A stretch of 64,000 bases of DNA, taken from the NCBI GenBank assembly GCA_002900995.3, contig CM035313.1:186001-250000 (forward strand), given 5' to 3'. A program made the position numbers and the translations under genes. This DNA is from Ganoderma boninense (taxonomy: Eukaryota; Basidiomycota; Agaricomycetes; Polyporales; Polyporaceae). This document shows, in pieces, positions 1 to 64,000 of the stretch; the first letter of the stretch is position 1, and each line of letters begins with the position of its first letter. The notes beneath the pieces are model-generated. The model was not told the origin of the DNA. It did no database searches and saw only the letters and a program-made list of their open reading frames with translations.

Positions 1-1604
1 ATCTCGGAAGGGCGGCGGTCTCTGCGACATTGACAGGCAGGGCGGGGAGCAGTTGAGTTGGGCTCGTCGGGTCATCGTCGTCGTGGAAGGCGCACCTCAG
101 GGCTCTGGCGGAGGCTGCGATGCAGGACTTCCCGGAAACAGGCTCTCCCGGGCTCGCACGGCGCGGACCTTCCACTTTCACTTCCCCTTGCACGTTTTCC
201 CGACCGGTCGCCTCTCGGCCATCGGATTCCCTGCTGCAAACTCGCTACACGGGTAAGCTCATGGCTCAACCCCGTCTTTCTCTATTGTCGCTCACGGTGC
301 GTGCTGGCATGTGCAGCGATCTCAGCCAGACTATCGACGTCCTCGCGAAATTTGCAGTGTTGAAACAGGAACACGGCGAGCGGGGCAGAGACTGCCTGCG
401 TGCGCAGGTTCGAGACTTGCGACGCGAGACCAGGCTTCGTACACGGTTGGGGACGTCGAGGTACGTACCTTGTTGGATGTCTCTTCAGAGCGAGGCTGAG
501 CTCGAAGGCAGGGCGAAGACGAGGGGACTTGGGTGCCGGCGGACATGGATCGCGCTCGGACACGTACGTAGGACGACTCACCATGGACATGTCGGGCCGG
601 CGAGCGCAAGGAGGGAATGGGCAGGGACATACCACCACGCATGCCACACTCCGCTCCGAGACCTCTTATGCACTTGAGGCACCGATCCGCCGGATCCGTC
701 AGGGAAAGCTGCTCTGCATGTTGAGGGGACGTATGCGAGATGGTCACGCGAAGGTCGAATGGCGGACGGAGACAGCGTTGACAGACTGCTGGCGATGCGG
801 TTCGAGGCAGACGAGCCCGCAGGGCACTTGACCAGGAGACGGGGAATGCGGATTGACGTAGGGAAGATTCACCTGTGCGATATCTCGTTGGCTGCGATAT
901 CCGGAGGTGTCGAGGCTAGCGGGCGAGTGCAGGGAGGACCACCACCGTTCTGGGCTTTGCCAGCTGCCAGCGAACTCCGAGGGGGACTTCAGCGATAGCG
1001 GCCCATAGCGAAGGGCGGCTCAAGTGCCGAGAGCCGAGGGCAGGCAGGAGCAGAGGCAGACGTCGAGCGCAACACGGGACTCGAATGTGCAAGAGAGCGC
1101 GAGGAGGTGGCGGAGAGGAGGGAGACGTGTCCGGGGGCCAGCCGCGAGCTGTGCTTTGGTGCGCATAAGCGCCTGTGGACTGCTGGATCCCGCACATGGG
1201 CCTGCCAGCCTACGCACGCATATATTCGAGCTACATATGCATACGGCGACAAGACACATACCTCTCGCAGCCTCCAGAGACAACTCTTCCGCTGGAACGA
1301 CATCCCGCATCGGCCGGAAGATGACCGTCCTGCCCCTCGGGCCTAAAACCAACGTCCTCCCATCCCTGCCGCAGAGATCGCGACGTGCCAGGAGACAGGG
1401 CGCCGGAAGAGCCGGACCGCGTGCTCCGTGCAGGCAGAGAAGCCTGAAGCCTGATCGAATCGCTTCTCTGACCTCGTCCACGACATGAATACGGCCAGAG
1501 GATGGCTTGTCGACTGCTGTCCTCTCGCGTGTGGATATCTTGTCTTGGTTGTGGGTTCCGTGTTTCTGCCACTGTGCACTTGGCATTTGCGACCTCGCTC
1601 GGCG
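1..1604. repeat. Alpha unit, copy I (first part)
   Basis: This stretch matches the reverse complement of about 53665-51500 at roughly 85-90% by eye, starting from the first base of the window. It also matches the direct copy at about 17600-19900 and a shorter copy at 6080-6700. Read on the minus strand, 1400-1240 ends in a motif (VVPAEELSLE) that is shared with the ends of the WD40 'gene A' copies. The right arm keeps about 500 extra bp here (51730-52270), so this copy has an internal deletion. Long open frames exist on both strands, but none is conserved in frame between copies, so no CDS is called. No family was recognised for the part before the WD40-like tail. Confidence 0.7.
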
Positions 1605-2147
1605 CATCAGTAAAACCTGCACAGCTCTGGGAGCTCTGGATCAGACCTGCCCCAGACTTTTCAGACGGGATCCAGATGTTTCAGGTCTGATTGGCGCCCA
1701 GACCTTCAAGACCCACGTTCAGAACATCGGGCGCTCCACTGACTTGACAGCGCTCCGGCTTCCTCCCTTCTCGCTCTGAGCTTTCCCTCCAAGTCTCGCT
1801 TCCATGGGCGACCTACGACCTTCTGCTAGAGCTGCCAATGGACCGGGCTCGACCGAAATGATGCATCAAGACCAGCATCTCTCTGGTAAGCCGGTACTTG
1901 TCAGTGCACGCCCGCGGTTGTGCCGCAGCTCTCCGACCTCGTTCTCTCAGTCTGTTTTCGTTATTTTTGCCATTATCCGGGTTCAGAGTGTCTACACATA
2001 CCATGTAACGTGTATTAAGATGAAATGTTGCAGGTTATTCCACCCTCGGCCTACGATCACGACGTTCTGAGTCCGGAGGTCTGGATGGTCTGGGACGGTG
2101 GCTGTCCAGTCCATCCAGATCTCCAGAGATTGTCAGTTTTACTGATG
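1605..2147. mobile_element. Non-autonomous TIR element (MITE-like)
   Basis: The stretch starts with CATCAGTAAAAC and ends with its reverse complement. The inverted similarity continues inward for about 40-45 bp (CTCTGG and TCTGGAT blocks) with some mismatches. The corresponding places in the right arm (near 51500) and in unit IV (near 19700) lack the insert, so this is an insertion into copy I. No transposase frame is visible and the length is 543 bp, so it is non-autonomous. Flanking AT dinucleotides could be a mutated TA target duplication of the Tc1/mariner/pogo type, but the duplication is not clear. Confidence 0.65.
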
Positions 2148-3760
2148 AGTCCCCCAGTCGCCCGCTCGTTCATCTGCACTCAATCGCTTTATCGCCGTAC
2201 GCGTTAGGATTAGCATGCCTTCCAGCAGGCGGCCTGGCGTTCCCCATCAGTCGACTCTTGTCCAGCTGGAAGCACGCGCTGCGAAGTCTTATACGGCACC
2301 GACGGCCTCGCAAATGCCGTCTTTCAACCACAGCTCAGCGACCATCTCCAGATCCTCCATCACGAACTTGGCACCCTGCATCGACTGCAGATGCTCGGGA
2401 GTTGCTTCCGAGTAAGCTGTTCCCCGTCGTGTCTCGCTGCACTCAATCCTCACGCTGACACTTGGTTTCTCTTCGTCGCTTCTGCCCGATTGCGCTTCTC
2501 GGAGGAGAGCCTCTGCATGCAAGGTCTGCATACCATGCTGTTTTATGCTTGTACGGACAATTCGCGCCTGACCCGCTGTTCTGGACCTCGCAGGGACCGA
2601 GAAGAATACGGCAGATGTGTTCGATGCCGGGTCGTCATCTAATCGAACTACGCAGACTTTAATTGTCGACGAGAGGGCGAGGACATGAGCGCATTCAACA
2701 GGCGCGTACCGGCGACCACCCACGAACCGCGCAATCATGGCATGGTTCAAGTTGTCGGGAAGGCGTTGCCGTGCTTTCCAATACAGACTGCAGACACAAG
2801 CGGACCTGGAAGGCTGTGTGAAACTGTTGTCGAAGTGGCAGGCGGGCACTGACGACGTAATCTGTTGGCCCCGCACAGGTAAGTTGCGCACTGCTCGAAC
2901 CAAGTCCCTCGAAATACGCTCTAACGCACGTTTATACAGTTCCATGTTCGCCTCGCGGACGAACACACTCAGTCTCGCGAACCTTCGGCGAGGTTGAACA
3001 AATCGCATGAACGCGCTTGCATTATGTCCTCAGAACATGGCGACCGGTGCCCGCAATCCATATCCATAAGCAACCCTGTGGGGGAGACGCTTCCCACGAT
3101 GAGTGGAGACCAATATGTATGCGGCCTGCTCGAGGTCGAACAACACGAATATCGAGAGCGGGCGTGAATACCGTGGCACAGGGGTGCCATGCCACTGGAC
3201 GTCCGCCGTCGCTTCAACGTAACGTTGTTGTCTGGATGGTGTATCCCCGCCATGGACATGGAGACAGACGGGTCTCGATATCGGTGCGGAGAGAGCCGCT
3301 GACAACATAGGCAAGGAATCATGGTGCAATGCGGTGTCGCCCGAGTAAGTGCTCGCGATGACGATCACTGGAGCTCCATCCTTCCGTACGTGTTCTAACC
3401 TGCATTCACAGGCTCCTCATTCACCATCGCGACGAACACATTCCGTATCATGAAGGTCGGACTTTGTGTGATGTCAGAATAATCGGACGAACAGGGCAAC
3501 GACGCGCGGCTCACTCGCCGTATGCGGCGCAACGAAGAGCGACACGATGCCGAGTGAGTCAGAAGCGGCCACGAGACGAAGATGCAAGGTCGCACAGGCC
3601 ACCACGACTCTGCGATGCAGCAATTAGCGAACCGGACACAGTAGCAGCCCCGGGCCACGTAAAGTCTCAAGGAAATAAGGCGAGCGACACTCGGGATCCT
3701 CGCCGTCAGAGCGGCTACCCATTGACGTGAAAAACCTTGCACGGCCAATGTTTTCGATCG
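2148..3760 (-). repeat. Alpha unit, copy I (gene-like, unidentified)
   Basis: This stretch is the inverted counterpart of about 51440-49640. On the minus strand several peptide blocks are conserved between arms: one ending in AELWLKDGICE (about 2290-2500 here, 51210-51420 in the right arm), one containing VFVAMVNEEPVNAG (3395-3450 against about 49810-49855), and one containing SAALSAPI (3310 against 49950). An intron-like segment with GTAAGT and ACAG ends is conserved at about 2879-2940, 20865-20927 and, inverted, 50345-50283; it reads on the plus strand. Frames are broken between blocks, so this looks like a decayed multi-exon gene or genes. The product was not recognised. Confidence 0.5.
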
Positions 3761-6059
3761 CGCAAGATGTCAGCGGTAATGTAGAACGGTGGCCCTTACT
3801 CGAATCGATCATCGTGCAGACCGAGTCTCGACGGACAGGATATCCCCCGCAAAGCGGAGACGACGTCCAGCTTACGCCAACTAATATACATCGAGCCACG
3901 AGCCAGAACGCGTCCTCATCATGACGTACAGCTCCGGCAGGAGCAATCAGGACGTCGCTACTCAACATCCACCTGGAGACCGGCTGCTGCATGGTCCTCA
4001 AGCCCGTCGAGATCCAGGCTCATCATATGTAAAGGCGAGTCTCTCACTGCTCGGACTGACCCTTTCGCATGCAGATCGACAGGCCGGCCGGTACTCTGTG
4101 TCGAGCGGCCGACAGAGGGACGAGCCGGCATACACGTTCTCCCTGCTCGAGGACGCCACAGGACGTGGCTCAGCAGGGAACACCCGAGCTTCGATGGAGG
4201 CACGAGCGTCCAGGTCCAGATCTCGAGCACCAAGGGAGGGGAGTCGCTCCGCGAAGCCAGACGATACGGACGGACTCGCCTACCGAATCCTGCCGCGACG
4301 GCGCGAGCATGCTGTACGTAGACCGTCGACTCCGCCGCGCCCCATTCATGTTCCTAGAATGTCAATATATTTCTTACCGCCAACATAAGCATGTGTGGTG
4401 TACCGGGCATACAGAACTGTGGACTATGGAGGGAAGCAGCGAGTCTGATGCATGATGCTTGCGAACAGGATCCATAAGTTAGTGGCACTCTTGTCAGCAG
4501 AGTCACTGACATGCCCTTCAGTGGCAGCGCTGCTGATCCTATCCGATGATGCGCTGCAAAATCATAATTTTCGTCAGCGCTATTCAAGGCCTCGGGCTGG
4601 AACGTTGTAACGCTTGCCGGTTCGGCTGACAAGGAGCCTTTGCAACAAGGCACAGGCCCCCTTCCACGAGTTTAAGAACGGAGCAAAAGGAGATGGAGCT
4701 CACCGGGGATCCGGCCGGTCATTCGGGCAGCTCCCGCACAGCATACCGAGTGCGTCCGAGTCGGGAAGCCGCACCACCGGCCGCGAGGACAGTCGCTGCA
4801 GTCTGAACAGCTGAGGAGGAAGACTCGAGAAAGCGACGGCCCGGGTAAGTGCCTTGAACTTGAACTACCCTTGGTCATGCACTTACTGTTTCGATACCAC
4901 AGCGGCCGGTACACTTTGCGCACGGCGCACGCACAGATCATCCCCCGCGAGCCGCAGACGGACGTCTACCTTCGTTAGAAGATGGTGTGGGTTAGATCGG
5001 ACGCTGCTCGACGCGAAGACGGCGGCACGAACGGGGGTTTTATACAGGTACGCTTGTCATTTCTATGCTTGTGCCGATATGAGCATCTTACTTCCACATA
5101 GAGTCGCCAGATGTTGGTCAGGACGCTGGAAGGACGACGAGCCCGGGGTGGAGCACAGACGTCGCGGCGGTTCAGGTGAACGCTCTCTCCGCTCATTTAT
5201 ATGGACGCGAGGACGTCTCCGGCGTCCGTTAGAGCGCGCACACCCGACCATGATGACGTTTCTTATCACTCGGCTTGTGCATAATGGCTGGTCAGACCGT
5301 GGATGTATGCTCAGCTAAGGGCTAACATTACAGGGCAACGACGACCGCTTTGTCGTTCGTCAGCTCCCACTGTAGCAGTCCGATTCGAGAATGCGACGCC
5401 CGCCGCGGTGTCGACGATCTCCCCTCAGCAACCTGGGAACCATACCCCATCCGCTGCCTAGTCGTCCGACTCAGCAGGGACGAACGTCCGGGACCATGGC
5501 CGATGGTCGATGGCGCCTCTGCCCCTTCAACGCTTGCGATAGTCGCCCCTCAAGGTTGCGGCATTGAGAGACATCGGCAGACCACTCGTCCTCCGTGATC
5601 TAGACGAACGTCAGGATCACGACTCCAATCGGAGTTCGAGGTGTGTTGAACGCGCATATCCCGCCACGGATGTTGCTCACGTTCTTAGTGGGGACGTCAG
5701 GCAGCCATCCGGCAGTGCAGGATGGAACTCGCGCTCACCAATACGTGCGCGCATGACGCCGTGAGAGACCTTCCGGAGGGCGATCAGATTCCACCACCAC
5801 ATTACAAGTCACATCTCGGCCCTCTCTTCAGCACCGGCAGTTTGTAATTGTGCATTTCAGCCACAGGCTTGGCGAGAAGCGGGATAACGGAGCTCAACAC
5901 CATAGGCGGACGACCGAGGGTTCGTCCCCTGCTTAACTTCCAGGATTGAGAGCGTGGCCGACTAGAGATTCGCAGTGCCGTGGGGGGCGACGACTCGTTT
6001 AAAGACGACCTGGCTGCCACCGGTCGGAGATCGCACACGCGACGGGCAGCAAATTCACC
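3761..6059. other. Unassigned region, partly repeated in unit IV
   Basis: The part at 3950-4340 is similar to about 22120-22470. It includes an intron-like segment at about 4030-4074 (plus strand, GTAAAG to GCATGCAG) that has a counterpart at 22229-22259. Together with the neighbouring alpha blocks this suggests old gene remains. No domain, signal or complete frame could be recognised from 4400 to 6059. Confidence 0.35.
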
Positions 6060-6700
6060 ACTGAAGTATTCAGGGGACAGAGGGCGACGGACGGGATGGC
6101 CGCAAGGTGGGTGTGGACAGATGGGCTGCAGTGCGCCGGCGGCGCAGACTGTCGAAGTGGTTGAAATTTGCTACAGGCATCGCGCATGGATGGAGACGTA
6201 GAGGTACGCACCTTGTTTCATGAGCACTCAGAGCGGGGCCCGGCTCGGACTCGGGGGCGAGGATGAGAGGACTTGGCTGCCGGCGGACAAGGGCGGGCTC
6301 AAGCACAAGCGGAGGACGACAGACTCATCTAGGACCAATAATCCCGCCCGCGAGCTGGCATGTATCGCTGCTGCCTCGCATTCCGAGACCTCTTCGCGAG
6401 CGTGATTGCCAGTGCGTAGATGGCGAAGACGAAGCCGGCAGGGTTCCCAAATCCCGCTGGCGTCCGAGTCGCAGTTCGAGGCGGGAGGTAGTCGGGCCGG
6501 CGGGACACTTGCACGGGAGAGGAGCGATCCCGAACTTGCATGGGTAAACTCACCTAGGTCGCAATTCGCTGGCGGAGATATCCGAACGCCTCCAACCCTG
6601 CCGACGTGTGTTGGGCATGGACCACGGCCGTTCTCGCGTTCAATGCCAGCAGCCTGAGGTGAACTCCTCGGAAGGCGACTTCTGCGGCGGGGGCCTGTGA
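6060..6700. repeat. Extra partial copy of the alpha unit
   Basis: About 6130-6320 aligns in direct orientation with 390-600 and 17740-17920. It shares the GTAGAGGTACG block, the run around GGACTTGGCTGCCGGCGGAC, and the spacing between them. It is a fragment of the alpha unit lying next to gene A of unit I. No coding frame is conserved. Confidence 0.55.
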
Positions 6701-6910
6701 TGAGGGGAGGTTTAGGAGCCTAAGGCTGAATGGAGGACGGACTGGAGGCAGAAACCTAGTGCAGCGGAGGCGTCGGATACGTGAGCGAGTGCGAGAGTGG
6801 TCATGCGGAGACAGCAGGGAGAGACGTGTCCGATGGTCCAGCCGATGCGGCCCACGTTATAAGCGCCCACAGACTTGGTCTGTTCGTCCATGATCCCCAG
6901 CTGCTTGTAT

Positions 6911-8710
6911 GACCCCATTCCTCTGTATCTGCTCGCGATTATATTCTCTAGAATCCAGGATACACCGAACGTCTAGCATAATCAGCAATGAATCTGCGTG
7001 CCTTGTCTTCGGCGGTGCACACAACTCCCCGCCCGCACGCCCACGAGCCTACCAGACGCAAGCAAAAATATATTCGAGCGACGCCGCGAGGACATGCCCT
7101 ATTCCTCCCGCAGGCTCCAGGTCTAGCTGTTCCGCCGCAACGACGGGAAACCTCTGTCGGATATCGTCTATTCCGTCCTTCGTGCCAGTAAACAGTGTCT
7201 TCTCATCCGTAGAGCATGCGACATGGTCGACCACCACGCCGTGCCCAGCGACCGTCGCCTACCCCTCACACCCATACTGTCCACGGCCACGGATGCGAGT
7301 ATCGCCCCACAAGGAGAATCGAGGTCTGCGAACAGGATCCGCACCCTCCGTGAGCTATGCCTGCCGACCTCCCAGACGTACACTGCAGTCCCTGAACTAC
7401 CTGTCGACACTCCGAGGACCAGCGTCCCGTGGCGAGAGAGGGACGCGCCGCGTATGCGCATGAGTGCGTCCATCTTGTGTCCCGCGTGCCAGTGCGCGAG
7501 TACGCTCCCTGTCTTCGCGTCGCCAGTGCTAATTCCGGGCTTGGGGGTCAGGAGAGGGAGCCGCAGCGTGCAGTCGCGAGGCGCATGCTCGTGTTGGTCG
7601 GGTCGAAGTGCCATGCATCCGGTGGGGCGTTTGCAAACCCCCTGATGAGGGCCGTCGTCGTCGCTGTCGTCAGCGTCGTCATCGGTTGAGCGCTAGGTAG
7701 AGTGCCCGACGCGACGTTGACGAAGCAGCACTTGCCGCAACGGGACCTGCAGAGCCACGAGCCATCGGCAGATAAAGCGAGGGAAACTACGGCGCCCTGG
7801 AGTTGAACGAGTGCGTCCCGAAGGTGCACAGTGCGGTCCTCTGACGCGGTTGCGACCGTGTTACCGACCGGAGACCACCAGCATGTGAGGGCGGTCCCGG
7901 TGTGGCCCCCGATAAGGCGTGGTATTTGCGTCCCAGAGCTGCTCCGTGCCATCCTCCGCTCCGGCCGCAAGCGTGTCGCCGTCCTGGCACCATGCGCATG
8001 CGAGGACGACAGATGTGCCCGAGTCGACCGCAAACGTGAGATTGTATGTGTCCCCGAGTGCGACTGAGGTCAGGAACGCCTGACACGAGATATTGGCTGT
8101 GACAGGAGAATGCGAGCAACCTAATAGCTTGTAGGTGTGTGGGGTCCATTGCTAGACTACGGTGCTGGTGACAGCATCACAGAGGATGACGGTGGAGTAG
8201 GAATGCAGACGCCGCCAATTTGCTGTCCGGGGAGACCACAGGAGCCTAGACGCCGACATGGTGCGACAGAGGGGAGATGGGGAGGAGTCGAGTGCGGTAC
8301 GGAGGGAAACGGATGGTCAGTTTGATTTCAACATAAATCCACGTATCAGAACTCACCTTCGCTGCACTCGACCGTCACGATGCCGAGCCATCACATTGTC
8401 CAGTGGTTTCCGAGCTCGTACAACCAGAAGGAGAGCGCAATGAGATCTACAGGGCCTGTGACGACGGATGTGACTGAGGGATTGGGGAGCCCGGGTGGGA
8501 GGGGTCCAACTTGGCAAATGCCTGATATCCGGGGCTAAGATTCGTTCGTTTTCGGGATAGATCGTCCACGGTGTGTTTCGAAGACCGTCTCTGCCCCTCG
8601 ATAAGAACGTCTCCAAGCCCGTGGGTGTTTGAGAACCCTCCCAAAAGCCGTGCCATGCCCAAGACGCCAACTTCGCCTGAAAACTGGATCGAGCGCGCAG
8701 CATTTCACCC
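6911..8710 (-). pseudogene. Decayed WD40-repeat gene (gene A, unit I)
   Basis: Read on the minus strand, a conserved pre-repeat block at 8662-8530 ends in SPGYQAFAKL. WD40-like blocks follow: PDSKLAAS near 8240, GGHTGTALTCWWSPVGNTVATASED in one ORF at about 7910-7840, LALSADGSW near 7770, LSRHGTLVLGV near 7460, and VACSTDEKTLFTG near 7225. A family end motif (VVAAEQLDLEPAGG) follows near 7115. The same order recurs in units II, III and IV. The blocks lie in different frames and good splice signals do not join them all, so a pseudogene is more likely than a working gene. WD40 propellers are protein-interaction scaffolds; the partner here is unknown. Confidence 0.6.
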
Positions 8711-9700
8711 GGCACCACTCGGAGTATGGTGGAGAGATACCTAATCCAGAGACGGCGATTAGCGATTAGAATTTCGGGCCCGGAGAGAATGGGACGCCGC
8801 GAAACGCGTACCATTGTACCAGGACACGAAGCACGGCTATTGATGTCCCTGGTAAGAATATGCCGGTCGACCTGCATGCGAACGATCAACCACTCAGTAT
8901 TTTGCTCGAACACTCGGGCCGAGAACAACAGCTGGCGGCTCACATTCAGTTCCTTCAACTGTATGCGCTCGGATAGCCATCGTTTGGCCAATTTCAGAGG
9001 GGCTTCATCGCCTGCCGTGTTGTGTTCGACTTCGTCGCAAACGACGCGGGCGATGCTTGCGGACGCCACAATGATTGCGACAGACAGGAGCGTCGGGAAG
9101 GAAAGGGAGCCGAGGCGCAGGGTGAAGCATGCGAGGCTGGTGGTGTGAACGAGGAGCCAGAGTCGTACCCTGGCCCGAGCAGTGCGCATATAGTCGAGAG
9201 TGTTCAGTGCATCACTCTTGTATTATTCGTCCCTATCCTCATCCTGCAGATCTTCAAGTTGCGACTAATCGACGCACTTGATCGGAGAGATCGAAGGGGG
9301 ATTAGAGGATGTATACGGTCGCGAGCTGCAAAGTGCGTAGCACGGCGATGATGAGTGACGAAGGTTTGGTCCGGGTGAAAAGGACCAACACGAAGACGCG
9401 ACCGCCGCTCTCCAGATGCACCCGGCTGAAGATCGTGGTGCTCAGCTGCAAAGTCAGACAGCACGGTCTCCTGGATTTTAGTACAGGCTGCAGCGAGAAC
9501 AAGCAGATGAGGACAGCATCAGCAGCATAGCTGTGGGGAGGACATACCAGGCACCACTCACATTCGACGTCCCTCGACGGCGATCGACGTCGCGATTGCG
9601 AGTAAGTAGGCCATCCAGCCAGATGAGGATTGGGGGGTTAAAGTGTGAAAACGAGTAGTAAACGGTCGTGATGGAGGACGAGAGATGAAAGTACGGACAA
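8711..9700 (-). other. Upstream part of gene A, unit I (unassigned)
   Basis: A minus-strand open frame runs from 9189 to 8353. It starts with a hydrophobic stretch (around FPTLLSVAIIVASASIARVV) and reads into the block that precedes the WD40 repeats. The corresponding upstream parts in units II (47400-47780) and III (62850-63330) are alignable in pieces. It may be the N-terminal region of gene A, with or without a membrane segment. The frame changes at the WD40 junction and no family was recognised. Confidence 0.35.
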
Positions 9701-11560
9701 GAGGACCACAGTAGGCCCAGCCAATGGACGCGCGGTCCCTTCGGCCCGGAGCATGCCGGCCATCGTCGCAGTGCTTCAAGCTTCAAGTGTGTTCCTCCTC
9801 CTCAGGCTCCTCCTCCTCCTCCGCGCACGACCAACTCTGCTCCGACGTCATCAGGCTACCTCTGCCCCTTCATCTTTCCCCTCCGCACCTCCGGTATCTA
9901 CTTCAACTCGACACAACACATTCTCGTTCGACACACTGTCCCCCTTCTCTGGGCCTTTGGTACTTCACGACTCGGAGCGAGCCTTCAAGTTGGCAAGAGG
10001 GGGCTACTGCACGGAAGGTATGTCTCTTCACCCTACTCTTTAAAAATTGCTTGTACTGTTCTTTTGTCAACTTAACAGGTCGATGCTGTCGACGCCGTCC
10101 TTGGAACATTTCATCAAGGCTGCAGCATTCTTCTAGGTACATATAAAAACGTTCGAAACCCGCACGTCTCTGCGAGATGTCGATATTGTTGAGACGTCGT
10201 AAAGGTCACATTGGTACAGGTACGTTTCATTTGTCCGGCACGACTGGCGCTGTCTGTCTAAGCGTATCCGTGGCAGACTTTCACGGCGCCTCCCTTTTCG
10301 TTGTTAATCTCGTCCGCGCGAGCTTTTGGCCCCAAATCCTCGTCCTTCCATACCATTTTTCTGGGCTGTGTATCATCCCACCCACATGCTCCTGTACGAC
10401 GATTGTTGAAGTCAAGAAGGGACGTCGTAGGCTCCCTCAAGATGGACAAGTGCGCCTCCAGCTGACACGTGTGGTGCAACCGCGCCTACTTCGATCGCGA
10501 ACCCTCTATCGTGCTCTGGAGACATCGCTGCGCCTGGAGCGCCTCGAGTATCTTGAATATACGTCGTTGCCATACACAGCACCAGCCATCGAACACGTCC
10601 CTCGGAAGAGGGCTCTTGGGCGAGCGACCCTACCACATTGGACCCTCAGTACTTCTGCACGCCCGGGACGGCGTAATATCTGCAGGACAGCAGCAGGTCT
10701 CCGGACCACGATGCTACGTTTCAACTGCCTCTTCCTCCTGCATTACGCCCCCGAAGACAAATAGCAGGTGGCGGCGTCGTCGACGTTCGCTGGCACCTCT
10801 GTGCCGCCTAGCGCATCTTCGTCAGACTTTGTCTGGACATGCTGAGACGACACAGCGACATCCACGTGCGTGCAAGTGTCCTCGCGTTTTCGTGTGCCAT
10901 GTTCATGAGGCTTACGAACCTGTCTTTATCTAGCTCGTCCTAACTCGACCGGACCTATCACTAGATCGCGCTAAGGGCCTTCAGCGTGTTCTCTGAAGCT
11001 CGTCTTCGCTGCCGCTGTCGGCTGGCTTTGAGGATCTTGCTCCTGTATCTGACTATTCTAGTGGCGGGATGGCTCCGTCATGAACTACTCCGTGAATCGC
11101 AGCACCGTTTTGGAGAACCTGGTCTAGCGTGGAATCCAAGGTTGAAGTCAGGCGTCCTTCCCATCCGGTGCTATTCCTGGGGCCTAGGACTCAAGAATAT
11201 CTATCCGGAGTCAGTTTCATCCCCTCACCTTCCAGGAGACAGTTCGCGATGAGCCGCGGTGACACTGACAACAACTCAGACTTTGAGGGAGCCGTCAGAC
11301 GGCGGCAACCTTGCATACCAGCATTGTCCTTGGGAGACGAAGTGCCTGCAAGGCCGACGAGTCGGAATCCACTTCGTCCATGGTGGCACCCTTATGGCAG
11401 GCGAGCGCGATCGCGAGCTTCGGCGCCATTCTAGAAGTTATCGTTCCGGATATCGACTTTCTCGTCTTCGTCCGAGCCCAGGTTGTAACATCTGCTTGCT
11501 TGTTTTTCGTGTTCCAGCTGCGAGGAAGTAGTGTTTTGTACAGTACTGAATTTTGTCCAC
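9701..11560 (+). other. Region upstream of gene B, unit I
   Basis: This stretch aligns with the minus-strand regions 46540-45100 (unit II) and 61920-60210 (unit III). An ATGCCGGC start at 9752 is followed by an intron-like segment at about 10018-10079 (GTATGT to TTAACAG), and an ATGCCGGC start is found at the matching place in units II and III. The downstream frames differ between copies, so a conserved small gene is possible but not proven. Nothing in it was recognised as a known family. Confidence 0.4.
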
Positions 11561-11636
11561 CACCATGTACACTCAGATTGTGATACCCCTTGAGGCATGT
11601 AGTACAGTCCAAAAATCTATGTTGCATGTACAATCC

Positions 11637-11712
11637 CTTTTCCGTTCTGCTGTCAGAGCGCGCGCTGTCGTGGTCATGATCAATGCCACCGGTGACAGCG
11701 TCAGAGCCCCGG
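11637..11712 (+). promoter_or_regulatory. Conserved upstream block of gene B, unit I
   Basis: A block of about 75 bp (TTTTCCGTTCTGCTGTC at its start, CCACCGGTGACAGCGTCAGA near its end) is conserved upstream of all four gene B copies: here, at 45095-45025, at 60205-60127 and at 28325-28400. It lies about 215-310 bp before the start codon, while the DNA around it has diverged. It is a candidate promoter or activator-binding region. No known factor site was matched. Confidence 0.45.
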
Positions 11713-11828
11713 GAACACACAACACCGGTGTCGCATTGCCTCCGTCTTCGAAAACGTGCAGGTCATGCGGCTGTGTCCGCAGTTTCTGAGTACACCAGGA
11801 CGCAGCCCACGGCGTTCCCTCAACTCGA

Positions 11829-11997
11829 CCTCGCTCTTGCCCCGGCCTCGCTCTCATCCGAACTTCGCTCTCATCCCGATACCGCTCTCATCCCGACATA
11901 GGTCTCATCCAAACCTCGCTCTCATCTAAACCTCGCTCCCATCCAAACCTCGCTCTTATTCTACCCCGACCCTCGCTCCCATCCCGACCTCGCCCCC
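11829..11997 (+). repeat. 17-bp minisatellite before gene B, unit I
   Basis: Roughly ten tandem units of about 17 bp, consensus CTCGCTCTCATCCCGAC, sit directly before the gene B start codon. Variants carry ATCCAAAC or CCCCGGC tails. Equivalent arrays of different length lie in the same place in units II, III and IV, so the array is older than the duplications and has since changed in copy number. It probably falls in the promoter or 5' leader. Confidence 0.8.
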
Positions 11998-12017
11998 ATT
12001 CCTCACCTCAACCAGCC

Positions 12018-15000
12018 ATGCTTGCGTCCAACAAGCCCAATATCCCGCCGTCTACCGTCGTCTCCCCCTCTCCCATGCACCCCCCATCGGACGCGGCGGA
12101 CAATATCTCGCAAACCGTGACCCCATCCACTTCCCCCTTATATCCCAACCAATTCGCTATCTGCTCCCCGTCGCTGCCTTTCGAGGTCATCGAAAGGGTC
12201 ATCGGGAATTGTGGTGACGACCGCAAATCCCTCCACAACTTCTCCCTCACATGCCGCGACCTCCGTCCCCGTGCGCTGTGTCTACTCGTCGCCGAAGTTC
12301 GCTTCAAGTGCAGGGACGATATCTTCGACTTTTGCGACTTCGTCAAGGCGAAACCCCATCTCAAGCCTCTTGTCCGTTCCATCGCTGTTCGCCCAGAGGA
12401 CTTTGCTCCATTCCCCCTCCTCAGCATCCTCCCTAATTTGTCCAAATTAGAATTCTCAGATATGGACCCTGTCGTGAATCTGCACCAGTCCACCCTCAAA
12501 TGCTGCAGGATCTTTGGCACACACATTCAAGCCCTCCATTTCTACCGGATTACCTTCCGGACCTACCTTGATTTTGGTCGAGTCCTCTTGACATTCCCCA
12601 ACCTTACGGAGCTTGTGTGTTATTGGGTTGACATCAAATCAGAGGGAAGTCAAGCAGCTCTTGATGTGCTGAAACAACGTATGTCTGAGCAGCTGCACCT
12701 ACACACTGTGAGTATTTTGTTGTGCTGTTAGTCAATACTATGGTTGAAAGATGGAATCTGTACTTGCAAGGTTTCTCTTGAAGGAGATTATTCTTACACT
12801 ACAAGAGAAGGATCTCCCCCCACTCTGACTGTGGCTGCACTGCTTTTGGATTCTGGACTAGTACAGTCCACTGTAAAGGCACTCACTATCACACGTAGGG
12901 TTTTCAGCCTGCATAGCTGTGCTCTACATCACTTATTTATGGCATCAATTATTCTTATAGCATACAGATCATACAGCCTTTCACACACATTTGCCTGGCC
13001 CCAACTACAGTCTCTGGTGCTGAAATCAGACTTTGACACCTCAGATATCACCTCTGCTATTGTGCTTCTGAAGGAGTTCCCTTCCTCAACACTCCAGGAT
13101 GTCACAATCAAATTTCAATTTGTCGACATTTACAACATTATACCAACTCTTGATGGTGAAGCTGGTACAAGGCAATGCAAGGAGTTGGACCAGACCTTGA
13201 TGAGGTTTTCCAAAGCCCAGGGAGTGTGGGAATACTATGGCCTGTATGCTGATGCAAAACTGTTCTTGATCCAAAAGCTCAGAGAGCACTTTTCTGAGCT
13301 GTCCAACCGTAAAGCATTGGTGGTCACAGAGCAAAAAGGTAAATAATGCTTCTGCCACATCTCAGATGTGAAAATAAAACTAACCACACTATATCTAGCT
13401 GATCCCAGAGCAGGCCATAATGCCTCTGTAGAGGATCTTGCAGTTTCTCCCAATGGGGAGTGGGTAGCAACTGCATCTGAAGACTGTTCTATCATTCTCT
13501 GGAACAGCTCCAATGGCGCCATTATCTCTCAATGGGATGCTCACAGCTACAAACCTGCCACGTCTCTTGCATTCTCACCAAACAGCCAATATCTCGCTTC
13601 TGGTGGCCATGATTACAAAATCAAAATTTGGGATCTGGCTGAAGGCCTCCACAACATTGCCACACTCAAAGGGCATACTAGTATGGTCAGCTGTTGTGCA
13701 TGGTCCCCCAGTGGCGACATGATTGGGTCTACAGCTGATGATCACACTGTACGACTCTGGGACACCCATTCATTCCACCGAATCTACATCCTGGAATGTG
13801 AAGTTGGAAGCAACTATGTCAAGTTCTCTCCTGATGGCCAGTGGCTTATCTATGGGTCCTGGGATAGTCACTTTCTCTGGAACATTCATTCCAAAACCCT
13901 GCACAAATTATTCCAGACCGACAACTTCATGGACATCCCTGCTTCAGTTGACCCTAGCAGCTCACGCCTTCTTGTGCCAGATGAAAAGATGGTCAAAGTT
14001 ATGGACATCAAGACAGGAGAAGAACTAGCTGTCTTAGCACCATTGGACAACCCGAGGGACACTGCATTCTCACCAGATGGCGCACTGGTTGTGACTGGGT
14101 CTAAGGATGGCATGGTGAAGCTCTGGGATGCATACTCTGGCGCAGAGCTGTTTGCGCTTGCAGGCCACAAGCAGGCAGTTTACAGAGTCTGTTTTTCCCC
14201 TTGTGGGAAATATGTGGCATCAGGGTCAAGAGATGGCACAGTGCGCTTGTGGAGGACCAGGAATGGATCATCAATGGTGACACTCACAGAACATGAGGGC
14301 TCATGGGTCCAGCATGTGGCTTTCTCCATAGACGGGGAGACACTGTGGTCTGGAGATAGCTATAGGAGGGTTGTCATGCAGCATATGGGCAATATTGTCA
14401 AGGAAGAGTCCTCCGGTGCACCCCTTTCTGACGCGCCACCAATCCACTGTGCGGCTGATGAACCTGGATGTGCAGACGGCGACCCCGACCGGAGTTACGA
14501 AGGATGCGAAGACCAAGGAGACTCTGGATGGTGGAGGGAACTGGGAAATTCGCATGCGCCTGCCGGTCCAGCCGTTGAGCAGGAGAATATGGAGGGCTCG
14601 GAGTGTTCAATGGCCAGCGACAGCCATGGGATGTTCACCGCCCACTTGCTCTCTAGGGTCGCGATAACTCCGACCCCCGTGGCCATGCCAATCCTAGTTG
14701 ACGATGTCTTGACTCGCACAAGTTCTGGAAGAGCTATCACATCCGGTACCTCTCTGGAACCTGAAGCTGCCGCATTTCCCCAGCAGTCGCTCTTCCCAGA
14801 ATACCCACATCCCAAGGCTCTGGAGGACTTGTACAGCGCGGAGAGGGCACAAGCTGCGCTGACTGGTGTGGAGCTAGGCAACCACTCTCATGTCTACGGG
14901 ACATCGTCGCTGGTGGACCACGCTGCCTACCTCCCCGACTGCGCTGCCGATGAACACGAACGGATGCAGGCTGAGGAAGCGATGAGGCTTGGCCCGCATT

Positions 15001-15038
15001 CGCATGGACCCTCTGGTAGGCCCTCGAGGCCGTTCTGA
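12018..15038 (+). CDS. F-box and WD40-repeat protein (gene B, unit I)
   Basis: Three exons are inferred: 12018-12707, 12771-13338 and 13399-15038, giving about 965 aa. Intron 1 (63 nt) has GTGAGT...TTGCAAG ends; intron 2 (60 nt) has GTAAAT, a CTAAC branch site and TCTAG. Both keep frame and are conserved in the paralogues. Exon 1 has an F-box-like segment at residues 52-95 (FEVIERVI, then SLTCRDLRPRAL) followed by a leucine-rich region through exon 2. Exon 3 has about eight WD40 blades (residues 424-750), with the sixth and seventh most canonical (TGSKDGMVKLWD, SGSRDGTVRLWR). The C-terminal 200 residues are low-complexity. F-box proteins usually recruit substrates to SCF ubiquitin ligases and WD40 propellers bind the substrate; that role here is inference. 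Exons 2 and 3 look CpG-poor. The last residues are probably altered by a frameshift (see 15110-15253). Confidence 0.82.
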
Positions 15039-15109
15039 TCAGTTGAGAGAATTGGTACGTGCGTATGCAAATTTGTATGGAGGACGCCGGCTGACGCGCA
15101 AGTGAACAG

Positions 15110-15253
15110 GTTGTCAATGGTGCGGAGGAATGTCCTTTGCATGGTGCCATGTGTCGCGAGGAAGCAAAGAAGTGTCTCAAGAAGCTGATGAATCTCGGGA
15201 TGAAGGCCGTGTTGCGACGCAGTGAGCACCGCTGCTCCGCGACGATATCTTGA
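15110..15253 (+). pseudogene. Leftover 3' exon of gene B, unit I
   Basis: After a GTACGT...GAACAG intron (about 15056-15109) the sequence reads VNGAEECPLHGAMC and ends ...SEHRCSATIS before a stop. This matches the end of unit III's alternative C-terminal frame (VNGAHRAARHVAGG ... QEHRSATALS, 56290-56201). The current unit I frame stops at 15038 and does not reach this exon. The ancestral gene B therefore probably had this tail, and unit I lost it through an internal deletion and frameshift near 14970-15010. Confidence 0.55.
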
Positions 15254-17045
15254 AGTGAGGCTTTGACCAGTGCTGCTACGGTGATGGACATTGGAGCGTT
15301 TCGGAATGTCAGATTTCTTGCGTCTATTCTGAAATGTCAGGTACATGTACGATATCAAGGCTCGGAGTCAGCGTGGCTCTATGTATCAAAGGTCTGGAGA
15401 TCTGAAGGTTATTTGTATGATACGTCGAGGATGGTCTGGTCCAAATGTTTCGTAGATACGATGTGCTTGATTCCGTTGACAGATACGACTCGAGTATTGG
15501 TTGCGCTATATATGTACACTTCACTGGTACTCGCCGTCGGGGCTGAAGAAACCCAAGGCCTAACACTGCAAGCGCGAAGAGAAGGCCAGGCTAATTTATG
15601 CTGGATATATGCTATTAACGTCTGCAACGACCGTCAAAGGCAGAATAAGTAGACTCATCTCATGTATTCGAAGAAAGAAAAAATCATACCAGACGACCCG
15701 CCAACATCTAAGGTCCTCCGCATCTTATCCTTCTCCTCGCTCCGTCCGCGACAGCGGCCGCCGCCCGTGGCGCTTCACCCTGGATCGCGTACCTCGGGCG
15801 GATACCTGTGCCTCTTGACCGCGCTATACAGGCACGACTTGATTAGAAGTGCTGTTAGCTTGTGCGTATCGGAGTTTTCCTGTGCGAGCTTGAGTGCAAT
15901 GCGAACGATGTTGAGTGGATAGAGGCATTGAACGTGGATGCCGCCCAGAGCAGACACGGCAAAATTCGGTCTGGAGATGATGCTGGTGTCGCGGGAAGTT
16001 TTATTTACCACACGAATGATTGGGAACCCATCGAGCCTTGCGCTGGTGTCCACGTCCTGGCGATCGACGGCCTATCAGTGCGTAGACCACCATCTCTCGG
16101 TTCGGCGGCACAGTCCTTTGCAATGGCACAGTTGGCCAGTATTGACTGACAGAATCAGTTATGCACTGTATACAGAAGTGAGCGAAATGGGCTGTGAATA
16201 ATGAAGGACGTGATACCTTGGATGCACGGTATGGAGAGCAGTCACGGTGGAATGAAACGATAGAACCTGGCCGAGCGCGACCGCCCATGGTAGGCAAATA
16301 AGGCCAAATACACGCCGGGCGGCCGCTGTGCTCTGTTGACTGCCCGCACGCAACCCGAACCCGACACACGTCTTGACTCTTCTCTGCGACGGATGCTGAT
16401 CTATCCATACACCATGGAGCTCGTAGCACCAGTCGCGGGGTCTAACGACAGTCATGCGGAAGGAGATCGTCGACATCTCTCCCTCACGTACGTTGCCCAC
16501 ACCCATCCGAGCCAGGCCCAGCCATATTCATTTGACGCCTCATTCTTCCATCTCACCGGAATATTCGCAGAGGTATGGGAGGTTACGATGTGGCAGCGTG
16601 TAGCATACAGAGTGTACAGGATGGTAGACAGAGCTAAGGTGAGCATAGTTCGTTGTCGTTGAGTTGCGTCCAACCCCGACAAGCTCCAGGAGCTCTATAG
16701 TCGCCTCCACCTTCGAACGCTGGAATACCCCTCTATCTGGCACTCTAGGCTGTCTAGTCCTCGGTCCTCTTCTTGCGCTTCGAATACCGCTCCTCGTCGG
16801 TCCTTGATCCTCGCTCCACAATCCAGCACCATGTCGAGAACTCCCTTGAAACCCGAACACGGGCCACGCTGGCATGCGTCTTTGTGATGTTACAGGTGCG
16901 TACTCTCCCTCTAGTTCACCATGTACAATACACTGAAAGCGTGTCCTTTGTATTCCGCCGCTCATATCTACGACATCGACATGCCCATTCGCAACTTTCG
17001 CGACCATTCAGTTCTGCGCATACACGCATGCAACACTTCTGATCG
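15254..17045. other. Spacer after gene B; partly shared with unit III
   Basis: The part at 15340-15570 matches the minus strand around 56060-55900. The shared block includes GTACGATA, GATACGACTCGAG-like and TATATATGTACAC/ATATATGCAGAC stretches, so it belongs to the repeated unit. From about 15650 to 17045 no domain, repeat or complete gene was recognised. Confidence 0.4.
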
Positions 17046-18600
17046 TCACCTCCGACCCGCTGCACTTATCTCTGCCCTCTCGGCATTCGCTAGGATGGCT
17101 TGGACCGCGATCGGCGAGGGCTGCTTCCTGCGCGAGCTCAAGCTCAATATCCAGGCCGTCTCGTGCACCATCCATATCCTCTGTCCCAGCGTATGAGCCC
17201 CGTGTTCTCGGTACGCAACATACTCTGGACCTCCAGCAGCTCTCCGTCGTCCTGGCATAGGAGGCTGCCCCGCGAGAGTGTCATAGGCGGTGCTGCGGAG
17301 CGGGGCGTTATCCTGTCGTGGGCTGCAAAGAGGTGGACGGAAGAAGGCTCGCACCCTGCTCGAGATGCGGCGACGGCGCTCCGGCCGCGAAGCGTCCTGT
17401 GAGGAGTTGCCGGAGTGCGATGGTGGAGTACACCCCGTGCGAAGGCGAAGACCACATAAACAGACAGTATTGGCCGCCACGAGGCTGCCAGCGCACGAGA
17501 GAAGACTGCGCCTCCAAAGGAAGACGTCGACATGGAGATGGAGTCGAGCAAGAAGACGTATCCAGCAGCCAGACCATCGAAGGTACGGTCCACTCGATCC
17601 CGGCGATCCCATACCAGAGCTGAAGGGACGAATGCACTTGGGCACAGGCATGGCCTCTCCGACGAAGGCGGCGGAGAGTGGCGGATGGGACGGCCTCAAG
17701 ACGGGCGCGAGGAGAAGGCCTCGAGTGAGCCGGCAGCACAGACTGTCGGCGTGCGCGGGCTTGAGAGTTGCGACGAAGGAGTAGGCGTTGCGCGTCGATG
17801 GGGACGTAGAGGTACGTACTTCGTTTCGCGAGCACTTGCAGCGAGGCTGAGCTCGGAGGCAGGGCAAAGACGAAATGACTTGGCTGCCGGCGGACACGGA
17901 TCGCGCTCGGACACGTATGTAGGACAGTGAACTCACCTGGAATCTATCTCGCCGTCGAGCGCAAGGAGGGAAGGGGTACATACCACCACGTATCGCGCAC
18001 TCGGCTCCGAGACCGATCTGCGAGCGTGATTGCCAGCGTGTGCGCTCCGAAGATGCATCCGCCGGTTCCGCCAGGAGTTGCTTGCTCTGCACATTGAAGG
18101 GAGGTATTCGAGAAGGTCGCGCGAAGGTCGAATGGTGGACATTGACAGACTCCGATGGCGGTGCGGTTCGAGGCGGACGAGCCGGCAGGGCACTCGACCG
18201 GGAGACAGAACAAGACAGAACGACGTAGGGGAGACTCACTTGTTCTATATCTCGTTGGAGGCGACACCCAAGAGGGCCGAGGCTATTCAGGACGTGCAGC
18301 CACGGCCATTCTCGCGTTTGCCAGCTGGCGGGCTCCGAGGGCTACTCCAGCAGTGGGGCGCTTTTGTGGGGGGCAGTTCAAATCCCGAGAGCTGAAGGCA
18401 GGTAGGAGTAGAGTGCAGCACGGAAGCCGAATATGCACGCGAGCGCGAGGAGGTGGTGCAGAGGAGGGAGACGTGTCCGAGACTCCGAGGGCCAGACGCG
18501 AACTGTGATGCGGTGGCCCATAAGCGCCGGCGGCCTTGTCCGCGCTCGTCTCCCGTGAGTTCCATTTTCCATGAATGCGCCACTGCTGTACTTACTCTCT
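17046..18600. repeat. Alpha unit, copy IV (first part)
   Basis: About 17740-18510 is a direct copy of 390-1120, with the same GAGGTACGTAC block and the GGACACGGATCGCGCTCGGACACG run. A 397-residue open frame reads across it on the minus strand (18239-17046), but the equivalent frame is interrupted in the other copies and is rich in Arg, Ser and Pro. It is treated as chance openness. Between 17046 and 17600 a minus-strand stretch could be the end of a WD40-type gene, but this is weak. Confidence 0.5.
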
Positions 18601-18739
18601 AATTGACAGCTCCTGTCTACTATACAGAATACACCCATAGGATAATCAAGAGCGGGTCTGCTTGCCTTGTGTAGCATTCTGTCGGCGCGCCCGCCCGCAA
18701 GCCCAATCTTCAAGAGGACCCAGCTTTGCGATAACATTC

Positions 18740-19330
18740 TACCGCAGCCTCCAGGCCCATCTATTCCACCGGAACCTCACATCACGCATAGTTCGGATGA
18801 AATCCGACCTGTGCCCTCGGGCCTGAAACCAGTGTTCTGCTATCGGGAGAGAACGCAAAGTGCTCGAACGCCGCCGCACAGTGCCCAGCCAACGTCGTCG
18901 CCATGGACTTGCACGACCCATCTCCTACCCTCCACACCTGCACAGTCCGGGTCCATGGCCGTTGACGCGACATATCATCTGCACGGCGAGAATCGCGCTC
19001 TCAGCATAGGCGCCCCGCGATCTTGAAGCGTTCAATGCTGGTCGCCACAGTGCAGACGTGCTGTGTTCTGTGCTGAAGAAGCTGCAGAGAACTCCGAGGA
19101 CAATTTTGCTGTCAGGCGAGGAAGCGTCATGCGTGCTCATGAGCTCACTTCTCTTGTCAGCCATTTGCGCGAGCATGCCATCGGTCTTCGCGCATCAACA
19201 GGTCCTAGAACAGGACCACAACACAAGGGGCGGCGGCGAGCTGCGTACTACGTGCTTCTGCAGTGGTCGGATCGAAGGCGACGATGGTGTCACGCGGCCG
19301 GTATCGTGCTTGCCAGCTTGAACTAGGCCC
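18740..19330 (-). pseudogene. Partial decayed WD40 gene (gene A-like, unit IV)
   Basis: On the minus strand the blocks SSPDSKIVLGV (about 19110-19070) and GHCAAAFEHFAFSPDSRTLVSG (about 18880-18810) are WD40-like. They occur in the same order and spacing as in 7460-7050, 52000-52400 and 23180-22850. The start of the gene is missing and the frame changes between blocks. It corresponds to the partial WD40 copy at 51730-52400 in the right arm. Confidence 0.55.
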
Positions 19331-19350
19331 ATAGTCACACTATCACCGTC

Positions 19351-19498
19351 AATGGAGCTCCAGAGGGATTGTTGTAGACTGCTCGACGCGACGTTCGTGG
19401 TGCAGGCTGCACCACTCGACTCACAATGGAGCTCCAGAGGGATTGTTGTAGACTGCTCGACGCGACGTTCGTGGTGCAGGCTGCACCACTCGACTCAA
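19351..19498 (+). repeat. 74-bp perfect tandem duplication
   Basis: Two adjacent 74-bp copies (19351-19424 and 19425-19498), starting AATGGAGCTCCAGAGGG, appear identical except at the very end. The absence of differences in an otherwise strongly diverged region points to a recent event. It falls inside alpha copy IV and breaks any frame there. Confidence 0.9.
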
Positions 19499-19559
19499 CG
19501 GCCAGGAGGGTGGCGGCACAGTCGGACCGCGTGCTCCGTGGAGGCAGAGAAGCGCCAGA

Positions 19560-22500
19560 CGCCGGGAGGGTGATTGTCGATTGAGTCGCTCCTCTCCCTT
19601 CGTCCACGACCTCGATGCGGCCCGAGGACGGGCTGTCGACGGCCTTGCTCTCATGTATGGCTGCCTTTCCTTGGCTGCAGTCTCCGTGCTTCTGCCCCTC
19701 GGCACTTGCGTCCTCACTTCCCCAGTCTCGTCTTTCAGGCCCTCGTTCGTCTGCGTTCATTGCTTCGCCGTCGGCATGCCTCGCGAAACCCGGCGTGGTG
19801 TTCTCAGCCTCCTCCTGGAGAGAAGAGCGCTTTGCGACCGTACATGGCACTGGCGGCTTGGCCAGCACCGTCTTTCGACCCCAGTTCGACGACCGTCGTC
19901 ATACCCTCCCGAACTTGACACCCTGAATTAACTGCAGATGGTCGGAACTTGCCTCCGAGTAAACTACCCACCGCTCTCTCTTGCTGCAATGAATGCTACG
20001 CTAACTGCTAACACTTGGTTTCTCTAGAGATACACTACTCGTTCTGGCAGATCGCCTCCTTCTCCACGGCGAGTGCGCTTGCTGGTGGGGCGCTGCTCTG
20101 CCCCTCAAGCTTGACCATCCGGTATGCCCCAATATGGCGTTCTCACTCCTCGTCTCATGCTGACATCATTCCTTCTACTGTTCCAGAATGCTGGGCCCCG
20201 AGCAGAGATGTCTGCGCCACCGGAAAAGTCGAACACGATCCAACAAGTCACTGCTGCAGTCCGTCGTCCAGGTCGGCAGTGCTTCTCGACCTCACGATGC
20301 TTTGACGTAAATTCACGGAGCTTTCATCTGAAGGTCTCGAATGATAACATCACAAACGCTCCCGGCTGAACCGCCCAGGACGTGAACACGAACACGATCC
20401 CCGGTATACGGGAATCCGCTCCCGCGTGGTGAACACTCAAGGGATCCCCCCGGAACGACTCATGTGGGCACTTTATGCCTTCCTGCGGCCGGGTGACTTG
20501 TTCTCGTTAGATCGACGGGGCTATCGCTGCCGCAGAGTGAGCCTCCCGCAGAGTGAGCCTCGCACTGTGATTCAGTAGATCACACCTGAAATGCTGTTCA
20601 GGGCTTCATGGAAACACGGAGAAATGCGCTCGAGGCGTTCGAAGATCGTTCGCCATCGAATCACGCAGAAGTCGAGCAGCGACGACACCGCTGATTCGAA
20701 AAACGATGCGTCGCTGGTTACTTGGGACTGCATTGTCATGGCCCGGCTGTCTGGAAGGTAGATCAGTACCTTCACTACAGAGACGGGCGAACCTCAAACG
20801 CAGCGCAGTACGGCTGTTGGAACAGTAGCCTGGCACTTACGAAACGACCTGTTGGTGGCGTACGAGTAAGTCGCCCATTACTCGAGCCCCATCTCCTGGA
20901 ACATGCTCTGATGCACATTCATACAGCTCGTGTTCTCCTCCAGGACGAACGCACACTGTCGCCCGAAGCTCCGCTGGAGTCAAAAGAAAGGCCGCATGAA
21001 ACTCGCGTTTCATCATGAGAGCATGGAGAACGGCACTCGACCAATCCAGCCGCGTGGACACTTCATACGATGCGCCTCTGCGCCGTCCGAGTGCCGCCCT
21101 CGAAAGCGATACCAGGGCAGTACATACATTGCGACCCGCAGGTATGGATGCAGCCAATCAGCCATCAGAAAGACCCGAAGGGAAACCCCCCCCCCCCCCC
21201 AGCCAGAACGTGGACCTCGGCACTTCAATTCCAAGCGAACAATATATGGAGATTATCTGTGAACGCCATATAAGATGGACGGGATTCTGTGGAGACGCCG
21301 AGGGAGATGTACCGCGTCCTGAGCGCATTCGGGTGAGTAGGTGACTGTTCATGCACGATGTTGGCGCTGGCGACGCTGACAGCCAGCTACTCGCGTCTGC
21401 GAACAGCAAGAGCAGCGATCACGCTGCATCTGCGGCGAGCGATCCTAAATTATAGCAGCGGGTCCGGCGGCAGGGGAGACGTCCTCGGGGATGAAGCACA
21501 ACTCCGCCTACTAACGACGTTGGCGATGCGACGAAGGAAGCTCGGACGAACCTAAAACAACCTCTACTATGTTCAGAGCAGCCGGACGCTAGGAGACGGG
21601 CTGCATTTCTGCTGCGTACAGTAAGTGGATCAGGGATAGCTCCCGCGCCGCTGAGCAGAGGCGATGCTAACTGCTTGTACGACACTTCAGATCCATTCTC
21701 ACGTCCAATGCCGCCGTTTTCGCGACACTCCGGCCGGGTTGAAGAGATCTCCATTCATGCGTCTGCATTGCGTGCGAACAGTAGTGCACTATCAGAAACC
21801 GCCTTTCCACCCACGACCGGTCCAGGAAAACATTTCGAACGAAATGCCTGGTGCATCGAGGCCCCCGTGTCACCGGTTTGACGCCGCTGGCGAAGCGGCT
21901 CAAGCTAATACGTGATACGGTCGCCGGTCGGTCGACGGCCATCGACGGATCCCAGGCCCATGCCTAAGACTCAAGTCCTTAGATTGGACTGCCGCCACGA
22001 CTACCGCAGCCCGCGATTACCCGGGAGGACTGACAGGCCGGAAGACGGCGGCTGTGGCAGTCAACGTGAAAAACGGCCGTCTTGATTTGTTGGATCGCGA
22101 TGGGGGGGAGACACCTCTCGCCGCAAACATCAAGACGCCATCACTCAGTGCTCAGCATTTACCTGGAGGCAGGCCACTGCGGTATTCGCAAGCCTTTCAC
22201 CGAGGTCTAGTACCGTCGTATGTGTACATGTGAGTCTCTCGGACTGAGGCTTTCGCAGGCACTCTGTGTTGAGCGGCCAAGAGAGGGACCATCCGCCGCA
22301 GCTCATAAGACGTAGCTGAGCAGGGGACAGCCCAGCTGCGATGGAGATACGAGCGTACAGGTCGGGATTTAGAGCACCGGGCAAGGAGACTGGCTTCGCG
22401 AAGCCAGACGATGGGGACGGATTCGCCCGCCGAGTCCTGCTTTGGCGGCGCGATCATGTTGTATGTAGACCACCTATTTAGTCATCCCATTCCCAGGTTG
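19560..22500. repeat. Alpha unit, copy IV (second part)
   Basis: Blocks here align with 1480-4340 of unit I in the same order: 19600-19790 with 1480-1600 plus 2160-2220, about 20865-20930 with 2879-2940 (the conserved intron-like segment), and 22120-22470 with 3950-4340. The TIR element seen in unit I is absent here. No intact gene was recognised. A run of 15 cytosines at 21186-21200 lies within it. Confidence 0.5.
21186..21200 (+). repeat. Poly-C run (15 nt)
   Basis: There are fifteen consecutive cytosines. It is a simple repeat and a likely site of sequencing or replication slippage. Confidence 0.95.
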
Positions 22501-22576
22501 TCATTTTTTTCGGACTAAGAGCATGCGTGACGTACCTAAATGAATCAAGGGCTCTTGAAGGAGTAGGCCGTGGACA

Positions 22577-22621
22577 GAGAGAGAGAGAGGAGGGGAGAGG
22601 GAGAGAGAGAGAGAGAGAGAG
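22577..22621 (+). repeat. GA-rich microsatellite
   Basis: A purine-only tract of GA dinucleotides with GGAGGGG interruptions lies just before the end of the gene A copy in unit IV. Confidence 0.9.
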
Positions 22622-22848
22622 GCGTGACCGATGGCTGGGCTGACGCGGGCTGCTGCAGCCTGTTTATCCCCATTCCTCTATATTTACTCGCCATTCCACT
22701 CTTCAGAATCCAGAAAACACCCACAATGCAGTACGACCCGCGGCGAACCCACCAGTCTTCGCCTGGTGCACACACGGCTCCCGAACGGCTTGCACACGAC
22801 CTTGCCAGACGCACGCAAAAATATATTCCAGCTACGCAACGACATGCC

Positions 22849-24000
22849 CTATAGTATGCCTCCCGCAGCAGGCTCCAGGTCTAGCTCTTCTGCAGGAACA
22901 ACACTGAGCATCTGTCGGATGACGACCGACCCTTCTCTTGCACCCAAAACCAGCGTCCTCCCCCCTGGGAAGAACGCGACATGCTCGACCGGCACCCTAC
23001 CGCACCATCCTGTCCACCGCGTAACGCCTGCACTGGGTAATCGTGCTCTCAACACAGGGGCGCCACGAGCGTGAGGGTGAGGCCGCGTCCCAGATGTACA
23101 CGGCTTTCCTCGAACTCGCTGCAGGCCCTCCCAGGAGAAGCCTGCAGTCATACGAGGGAGAGACGTCGCGCATGGACATGAGTGAGCCCATGTTGCCGCC
23201 CACCCACGTGCGCGAGTATGCTCCCCGTCCTCGTATCGCCAGTGATGGACTCGCAGCAGGAGCCGCAGTGTGCGGTCTAGATGAGCGTTCTTAGGCTGGT
23301 CGGGTTGACTGCGCCAATGGTGTCGCGTCTCTGATGGGGCATTTGCAAGCCCCCTGAATGAGCGCCACCGTCGTCAAAGATTGAGTTCCAGGTAGAGTGC
23401 CCGCCGCAACGTGACGATACAGCACTCGCCGCGGTTGGAGCTGCAAGCTGCACGAAATGCACGATCCGTCGGCAGAGAACGCGCAGGGAACAACAGCGCC
23501 TTCGGGCTGGACGAGTGCTCGCTGGCGATACATCATGGTCCGTGCATCCCACAGCAGCGCTCGTTCCGTACTCTGACTCGATCGCGATGGCACTGCCGTC
23601 CGACGTCCAGGCCCATGTAAAGACGGGCCGGGTGTGGCCTTCGAGCACGGTGAGGTTGTATATATGCGCCCCCAGGGCGACTGAGGTGCGCAGTCGCGGT
23701 CTCCCATCGTCGCCACACGACATGAGATGGCAGCTGCCACGGGAGTATGCGAGCGACTGAACAGCTGAGCAGCATTGCGGGACCCATCGATGGAGTATCG
23801 CTGTGCTGGCAGGGAATGACGGTACTTCAGTCTACTTGATCCGGACACCAGCCACTTGCTGTCCGGCGAGACGACGAGAGCCTGGGCGCCGTGTTGGCGC
23901 GGCGCTCGATTGGATGTCAAACGACGGGTGACCCAAAGCTGGGAAGTATCGGGGCAAGGTGAGCCTCGCGATGGACGCGAAGCCGACGACGTTCATGGGC
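22849..24000 (-). pseudogene. Decayed WD40-repeat gene (gene A, unit IV)
   Basis: On the minus strand the order is: VVSPDSKWLVSGSS (about 23860), EGHTRPVFTWAWTSDGSAIAIES (about 23650-23580), CAFSADGS (about 23490), MRDVSPSYDCRLLLGG (about 23170), VEHVAFFPGGRTLVLG (about 22985-22935) and VIRQMLSVVPAEELDLEPA (about 22930-22870). These are WD40 blades followed by the family's end motif. At least three frames are used and no consistent exon set was found, so it is called a pseudogene. The last two blocks are the best-preserved example of the gene A tail in the window. Confidence 0.6.
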
Positions 24001-26129
24001 AACGAAGCGATGCTTGCGGACGGCGTCGAGTACGAATGCGTGGACGGATCGACTAGCAACTTCGCAGACCTGTGGTACACCGCGTGCGCGGAGAAGGGAA
24101 GTTGAAGGGAGCGAAGGCGCAAGGGACAGGCAAATGCGGATGCGATGGAGCGAGGACAATGTCTCCGAGGGGCCTTGTGACTTCGGGTTGCAGCCACAGG
24201 AATGCGGAGGAACGTGCCTGATGATTTTGGGGCGAATCGACCGGGATCGGAACGTGTGGTAGAGGAGATAGCAAGGGATGGGTGGAGGGGGCAGGGCAGC
24301 CGGCTTCGACGGCACATAACGCGGGAACCCAAGCACGGGAAACGCATGGGGACGTACCATAAACCCTTCAGACCAAATCCCAAGTCTACTCGACGACAGC
24401 ATCCTCCGAAGCTCTCCAAGGAAGGACGAGGGCAGAGAACGCGAGGTCGAAAAGAGGACAGCTTGTGGGGTGGTTCGACAGAGAGCGCGACAGCATGCGG
24501 TGACGATATCGGGCACAGACTTGCGTGAGGATACTCGGATGGGGCCTCCCAAGTTTCGTGGATGTACGTACATATGAAGAGGACCGGAAGTCATGCAAGG
24601 ATGGCAAAGATCCTGTGGCAGGCGGTGCCTCGAGGGCGGTGGGAGCGAAGCTTGTCGAAAGCATGACTTTCGGGCGGAGGAGGCAGGTGAGGCAATGGTG
24701 GCGGTCTCCTTGGGATCAGGCTAGGACGGTCGACGAGCGAGGCAAGCTGAAGGTCGCCGATCGATACCGAGGTCATAGATGTGAGAGACTGGCGAGGGAA
24801 TACATGCTGCTCACGATAGAGAACGACCGGCGTAATCAGATGCCTCGAAAGACGCGACAAGACAGCGCATACACCCACATTCAACGACGTTTGGGGCACT
24901 GGCTCGGCAGTCAAGGGTACTCTCGTTTGGTCCCAGACCAGACCGTGACCTAAACTCAGACGCTGGCACTGCAAGGGAGATAAGACGAGCGGAACCTAGA
25001 GACTAGAACTTGCGTCCAGAGCCTTGGTCGTCCAGCATGCTCGCTGCGGAAGGCACGAGGGTGTAAGAATAGGAAGCGCAACAAGACGCGGCGTCGACAG
25101 AGTAGAACGAGATGGGCATAGGGCGCATATCCAGACGTGTATGACGACGTAGACCATGCCCTGTCGAGAGGCATCATCCTGGCTCGGAGGTGGGCAGGCG
25201 AAACAAAAGGCCTGGATTGGGAGCAGGCTACCCTGTTACCGTCCGTTTTCGCGAGAGGGAGGTGAGCTCCTGCAGTCTATGCGGTTCTCTATCACTCTTG
25301 TTTCGCCGAGAAGGCTACGTCCAGGTGTGTCCTACTCCGGCCGCCTAGGAAGGATCGCCGGGAATGAGCGTATCACACCTTTCATCTGGGCGCGGGTGGC
25401 TCCGAATAACACAGTCCCGCCTCGTACGTTCTGCAGTTTCGTGAGGCCAACGCCATCTCCTTCCGTGCGCCTGAGTCTCCGCAAAAGATGTGCTTAAGGT
25501 TCGCACTCTAATCTCCACCTAACGCTCCGAAGAAGGTTCACGATCAGCCCGTTGCGTATGGGGTGTGCATCCTCGTCTGAGACCGTACCGCACGCGGTTG
25601 CGCAGGACGGCCAGCCATGCTCTTGTTCCACGAGCGGCCTGGCCTGCTACGACGGGAATGCAGTCCTCTCGTCCGAGAAGCAGTCTAGGGTCGTGTCATG
25701 CACCGAGAACGAGGGGTTCCGCAGTGACTGAGACCGAGAACGCGGGCGGCGGACGGGATGGTCTGAGGCTCGAGCCTCTCGTGTATCGCCCAGAAGCGAG
25801 TACCGGCGGCACAGGTACGGGTACGACGGCTCGGAGGGAACGACATTCAGAAATGCTGCGTGCGCATTGGTGCTGATCATGAGATTGACCAGGGCGCATG
25901 TCTTGCGGTGTGAAGGACGGAGGGGAATATGGAAGGTCAAATAATGATGGAGAAGGCGCACTTGTGAGCATCTCAAGATTGCGCAAACCGGAAACCAAGA
26001 GATGTGGACAAGAAGGTCAAGCAAGGACCCGACGCCCAGATATCCCAGAAAGCGAGGCTCCGAGTTGGGGACCAAGGAGATGGGGATTTTAAGCAACAAG
26101 TGACTAGAGCAGGCCTGGGGACCGAGAGT
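24001..26129. other. Unassigned region in unit IV
   Basis: A 225-residue minus-strand frame (24594-23917) and a 127-residue one (24974-24591) are open but carry no recognisable domain, and they overlap the upstream part of gene A. From 25000 to 26129 nothing was recognised apart from sequence following the carrier relic. No repeat or RNA gene was seen. Confidence 0.35.
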
Positions 26130-26870
26130 TGAGGCCTCAGGGTTCGCCTGACGATTGGCCTTGAGTGCGTCAAGCGGGAGCAGGACCTGCACCGGTGAGG
26201 ACATTAGACACGACATGGAAGAAAACAAACGCAGTACGCCACGCGAGAGCCACGCGAGACACTCACGATTTTGTTGATCCCAGTCAGACGGCGTAATGCG
26301 TCAGCCCAGCACCCCTGGAACGGTGCGAGTACGACGTACCAGCCCGCGGTCCCTGCATCATCATCTTGCCCTTCCGCTCTCCGAGCGTGCTCGTGAAGCT
26401 CTCCCTGTAGTTCCTCCCCATGATACCCGAGAACCAAGGCTGCCCGTCCGCCATACCGGTACATCCGCTGCGTGACCCTGCACCCCGCCGCATACCCCAG
26501 CCCGGGGACGAGCGAGAGCAGCTTGCGGCCGAGCGGCGTGCCCACGTACTCCTTGAAGATGGAGGAGATCGTCGACGGGGAGACCTGCACCATCGCGTGA
26601 GGGAGAAGGAGGCGGACGAGTGTTAGGGCAGCGATCGCAGGTCTGATGCCAGCGAGGTGGGGAGACGACGGACCCTGGACTTGTTGCTCATCAGCCGCTT
26701 CGCAATGATGTTGACCAGGTGGAACACCTGCAGGTCAGCGACATCTTCCTACTGCAACCACACCATGCTCGTCATGTTGGGAAGCCAGTGAAATGAGGCC
26801 ATGCGACGCACCTGAAGCTCCCTGGGCCAAGAATACGCGCCGTAGCGGAGTCGCTGCTCTTGATGTTGAG
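26130..26870 (-). pseudogene. Truncated mitochondrial GTP/GDP-carrier-like relic
   Basis: Minus-strand blocks follow the order of the yeast Ggc1/Yhm1 carrier: ATARILG (about 26850), VFHLVNIIAKRLMSNK (26731-26683), GTPLGRKLLSLVPGLGYAAG (about 26545-26485), YRYGG then, in another frame, GQPWFSG (about 26445-26420), a GERKGKMM block (about 26380-26355), and VLLPLDALKANRQANPEA (26190-26131). The family is an inner-membrane antiporter exchanging mitochondrial GDP for GTP. The first carrier signature (normally P-V-D-T-I-A-K) reads L-V-N-I-I-A-K, a 4-nt insertion shifts frame after YRYGG, and the third repeat is missing. It is therefore a dead fragment. The identification rests on block order and motif match. 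Confidence 0.7.
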
Positions 26871-28300
26871 CTGAGGTGCTATAGTCGGGAAGGGACGATC
26901 TGCAGGAGACGACGCGATGATAGAGACGGCAGAGACGGCGACGGCGACGGCACTCTTGAGATGAAAAGCAGAGAGCCCGAGTCGAGAAAGCAAGAGGACG
27001 GCTCTCGTCTTCGTCTTCAGCAAGCCCACAGCACTTGGCGCAAAGCCTCCGCCACGCGGAACAAACAAGCAACAACAAAGTTTCGTCCCGATTTTCCACG
27101 ACGGCAAGCCTGCTCTCTGACGCCCGTCCTCCCTTGTTCGACTTGCAATTGCCAGTGAACGACGCTCTCCTTGTCCAGGTGTCGCCGTAAGTCCCAAGCT
27201 TAGATTCATGCACGCCTGCGCTCAGCCAGCTCCCACAGAATCACGCACTCCCAACCTCTGACAAGTCACGCTGGAGAACTCCCACTCGGACGACTAGAAA
27301 CGCTTACATGGTTCACGCTGGGCACGTTTGAAGTTGTTGTTGCTACTTTGAAAAAAAGGAAGTACGTCCCGCTGATTGCTTTCGACTATTAGATGCTATA
27401 TATTTTCACTGCAGAGTCCATGCTCGAGTTCGTTTTCCGTGCCCAAGGACATCGCGGACGGACTTCGTGGAGCTCATTCTTCCTCCTGGCCTCCTTGGGC
27501 TCTCGTGCTGCATCCTTGGAGCTTCGACGCCCGCGGCGCTCAACGCATGTACCGTTGCGCACGTACACGCCTCCGCTCACCTGACCAGTTAACACCGCGG
27601 CCAATTCATACTCGAGCCTCTGACTTGAGAACTCTGACTCCGACCTGGTTGGACTCCCGCGGAGCCGTCTGCGTCTGGCTACAATACATCATCAGGTCAC
27701 CCAGGTACTTGTCGGCTCCACACAGAAGATCTCGGCACTGCAGACTCCATCCTCGCGTGCACTTTGCGTTTCAAAAAGCGTCACAGACACATTTCCTGAT
27801 GCAAGTTCCTTACTCCTGCCTGTCTCTCCTCTCGCTCTCGATCTCTGGAGCTTCGTCGCCCTCAAGTACCTTCTCCGTCGGAACGACCCCGTATCCGATA
27901 TTCATGACGTCTTAGAATGCAGTCAGTCAGTATGTTCCGCGAAGAGTGCCGGGAAATGCACGCCGCGTTGCTCGTCGCGAAGCGCAAGTATGTTTCTCTC
28001 ACCATCATTATCTCACGACGTTCCTTCGTCTCCTCTCATCCCTTATATTTGGAACTATTCACGTCCCCGCACTCGGAGCCCGTTCGTTTGGGCCATTCGA
28101 CAAAGACTTTCTGCTCATCAGTGTCTTTATGACCAAATCGTTGCGTGACACGCTCTGCCTGTCTGTTCCGTTGTCATTACTGCGAGAAGACAGTCATCCT
28201 CCGTGGCATACGTAGTCAATGTATCGTACATGATTTCGTATACCATCACATTCTTTTCTTGCGACCTCGGTTTCCATGCTTCTACGGAATGTTTGCATCT
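26871..28300. other. Spacer between carrier relic and gene B, unit IV
   Basis: The minus-strand frame 27209-26772 covers the probable first exon of the carrier relic and its upstream DNA. A plus-strand frame (27376-27915) and a short block ending AALLVAKRK before a GTATGT donor (about 27931-27988) look coding-like but match no family recognised here. This part has no clear counterpart in the other units, so unit IV was rearranged here. Confidence 0.35.
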
Positions 28301-28324
28301 TGAGAAGTGTCCGCATGCCGATTC

Positions 28325-28400
28325 GTTTCCTTTCCCGCTGTCCGAGCGCGCGCCATCGCGGTGGGCGATTCGACCAACGACAGCGTCAGAATCCCGGCAT
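28325..28400 (+). promoter_or_regulatory. Conserved upstream block of gene B, unit IV
   Basis: This is the unit IV version of the block at 11637-11712, more diverged (CGCTGTCCGAGCGCGCGCC, then ACGACAGCGTCAGAATCCC). It ends about 216 bp before the ATG at 28616. Confidence 0.35.
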
Positions 28401-28497
28401 CGCCCAGCATCAGTGTCTCATCGCCTCGGACATCGAAAACGTGTAGATCATACCGCCATCTGCACGGTTTCCAAGTACACCAGGATCCAGCCCGTGC

Positions 28498-28612
28498 CGT
28501 TCCCTCAACTCAACCTCGCTCTCATCCCGATCTCGCTCTCATCCCGACCTCGCTCTCATCCTGACCTCGCTCTCATTTCATTCTGACCTCGCTCTCCCCC
28601 TCACCTCCACCA
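28498..28612 (+). repeat. 17-bp minisatellite before gene B, unit IV
   Basis: About five or six units of CTCGCTCTCATCCCGAC type lie directly before the ATG at 28616. It is shorter than the unit I array. Confidence 0.8.
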
Positions 28613-28615
28613 CCC

Positions 28616-29781
28616 ATGCTTGTGTCGAACGAGCTGAACATCTCGCCGTCTACCATCGTCTCCACCACTCACATGCAGCTCCCATCGGATCCGGACGATA
28701 TCTCGGAAACCCCATCCGGTTCCCTTACCTGCCCCAACAATTTCGCTACGTGCTCCCCATCGCTGCCTTTGGAGGTCATCGAGAGGGTCATTGGGCATTG
28801 TGGTGACGATTCCAAATCCCTACACAACTTCTCCCTCACATGCCGCGACCTCCGTCCCCGTGCACTGTGTCTACTCGTCGCCGAAGTTCGCTTCAAGTGC
28901 AGGGACGACATCTTCGACTTCTGTGACTTCGTCAAGGCGAACCCGCATCTGAAGCCTCTTGTCCATTCCATCGCTGTCTGCCCAGACAACTTTGCTCCCT
29001 TCCCCCTCCTCAGCATCCTCCCTAATTTGTCAAAATTGGAATTCACATATGTCCTAGGGACAATGCTCCCGCAACCTGTCACAATTCTGAACCAGTCCAC
29101 CCTCAAATGCTCCAGGCTCTTTGGCATGCACATTCAAGCCCTCCATTTCCACTGGATTAACTTCTGGACCTACCTTGATTTTGGTCGAGTCCTCTTGACG
29201 TTCCCCAACCTTACAGAGCTTCTCTGTGCTCATGTTTACATCCAATCAAAGGCAAGTCAAGCAGCTCTCACTGTGCTGAAACAACGTATGTCTAAGCAGC
29301 TGCACCTGCACACTGTGAGTATTTTGTGGTGCTGTTAGTAAAGACCATGGCTGAAGGATGGAATTTGTACTTGCAAGTTTTCCTTTCAAGGAGATTTTGT
29401 TTTGAAGCCTACAGAAGGGTCTCCCCCCATTCCAGCTGTGGCAGCGCTGCTTTTGGATTCTGGACTGTTACAGTCCACTGTAAAGGCACTCACTATTACA
29501 CATAGGTTATCCAGCCTTTATATCTGTGCCCCACATCACTCATATATGGTATCAATTATTATTATAGCATACAGATCATACAGCCTTTCACACACATTTG
29601 CCTGGCCCCAACTGCGGTCTCTGGTGCTAGAATCAAACTTTCACACCTCAGATATCACCAATGCTATTATACTCCTAAAGGAGTTCCCTTCCTCAACACT
29701 CCAGGATGTCACAGTCAAGTTTCAGCATGTTAGCATTTATGACATAATGCAAACTCTGGATGGAGCAGCTAGTTCAAGGCC
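28616..29781 (+). pseudogene. Truncated F-box gene (gene B, unit IV)
   Basis: Exon 1 (28616-29314, 233 codons) and the start of exon 2 (from 29378) are open and closely match units I and III. The 63-nt intron has the same GTGAGT and TTGCAAG ends. The F-box-like segment (LEVIERVIGHCGDD, SLTCRDLRPRALCLLV) and part of the leucine-rich region are present. At about 29781 the homology stops in the middle of exon 2 and continues into the reverse strand of another gene B copy. The WD40 half is lost, and the frame runs into antisense sequence to a stop at 29950. A shortened F-box protein could in principle still be made. Confidence 0.75.
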
Positions 29782-29788
29782 ACCGGTG
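29774..29788. other. Head-to-head junction of units IV and II
   Basis: Left of this point the sequence is exon 2 of a plus-strand gene B; right of it is the 3' part of a minus-strand gene B. Only a few bases (AAGGCCAC) are shared at the join. It is the centre of the large inverted arrangement and looks like an end-joining or template-switch breakpoint. Confidence 0.75.
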
Positions 29789-29951
29789 CGTGTGAATTCC
29801 CCAGTTCCCTCCATCGTCCGGAGCCTCCTCGATCACTGCATCCTTCGTAACTCCCATCGGGGTCACCGTCGGCACATTCAGGTTCATCGGCATCGCAGTG
29901 TATCAGCGGCGCATTGCAAGGGGGTGTACCAGAGGGCTCTTCTTCCCTAAT

Positions 29952-30161
29952 AATGTCGCACATACGCCGCATGATGACCTTCCCATCGCTATCACTGGAC
30001 CACAGTGTCTCCACGTCCATAGAGAAAGCCACACACCATACACATGAACCCTCATGCTCTGTGAGTGTTGCCAATGGTGAGCCATCCCTGGTCCTCCATA
30101 ACCGCACTGTGCCATCTCCTGACCCTGATGCCACATATTTCCCACAAGGAGAAAAACAGAC
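29952..30161 (-). other. 210-bp patch identical to gene B of unit III
   Basis: Every base from 29952 to 30161 equals 57495-57704, while the sequence on both sides differs at several positions. It covers WD40 blades 7 and 8. This is the signature of gene conversion between units II and III. Confidence 0.8.
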
Positions 30162-31971
30162 ATTGCAAACTGCATGCTTGTGGCCTGCAAGCGCAAACAG
30201 CTCTGCACCAGAGCATGCATCCCAGAGCTTCACCATGCCATCCTGAGACCCAGTCATGACCAGTGCACCATCCGGTGAGAATGCAGTGTCCCTCAGGTCA
30301 TCCAATGGTGCCAACGCAGCTAGTTCTTCTCCTGTCTTGATGTCCATGACTTTGACTATGTTTGCTTGAGCCACAAGAAGGCATGAGCTGCTTGGCTCAA
30401 CTGCAGCACAGCGGAGCATGGAGGTGCCAGTTAGAAATGAGTTGTGCAGGGTTTTGGAAGAGAGGTTCCACAGAAAATAACCATGGTGGGACCCATAGAC
30501 AAGCCAGTGGCCATCAGCAGAGAATTTGACATAGTAGTCACCAGCTCCACATTTTAGGATGTAGATTTGGTGGAATGAATGGGTGTTCCAGAGTCGTACA
30601 GTGTGGTCATCGGCAATAGACCCAATCATGTCACCACTGGGGGACCATGCACAACAGGTGACAGGGCGAGTATGCCCTTCAAGTGTGGCAATGTTGCAGG
30701 AGCCTTCAGCCAGATCCCAGATTTGAATTTTGCAATCATCACCACCGGAAGTGAGATATCGGCCATCGGGGGAGAATGAGAGAGAGTTGACAGGTTTGTA
30801 GCTGTGAGCCGCCCATTGATGGAGGATGGCACCATTGGAACTGCCCCAGAGAATGATAGAACAGTCATCAGATGCAGTTGCTACCCACTTCCCATTGGGA
30901 GAAACTGCAAGATCCTTTATAAAGCCATTATGGCCTGCTCCAGGTTTAGCTAGGTACAGTATAGTTAGCTACTTTTCACATTTGAGGTGTGGCATAGATG
31001 TTATGTACCTTTTTGCTCTGTGACCATCAATGCTTCACCACTAGAGAGCCCAGAAAAGTGTCTCTGAGCTTTTGGGTCCAGAAAGGTTTTGCACCATCAT
31101 ATATGCTAGGTAAATTCCACACTCCCTGGGCTTGGGAGAACTTCTTCAAGGTCTGGTCCAACTCCTTGCATTGCTTTGAACCAGCTTCATCATCAACAGT
31201 TTTCATTATGCCGTAAATGCTAACCAATTGAAATGTGACTGTGACATCTTTGAGTGTTGAAGAAGAGAACTCCTTCAGGAGCACAATAGCAGAGGTGATA
31301 TCAGAGATGTCAAAGTGTGATTCCAGTGTGAGAGACCGCAGTTGGGGCCAGGGAAATGTGTGTGGAAGGCTGTATGATCTGTATGCTGTAATAATAAGAA
31401 TAATCATATATGAGTAGTGGAGCATAGCTATGAAGGCTAGAAAACTCATGTGAGATAGTGAGAGCCTTTACAGTAGACTGTACCAATCCTGAATCCAAAA
31501 GGAGCACAGCCACAGCTGGAGTGGGGGGAGATTCTTCTTCTATAGGCCCCAAAATGCCTCCTTCAATCAAAACCTTGCAAGTACAAATTCCATGCTTCAG
31601 TCATGGCCTCCACACAAACATCATAACAAAATACTCACAGTGTGTAGGTGCAGCTGCGCTAACATACGTTGTTTCAGCACATTGAGGGCTGCTTGATTTC
31701 CCTCTAATTCAACGTCAACATCATCGCAGACAAGCTCCATAAGGTTGGGGAACGTCAAGAGGGCTCGACCAAAATCAAGGTAGGTCTGGAAGGTAATGTC
31801 GCGAAGATGGAGGGCTTGAATGTGCGTGCCAAAGAGCCTGGAGCATTTGAGGGTGGACTGGTTTAGATGAATCACAGAAGATTCACTAGGTATGAATTGT
31901 AATGTTGATAGATTAGGGAGGATGCTGAGGAGGGGGAAGGGAGCAAAGTTGTCTGGGTCGACAGCGATGGA

Positions 31972-31975
31972 ACGG
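31972..31975. repeat. Target-site duplication, left (ACGG)
   Basis: ACGG lies directly before the 5' LTR and again directly after the 3' LTR (44445-44448). The empty site is preserved in unit III as GGAACGGACAAG (near 59515, reverse strand of its gene). An A on both sides means the duplication could also be read as 5 bp, AACGG. Confidence 0.85.
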
Positions 31976-32901
31976 TGTAGAGGTCCACGATCGCCCTGAC
32001 CTCTATTTTCGCACCTACGCCCACTACTGTCACGCTCCGCCGCGCGCCCCATTCCCGCGGTGCCATCCAACCTACGCGACTCCTTCCGGCGGCGAGCTCG
32101 CTCCCCGACGTAACTCTCCCGTCCAACACAGGTGTATAGGTGACCGCCGTGTCGCGGCGGTCCCAGCGCACTAATAGCGGTCGAAGGCAGCTCGGTTGGC
32201 GCGGGTACTTTGGCGCGGCGTTTGGTAGAACTCGGCGTGGCGTGGCAGGCACGTGGCGGGCGGAAGAGGCGCGGTACTCGATAAGGACGACGGGATTGGG
32301 CTTCCGAGCGGCGGGACCGTGTGCCCGGTTGGAGCCGAGCCCAGCGAGGCCTGGTATATGAATAGCGGGTATGGCGATTGGGCGAGAGGGAGCGCGTGCG
32401 CAGCGGCAAGAGGGCGCGACCGCGCGAGGAGTTCCAGTAGCGTAGTTGGCCGTTTGTTGGACTGTTGAGTAGACAACCCTGTACTTAGTTCGAGCGCAGG
32501 GTGGCGAAACGGAGGTTACGTTCCCCCTCGGTTCAGATTTCGTTCGCCAGTCTTCGAGTCCGTCGACAGAAGCTTTCGCGTTCAGAAGTCATCCGCACGC
32601 CGTCGTACCAGTAGTAGACCCGGCGTGATACGTTACCTCCGCTACGTTCCACAAGTCGTTGCGCTCGACCGCTACGCCGCGCAGTTATCACCGCCCATGC
32701 GTGGCTCGTCGCCCGGAGATTTGTTGAGTGGTTCTCGCTCTTCGCCTCTCTACCTCCGACTTCCCTCTCCACACTTCCATCCCTCTCTCTGGCTCCGCTG
32801 ATCGGCGGCACTCTCGAGCTTCCTCGCACCCCTTCGTTCGCAGCCCGTCCTTTCCCCGCGCTACTCTCCGAGTTGCGCGCAGGTTCCCCGTGAGCATCAC
32901 A
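31976..32901 (+). repeat. 5' LTR
   Basis: It is 926 bp long, beginning TGTAGAGG and ending CATCACA, with TG...CA ends. A TATATGAATA box near 32353 is a candidate core promoter. It aligns without gaps to the 3' LTR. Confidence 0.95.
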
Positions 32902-32904
32902 TTT

Positions 32905-32922
32905 TGGAGCCCACCGCGAGGG
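32905..32922 (+). promoter_or_regulatory. Primer-binding site
   Basis: TGGAGCCCACCGCGAGGG starts three bases after the 5' LTR. TGG is the complement of a tRNA CCA end. The matching tRNA was not identified here. Confidence 0.7.
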
Positions 32923-33271
32923 GGTTTCGAGTGTCGATCGCCCGGTCAAGGTGCCTTCACACCCACTCTCACTCGACCCCGGGTTCCGCCACGACCTCGC
33001 GGTCCTTCAAGCTCTAGCGAGAGCCAACGCTCCATCTCTGCGATCTACTTTCACTGATCCTTATCGGCGGCGGTTACTTCGTACCGTCTCCCTCCCCAAC
33101 TATCGACTCGACGACCCTCCACGACCGCGGCGACGAGCGTTTTCCGATTCCATCCTCACGCTGTCCCCGAAACTTTCGCGCGAGCTCAACGCGCTCCGCC
33201 AAGCTACCTTCGCTTCCGCCAGCACCTCCGGTCCTCGTACAACAAGGCGAGCCGCATCCGCAGCAAACCAA

Positions 33272-35986
33272 ATGGATCAAGGTGTCCCTCTTCCTCCCGG
33301 CGCGCAAGCGGGTAATCCCCCGCCGCCGGGCAACCCCCCTCCTCAACCCAATCCTAATCTCAACAATCCCAATCCAAACCCCCAGCCGAATCAGCCGCCG
33401 CCCCAAGCGGCGCGTGGTATGCCGGTTCGCGGCGAACGTACGTGTCCCATGTTTGTAACCGAGGATCCGCGCGGTGTGTGGCGGTACTTCAAGGACTTGG
33501 AGCAGTTGTTCACGCGAAACGGCATCAATAATGAGGACCTCAAGAAACAGTACGCAGTCCGGTATCCGCCGTCCGCGGCCGAGCAGGCGTGGCGGTGCCT
33601 ACCCTCGTTCGGCGACCATAACGCGACTTACATGGACTTCCGCGACGCTGTCCTCAAGTTGTATCGCGGTTCGAGCCAAACCGCGGTCTATACAGCCGCC
33701 GACTACGACACTTTAAGCGGGAAGCGGGTGCGTCTCGGACCGGTGGTGTCATACGACGAATACCTCGCCCACTACCTAGAGGCGCTCCCTATTATCACGC
33801 AGCTCACGCGGGTCGGGCGTATATCCGGGCAGCAGGCGTACCGTTTGCTAGAAATCGCGGTTCCGACGGACGTACTCCGGCGAGTCGAGGCCCACTTGGA
33901 GGCGCTACACCCTAACTTGGGGCTTAACGATATCTACACCGTCGACCAGTTCCACGAAGCGGTGTGTTATATCATGCAGCGCGGCGGACACTCGCTAGTT
34001 GGAGGCCTCTCGTATGGCAGTAGGGCGCCGGAAACCGTCACCGGTCTCTCTTCGCACATGGGAGGGCTAGCCCTTAACCCCACGGCGTACAACACGACCA
34101 CGACGGTCTACGCCGCGCCGCAGACGAACGCCGCACCCGCCCCTGTCAAACAAGAGCCGGAGAACGCAGAGATGTTTAAGGTGATTCTAGAATCAGTGAC
34201 ACAACTCACGAGGGCGATCACGACGCAGGCGCAGATGAACCAGCGTCCGCTGCCGGCGTATCCGCCACGAGGTCTGACGCCGCCGCCCGCGAACCGTGGC
34301 ATGGTAGGCGATCGCGGTCCGCCCCGGACGGGCTGCTTCTACTGCGGCAACGAGGGATGTAGCACTCGAGCCTGTCCCGAGGTCCAGGAGGATATGCGGC
34401 TGGGCAAGATTCGGCGGGACATCTACGGCAAGATTGTCCTCCACAACGGCGGGCAAATTCCCAACGTCCCCGCCGGCGGTCTTATCTGCGAACGGGTCAA
34501 CCTATACTACGACACTCATCCACGAGATGGAGGCCAGCCACCCGCCGTGTCGCAGCTAGCGCTCACGCTGGAGGACTGGGACCACGATTCGCTCCCAGCG
34601 TTAGACGAGTACGACGACAGCGATCTAGACATGTTCGGCCTCAAGGAGAGGTCCGCCGCCGCTCCGGCTCGCACTTCGTGGCGGTTTTCGCACGTCGCGG
34701 TCCCAAGCGCGCCATACCGAAAGCCCGCGGGTCTCCAGCCGATGAACCAGGCGACCGTGTCGCACCCTGCGCCAACTGGGGAAGGTCCTTCGCAGCCTCG
34801 AACAGCGGCGGCGACGCGCGCACGAACGAACTCGGAGTCGGTCACGTCGGATCCGGTTCAGCGGGCGCGAATTGTGGAAGAGACAGCCCAGTACGTCGAC
34901 GACGAGGCTCGGGCGGTAAAGGTCCACCTGTACGCGGCGGCGAAGGATGTGTCGACAGCGTCGATGCCAGCTCACCCTGCCGGAGATCTGGCAGCGGGTT
35001 CGTTAAGGGCCGCGCCCGCCCAGAAGTCGCGAGAGGCCGCCTACAAGACTGCGTACCCGGAGTTGGACCCTGAGGCGGAGGAGCGGATCGTCCAGCGCGT
35101 TCTTACAAACCTCCATTCGGTGTCGCTCACGCCAATCGAGCTGCTGAGTGTCGCACCGGGGATCCGGCGAAAAGTTCACGAAATCACGACCGCCCGCCGA
35201 GTGCCGACGTCGGCTACGGGGACCGCCGCGAAAGAGGCTACGACGATGAAGAAGGTGGCGTTCGCGACGCCGGAGGCAAGCGTCATGGTGCAAGAGGCCG
35301 AAGAAGGGGGCAGCAAGAACAGGGACCCACGCATAGAGGAGTACGAAGCCGACGACGGCGCGGAGGTCGAGGAGGCTCAGATTCTCAATTTGTCCGCGGC
35401 GGGCGGCAAGCATCTGCCCGCCGTATCCATCCTGGAGTCTAAGGGCACCCTACCGGCTGGCGTACACCGTGTCAGTTCGGAGGCGGCCTCCTCCTTTCCG
35501 CGGGAACTGTCAGACGGGGCGCTAGCGGCCGTCGACCGGCTCAAGATTCGTAGCATTTGGGGTGTCTTCGCCGGCGCGGAGGTGGTTGAATGCATTCTCG
35601 ACGGCGGCTGCCAGTTCATCGCGATGAGTGAGGAGTGCGCGCTCCGTCTCAAACTACCGTACGACCCCAGCGTGACGCTGCGGGCGGTCGCTGCGAACAG
35701 ATCGACCGACCGGGTCCTCGGGCTGGCGCGGAATGTGCCGCTGACGCTACCGGGTATGATCACCGTTCACCTCCAAGTATACATCATCCGCAACGCGTCG
35801 TACGACGTCCTACTCGGCCGGCCTTTCGAGTCGTTCCTCAGTGCGAAGGTCGAGAACCGGACGGACACGGAGCAGTTAATCACGGTGCGCTGCCCGAACA
35901 CCGACATCACGGTGACGATCCCGACGTACGCGCACGGCGAGCACCCAGCCCCTTCGCCAGCGCAGATACTGGGTTTTCAAGACTAG
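33272..35986 (+). CDS. gag: Gag with C-terminal protease
   Basis: The first in-frame ATG gives 904 aa; the frame is open from 32894 and coding-like from 32951, so a non-ATG start upstream is possible. The protein forms the particle that packages element RNA. The N-terminus is Pro/Asn-rich, then comes a capsid-like helical region (WRYFKDLEQLF onward). A zinc-knuckle follows at about residues 355-368 with the spacing C-x2-C-x4-C-x4-C, so the usual histidine is cysteine. The retropepsin-like aspartic protease is near residue 777, where the active-site triad reads D-G-G (ILDGGCQFIA) instead of D-T/S-G, with a later hydrophobic ILLGRPF-like YDVLLGRPF block. The stop lies 9 bases beyond the frameshift heptamer. 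Confidence 0.85.
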   Translation: MDQGVPLPPGAQAGNPPPPGNPPPQPNPNLNNPNPNPQPNQPPPQAARGMPVRGERTCPMFVTEDPRGVWRYFKDLEQLFTRNGINNEDLKKQYAVRYPPSAAEQAWRCLPSFGDHNATYMDFRDAVLKLYRGSSQTAVYTAADYDTLSGKRVRLGPVVSYDEYLAHYLEALPIITQLTRVGRISGQQAYRLLEIAVPTDVLRRVEAHLEALHPNLGLNDIYTVDQFHEAVCYIMQRGGHSLVGGLSYGSRAPETVTGLSSHMGGLALNPTAYNTTTTVYAAPQTNAAPAPVKQEPENAEMFKVILESVTQLTRAITTQAQMNQRPLPAYPPRGLTPPPANRGMVGDRGPPRTGCFYCGNEGCSTRACPEVQEDMRLGKIRRDIYGKIVLHNGGQIPNVPAGGLICERVNLYYDTHPRDGGQPPAVSQLALTLEDWDHDSLPALDEYDDSDLDMFGLKERSAAAPARTSWRFSHVAVPSAPYRKPAGLQPMNQATVSHPAPTGEGPSQPRTAAATRARTNSESVTSDPVQRARIVEETAQYVDDEARAVKVHLYAAAKDVSTASMPAHPAGDLAAGSLRAAPAQKSREAAYKTAYPELDPEAEERIVQRVLTNLHSVSLTPIELLSVAPGIRRKVHEITTARRVPTSATGTAAKEATTMKKVAFATPEASVMVQEAEEGGSKNRDPRIEEYEADDGAEVEEAQILNLSAAGGKHLPAVSILESKGTLPAGVHRVSSEAASSFPRELSDGALAAVDRLKIRSIWGVFAGAEVVECILDGGCQFIAMSEECALRLKLPYDPSVTLRAVAANRSTDRVLGLARNVPLTLPGMITVHLQVYIIRNASYDVLLGRPFESFLSAKVENRTDTEQLITVRCPNTDITVTIPTYAHGEHPAPSPAQILGFQD
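35971..35977 (+). promoter_or_regulatory. -1 ribosomal frameshift heptamer GGGTTTT
   Basis: In the gag frame it reads G GGT TTT, a standard X XXY YYZ slippery site. It lies directly before CAA GAC TAG, the end of gag. A -1 slip joins gag to SRLEELVPDEDG, the start of the conserved pol frame. A possible hairpin pairs ACGAAGAC (36002-36009) with GTC...TTCGT (36015-36026); its 24-nt distance is longer than usual. Confidence 0.8.
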
Positions 35987-38900
35987 AGGAGTTGGTTCCA
36001 GACGAAGACGGTTTGTCGGCGTTCGTGATCGAGTTTGACCAAGACACCGATGAAGCCGCCTTCGTCGCGTATACCCCGCTGCCCGACAAGGACAGCTCCT
36101 CTACTGCCGCTGCTTATTTATTGTCGTGCGATCCGGATCAAATTTCTCGTCCTCCCTACTCAGTCTCTCCGTCCTTCATGCGCCGGCACCGCGTGGTGCT
36201 AGCGACCGCGACCGTAGCGGTTCCGCCTACGCCACCGCCGGCCCCAGAAAACAGCAAAACCCACGTCGACGATCAGAATAAATGCGCTAGCGACTCCGCT
36301 CCTTCCCGTCTTTCTCCGGCTCTCATCTCCAATCTCTATTCCATGTACGACACACTAGACCGCGCGGATGAAGCGGTTTCGACCGCCGACGATGCCGATA
36401 TTCTCCTCTCTACCAAGAAAAAGTACAAGCCGGTCACGCTGAAGGTCAAGCCTCTGCAAACAGAGCTCCCAGAACGCTTCCGCATCCAGCGCCGCATAGT
36501 TGGCGACCCGCTCGCCGACTTGCCGCCGCTGGACCCCAACCCGCCGCCGTTTCGACCCGGCGCGCGATACACCACGGAACGTCGAGCGGCGATGCACGAC
36601 GTTCACGCTCCGTTCCTCAATCCGGCGGAGCTAGCGATCCTCGACGACCTTATTCTCAAACAAGAGTTGGGCCTCGCGTGGGATGACGCCGAGCGCGGTC
36701 GTTTCCGCGCGGACTTCTTCCCGCCAGTCGAGATCCCGACGGTTCCGCACAAGCCGTGGGTGCTGAAGAACATTCCAATTCCGCCGGGGCTATACCGCGA
36801 GGTCTGCGACATCATCCGGAAGAAGATCGACAGCGGCGTGTACGAGCCTTCGAACTCGTCGTACCGGTCGCGCTGGTTCTGCGTGCTCAAGAAGGATGGC
36901 AAGAGTCTCCGAATCGTCCACAGTCTCGAGCCGCTCAACGCGGTCACCATCCAGCACTCAGGCGTGACGCCAATTCCAGAGCAGCTCGCTGAGCAATTTG
37001 CGGGGCGGCCGTGTGTCGGTTTACTCGATCTCTTCGTCGGATACGATGAGCGGGAGATAGCGGAGTCATCTCGCGATCTCACAACGTTCCAAACGCCGTT
37101 CGGCGCGCATCGCCTCGTGACGCTGCCCATGGGCTGGTCAAACTCCGTGCCGATCTTCCATGACGATGTCACGTTCATACTCCAAGACGAAATCCCCGCC
37201 TATACCGTCCCCTACATAGACGATGTGCCCATCAAAGGCCCCGAGACCGACTATCGACGGGTGGACGGGTCTTGCGAGACCATGGCCGCGAACCCGCTCG
37301 TCCGGCGTTTTGTCTGGGAGCACCTACAAGTGGTTAACCGGATAGTTCAGCGCGTCCGCTATGAGGGCGGGACGTTCTCGGGCAAGAAATTCCTGGCGTG
37401 TGTTGAGGAAGGGATTGTCGTCGGTCACCGCTGTACGCCAACGGGGCGTCTGCCTGACCTGGAGCGCGTCGACAAGGTCTTGAGCTGGGGCGCATGCCGC
37501 GACCTGTCTGACTTGCGGGCGTTCCTAGGTACGATCGGCGTCGCGCGAATCTTCATCAAGGATTTCGCCAAACTCGCGCACCCGCTGGTGAACCTAACTC
37601 GAAAGGACGTCCCGTTCGTGTGGACCGTCGAGCAAGATCGCGTGATGGACCTCATGAAGCAGCGCCTGCTCGATTCCCCGGCTCTCCGCGCGATCGACTA
37701 CGACTCCGACGTGCCAGTCATCGTCGGCGTCGACACGTCCTGGCTCGCTGTGGGCTTCCTACTTTGCCAGCAGGACCTCGCCAAGCCATCGGTCAGGTAC
37801 TACAATCGTTTCGGCTCGATCACGCTCAACGCCCGGGAACAGCGCTTTTCTCAGCCCAAACTGGAGATCTACGGTCTCTATCGCGCTCTTCGGGCGCTGC
37901 GTCTGTGGGTCATCGGAGTCCGTAACCTGGTCGTTGAAGTCGACGCGCGGTACATCCAAGGCATGCTCGTGAACCCAGATATCATGCCGACGGCGTCCAT
38001 CAACCGGTGGATCATGGCGATTCATATGTTCCATTTCACCCTGGTTCATGTCCCGGGCGAACGTCATGCACCTGACGGTCTCTCATGCCGCCCGCCGCAA
38101 GAAGGCAACGTCGCGCCCACGGATGACGACTTCGACAGCTGGATCGACAACCTCTACGCGTTCACAGTCGAGTGTCTCCCGCCGATACGGCTCGGCGACG
38201 CTTGTAGCGAAGAGGTCGCGTTCCCGCTCGCCGCTAGTTATCCGGGCCCCCAACAAGCGGAGATCTACTCGCTCGAGGAGCGTGGTGCAAGCGCCGCGCC
38301 GCCGTATGAACAGTTCCCGCGGACGGACCACGCGAAGGCGACGGACGCTCTCATGTCAAAGGTCGCGGACTATTTACGTACGCTGCGACGTCCGTCGGAC
38401 CTGAGCGACAAGGCCTTCAAGTCGTTCCTCACGCTGGCGCTCCAATTCGGCATCGACGCGCAAGGCCAGCTCTGGCGGAAGGTTCCTACGGGGGCGCACC
38501 GCAAGTATCTAGCGGTCGACAAGCGGTCGGACGTCCTCCGAGAATTTCACGACCGCATCGGCCACCGGGGATTCTATGCGACGCGCTCATTCGTGTGCGA
38601 GCGCTTCTGGTGGCCGGACATGCGCACGGACATCCAATGGTTCGTCCGGACTTGTCATCTTTGTCAAGTTCGGAAGACGACGCACGTCGTGCTCCCGCCG
38701 ACTGTGGCGTATCCAGCGGCGCCTATGTTCCGCGTCCATGTCGACACCGCCTCAATGCCGGGCAAGTACAAGTATCTCGCCCATGCTCGCTGTGCTACCA
38801 CATCTTGGCCAGAAGCCCGTGCGCTCACGGCGGAGACGGCGAAGACGCTCGGCGAGTTCGTGTACCAAGACCTCTTGTCCCGATGGGGCACGCTTAGCGA

Positions 38901-39702
38901 ACTAATCTCGGACAACGGCAAGCCGTGGGTCGCCGCGCTGGAGTACTTGGCGACCAAGTATCACGTCAATCACATCCGTATCTCGGGCTACAACTCCAGA
39001 GCCAATGGGGTCGTCAAGAGTCCGCACCATCCGACGCGCGATGCACTGTATAAGGCGACGGAGGGCGATGCCACGGCGTGGCAGACCAAGCTTCACTCTG
39101 TACTGTGGGCTGATCGCGCATCGGTCCGCCGTCGCATGGGCTGCTCGCCGTACTTCGCCGTTACGGGCACGCATCCGATCCTACCCCTGGACATCGTGGA
39201 AGCAACATACTTGGTTCCGCCGCCGGACGCTATGCTCAGTACGGCTGACCTCATCGCTCGGCGAGCGATCGCGTTACAGAAGCGAGAGGATCAAGTCGCC
39301 TCGCTCCGCTCCCGAGTCTACGCGCAGCGTGTCGCGGACGTCAAGCGGCTGGAAGAGCAGTATCGCGCCACCATCCACGACTTCAATTTCGCCAAGGGGC
39401 GCCTAGTCCTATTGCGCAACACGGCGATCGAGAAGTCTCTCAACCGCAAGATGCGCCCGCGTTATTTGGGACCATACGTGGTCCTCGCCCGGAATCGCGG
39501 GGGCGCGTATGTCCTCGCCGAACTAGATGGCGCGGTATTCGACCGCCCAGTCGCTGCGTTCCGCGTCATCCCCTATCACGCCAGATCCGACACTATCGCG
39601 GTTCCAGATGCGCTCCTCGACGCTGACTCCTGGCGAGTCAGAGAGCTCGAGCAGTCGGACGAGACGGGCGAGGGCGCGGAGCTGCTCGACGACGTGCCGT
39701 GA
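35977..39702 (+). CDS. pol: Pol: reverse transcriptase, RNase H, integrase
   Basis: It is expressed as a Gag-Pol fusion through the -1 shift, giving about 1,241 aa after the slip. RT: TFQTPFG, LPMGWSNS and the catalytic YIDD (37213-37224). RNase H: VDTS near 37730, LEIYGLY and VEVDARY carry the acidic residues, then a APDGLS connection. Integrase: an H-x4-H...C-x2-C zinc domain (about 38548-38670) and core aspartates at 38743 (HVDTA) and 38911 (ISDNG). The position of the third acidic residue, in the ANGVVE-type motif, is AAG (Lys) at 39016-39018. The end has a RPRYLGPY module. No stops interrupt the frame. With the changed residue, integrase is probably inactive unless supplied by another copy. 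Confidence 0.92.
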   Translation, partial: SRLEELVPDEDGLSAFVIEFDQDTDEAAFVAYTPLPDKDSSSTAAAYLLSCDPDQISRPPYSVSPSFMRRHRVVLATATVAVPPTPPPAPENSKTHVDDQNKCASDSAPSRLSPALISNLYSMYDTLDRADEAVSTADDADILLSTKKKYKPVTLKVKPLQTELPERFRIQRRIVGDPLADLPPLDPNPPPFRPGARYTTERRAAMHDVHAPFLNPAELAILDDLILKQELGLAWDDAERGRFRADFFPPVEIPTVPHKPWVLKNIPIPPGLYREVCDIIRKKIDSGVYEPSNSSYRSRWFCVLKKDGKSLRIVHSLEPLNAVTIQHSGVTPIPEQLAEQFAGRPCVGLLDLFVGYDEREIAESSRDLTTFQTPFGAHRLVTLPMGWSNSVPIFHDDVTFILQDEIPAYTVPYIDDVPIKGPETDYRRVDGSCETMAANPLVRRFVWEHLQVVNRIVQRVRYEGGTFSGKKFLACVEEGIVVGHRCTPTGRLPDLERVDKVLSWGACRDLSDLRAFLGTIGVARIFIKDFAKLAHPLVNLTRKDVPFVWTVEQDRVMDLMKQRLLDSPALRAIDYDSDVPVIVGVDTSWLAVGFLLCQQDLAKPSVRYYNRFGSITLNAREQRFSQPKLEIYGLYRALRALRLWVIGVRNLVVEVDARYIQGMLVNPDIMPTASINRWIMAIHMFHFTLVHVPGERHAPDGLSCRPPQEGNVAPTDDDFDSWIDNLYAFTVECLPPIRLGDACSEEVAFPLAASYPGPQQAEIYSLEERGASAAPPYEQFPRTDHAKATDALMSKVADYLRTLRRPSDLSDKAFKSFLTLALQFGIDAQGQLWRKVPTGAHRKYLAVDKRSDVLREFHDRIGHRGFYATRSFVCERFWWPDMRTDIQWFVRTCHLCQVRKTTHVVLPPTVAYPAAPMFRVHVDTASMPGKYKYLAHARCATTSWPEARALTAETAKTLGEFVYQDLLSRWGTLSELISDNGKPWVAALEYLATKYHVNHIRISGYNSRANGVVKSPHHPTRDALYKATEGDATAWQTKLHSVLWADRASVRRRMGCSPYFAVTGTHPILPLDIVEATYLVPPPDAMLSTADLIARRAIALQKREDQVASLRSRVYAQRVADVKRLEEQYRATIHDFNFAKGRLVLLRNTAIEKSLNRKMRPRYLGPYVVLARNRGGAYVLAELDGAVFDRPVAAFRVIPYHARSDTIAVPDALLDADSWRVRELEQSDETGEGAELLDDVP

Positions 39703-40063
39703 TCCGGCGGGCACACGCCTCGCTCCCTGGCGCCGGCGCGCGGGCGGGCGGTCTGCCTGTACAGTATATCTCCTTTATTTAGTCACTTTCCTTTTCTACG
39801 TTGCATCGCGTTTACATTTCTACCGCTGCTTTTCTTCCCATTCCCTTACGTCACGCTGGCTGGGGACAGCCACAATTTCAGTGGGGGGGGAGAGATAGAC
39901 GTTTGTTTTATTTACAAGTCCAATTACTATATATTAAGAAAACCACAAAACAGATACTACGTACATTTAGCAAAAAGACAATGCGAAGGACTACGTTACG
40001 ATAAGATGCGATACACGAACTAACGACAAGCGAAGCACAGGCACCCGCGCCGAGTCAAGAAAC
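39703..40063. other. Spacer between pol and the antisense cassette
   Basis: This AT-rich, convergent 3' region lies between pol (plus) and the zinc-cluster gene (minus). It holds TATTTAGT- and ATATATT-like stretches that could serve as polyadenylation signals for either strand, and the internal polypurine tract at 39879-39895. Confidence 0.6.
39879..39895 (+). promoter_or_regulatory. Internal polypurine tract
   Basis: CAGTGGGGGGGGAGAGA closely resembles the 3' polypurine tract at 43505-43518 (CAGTGGGGGGGAGA). The following bases (TAGACGT against TAGAGGT at the LTR start) are similar too. It could be a central plus-strand primer or the remains of an older 3' end. Confidence 0.65.
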
Positions 40064-42269
40064 CTACTCTTCGGCCTCGCGGACCTCCCACCGAGTCGAA
40101 GGAGCCGGCACGAACGGGCTCGCGTACTTGCCGAAACCGAGTCGAGTACGGGCTTCCTCCCGCTGTTCAAGAGCGCGCATGAGCGCGGTGTCGCGGCTGA
40201 CGCGGGCGGAGAGGACGTTGTACTCCTCGCGGAGCGCGGCGATGTCGTGGTCGAGCGCGGTGCCGTAGGATCCGCGGCGGCCGGGTGTGGGGTCCTCAGC
40301 ATAGCCCGCGGCGTAGGGGAGCTCGTCGAGCTCGTCCACGGTGTCAATAGGCGGGCGCGCCGAGCGAGGCCGTGGCCGCGAAGCCGGAATAGGAGCGCGG
40401 CGAGGAGGTGATGGGGAGGCGGCGGCGGAAGAAGAATGCGGGGAAGGCCGGGGATCGCCATGGTCGCCAGCGCCACCACCAGCGTTTCCGCCGTCGGCGT
40501 CTTCGTCGTCGTCGTCGTCGTCGTCGTCTGAAGGAAACGCGGGAGGAGGGCGAGCAAGGGAGGGATGGCGCGCTGTCTTCTCGAAGTCTTCTTCGTCCGA
40601 AGGAGAAGCGGACCTTGCAGCCACGAGAGCGAAGTTGAGGGACGTGGACAGGGTGGACAAGTTGACGAAGAAGCGGTTCCGCACGTGGGATGACGACCGG
40701 TACTGGGTCGGCGTGTCCGGCGTCGACTGGTCGTACGCTTGCAGGTGGCGGGCGAGGCGCTGTCCATGGCCGTCGGTAAGCTGGAGCCCGAGGTGCTGCT
40801 GTTGCTCGAGGACCTCGACCACGCACTCGATACGTGTACGTTCTCCGCGCGTAAGGTCCGGAGGGAACGAGAAGCCGACCCCGTTGAAGGCGGCGAAGGC
40901 GCGCTGGGAGCTGCCGATTACCCCGTTCTGATTCTGGAGGTAGTAGTGGCAGCGGGTCTTGGCCTTGGCGCAGCCGTTGCACCGGGGCGCAGAAGGGGGC
41001 AAGACGCATGGCTGTTGGCGATGGCGGCAATGGTCGCACTGCCCCGGGAAAATGGAGAGCGGACCCTTTTTGTTGGAGCGCGCGGACAGAGCAGTAGAAG
41101 GCGACGGCACGGCAGCCGCAGGAGATGACGGCGGGTGAGGGGCGTCGGCGCGAGGACGTTTACGAGGGGGTGGCGTCGAAGGCGTAGCGGCCGGCAGAGT
41201 GGGCGAATACGAGGGGTCGCCACTCGAGGACGAGTGATGGACGCGCTTCGGGGCAGGACGCTGGGCGTACGGCGGCCGGTATACGCCAAGGAAGGGGAGG
41301 GACCCGGCAATAGAGGCCCTTCCAGCCGAAGGAGCAGCGTCGTCCGGCGCTCCGTCGTTCTCGAAGACGGCGGCGGCGTAGGAGTCGTCCTTTAACTCCT
41401 CCACGTCGTCGGACGGTGACGCGTCGCTTGCCAAGCCTTGGCCCCGCGTGGGAGAGTCAGCGTCCACCGGAGCGAAGCCGTCGTTGGGCGAGCGCGAGGA
41501 GGAGTCATGGGAGGTGGAGGAATAGTCGACGAGAGGCGTGGACGCCGGCGGTGGTGTCGGCTCCGGCGTGTTCCCGACGTAGGAGCCGCCCGGACTAATG
41601 TGGAGTTCGAGACCGCTGCGATAGTACGGGTACTCCTCGAGGGCCTCCACTGGAAGGTGAAGCGTTAGCAAGTTCGGCGGGACGAAACGGGCATCACGAC
41701 GTACCGGCGCGGCTGAAGTACGGGACCCAACCCTCTAGCCACTCCTGCTCCGCATCCAAGGCAGCCAGTTGGTCAGCGAGGCGGCTGTCGACGTCGGCGA
41801 AGTCCTCGGCTGGGAAGACACCTTCGGCGACGCGGTTAGGGAGCGCCTGCCGTGTCGCGGCGATTTCGTCGGCCTGCCGGCAGACCACCTCAAGAGCGGC
41901 GTGGAGGTCCTTGTTGGCGCGCGTCCGGGACCGTCGGGAGTAGGCGCGGAGGAAGGCGTTGGAGGCGTGGGGATCCGGGTTGTGGGCCGCGACTACGGCG
42001 AAGGCGCGCTCGAAGAGGGGATCCGGGAGCGTCAGCGACGGCGAGTCGTCGGCGAGGGCCAGGAATCGCGTTCCGAAGTCGGCGTACGTGAGCGCGGGGA
42101 AAGGGTGGTGTTTGCCCTCGAAGTCGGCGACAAGAGCGGCCAGCGGGATGAGGGCGAGCTCGTGGAAGTGGGTCTCGTCCCTCTCCTCGGGAGGGACGTA
42201 GCGGAAGTGGTGGGCGTAGGCGGTCGAGAAGATGTCGCCAGGGATGTCGGAGGGTACGGGGTCGGACAT
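40064..42269 (-). CDS. Zn2Cys6 zinc-cluster protein, antisense in the retroelement
   Basis: There are two exons, 42269-41705 and 41649-40064, giving 716 aa. The 55-nt intron has GTACGT, a GCTAAC branch site and TTCCAG, with phase 1 on both sides. The ATG sits in CCCACCATGTC, 52-61 nt after a TATAAA-like box. Residues 393-422 hold a perfect fungal zinc cluster, C-x2-C-x6-C-x8-C-x2-C-x6-C (genomic 41038-40949), preceded by a basic RKRPR stretch that could be a nuclear signal. A poly-aspartate run encoded by GTC repeats (about 40502-40530) and a charged, helix-prone C-terminus follow. Such clusters bind DNA in fungal transcription factors, so a regulator of the element or host is the natural guess. 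The middle-homology region of typical factors was not recognised. There is no match for the N-terminal 190 residues. Confidence 0.82.
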
Positions 42270-42320
42270 GGTGGGCGCGCAGAGGGAGGAGGATGGTAGA
42301 ACAGGCGAAGCGACGGCGCA

Positions 42321-42330
42321 AGTTTATAGG
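42321..42330 (-). promoter_or_regulatory. TATA-like box of the zinc-cluster gene
   Basis: CCTATAAACT on the minus strand lies about 55 nt before the ATG at 42269, in the short gap between the two antisense genes. Confidence 0.6.
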
Positions 42331-42494
42331 TGCGCGGCGAAGTACAGCGGCCCTAACTAACGCTACACTTCTCTCCCTCTCCCTGTCACCGCTCGTTGCC
42401 GCACAGCCACACTGCCTCGCGTTCTGTCCAAATCCGGCACCCAACTTTCCTTCCGTGCAACGCGGCGCCGCACATTTCCGAGGCGCCGTGGCGT

Positions 42495-43383
42495 TTACTC
42501 TGGGACCCGCGGGCCGTCGGCTCCGTTCACCTCCACCGGAACCGCTTCCCCAGCGCGCTCCGAGGGGGCGCTAGTGTCGCTAGTGCTGGATTCGTCCGCG
42601 TCGCCTGAAGAGTCCCCACCCGGGGTGCGCGCCCCAATTGTCGAAGACGCGCGCTCACCTTGGTCGCTTCCGCTGGGACTCTCAACCACGACGCCGTGCG
42701 CGACGACGGACGGAGGGTTCTCGACGAGTACACGCGGGGGTTCCTCTTCGGCGCGAGCGGCATGGTGGACGGTGCGCTGCCAGTCGCGCCGTATCGGAAG
42801 CATCTCGCGCGGAGTCGCGTAGAGCTCTTCAAGGAGCTGGTAGTCAAGGCGGAAATCGTTGAACGCGGTGCGGGTCCGGAAGGCCATCTCTTCTGCGGTC
42901 GCCACCCCCTCGCACGTCATTTCGTTGTGGTACCGGTCGACGAGGACGCGCGCGTGGTGTGCTTGTTCCTTCTCCACCAGAGAGAGCATATAATTCGCCG
43001 CTACCTCGCCCCACCGCTGCTCGTTCACCCACGCTTCGTAATGAGTGGTCAAGCGGGTCGCTATGTCGTCCAGTCCGCGGGCGCGTAGGAGCAGCATGGC
43101 GCGTGCGAAGTATACGCCAACGGTGGGATCGTGAAAATCCAGCGCGTGCAAATGTTCCTGTCGGCAAGGGTCAGTCGCGCGGAGGACGTCTCGGGCACCA
43201 ACATACCAAGGACGCGAAAAACTCGTACGCCACCTGGCGGCGAAACGGACGCGACTCGTCCGTACATGCCGCCTCGAACGCTTCCCAGTCAGCGGTCACG
43301 GCGCGGAGGGCGTAGGGCCGTAGGGTTTGCTGAGCACTCTGGCGCAGGCGCAAGATCTCCAGCATCGTCGAGAAGTCCGCCAT
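42495..43383 (-). CDS. Unidentified spliced antisense protein of the retroelement
   Basis: There are two exons, 43383-43207 and 43157-42495, giving 279 aa. The 49-nt intron has GTATGT, a CTGAC branch site and CGACAG and keeps phase 0 (ending ...FFASL, resuming EHLHALDF). The start ATG is in TACCATGG, about 40 nt after GGATAAAAGG. Residues 1-210 are rich in predicted helix (Leu, Ala, Arg, Glu), while the last 70 are Ser/Gly/Asp-rich and probably disordered. There is no signal peptide or membrane segment and no family was recognised. It lies 225 bp upstream of the zinc-cluster gene on the same strand, so the two form a tandem pair carried as one cassette. Confidence 0.78.
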
Positions 43384-43420
43384 GGTAGAGGACGTCGGGG
43401 GCACGGTACGGTCGCCTTTG

Positions 43421-43430
43421 CCTTTTATCC
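43421..43430 (-). promoter_or_regulatory. TATA-like box of the upstream antisense gene
   Basis: GGATAAAAGG on the minus strand lies 38-47 nt before the ATG at 43383. The whole promoter must fit between here and the 3' LTR (43519), or it lies inside the LTR. Confidence 0.6.
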
Positions 43431-43504
43431 CCTGCAGCATCCGCGCCATGTCTGGCGAGTTCCGCCATTGATGGCCGGTCATGAACCGAGGACGGTTCAA
43501 GTCT

Positions 43505-43518
43505 CAGTGGGGGGGAGA
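43505..43518 (+). promoter_or_regulatory. 3' polypurine tract
   Basis: CAGTGGGGGGGAGA lies directly against the first base of the 3' LTR. It is the expected primer for plus-strand DNA synthesis. Confidence 0.88.
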
Positions 43519-44444
43519 TGTAGAGGTCCACGATCGCCCTGACCTCTATTTTCGCGCCTACACCCACTACTGTCACGCTCCGCTGCGCGCCCCATTCCCG
43601 CGGTGCCATCCAACCTACGCGACTCCTTCCGGCGGCGAGCTCGCTCCCCGACGTAACTCTCCCGTCCAACACAGGTGTATAGGTGACCGCCGTGTCGCGG
43701 CGGTCCCAGCGCACTAATAGCGGTCGAAGGCAGCTCGGTTGGCGCGGGTACTTTGGCGCGGCGTTTGGTAGAACTCGGCGTGGCGTGGCAGGCACGTGGC
43801 GGGCGGAAGAGGCGCGGTACTCGATAAGGACGACGGGATTGGGCTTCCGAGCGGCGGGACCGTGTGCCCAGTTGGAGCCGAGCCCGGCGAGGCCTGGTAT
43901 ATGAATAGCGGGTATGGCGATTGGGCGAGAGGGAGCGCGTGCGCAGCGGCAAGAGGGCGCGACCGCGCGAGGAGTTCCAGTAGCGTAGTTGGCCGTTTGT
44001 TGGACTGTTGAGTAGACAACCCTGTACTTAGTTCGAGCGCAGGGTGGCGAAACGGAGGTTACGTTCCCCCTCGGTTCAGATTTCGTTCGCCAGTCTTCGA
44101 GTCCGTCGACAGAAGCTTTCGCGTTCAGAAGTCATCCGCACGCCGTCGTACCAGTAGTAGACCCGGCGTGATACGTTACCTCCGCTACGTTCCACAAGTC
44201 GTTGCGCTCGACCGCTACGCTGCGCAGTTATCACCGCCCACGCGTGGCTCGTCACCCGGAGATTTGTTGAGTGGTTCTCACTCTTCGCCTCTCTACCTCC
44301 GACTTCCCTCTCCACACTTCCATCCCTCTCTCTGGCTCCGCTGATCGGCGGCACTCTCGAGCTTCCTCGCACCCCTTCGTTCGCAGCCCGTCCTTTCCCC
44401 GCGCTACTCTCCGAGTTGCGCGCAGGTTCCCCGTGAGCATCACA
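43519..44444 (+). repeat. 3' LTR
   Basis: It is 926 bp long and aligns without gaps to the 5' LTR with nine differences, all at CpG positions. It ends CATCACA, followed by ACGG. Confidence 0.95.
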
Positions 44445-44448
44445 ACGG
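44445..44448. repeat. Target-site duplication, right (ACGG)
   Basis: This is the second copy of the 4-bp duplication at 31972-31975. Gene B exon 1 resumes here. Confidence 0.85.
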
Positions 44449-44811
44449 ACAAGGGGCTTCAGATGCGGGTTCGCCTTGACAAAGTCGCAGAAGTCGAAGA
44501 TATCACCCCTGCGCTTGAAGTGAACTTCGGCGACGAGTAAACACAGTGCACGGGGACGGAGGTCGCGGCAGGTGAGAGAGAAGTTGTGCAGGGAGTTGGG
44601 ATCGTCACCACAGTGCCCGATGACCCTCTCGATGACCTCCCAAGGCAGCGACGGGGAGAAGATAGCGAATTGGTTGGGATATAGTGGGGGAGTGGATGGG
44701 GTCACAGTTTGCGAGATATCGTCCACGTCCGATAGGGGCTGCATGGTAGTGGCGGAGACGGCGATAGACGGTGGGATGTTCAGCTTGTTGGACGCAAGCA
44801 CGGCTGGTTGA

Positions 44812-44950
44812 AGTGAGGAATGGGGGCGAGGTCAGGATGGGAGTGAGGTCGGGGTGGAATGTGAGCGAGGTTAGGATGAGAGCGAGGTCAGGACGAGAGC
44901 GAGATCGGGTTGAGAGCGAGGTCGGGGTGAGAGTGCGGACAAGTTGAGGG
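44812..44950 (-). repeat. 17-bp minisatellite before gene B, unit II
   Basis: These are tandem GTCGGGATGAGAGCGAG-type units (minus-strand CTCGCTCTCATCCCGAC). They lie directly upstream of the mutated start codon at 44801, as in the other units. Confidence 0.8.
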
Positions 44951-45024
44951 AACGCTGTGGGCTGCGTCCTGGTGCACTTGGAAACCTTAGATGGAGGGGA
45001 TGAGACACCGGCGCTGTGGGGTCC

Positions 45025-45095
45025 CCGGTCTCTGATGCTGTCACCGGTGGCGTCGACCACAACAGCGCACGCTCAGGTAGCACAACGGAAAAGAC
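45025..45095 (-). promoter_or_regulatory. Conserved upstream block of gene B, unit II
   Basis: Minus-strand TTTTCCGTTGTGCTACC ... CCACCGGTGACAGCATCAGAG matches the blocks in units I and III. It remains recognisable although the gene it served is dead. Confidence 0.45.
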
Positions 45096-45099
45096 ATTG

Positions 45100-46860
45100 T
45101 ACATGCAACATAAATTTCCGGACTGTGGTATGCGCATCAAATGGTTCACAAATTGAGTGTATATGATGGTTGACGAAATGCGGTATAGTATAGTGGCTAC
45201 CTCATCGCAACTGGAGCACGAACAAAGACTGAGCAGCCATTGCAACCTGGGATTGGGCAATGACAGATTGAAAGTCAATACCCTGAATCACAACTTCTAG
45301 AATGGCGCTGCAAGGTCACAACAAGCTCGCGATTGCGCTCGCCTGCCGTAAGGACCCCGCGGCAGACGAGACGGATTCAGGCGGGTTGGCGTCGCACGCA
45401 CTTCCATGAATAGCGGGCGCGCACAAAGTCTCTGTCCGTTGCAATTCTCCACCAGACTGTTGTCTCCAGGACGGTGGCTGAACTCACGCTGGAATGCATG
45501 ATGAAGCTGCCCATCGCATTGTCTGATATGCGATGCCAGACCTAGGAACGAGGCCCTCACAGCCAAGGGACAGTGACAGTGGATACGAGCTTCCGAGAGC
45601 ACGCTGAAGGCCCGCAGCGCAATCTAGCGACATCTCCAGCCGTTCCAGGAGGAACCATACAAGAACGGGCGCATAAGGGCCGAGAACAAGGCGTGCGAGA
45701 ACACTCGCATGCGCGCAGATGTCGATGCATCGTCTCTAGGTGGCGTAGAGGTGGTAGACGTCGAAGCCGTCAGCGACTGCTATTTCTCCTCCGGGTCGTA
45801 ATGCACGTGGATGAGACTCTTGAAGGGTCGCGCCACCATGTATGGTCCCAAGGGTGCAGAATTTGTCCGGGGGTTCTCATATCATTGTGTTGTTTAACTG
45901 GTTCGACAATGCCGCTCGCCCAGATACCCTCTTCCGTCATGTTTCACAGCCCCAGCCATGTATGGCACTGGTGTAGCCCACATGATTCGACACGCTCGCG
46001 GCACAGTGATGCCTCCAGAGCACTATAGAGGTTTCACGAGTGTTGCGGGTGCGGTTGCACCACATGCGCGTTTTCGTAGAGTGCCAGACGTGTTGGTTTG
46101 AGATGTGTAGGGAATGTCTTCATGGGTACATTTAGAATAAGAGGAGAAATGGAGCGTACCTATACCACAGTAATCGTGACAACACGAGGATTTTGCATGC
46201 ATCGAGGGACTGTTTCAGCATTGGTGAAAATTTTCAAAGGACAGTATTGACCTCCGACGCATGAGCGATATTTAAAGAGTAGGATAAACAGACGTACAGG
46301 CTGTCATGGTCCACTCTTGTCGCCAGTACGGCTTGCGGGATATAGAAGACTAGATGACGACGGTGCAGACGAGGGTGTTCAGATATCTCAGAATACAGAT
46401 GCATACCAGAGGTGTGGAGGTGGAGGTGAAGGGGAAGTGGAGGTAGCTGCAGCCTAAGGCGGAGCGAAGTTCTGGCTGGACAGGCTGAGGCTGACTAGCG
46501 CTGACTTGCCGGCATGCTACGGCCCGAAGGGACCGGGCCTCGTTGCGTGCGTCCGCGTTGCTTGTGCTCCGCTTGTCCTCACCTTCGTCTCTCGTCCTCC
46601 ATCGCGACCACCTGAATATTAGTTTCCCATCTGAATGGTGTCTACACTGCCTGCTTAACCATAATTGTGACGACGATCACTGTTGAGGAACGTCGAATTT
46701 GCGTGGGATGGCTCTGGCAGGACTGCCGGTGTCAGGTATGTCCTCCGCAGATATGCTGCCGACGTTGTCCTCATCCACTCATTTTCACTGCAGCCTGTAT
46801 GACACTCCAGCCGCGCGTGGAGTGGGATCGTGCATCTGAGTACAACGGACCGGAGTGACT
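45100..46860 (-). other. Region upstream of gene B, unit II
   Basis: It is homologous to 9500-11560 (inverted) and 60210-62100 (direct). It includes the GCCGGCATGCTACGGCCCGAAGG block near 46510. The ATGCCGGC frame stops after a few codons in this copy, so any gene here is broken. No domain was recognised. Confidence 0.4.
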
Positions 46861-48835
46861 GATTCAGCCCCTGGCCGTCGGTCCCTCGAGCTTTCACCAC
46901 GGCTCTCATCTACATCGCTCACTCGCCCTCTTATCTTGACCATAGTCTTACCCTAGGTTCATCCGCCTGTATCACCACTCGATTCCTTTGGGAAGTCCTC
47001 GGGTGCGTCATTCACCTCTCTGCTGGCCATCCGAACGCGCCATGCGGTCTCGCTCTCCCTGGTCCCCACCTCCGCCGTCCCAGCCACTTCGCGGTCGCCA
47101 TGCTGGTCGCTTTCGGGCCTTCGCCCGTGTGTATCTCCCCCCAATATCTCTTCGATCGACTGCGCTGACATCGCAACTTGAAGAACGGGCGGATGAGGAT
47201 ACAGACGAGGAAGACGAGTGCCAACATGAGCATGACGAATCACCGAACCTTCCCCACTGTATGCGCCCTCAGACTGGTGCCCGGACCACGGAACAACGCA
47301 GTCTCGTCCTTCATCACACCAGTATCGCCTCAGAGCCGACGTCTGCACTCTGCGCCTCAGGCAGGCAATGAAGCACTTCCCGAACTGGTCACACGACTGC
47401 TATTCGAGCGCAAACTAGCCACTTGAAGGAATTAATTGTGAGTTGCTATCTATTGTTCCAGGCCTGAGTGTCTGAGCTGAATATTGATTGGCCGATCCTA
47501 TGCCTGCAGATTGGTCTCGTCCGGATATCAGAGGTCGCGGTACGAGTCCTGGCGCTGCTGTTTGATGTGTTGGGTGTCGTCTGGATCCGCCTCGTCGTAG
47601 AAGGTATCGCTTCTCTTGTCCTCTCCTGCCCCGAAGCTATCTAATCGCTCGTCTTGTTCTGCATCCCCTCCTGTCTCTAGAATAGACCGCCTCCCGGCAC
47701 AGTCAGAGTGATGCCGACTTCAACGATCAGAGCTCCAGTGTTTGTGCGAAACAGCATCTCGGGCGTCGCGCAGCTTTGGAGTGGTTCTCGAGCACTTCCA
47801 GGCTGAGAGAGGTTCTCATCGGGCGGCAGATATGGTCTAAGCGACGTGTTGTGGAGGATCTATCCCATTTCGCGGACGAACCTAGCCCAGGACATCAGGC
47901 ATTTGCGAAGCTCAGCGCATACAACAACTTCACCGTGCTCGGGGGCCACACCAGGCCCGTCTTCACATGCTCGTGGTCCCCGGACAGCGGTACGATGGCG
48001 CCTGGCACAGAAGACCGCAGTGCGCGGCTGTCGATGCACGGACCACAACGTATCATCAGCACGCTCTTGCCCAGCTCAAGGCTGCCATGTATTCGGTCGC
48101 GTTCTCCACCGAGGGACCATGGGCCGTGTGCGAGTCGCGTCGCGGCTTGTGCGGCATCGTGGACGTGGAGTCGGGCTCGCTACACAGATCCCTCTGGGAC
48201 TCAACCTCTGACGATGACACCTACAATGACGGCGAGGCACTCGGTCGGAGGACTCGGAAATGTTCCGCCAGATGCGCCCCCACCATCGCATTTGATTCCA
48301 ACCTATGGCGGCTCGCAACCGCACTCTACAGCTCCTGCTCCGGGATCAATGTCAACACTCGGGAGCGCACCTGCCAACGTGTGCGGCAAGGTGGGCGCAC
48401 TGGTGCATATGCACGATGTCTCATCTCCTTCTCGTCCGACGGGTTGCTCGTCCTCGTGCCCTCGGAGGGAAGTTCGAGTCGGAATGGTGTACTTGCGTCT
48501 GGGAGGCGTTGAAAGCTTCAAGCTCACGGGTCCCCGGTCCTTTTGCGACGTCGCGCCGGGGGCGATGAACTGGGAGATGCGGGTGGACTAGATGGTAGGC
48601 GATGGGACATGTGTATGCACAGCGATGTTGTCCGGGCACGGTGCGGCGGTCGAGCACGTCTCGCTCTCTCCGGATGGGAGGACGCGGGAGGGACGGGTCG
48701 GTCATCGATCTGCACGTTACGTTCTCACATATCCTGAATATAGTTTTGTGTGTGTCCAGTAGGCTCGTGTCCGTGCGCGCCAGGAGTGTGCACGCCAGCC
48801 CAAGGCACGCAGATGTGCCCTTGATAATGCTTTGA
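46861..48835 (+). pseudogene. Decayed WD40-repeat gene (gene A, unit II)
   Basis: On the plus strand: a block with WSSTSRLREVLIGRQ-like sequence and VVEDLSHFADEPSPGHQAFAKL (47781-47910, within one frame), GGHTRPVFTCSWSPDSG (47938-47990), then after a frame change VDARTTTYHQHALAQL (48030-48080), YSVAFSTEGPWAVCESRRG, LISFSSDGLLVLVPSEGS (48420-48475) and LSPDGRTREG (48655-48690). These follow the order of the unit I and IV copies. The frame changes between 48000 and 48030 and the expected TEDxxVRLWDAR stretch is disrupted. The upstream part (46861-47780) aligns loosely with unit III (62200-63330) and has no recognised domain. Confidence 0.6.
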
Positions 48836-51729
48836 CCGGACAGTAGCGATAATTGTGCATACCCAGAGAGTAAAGCAAAGTAGAAGCTTAAGGTAGATAC
48901 ATATAGCGCGACGAGCGGGCTGAAGTCCACAGGCGCTTATGGCAGCCCACCGCATCATCACAGCTCGCGGCTGGCCTCGATCGGACACGTCTCTCTCCTT
49001 CCTCTCTGCTCTGCACCACCTCCTCGCGCTCGCTCACATATTCAACTCTCGTGCTGCACTGAGTGTCTGCCTCTAGTCCTGCTCGCCTGGAGCTACTCAA
49101 CCGTCCCTCAGCACCACTGCCGCCATCGCCGCCAGAGTGTTCGGGAGATACTACGAGTGATAGACCGCCGTACGCAGGGAAAATGCGGCATGCCTCCTCG
49201 AGTCCGGCTGATACGAGGCCTCTATCGTCGCGCAGCCAACGCGGTTTGCCGATGGAGCCGTGCTTGCTACCCGAGATGTCTCCTCTCCTGCCGCGTCACG
49301 CCGCCGTGCTATAATCCGGGGGTCGCTGCAGCGTAACCCTTCATTTCTGACGCAAGTAGTAAGTGGCCGTCCCCTACGTGGCACCATAGCAGAGCGGTCG
49401 CTGTCCCGCGGCGATGCGCTCAAGACGCAGGATGTCCCAACTCGGTCCTCTGCTCTCCCACAGAGCCCGGGAACTTGAATGCGGGGCACCCTGCCCGCTT
49501 CGAATGACGTTCGTAGACATTCTCCACGGGTTGGTTGGTTGCGGTTGACGTCTGACGTGCCGAGGCTCGTCGAAGGAGTCGTGGCCTAGCAGGGTTCTGA
49601 CCCCGTCGACGCCAGCCGTGCACATATTACCCTAGTCTCCTTTTCCAGAAGGGCCCTCGTGCTGCACAGAATGGCTCATGTAGCTTGTCCATGTGTCGTA
49701 TACTTCGTCTAAAGTGTCTGCTTCGCCAGATCGCCCGTGGAGAGCCGCGTCTGGTGGCCGCGTTTGTCGAGTCATACTGGCATCGCACAAAGTCCAACTT
49801 CGGCGATACCGGGCGTGTTCGTCGCGGAGGTGAACGAGGAGCCTGTGAATGCAGGTTAGAACGCGTCCGGGAGGATGGAGCTCGAGTGATCGTTATCGTG
49901 AGCACTTACTCGGGCGACACTCACATCGCACCATGTTCCCTTGCCCGCAGCATCTGCAGCTCTATCCGCGCCGATATTGAGACCCGTCTGTCTCCGTATA
50001 CGCGGCGGGGATACACCATCCAGACAACCACGTCGTGTTAAAGCGACGGCGGGTATCCAGCGGTATGGCGACCCTTTACCACCGCATTCACGTCCGCCCC
50101 GCTGTTCGACGCCGAACGGGCCGCATACATCTTAATTTCCACCATGCTTCAATGGAAGCACACACCCCACCGGATTGCTCACAGATTGCGGATGCCAGTT
50201 GGCATGTTCGCGATTCGTTCCACCTCGCTGAAGCTTCGCGAGACCGGGTACGTTCGTCCAGTAGGTGAATGCGGACTGTATGCATGTACGTTAGAGCGTG
50301 TTCCGAGGAAGTGTCCCGTCTCCTCGAGTAGTGCGCGACTTACTTATGTGGTGCCCACGGGGTCGCGTCGTAAGTCCCTGCCTACCGCTCTGACAGTCGT
50401 CCCTTTCGTCTTCAACGTTTGCATTTATCCGCATGGAAGGCAAGGATATGCATTTCAGACGGCCGTGCCGTGATCGCGCGGTCGCGGGTGGCCGGCGCTA
50501 CAGCACCTGGGGAATGCACCCTTTCGTCGACGCGCAAGATCCTCAGGATCTGCGTCGTTCGATGGCGAACCAGCATCGAACCTCTTGGCCTGTTCCTTTG
50601 TGTACCTTCGAGAGCCCAATGTATCAGTCGTTGACCGTCTATACAACAGCATCATTTCCATACAGACTTGGAATGCCAGGCTCACTGTAGCATCGACGCC
50701 ACCGTCATCCTAATGTATTCACCCGCGGCCAGCCGCAGGAAGGCAAAGGCAAAGCATGCCTACATGCATCGTTCCGCGGGGATATGTTGATTGCAGGCGT
50801 GAGAAGGACTCCGCGTGTGCAGGGGATCGTGTTCGTGTTCGCGCCGGGTCAGCTGAGATCGCGTGCAGCCAGCAGAGTTTGCGATGCTGTCACCCGAGTG
50901 CGCAAGACGTAAGCTCCGTGACGTCGAATCATCGCGAGGTCGAGGAGCACTCACGACCCGGGCCACGGACTGCAGCAATGGCTTGCTGGATCGTGCTCGA
51001 CGTCGACGCCCGAGTTGCCGATACTCGCTGCTCTGGGCCAGGCATTCCGGTGCTATCGAAGCGATGGCTTCAGCATGATACCACAGGGGAGAAAATCAAG
51101 GTAAGCTTACCAGATAGCAGTGCGCCAGAGCAGGGTCTGACCGGTAACCAGGGAGCGCAATCTCGGTGGGGCAGTAGATCGGCCGGGTCAAGCAGTATAT
51201 CACTGAGAAGGTGCAATCGGGCAGAACGAACGAAGAGAAGCCAAGTGTAAACGTGAGGATTCAGTGCACCGAGACACAGCTGGGAATAGCTCACTTGGAA
51301 GCAACTCTCGAGCATCTGCAGTCGATGCAGAATGCCAAGTTCGTGACTGAGGGTCTGGAGATGGTCGCTGAACTGTGGTTGAAAGACGGCATTTGCGAGA
51401 CAGTCTGGACAAGAGTCGGCTGAGGGGGAACACCAGGTGGCCTGCTGCAAGGCACAATAACGGCGACAAAGTGATTGCGCGCAGAAGGCTGAAAAGGGAG
51501 ACTAGAGAAGCAGGGACCCCAAGGCCAAGTGCCGAGGGGCGGGGCAGAAACACAGAATTCACAGCCAAGGCCAGATGGCCACGCGTCATGGCCGTCGACA
51601 GGCCATCCTCTGGCCGTATCGATGTCGTGGACGAGGTCAGAGAAGCGACTCGATCAGGCTTCAGGCTTCTCTGCCTGCACGGAGAACGCGGTCCGGCTCT
51701 TCCGGCGCCCCGTCTCCTGGCCGTCTCAG
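48836..51729 (+). repeat. Alpha unit, copy II (gene-like, inverted)
   Basis: This is the reverse-complement counterpart of about 4400-1400. Shared peptide blocks on the plus strand include VFVAEVNEEPVNAG (about 49815-49856), SAALSAPILRPVCL (about 49950-49990) and the block ending AELWLKDGICE (51210-51405). The plus-strand frames are broken between blocks. The TIR element of unit I is absent here, at about 51500. The product is unknown. Confidence 0.5.
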
Positions 51730-52400
51730 CGAGTTCTGCGGACCATCCGTGTGGAACGCCGTTCCTATCTGCGACCAACGACGAGGCGAGTATTCCTCCT
51801 ACTAGTGCTCAAGCTTGCTAGCACCATATCGGCCACGGGACACCATCGCCGCCTTCAACCCGACCAGCGGAATAGCGGCGCGCAGCTCCCACCATCCCTT
51901 CTGTTATCTGGGTCCTGTTCCGGACTCAACACGGTTGCCGCACGAAGATCGAGGACATGCTCGCGCACATGGGTGGCAAGAGGGGCCAGTTGCTCAGGGT
52001 GCGCGACATCTCCTTCTCGCCCAACCGGACGCTCGTCCTCGGAGTTCCGAGTCTCTGCGGCTGCTTCAAGCGCAAAACGTGGTACTCGCCTGGGATGCAA
52101 CTTCTACGGCAATGTCGCATGCTTCAAGCGCGCGGGTCGCGCGGATACCTTGTTCAGGGTTCTCCTGGACCAGACTCGCATGGTGCGTGTATGGATGGTG
52201 CGAGTGCGACTCGGAGGGGACGTCGGCTGCGCACCGTGCAGCGATCGAGCACGTCGCGTTCGCTCTCCAGCCGGGATGCGAGGACGTTGGTTTTGGGCCC
52301 ATCTTCCGGCCGATGCGGGATGTCGTTCCAGCGGAGGAGCTGTCTCTGGAGTCTGCGAGAGGTATGTGTCTTGTCGCAGCATGCATATGTAGCTCGAATA
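51730..52400 (+). pseudogene. Partial decayed WD40 gene (right arm)
   Basis: It contains LLRVRDISFSPNRTLVLGV (about 51988-52044), an IEHVAFALQPGCEDVGFG block (about 52246-52295) and FRPMRDVVPAEELSLESARG (52306-52362), the gene A end motif. Only the last two blades and the tail are present. The left arm has lost even more (1240-1400). The corresponding unit IV copy is 18740-19330. Confidence 0.55.
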
Positions 52401-53665
52401 TGTGCATGCGTCGGTTGACAGTGAATGTCGGTTGACAGGCTCATGTGCGGGACTAGTCCGCCGGCGCTTATACACACCGAAGCACAGCACCCCTCGGACA
52501 CGTCTCCCTCCTCTCCGCCACCTCCTCGCGCTCTCTTGCACATTCGAGTCCCGTGTTGCGCTCGACGTCTGCCTCTGCTCCTGCCTGCCCTCGGCTCTCG
52601 GCACTTGAGCCGCCCTTCGCTATGGGCCGCTATCGCTGGAGTCCCCCTCGGAGTTCGCTGGCAGCTGGCAAAGCCCAGAGCGGTGGTGGTCCTCCCTGCA
52701 CTCGCCCGCTAGCCTCGACACCTCCGGATATCGCAGCCAACGAGATATCGCACAGGTGAGTCTTCCCTACGTCAATCCGCCTTCCCCGTCTCCTGGTCAA
52801 GTGCCCTGCGGGCTCGTCTGCCTCGAACCGCATCGCCAGCAGTCTGTCAACGCTGTCTCCGTCCGCCATTCGACCTTCGCGTGACCATCTCGCATACGTC
52901 CCCTCAACATGCAGAGCAGCTTTCCCTGACGGATCCGGCGGATTGGTGCCTCAAGTGCATAAGAGGTCTCGGAGCGGAGTGTGGCATGCGTGGTGGTATG
53001 TCCCTGCCCATTCCCTCCTTGCGCTCGCCGGCCCGACATGTCCATGGTGAGTCGTCCTACGTACGTGTCCGAGCGCGATCCATGTCCGCTGGCACCCAAG
53101 TCCCCTCGTCTTCGCCCTGCCTTCGAGCTCAGCCTCGCTTTGAAGAGACATCCAACAAGGTACGTACCTCGACATCCCCAACTGTGCACGAAGTCTGCTG
53201 TCGCGTAGCAAGCCTTGCACCTGCGCACGCGGACAGTCTTTGCTGCGCTCACCGCGTTGCTATGCGGCCTTCAATACTGCAACTCTCGTGAGGACGCCGC
53301 GAGGCTGGCCGAGATATCTGCACATGCCAGCACGGTCACGGTGAGCGACAATAAAGAAAGACAAGGGCGAGCCACCCCTGAACCGCACGCAGCGAGCGCG
53401 ATTTCGTGTTGCACGACGTGGAACCACGTTTGCAACAGGGACTCCGATGGCTGGGAGGCGACGGGTAGGGGAAACGTGGAAGGTCCACGCCGTGTGAGCC
53501 CGGGACAGCCTGCTTCCGGGAAGTTCCCATCGTCCTGCGTCGCAGCCTCCGCCAGAGCCCTGAGGTGCGCCTTCGACGACGACGATGGCCTGAGTCTAGA
53601 GCACAGCTCGACTTCTCCCCGCCCTGCCTCTGAATGTCGCAGAGAGCGTCGCCCTCCTAGATCAG
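52401..53665. repeat. Alpha unit, copy II (end, inverted)
   Basis: It is the reverse complement of 1-1240 with about 85-90% identity by eye; for example 53100-53200 matches 470-560. It ends near 53665, where it matches the first base of the window, so the repeat probably continues to the left of the window. Confidence 0.7.
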
Positions 53666-55500
53666 GCGGCTTGGCTGAGAATCCAAGTGCAGGTTTCTCG
53701 CTCTTCCTACACCCGACTTCTCCGAGAGGCGCGTCGCAGCGCCGTCCTTCGTGCTTCCAGAGGCAGGACGGAAGAGCTGTGAGGCCCTCAATGCGTACAC
53801 GAGGGTGGTCCGCTGCTGATCATGCAGGACTCGAGCTCGCAATCGCGCTCTCCGAGGTCCGCTGTGGCTGGACGGACGGTGTGGAAAACCCAAGAGGAAC
53901 ACGGGAGGGCTTGGAGGCGCACTGGAGGTCCTGAGAGGGAAACAGAATGAACGCCAACGTGCGACCCCATCGAAGGGGTTCGGAAGCACCGTGGGCTGCG
54001 GCCAGGTCGGACAAACGCTCCTCGACTGGAGTGGGCCACACGTCTATCGCTTGCACCCGTGACCAAGCGTACAGCTCCTGGGGCATGTAAATCGGGGAAG
54101 CTATTCCATAGGGTGGCGGCTTCAGAGGGATCGTCAACGATCCGGAGACGAGGATGGACGCACCGTAGTCTTTGTATCAGACGCGGACAATCCCTAACCA
54201 CGCTCGGCCAACGTCCACGTCTTTCTGGAATGGCGTGTTGTAGCCTTGCGTGCTGCGTGACCGAAAATGCTCGCTGGATATTTCGCAGTCCAGGGCAAGG
54301 CGAACACGTCGCGAACAGGGTGCCTGTTGTCTTCTACTTGAAAACCTTACGACGCGCTGCTTCGCCAGACGATCCGCCCATTACGTTCTCCCTCCAGAGG
54401 CTGCCAGCAGAGAATTCCAAGTGGTCCAGAGTCACGTCGTGCTCAAGACGAGTGGCTCATGTATGTTGCGATGGAGAATCCTGATGGTGCACCGGACGAT
54501 CTGAGGCCTGAGTTCGCGTGTAGTCAGAAATGATGTGTCCATGTCCGCGCAGTATTAAATAATATGTCGATGTTGCAGGTAGGAGCGGCGGAATACGATA
54601 CAAGGATAGGTACACGGTTAGGATATTGGAACAGCGCAATGAGGGTGTGGACGTACGTACATGCGCATGTCCCGCGCATACCAGGGAGAGCCTCATTGCA
54701 GATATCAGTGCGGGTCTTGACGTGAAGCCGGATTGCGGAGCGAGGAAACCTAGGTCTAACAGGAGCGGCATTCGAGGCGATCAGACTCGAAGGTCCAGAA
54801 AAGGACCAGGAGCTAGACAGCATAGAGTACAAGAGAGAGGACGCAAGACTAGGACGAGGAGCCTTTGAACGGTCAGAGAAGCGGGCGACCCCAGACATCC
54901 TGGAGACACGGGGTTCACGGGGGAAGGGCACAGTTGAACGGCAATGGAGGATATTCACCTTAAGTCAATCCACCCATCCTATGTACTCTTCAGGCTACGT
55001 ACTGCTGCATCACACTCGCCTATGGCTCCGCGATAGTTGGCCACGTATCGTTCCTCCATGTGGAGTGCCAAAGATGGGGATCATTGGACACGCGAGTGCG
55101 AGAGGGCGGGTACTAGGGCGTCAATGATGTTCCCTCCGCGTGGCTTCGGAGAAATGGGGATGGCGACCATGAGCTGCGTAGTATCTAGGGCTTCAGTTGC
55201 ATAAAGGTGAGACAAGATGTGTGCCGGGCTGGGGATGGGCTCGGGCAGCAAACAGAACGCGGGATGTATTTGGCCTTGTTTGCCCACCTCTTGGCGCTTG
55301 TCGCGCTGTCTTGCCCTCGCGATTGCTTCGTCCGCTCTCCATGTCGTCCATCCAAAGTACAGTTCCGGTTTCTCTCACTGTATCATACAGAACATTACTG
55401 AAGCTGCCTATCAAGTCCAGCCTTCCCCCTCCAAAGGAGGAGAAACCAAACTGAAGGATCCTGGGTCCGCGAGCACCTCGACAGACTGAACTTCTTCCTC
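53666..55500. other. Unassigned region between units II and III
   Basis: Short open frames occur on both strands (for example minus 54201-53788 and 54958-54524, plus 55197-55489). None shows a domain, a conserved counterpart or clear exon structure. No repeat or RNA gene was seen. Confidence 0.35.
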
Positions 55501-56120
55501 GTCATTAGCTCAGCGAAAAGCAGCTAGAAAGCTATATCTCCCACTGTGGGACATAACGCTCCACCCATGCAAAGGCCGTGCTCAAGCTCGACTGGAGCAT
55601 GCGAGGTGCATCAGGCGACGACATTCCCGACGAGGACATCCCTGTACGCTGGCATGTTCAAGAGGCGCAGATATGTCCAAGAGGTACAGTGCTAGAGGAT
55701 AGTAGGCAGCGGAGGATGTAGGGACAGTAAAGGCAAGGGTATGGCTCGGAGGACTGTTCGCGCTGGCAGGTCGTGCGGCATGAACATGAAGCGATATTTG
55801 TAGGTGCGTCTGCTCGACGACCGCTTGACGCTTAGTACTGACATCTTCGACAACAACAGGTACTCTCTCGAAGTTGTTCCAAATGACCATTTGCTCGAGG
55901 CGTGTTGGATCCCGGTGTCGTCGGCCCCCACGGCGAGTTCTGTGAAGTCTGCATATATATATCAATGGCATCTCCGAGTTGCATCCGTCAACGGAAGCGA
56001 GTATATCATATCTACCAGCCGTTCTGACCACATCAACTTCGGCGTATCGTACACATCAACAAATTTGAACCCCAAGACCGTTCATAAATATATGGTGCGT
56101 GATTCCGAGTCTCCACAACA
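55501..56120 (-). other. Spacer after gene B, unit III
   Basis: The part at 56060-55900 on the minus strand matches 15340-15570 of unit I, confirming that the duplicated unit extends beyond the gene. No conserved reading frame is evident. Confidence 0.4.
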
Positions 56121-59100
56121 TCATACACTCAGCTGACATTCCGAAATCAATCTGATCTTCAGAAACCAAAAGTCTTTGACCAACAGGAGCACTCTCGACC
56201 TCAGGAGAGGGCCGTGGCGGAGCGATGTTCCTGACGGCGTCGCACCGCCAGCTTTGTCCTGAACTCCGCAAACTTCTCGCGGACCTTCTTCACGCCACCT
56301 GCAACATGTCGCGCAGCCCGATGAGCACCGTTCACGATCGCCTTCAACGCCTTGGAAGCATATCTGTCGCGTTGACCAGCGGTCCAGCCTGAAGCCAGGA
56401 TACGCACACACCAATTCTCCCCACCGTCCAGCTTTGCCTTGAGATACTTGGGGACGATCCGTGTAAACGTGGCCCACACTTCCTCCCAGCTTTCGTTTGT
56501 GTTCGCCGGCAACACGCTCAGGTGTGTTCACGACCAGGTCCACCGGCGACGTGGTCGCGGGCACATCGGAGTGCCCCGCGTGCTCCGGCATCGTACCAAC
56601 GGACATGGTTTGCGCTGGCTCCCCTGCGCTGTCGATGTTCTCCCGGGCCTTGCAACGGGGTTCCTCGGGAGTGGGCGACTGCCCGAGCAATGCCTCTGCT
56701 CCGCGTTCCACGTCGGCACCAGACAAGACAGCTCCTTCCAGACGCGTCCGAGCTGGGACGTCGCCAGCGACCGGCGTGACGGGTATGATTGCAGTGGCGA
56801 TGGATTCGCTTGAGCTCGAGCTTGGAGTCGATCCCCCATTCCCATCGCTCACTACCATACTCGCGCGACCCTCCTCGGAGGGGGTTTGGAAAGGTCTGTG
56901 CGAACGTGGTCCCCGACTCGTTACTTCCGGCCTTTGTCCGGGTTCATTGGCAACACAGTAGAGGAGGCTGGTGGACTCGTCCAGTTCGGAGACACGCGAG
57001 TCCGCGGTGTTGCCTGGATCCGCGTCAGCTGGCATCGCCTGTGCCCTGTCTGTGCCATACATGTTCTCCTGAGCCTCGGGATGGGATTCCTCGGAGCATG
57101 GCAACTGCTTGAGGACTGCGGCAGCATCGCTTTCCACAGGGGTACCAGTCGAGATAGTTCCCCCAGAATTCATCTGTGTTGAGGTGTCGTCAATAAGGAC
57201 CGGCATGGCCACGGGGGTCAGAGTTGTTGTGTCCCTAGAGAGCAAGTGGGGGGTGAATATCCCATGGCTGTCGCTGGCCATTGAAGTCTCGGAGCCCTCG
57301 ATGTTCTCCTGCTCAACGGCTGGACCCACCGGCGCATGCGAATTTCCCAGTTCCCTCTGCCATCCAGAATCTCCTCGGTCCTCGCATCCTTCGTAACTCC
57401 AGTCGGGGTCGCCGTTGGCACATCCGGGTTCATCAGCCGCACAGTGGATTGGTGGCGTGTCAGAAAGGGGTGCACCGGAGGACTCTTCCTTGACAATGTC
57501 GCACATACGCCGCATGATGACCTTCCCATCGCTATCACTGGACCACAGTGTCTCCACGTCCATAGAGAAAGCCACACACCATACACATGAACCCTCATGC
57601 TCTGTGAGTGTTGCCAATGGTGAGCCATCCCTGGTCCTCCATAACCGCACTGTGCCATCTCCTGACCCTGATGCCACATATTTCCCACAAGGAGAAAAAC
57701 AGACTCTGTAAACTGTGTCCTCGTGGCCTGCAAGCACAAACAGCTCTGCACCAGAGCATGCATCCCAGAGATTCACCATGCCATCCTGAGACCCAGTCAA
57801 GACCAGTGTGCCATCTGGTGAGAATGTGGTGTCCGTTACGTGATCCAATGGTGCCAAGACAGCTAGTTCTTGTCCTGTCTTGATGTCTATGACTTTGACC
57901 ATGTTTTCATCAGGCACAAGAAGGTGTGAGCTGCTTGGGTCAACTGAAGCACATTTGACTATGGAGTTGCTGGTCTGAAATGATTTGTGCAGGGTTTTGG
58001 AAGAAATGTTCCAGAGGAAGTGACTGTGGTGGGACCCATAGACAAGCCAGTGGCCATCAGGAGAGAATTTGACATAGTTGTTCACAACTCCACATTCCAG
58101 AATGTAGATTTGGTGGAATGAATGGGTGCCCCAGAGTTGTACAGTGTTATCATTGGCTGTAGCCCCAATCATGTCACCACTGGGGGACCATGTACAACAA
58201 GTGATAGGGCCAGTATGTCCTTCCAGTGTGGCAATGTTGCAGAAGCCTTCAGCTAGATCCCAGATTTGGATTTTGTGATCATAGCCACCAGAAGCAAGAT
58301 ATTGGCTATCCAGGGAGAATGCAAGGCAGGTGACAGGTTTGTAGCTGTGGCCAGCCCATTGATGGACAATGGCACTATTGGAACCATTCCAGAGAATAAT
58401 GGAACAGTCATGAGATGCAGTTGCTACCCACTTCCCATTGGGAGAAACTGCAAGATCTTCTACAAAGGCATTATGGCCAGCTTCAGATCTAGCTAGATAC
58501 AGTGTGGTTACTTTTACTTTTACATCTGAGATGTGGCAAAAACATTATTTACTTTTTTGCTCTGTGACCATCAATGCTTTATGGTTGGACAGCTCAGGAA
58601 AGTGCTCTCTGAGCTTTGGGATCCAGAACAAGGTTGCATCATCATATAGGCCACAGAAATTCCACACTGCTTGGGCCTGAGAGAATCTCTTCAAGGTCTG
58701 GTCCAACTGTTTGCATTGCCTTGGACCAGCTTCACCATCAAGACTATCCATCATGTCATAAATGTTAACATGCTGAAATTTGACTGTGACATCCTGGAGT
58801 GTTGCGGAAGGAAACTCCTTCAGGAGCACAATAGCAGAGGTGATATTTGAGGCATCAAAGTGTGATTCCAGAACTAGAGACTGCAGTTGGGGCCAGGCAA
58901 ATGTGTGTGAAAGGCTGTATGATCTATATGCTATAATAAAAATTGATGCCATACATGAGTGATATGGAGCACAGCTATAAAGGCTGAAAAACCTACGTGT
59001 GACAGTGAGTGCTTTTACAGTGGACTGTATCAATCCTGAATCCAAAAGCAGTGCAGACACAGCTGGACTGGGGGGAGATCCTTCTTCTATAGGCTGCAAA

Positions 59101-59876
59101 ATATCTTCTTCAAGAGAAACCTTGCAAGTACAAATTCCATGTTTCAGCTATGATCTCCACTAACAGTACAACAAAATACTCACAGTGCATAGGTGCAGCT
59201 GTTGAGACATACGTTGCTTCAGCACATCGAGAGCTACTTGAGTTCCCTCTGATGCAATGTGAACACAATTGCAGACAAGCTCCGTAATGTTGGGGAACGC
59301 TAAGAGGACTCGACCCAAATCAAGGTAGGTCCGGAAGATAATCCAGTGGAAATGGAGGGCTTGAATGTGTGTGCCAAAGAGCCTGGAGCATTTGAGGGTG
59401 GACCAGTTTAAATGAATCACAGAAGATTGACTACGTATGAATTGTAAAGTTGACAGGTTAGGGAGGATGCTGAGGAGGGGGAAGGGTGCAAAGTCCTCTG
59501 GACGGACAGCGATGGAACGGACAAGAGGCTTGAGATGCGGTTTGGCCTTGACAAAGTCGCAGAAGTCGAAGATATGGTCCCTGCACTTGAAGCGAACATC
59601 GGCAACGAGTAGGCACAGTGCACGGGGACGGAGGTCGCGGCATGTGAGGGAGAAGTTGTGGAGGGATTTGCGGTCGTCACCACAATGCCCCATGACCCTC
59701 TCGATGACCTCCAAAGGCAGCAAGGGGGAGCAGATAGCGAAATCGTTGGGATGGGTAGGGGAAGCGGATGGGGTCAGGGTTTCCGAGATATCGTCCGCGT
59801 CTGATGGGGGTTGCATAGGAGTGGTGGAGACCACTTCTGTAGACGGCGGGATATTGGGCTCGTTGGACGCAAGCAT
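56121..59876 (-). CDS. F-box and WD40-repeat protein (gene B, unit III)
   Basis: Three exons are inferred: 59876-59184, 59120-58553 and 58492-56121, giving about 1,210 aa. Introns of 63 and 60 nt sit exactly where they do in unit I. Exon 1 carries the F-box-like segment (LEVIERVMGHCGDD, SLTCRDLRPRALCLLV), exon 2 the leucine-rich part, and exon 3 about eight open WD40 blades (residues 425-750; GSQDGMVNLWDA, GSGDGTVRLWRT). A Ser/Pro/Glu-rich tail follows. The likely role is substrate adaptor of an SCF ubiquitin ligase, by analogy with F-box/WD40 proteins. After about 56530 a 2-nt deletion relative to unit I shifts the frame, so the last 130 residues are probably aberrant; the ancestral tail is readable in the next frame (56515-56201). 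It is the most complete gene B in the window. Confidence 0.82.
56201..56515 (-). pseudogene. Displaced C-terminal frame of gene B, unit III
   Basis: This frame reads TNESWEEVWATFTRI onward to QEHRSATALS and a stop. It aligns with unit I's MQAEEAM block (14968-14988) and its stranded 3' exon (15110-15253). It is helix-rich and basic near the end. It is out of frame with the WD40 exon because of a 2-nt deletion near 56500-56515, or because an intron was missed. Confidence 0.5.
57495..57704 (-). other. 210-bp patch identical to gene B of unit II
   Basis: This is the partner of 29952-30161. It covers the seventh and eighth WD40 blades. Confidence 0.8.
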
Positions 59877-59879
59877 GGC

Positions 59880-60038
59880 TGGTTGAGGTGAGGAATGGGG
59901 GTGAGGTCGGGATGGGAGTGAGATCGGGGTGGAATGAGAGCGGGGTGGAATGAGAGCGAGGTTGGGTTGATAGCGAGGTCGGGATGAGAGCGAGGTTGGG
60001 ATGAGAGCGAGGTCGGGATGAGAGCGAGCGAGGTCGAG
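59880..60038 (-). repeat. 17-bp minisatellite before gene B, unit III
   Basis: Eight to nine tandem units (minus-strand CTCGCTCTCATCCCGAC type) lie directly before the ATG at 59876. They are open in frame with the gene by chance, which extends the reading frame upstream to 60089. Confidence 0.8.
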
Positions 60039-60126
60039 TAGAGGAAACGCCGGGGGCTGCGTCCTGGTGTAATCGGAAACCGTGAACACAGCCGTACGCG
60101 CGTCACCGGTCTTTCATCGCCTCCCT

Positions 60127-60205
60127 AGTCCCGGGTCTCTGACGCTGTCACCGGTGGCATTGACCACAATAGCGCGCACTCGGACAGCAGAACGGAAAAT
60201 GTATT
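60127..60205 (-). promoter_or_regulatory. Conserved upstream block of gene B, unit III
   Basis: Minus-strand TTTTCCGTTCTGCTGTCC ... CCACCGGTGACAGCGTCAGAG is almost identical to 11637-11712 of unit I. It lies about 250 bp before the start codon. Confidence 0.5.
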
Positions 60206-62200
60206 GTATATGCCATACTATATGAAACATTGCCGGGCTGTACTACATGCCTCAAGGGGGTCGAAACCCGAGTGTACATGGCCATGGACGATGCGCGGTA
60301 CAGTATAGCAACTACCTCCTCACAGCTAGAACACGAACAACAAGCGAGCATAGAGCAACCTGGGCTTGGGGAATGACGAGAAGGTCAATGCCCTGAATCA
60401 TAACCTCTAGAACAGCGAGGCAAGCTCGCGATCGCGCTCGCCAGCTGAAAGGACACCGCGGCAGACGAGGCAGATTGCGACGGGTTGGCATCGCACGCAC
60501 TTCGTCTCGCGAGGCAACGCTGATATGTGTAGCGAAGTTCAGAGAAGCCACCGTCCCGAGGTCCAAGTTGCTGAGTCACAGAGGCTCATCGCAAACAGTC
60601 GCCAAGAGAGCAAACATACGAAAGCGACTCCAGACGGAGATCCTTGAGTCCCGGGTCCCATGAATAGCGGGCGCGCACACCATCTCTGTCCGTTGCATCG
60701 TCTTGGTCAACTTGCTCCTGGATTTTCCACCGGACCGTTGTCTCCAGGGCGGTGGCTGATCCCACGCAGGAATGCATGTTAAAGCGGCCCATTGCGTTGT
60801 CCGATACTCGACGTCAGATTCAGTCCTGGGAACGAGGCCCTCACAGCCAAGGGACAGCAAAAATGGAGACCAGATGCCGAGAGCGCGCTGAAGGCCTTCA
60901 GCGCAATGTAGCGACAGCTCCATCCGTTCTAGGAGGAGCCAGGCAAGGACGAGCTCATGAGCCCCGATAACAAGTCATGCAAGAACACTCACGTGCACGC
61001 AGATGCTGATGTATCGTCTCTAGGCGGCGCAGAGGTGGTAAACGTCGAAGCCGTCAGCATCTGCTATTTCTCCTCCGGGTCGTAATAGATGTGGAAGAGA
61101 CACTTGAAGAGTAGCCCCCGCTGTGTATGGCATTGGTGTAGTTCGAATGATATTGGTCGTGCTCGCGGCGCGGTGATGCCTCCAGAGCAGTACAGAGGTT
61201 TCACGATTGTTGCGGGTGCGGTTCCACCACATGGGCGTTTGGGTAGAGTCCAAGACGTGTCAGTTCGAGATGCATTTGTCCCAGAATTCGAGGGAACTCA
61301 TGGCATCCATTCTCGACACCCACAGTCATCATAGAGGCGCGAGAAGACGGGTTTGAGATACACAGACCTGGGGGAACTTGAATGTTATCGAAGGACGAGG
61401 GTTGGGGGCACAAGGCTCGTGCTGATGAGTTTGACACTGAAAGGGACACGCAGGGAATGTCTCCATGGGTACATTTAGACGAATGGGAGAAATGAAGCGC
61501 ACCTGCACCACAGTGACCGTGACAACACTCCCAACGATATCCACAACTCGGACTCGCATGAGGATTTTGCATGCATCGACTCAGAATCAGTCAAAATTAT
61601 GAAGGACAATGTTGACCTCTGCGTGAGCGATATTCAAAGAATAGGATGAAGAGACTTACCTATTATGGTGTGCTTTTGTCGCCAGCAGGGGCATGGGGGC
61701 CCGAGAGATAGAAGAGAAGAGCGAGCGTGTTGCAGGTGACAATGTTCACGCAGGTCGTGTTCAAGGGCATACTAGGCGAAGGGGGAGTGGAGCAAGCTGT
61801 AGCCTGACGAAGTCGGAGGGGAGGCTCTGCTTGGACGCGGACATTGTTGTCGGACACTGAGACTCGAAGGACAGTGCTGCGACAGGCTGCGACGCTGGCC
61901 GGCATGCTGCGGGCCGAAGGTACCGGGCCTCATTGCATTGCTTGTTGGGCGTGCGCGTTGCGTGTGCTCCTCCTCCATCGCGACCATCTGGTACCTCTTG
62001 GACATTAGTTTCTCATCTTTCTGGTATCCTCGCGGCCTGCCCAATATTAATCACGACAACTACCGCTGTTGAGGAACGTCAAATGTGACTGGGATGGCAG
62101 TGGGCGACGCCAGGTATGTCCTCCCCGCAGATATGCTGCCAACGTTGTCCTCATTCACTCGTTTCCGCTGCAGAATGTAGGACACTCCATGCACGTGTGA
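60206..62200 (-). other. Region upstream of gene B, unit III
   Basis: It aligns with 9500-11560 and 46800-45100. An ATGCCGGC start at 61905 (minus) opens an 80-residue frame that ends in TAA TAG directly before GTAAGTCTC (near 61660). In unit I the same point is a GTATGT donor. This may be a small gene that has been lost, or an untranslated leader. No domain was recognised. Confidence 0.4.
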
Positions 62201-64000
62201 AATTGGATCGTGCATCCGAGCACAGCGAACGGGAATGAGTGGTTCAGCCCCTGGCTCTCGGCCCCTCGAGCTCTCGCTACGGCTCTCATCTTCCATCGCT
62301 CACTCACCTTACCCTCGGTTCATCCACATGCACATGTACTCCGCTCGGCTCCCTTGGAAATCCTCGATCGGTCATCCACCTCTCTGCTGGTCATCTGGAC
62401 ACGCTATGTAAACCCGCTCTCACTTGTCCCCACCTCCATTGTCCCAGCTACCTCGCGATCTTCAGCCAGGTACAGTTGAAGGGCAGCGACCGTCCCTTCG
62501 TGTCCGTCGCCTTCTCCGGGCCCACCCGCACCAACGCCTTCTTCACTCATCATCGCCCCTCTGGCCACCTTCAGTCCATCGCCCATGTACAGCCCTACCG
62601 AATCACTCTTCAATCGAGTGCATCAATGAGCCCCAACTGGAAGAACTGGAGGTCGAAGACAACAAATGAGAGCACGAGCACGGGGACAAGGATGAGGAAG
62701 ATTAAACACCTCCAGCCCCCGACTATATGCGCTTCCAGTGTCCGGGTCCGGGTACAATGCAGTGTCGTCGTTCACCACGCCCACAGTCGCTCGCTCTACC
62801 AGCTTCCTTCAATTGTGTTCCTTCGAAGAACTGTGAGACTCCAGTCTCTGCATTGCATTAGGCCCGTGTTTCCACGTCCTCACGCACGAGGCGCGCGATG
62901 CTTGCGAATGTCATCAGAATACGGGCCAACGGACAGGAATTTGGGAAGGAGACAGACCGGGGGAGTAGAGTGTGGACGCTGGCTCTGACTTGCATTGTGA
63001 GTGCTTTTGTGCTGTTCTCTGTGAGATCGTTCAAGTCGAGCTTTCAACAGACAGATCGATTCGCCAAGCATGGCTCGGGGCACTCACGACCGTGCTCCGT
63101 GTCCTGGTGCGCTGCTGCTGGATACGCGCTTGGCGCTGTCCGTCGTGGAAGGTCTCGTCGTGGAATGTATGGCTTGTCTTTCCTCTCCAGCCCCGAAACT
63201 CTTGAATCGGACATCGTTTCCTCCATTCCCTTCAGTCTCTTGGCTCGACATCGTCCCCACCACAATACAAGTGGTGCAGGCTGCAACATCTGGTGCTTGA
63301 GTCTTCGGGACTAGTTAACGTCTCAGGCGCTGCGAAGCCCTTACAGAGGTTCTCGGACACCTCTAGGCTGAGGGACGGTCCAATTGAGTGGCGGAGAAGG
63401 CCTCGGAATCGCATTTTGGAAGATCTATCCTCCAACGCGGACGAACATAGCCCGGGACATCACGCATTTGCGCACTCGTACCTAGACTACTTCCCTACCC
63501 GGGTTCCGCCATCACCGAGTCGCCTTCGACGTTACAGGCCCTGTAATGCGCTCTCCTGTGGGCGCGAGCTCGGGAAACACTGGCTCGTGTGACTCGATGG
63601 CAGTGGCAGAGTGACGAGGGAACGCTGCGAAGGTGAGTCCTCATACGCGTGTCTGTGTCGCAACTAAACTGATCGTCTGTCCGTTCAGCACTCGACTCCT
63701 CCTCATGTACGCACCACCACGGCGTCCAGGCGATGCAAGATTTCGGACCTCAGTTGCACGCAGGGTGCATACAAAAGCGTCGCCATGCTCGACAGCCACA
63801 TCTGGCCGGTCTTCACATGCTCGTAGTCCCTGGACGGCGGTACGATCGCGACCAGCACAGAAGACTGCCCTGCGCGGTCGTCGGACGCACGGACCACGAT
63901 GTATCATCAGCGCGTACTCGTCCAGCTTATCGGTGTCGTCTTCGTATTCTCCCCCAATGGATCGTGGCTTGCGTGTGGATCCAGCCGTAGCGAGTGCGGT
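62201..64000 (+). pseudogene. Decayed WD40-repeat gene (gene A, unit III), runs off the window
   Basis: The pre-repeat block is at 63330-63470 (FSDTSRLRDGPIEWRRR, ILEDLSSNADEHSPGHHAFA). WD40 sequence follows: HIWPVFTCS, then TAG at 63824-63826 where the unit II copy has TGG, then an open frame with GGTIATSTEDC, DARTTMYHQRVLVQL and VVFVFSPNGSWLACGSSRSECG to the window end. The nonsense codon in an otherwise continuous frame suggests fairly recent inactivation. The upstream part (62201-63330) has no recognised domain and may hold earlier exons. Confidence 0.6.

Follow-up and report, generated by a model that had tools for sequence, protein, structure and literature searches.

A Ty3/gypsy-type LTR retrotransposon of Ganoderma boninense carries two genes on its minus strand, between pol and the 3' LTR, and our comparisons indicate that an antisense arrangement of this kind is common to at least four element lineages of the same genome. 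The element lies in the window, i.e., the whole 64 kb stretch of DNA that was analysed. An earlier sequence-only reading had dealt with this one element; its description stood, but the arrangement is not private to it, and the sequences compared suggest a permanent set of accessory genes, not a passenger picked up once. LTR elements with antisense accessory genes of no known function have long been on record, according to the accessible text of PMC7264820 and PMC11963269. This fungal clade offers many copies, coding constraint, introns that can survive retrotransposition through their antisense orientation, a zinc cluster and distant relatives without a found gene, and these features make the function of such genes open to comparison and deletion experiments.

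Element structure and insertion site

The window holds one Ty3/gypsy-type element, recognised by its LTRs, domain matches and target duplication. Both LTRs are 926 nt long (plus strand, 31976..32901 and 43519..44444, from the LTR alignment) and 99.0% identical; 9 of 926 positions differ, and every difference is a transition. Flank-join analysis gave the target-site duplication ACGG (AACGG if taken as 5 bp) at 31972..31975, with the right copy at 44445-44448, so that the element has the paired LTRs and 4-5 bp duplication of a Ty3/gypsy LTR retrotransposon. The gag-protease open frame (plus strand, 32894..35986, stop-to-stop) matches PF13650 (Asp_protease_2) with 25.3 bits against a cut-off of 24.3, and gag contains the small cysteine motif CFYCGNEGC. 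The pol open frame (plus strand, 35632..39702, stop-to-stop) overlaps gag in a different reading frame and covers RNase H and integrase, with PF17921, PF17919 and PF17917 above cut-off. In the Pfam search the order of domains was that of Ty3/gypsy: protease (PF13650), RNase H (PF17919, PF17917) and integrase (PF17921). No RVT_1 match was obtained for the pol frame at E<=1; a YIDD motif is readable there.

The element interrupts a host reading frame. Joined without the element, the flanks form one 245-aa minus-strand frame across the site, which by eye we take to be F-box-like. As the empty-site join restores the host frame, the element and its antisense genes were inserted as one unit, in line with the earlier proposal that the cassette travels with the element.

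Immediately past pol the sequence reads CAGTGGGGGGGGAGAGATAGA. An internal polypurine-tract-like motif, CAGTGGGGGGGGAGAGA (plus strand, 39879..39895, direct reading), separates pol from the antisense genes. The terminal polypurine tract, CAGTGGGGGGGAGA (plus strand, 43505..43518, direct reading), stands directly before the 3' LTR, at a junction where CAGTGGGGGGGAGA is followed by TGTAGA. A G-rich purine tract past pol is also present in five other elements (L048, L049, L058, L059 and L060). In the more distant element L061, a short G-rich tract, missed by the purine pattern scan, and a TGT start come immediately after the pol end, as judged by eye.

Predicted antisense genes

Both antisense genes are predicted to be spliced, each with one canonical short intron that joins two open frames, as the sequence-only reading had it. 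Gene A (minus strand) comprises exon 1 (41705..42269, ATG at 42269), a phase 1 intron of 55 nt (41650..41704, GTACGT..GCTAAC..CAG) and exon 2 (40064..41649, stop at 40064), with a predicted spliced product of 716 aa. Gene B, also on the minus strand, comprises exon 1 (43207..43383, ATG at 43383), a phase 0 intron of 49 nt (43158..43206, GTATGT..CTGAC..CAG) and exon 2 (42495..43157, stop at 42495), with a predicted product of 279 aa. Read through without splicing, either gene would meet a stop within a dozen codons past the donor. The TATA-like box and start context ascribed to each gene are readable at both: TATAAA at 42328-42323 upstream of gene A, ATAAAA at 43428-43423 upstream of gene B, and the ATG contexts CCACCATGT and TACCATGG, respectively. 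A possible poly(A) signal of gene A, AATAAA, lies on the minus strand at 39907..39912, 152 nt past the stop.

In gene A, a motif scan found the spacing CX2CX6CX8CX2CX6C in exon 2 (minus strand, 41038-40949; residues 393-422 of the product), in the stretch CDHCRHRQQPCVLPPSAPRCNGCAKAKTRC, and this is its single occurrence across the six frames of the whole window. The product had been called a Zn2Cys6 protein, and the six-cysteine spacing agrees with this; the Pfam score for Zn_clus (14.1 bits against a cut-off of 21) does not reach the gathering score. A PDB search gave five hits, with two unrelated proteins at the top (E 0.38 and 0.57), followed by three to LAC9 and GAL4 (E 0.69-2.9). At E<=1 genes A and B matched no Pfam family, including TRP28 (PF04195) and bZIP, and for gene A no homologue was found in the protein collection among the best 7995 candidates scored or among the 902 candidates of a further search. 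Judged by its cysteine pattern, the predicted product of gene A is Zn2Cys6-like. Basic residues are scarce between its second and third cysteines, in comparison with GAL4-type readers. NLS-like basic strings were detected by a simple pattern in A and in its counterparts A2 and A3 of the sister lineages described below, and in neither A4 nor B. The nucleus is the probable site of action of the zinc-cluster products; the gene A product may bind DNA, and the earlier reading suggested that it could control the LTR or host genes.

Alternatively, the proteins could act in the particle or at integration instead of in transcription; the zinc cluster of A would then be the nucleic-acid-binding part of a complex for packaging or for the steps before integration. 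The scarcity of basic residues within the cluster is consistent with such a role, as is the cysteine motif of gag itself, but promoter-like sequences and NLS-like strings fit separate nuclear expression, and we regard a role in the particle as quite improbable.

For gene B, the database search yielded a single relative, Ganoderma sinense GSI_06485, with 68% identity over residues 1-189. The match runs continuously across the predicted splice junction between FFASL and EHLHALD.

Selection and intron conservation among copies

Searches of the genome with A and B returned ten hit clusters, counting the genes at C9 and several C14 fragments; also among the ten is a relative at C6 that has no pol hit close by. 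Copies at C22, C5 and C14 were compared with the window. For the whole of gene A, dN/dS was 0.28 (window-C22); exon 1 gave 0.29 (window-C22), 0.53 (window-C5, 13 differences) and 0.15 (C22-C5), and exon 2 gave 0.19 (window-C5), 0.28 (window-C22) and 0.35 (C22-C5). Gene B as a whole had 0.21 (window-C5), and its exon 2 had 0.34 (window-C22), 0.23 (window-C5) and 0.24 (window-C14), with pol at 0.16 (window-C5). A second family (L058 against L062) gave 0.22 for A2 exons 1-2 (228 codons) and 0.32 for B2 (12 changes).

A six-frame control was applied to A exon 2 against C5 and C22 and to B exon 2 against C5 and C14. The annotated frame had values of 0.19-0.28, with no stops against C5 or C22 and three stops against the decayed C14 copy, and in the three C5/C22 comparisons it alone combined low dN/dS with freedom from stops. 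The sense frame that shares the wobble positions gave 0.29-0.45 over the four comparisons (0.29-0.37 for C5/C22) with 6-13 stops; because of these stops, sense-strand coding was rejected as the origin of the substitution pattern. Changes by codon position in A exon 2 against C5 numbered 27/18/73 (P=2e-10). Corresponding tests gave P=2e-7 (C22) and P=7e-8 (C14) for gene A, and P=3e-5 (C14), P=0.03 (C5) and P=0.07 (C22) for gene B.

The C22 copy has exonic indels of 39 and 9 nt, together with one single-base insertion in exon 1 of gene B; those of the C5 copy measure 39 and 24 nt, and the C14 copy has many frame-breaking indels. Donor, branch site and acceptor of the gene A intron are identical in the C22 and C5 copies, and those of the gene B intron are unchanged in C22, C5 and C14 where alignable. 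The substitution patterns indicate that genes A and B are under purifying selection as proteins among the copies, and the expectation of constraint on the minus-strand frames thereby gained support.

Two other readings are touched by these data. One holds that the frames are open by chance in GC-rich DNA and that the apparent introns were picked by eye. In a dinucleotide model, open frames of at least 556 codons occurred in 1 of 1000 sequences and frames of at least 266 codons in 247 of 1000; gene B would therefore not stand on length, and ORF length was dropped as evidence for it. The substitution pattern among copies contradicts chance frames, as does the G. sinense protein that spans the predicted gene B junction, and this reading is hardly credible. 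The case for real genes is carried by the substitution pattern together with recurrence in sister lineages. According to the other, it is the antisense RNA rather than a protein that matters, and convergent transcripts would form double-stranded RNA that limits the element. Antisense promoters and control by double-stranded RNA are discussed for plant elements in the accessible text of PMC7264820, and the TATA-like boxes upstream of genes A and B would fit, but the codon-level constraint in the antisense frame and the mostly frame-keeping indels of C5 and C22 point to protein, so that a purely RNA-based role seems very unlikely.

Sister lineages in the same genome

Four lineages, including that of the window, were read in detail, and each has two or three predicted antisense spliced genes after pol; the six-cysteine cluster is present in three of the four. 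In element L058 (C12) these are A2, B2 and a gene C, with the spacing CX2CX6CX8CX2CX6C in A2. In L059 (C3) they are A3, whose spacing is CX2CX6CX10CX2CX6C, and B3. In L060 (C8) they are A4, B4 and C4, and A4 lacks a cysteine cluster. Predicted antisense spliced genes were thus found in all three clade elements besides the window in which the DNA past pol was read. In the 3 kb read of L061, none of the antisense frames listed exceeds 109 aa. Six cysteines occur in 8 of 11 loci scanned, plus the window. With C4 as query, the genome search returned 12 matches, spread over 11 loci.

Sequence similarity between lineages is patchy. By BLASTP, A matched A3 (6e-8) over the zinc cluster and an NG.G.SF stretch, B2 matched B4 (3e-26) and C2 matched C4 (1e-12). 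The same searches linked neither A2 nor A4 to A, nor B3 to any B, and neither BLASTP nor profile comparison found homology between B and B2; genes without cross-lineage homology are grouped here by position, cysteines or intron phase only. For A3 the Pfam Zn_clus score is 10.7 bits against the cut-off of 21, and A2 has no match. A, A3 and A4 each have a phase 1 intron at the equivalent position, a phase 0 intron occurs in B, B2, B3 and B4, and in both A2 and A3 a phase 0 intron immediately precedes the first cysteine. Equal intron phase in the absence of sequence homology is only suggestive of relatedness. B2 had initially been taken as an unspliced frame of 214 aa; set against B4, it seemed to contain an in-frame intron of 51 nt, and the spliced model replaced it.

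Genome-wide distribution

The last 208 aa of the L060 pol served as query for a tally of pol ends; all 50 candidates were scored, and 39 matches were merged into 35 loci. Lists of antisense matches came from searches with A, B, A2, B2, A3, B4 and A4. Among pol ends with at least 53% identity, 20 of 24 have an A/B-type match on the opposite strand within 12 kb downstream, compared with none of 10 pol loci at 27-44% identity. This contrast is partly built in, since clade members supplied the queries; copies of one family make up many of the 20 positives, and the zero of 10 is weak, as divergent genes could have escaped the searches. Only a small sample is free of this bias, namely the window and three of three clade elements set against one distant element read. 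With comparable genes in the sister lineages and at these 20 clade pol ends, the earlier expectation of conserved copies in related elements was borne out.

The four clade pol ends without an antisense match are C14:38752, C2:3178719, C8:898177 and C21:35024, the first of which lies in a decayed duplicated region and has matches on the same strand instead. One locus with 43% pol identity (C64) does have an antisense match downstream, and a distant pol locus (C13:1021412) has A3-like matches 11.6 kb upstream. Members of a family hardly differ in the distance that separates the end of pol from the nearest antisense match downstream: it is 266-270 nt for the A2 type (six elements), 484-486 nt for the A3 type (three elements) and 387-389 nt for the window family (three copies).

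These counts bear on the possibility that captured host genes ride as passengers, i.e., that transduced members of a host family serve the host or nothing at all. Tandem A-like genes at C9:14-24 kb, with 27-46% identity, have no gag or pol match and no six-cysteine motif in the 20 kb read, and 15 of 16 A4/B4-type clusters lack a pol hit within 12 kb (among the 54 of 480 pol candidates scored); both would suit free host genes. However, the second pol list places a clade pol end at one of those 15 clusters (C1:4109232), and the C9 genes could equally be element-derived. Such genes occupy the same place and strand in four lineages, their constraint is near that of pol, and the accessible text of a plant review argues for function in the same way (PMC7264820). 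Passengers of host origin are therefore an unlikely explanation. The C9 tandem and the free A4/B4-type clusters may have given rise to the cassette, may descend from it by domestication, or may belong to elements that the searches did not reach.

Proposed role of the cassette

We consider it fairly probable, on the comparative evidence, that a fungal Ty3/gypsy clade carries a selected antisense cassette whose zinc-cluster gene A acts on the element's own LTR or chromatin. The cassette sits between the internal polypurine tract after pol and the terminal one, and the tract positions suggest that it entered between an ancestral polypurine tract and the LTR. It would have done so early in the clade and have diverged together with pol afterwards. 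Under splice-site rules the sense RNA would read the antisense introns as CT..AC and could not splice them, so that reverse transcription would copy the cassette with its introns intact; intron retention through retrotransposition agrees with the copies examined. The genes would be transcribed from their own promoters. Gene A would encode a nuclear zinc-cluster protein that works on the element's LTR or chromatin, either as an activator or as a copy-number brake, with B, and C where present, as possible partners.

A broader version of this scheme, which we put forward tentatively and hold to be somewhat short of even odds, extends it to the whole clade. Its elements would be two-stranded, with gag-pol on one strand and two to three co-inherited, spliced antisense genes on the other, flanked by a polypurine tract at either end, the zinc-cluster protein being the element's own transcription factor and the free-standing relatives its source or domesticated forms.

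Comparison with known antisense genes

The sequence-only reading knew of antisense genes in plant and animal retroelements only, and this needs amending: brtn of the Boty element of Botrytis cinerea (Zhao et al. 2011), a published fungal antisense gene, is cited in PMC7264820 and PMC8365987. Boty and the elements described here are both fungal LTR elements with an additional antisense gene. Boty is from an ascomycete, and in the citing passages of the two papers brtn is named as one gene, with introns, a zinc cluster and further antisense genes unmentioned.

Among plants, the aORF-3R elements Grande (gene23), RIRE2 and Retand (TRP28) are covered in the accessible text of PMC7264820 and PMC11963269. 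They share with ours an antisense gene between pol and the 3' LTR, and the genes described here agree with aORF-3R in their antisense position past pol and, in most copies, in a conservation like that of other element genes, the tally being partly built in. The differences are that two or three spliced genes are present here, mostly with a six-cysteine cluster, and that the TRP28 domain (PF04195) is absent from A and B (Pfam, E<=1). The words intron, zinc and fung have no occurrence in the accessible text of PMC11963269.

The likeness to fungal Zn2Cys6 proteins (PF00172; GAL4, LAC9) consists in the spacing of the cysteines and the weak hits, whereas A falls below the Pfam cut-off and is poor in basic residues between the second and third cysteine. 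HBZ of HTLV-1 is a nuclear bZIP protein whose gene runs antisense close to the 3' LTR. The position of this gene is comparable to that of gene A, but HBZ belongs to another host kingdom, and A and B have no bZIP match. HBZ is mentioned in the accessible text of PMC11963269, and rotifer elements with added genes are covered in that of PMC5408684.

Single antisense genes at this place are already known from plants and one ascomycete, and the multi-gene, spliced, zinc-cluster set predicted here is new with respect to the accessible portions of the open-licence literature, in which basidiomycete elements are credited neither with a multi-gene spliced antisense set nor with an antisense gene for a zinc-cluster protein. 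Orphan genes of fungal annotations may in some cases be element-borne, and GSI_06485 of G. sinense is a candidate.

Divergence within the antisense genes

Synonymous divergence is uneven along gene A, the minus-strand zinc-cluster gene between pol and the 3' LTR. Between the window element and its C5 and C22 copies, dS is 0.20-0.23 in exon 2 of this gene (window 40067-41649), against only 0.04-0.09 for exon 1, gene B and pol in the same pairs. The higher dS in exon 2 gives a pattern as if copies had recombined in the past near the gene A intron (41650-41704).

The C5 copy is itself interrupted, and the C22 copy seems to be. In the C5 copy (L049, L050), gene A is broken close to the end of exon 1 by ~7.6 kb of other sequence (C5:2811.9-2819.5 kb). 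The pol of the C22 copy (C22:39-59 kb; L047, L048) lies in separate pieces (39008-43806 and 54063-54638), so that ~10 kb of other sequence seems to lie within it.

Other features and relatives of the element

A second, internal polypurine-like tract follows pol at 39879-39895 of the window, and G-rich counterparts occur in sister lineages; it could serve as a central-PPT-like start of the plus strand. The two LTRs (31976-32901 and 43519-44444) differ at 9 positions, all 9 being transitions. The element splits a minus-strand host frame (flanks 31300-31975 and 44445-44831), which is open for 245 aa across the insertion site once the element is removed and the flanks are joined, and which looks F-box-like by eye.

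Relatives of gene A stand in tandem at C9:14-24 kb (L056, L057), where neither the zinc-cluster motif in these relatives nor a pol match nearby was found; they are possibly the source of the element genes or their domesticated descendants. At C14:13-36 kb, the antisense cassette is present as two decayed copies in opposite orientation, a palindrome-like duplication.
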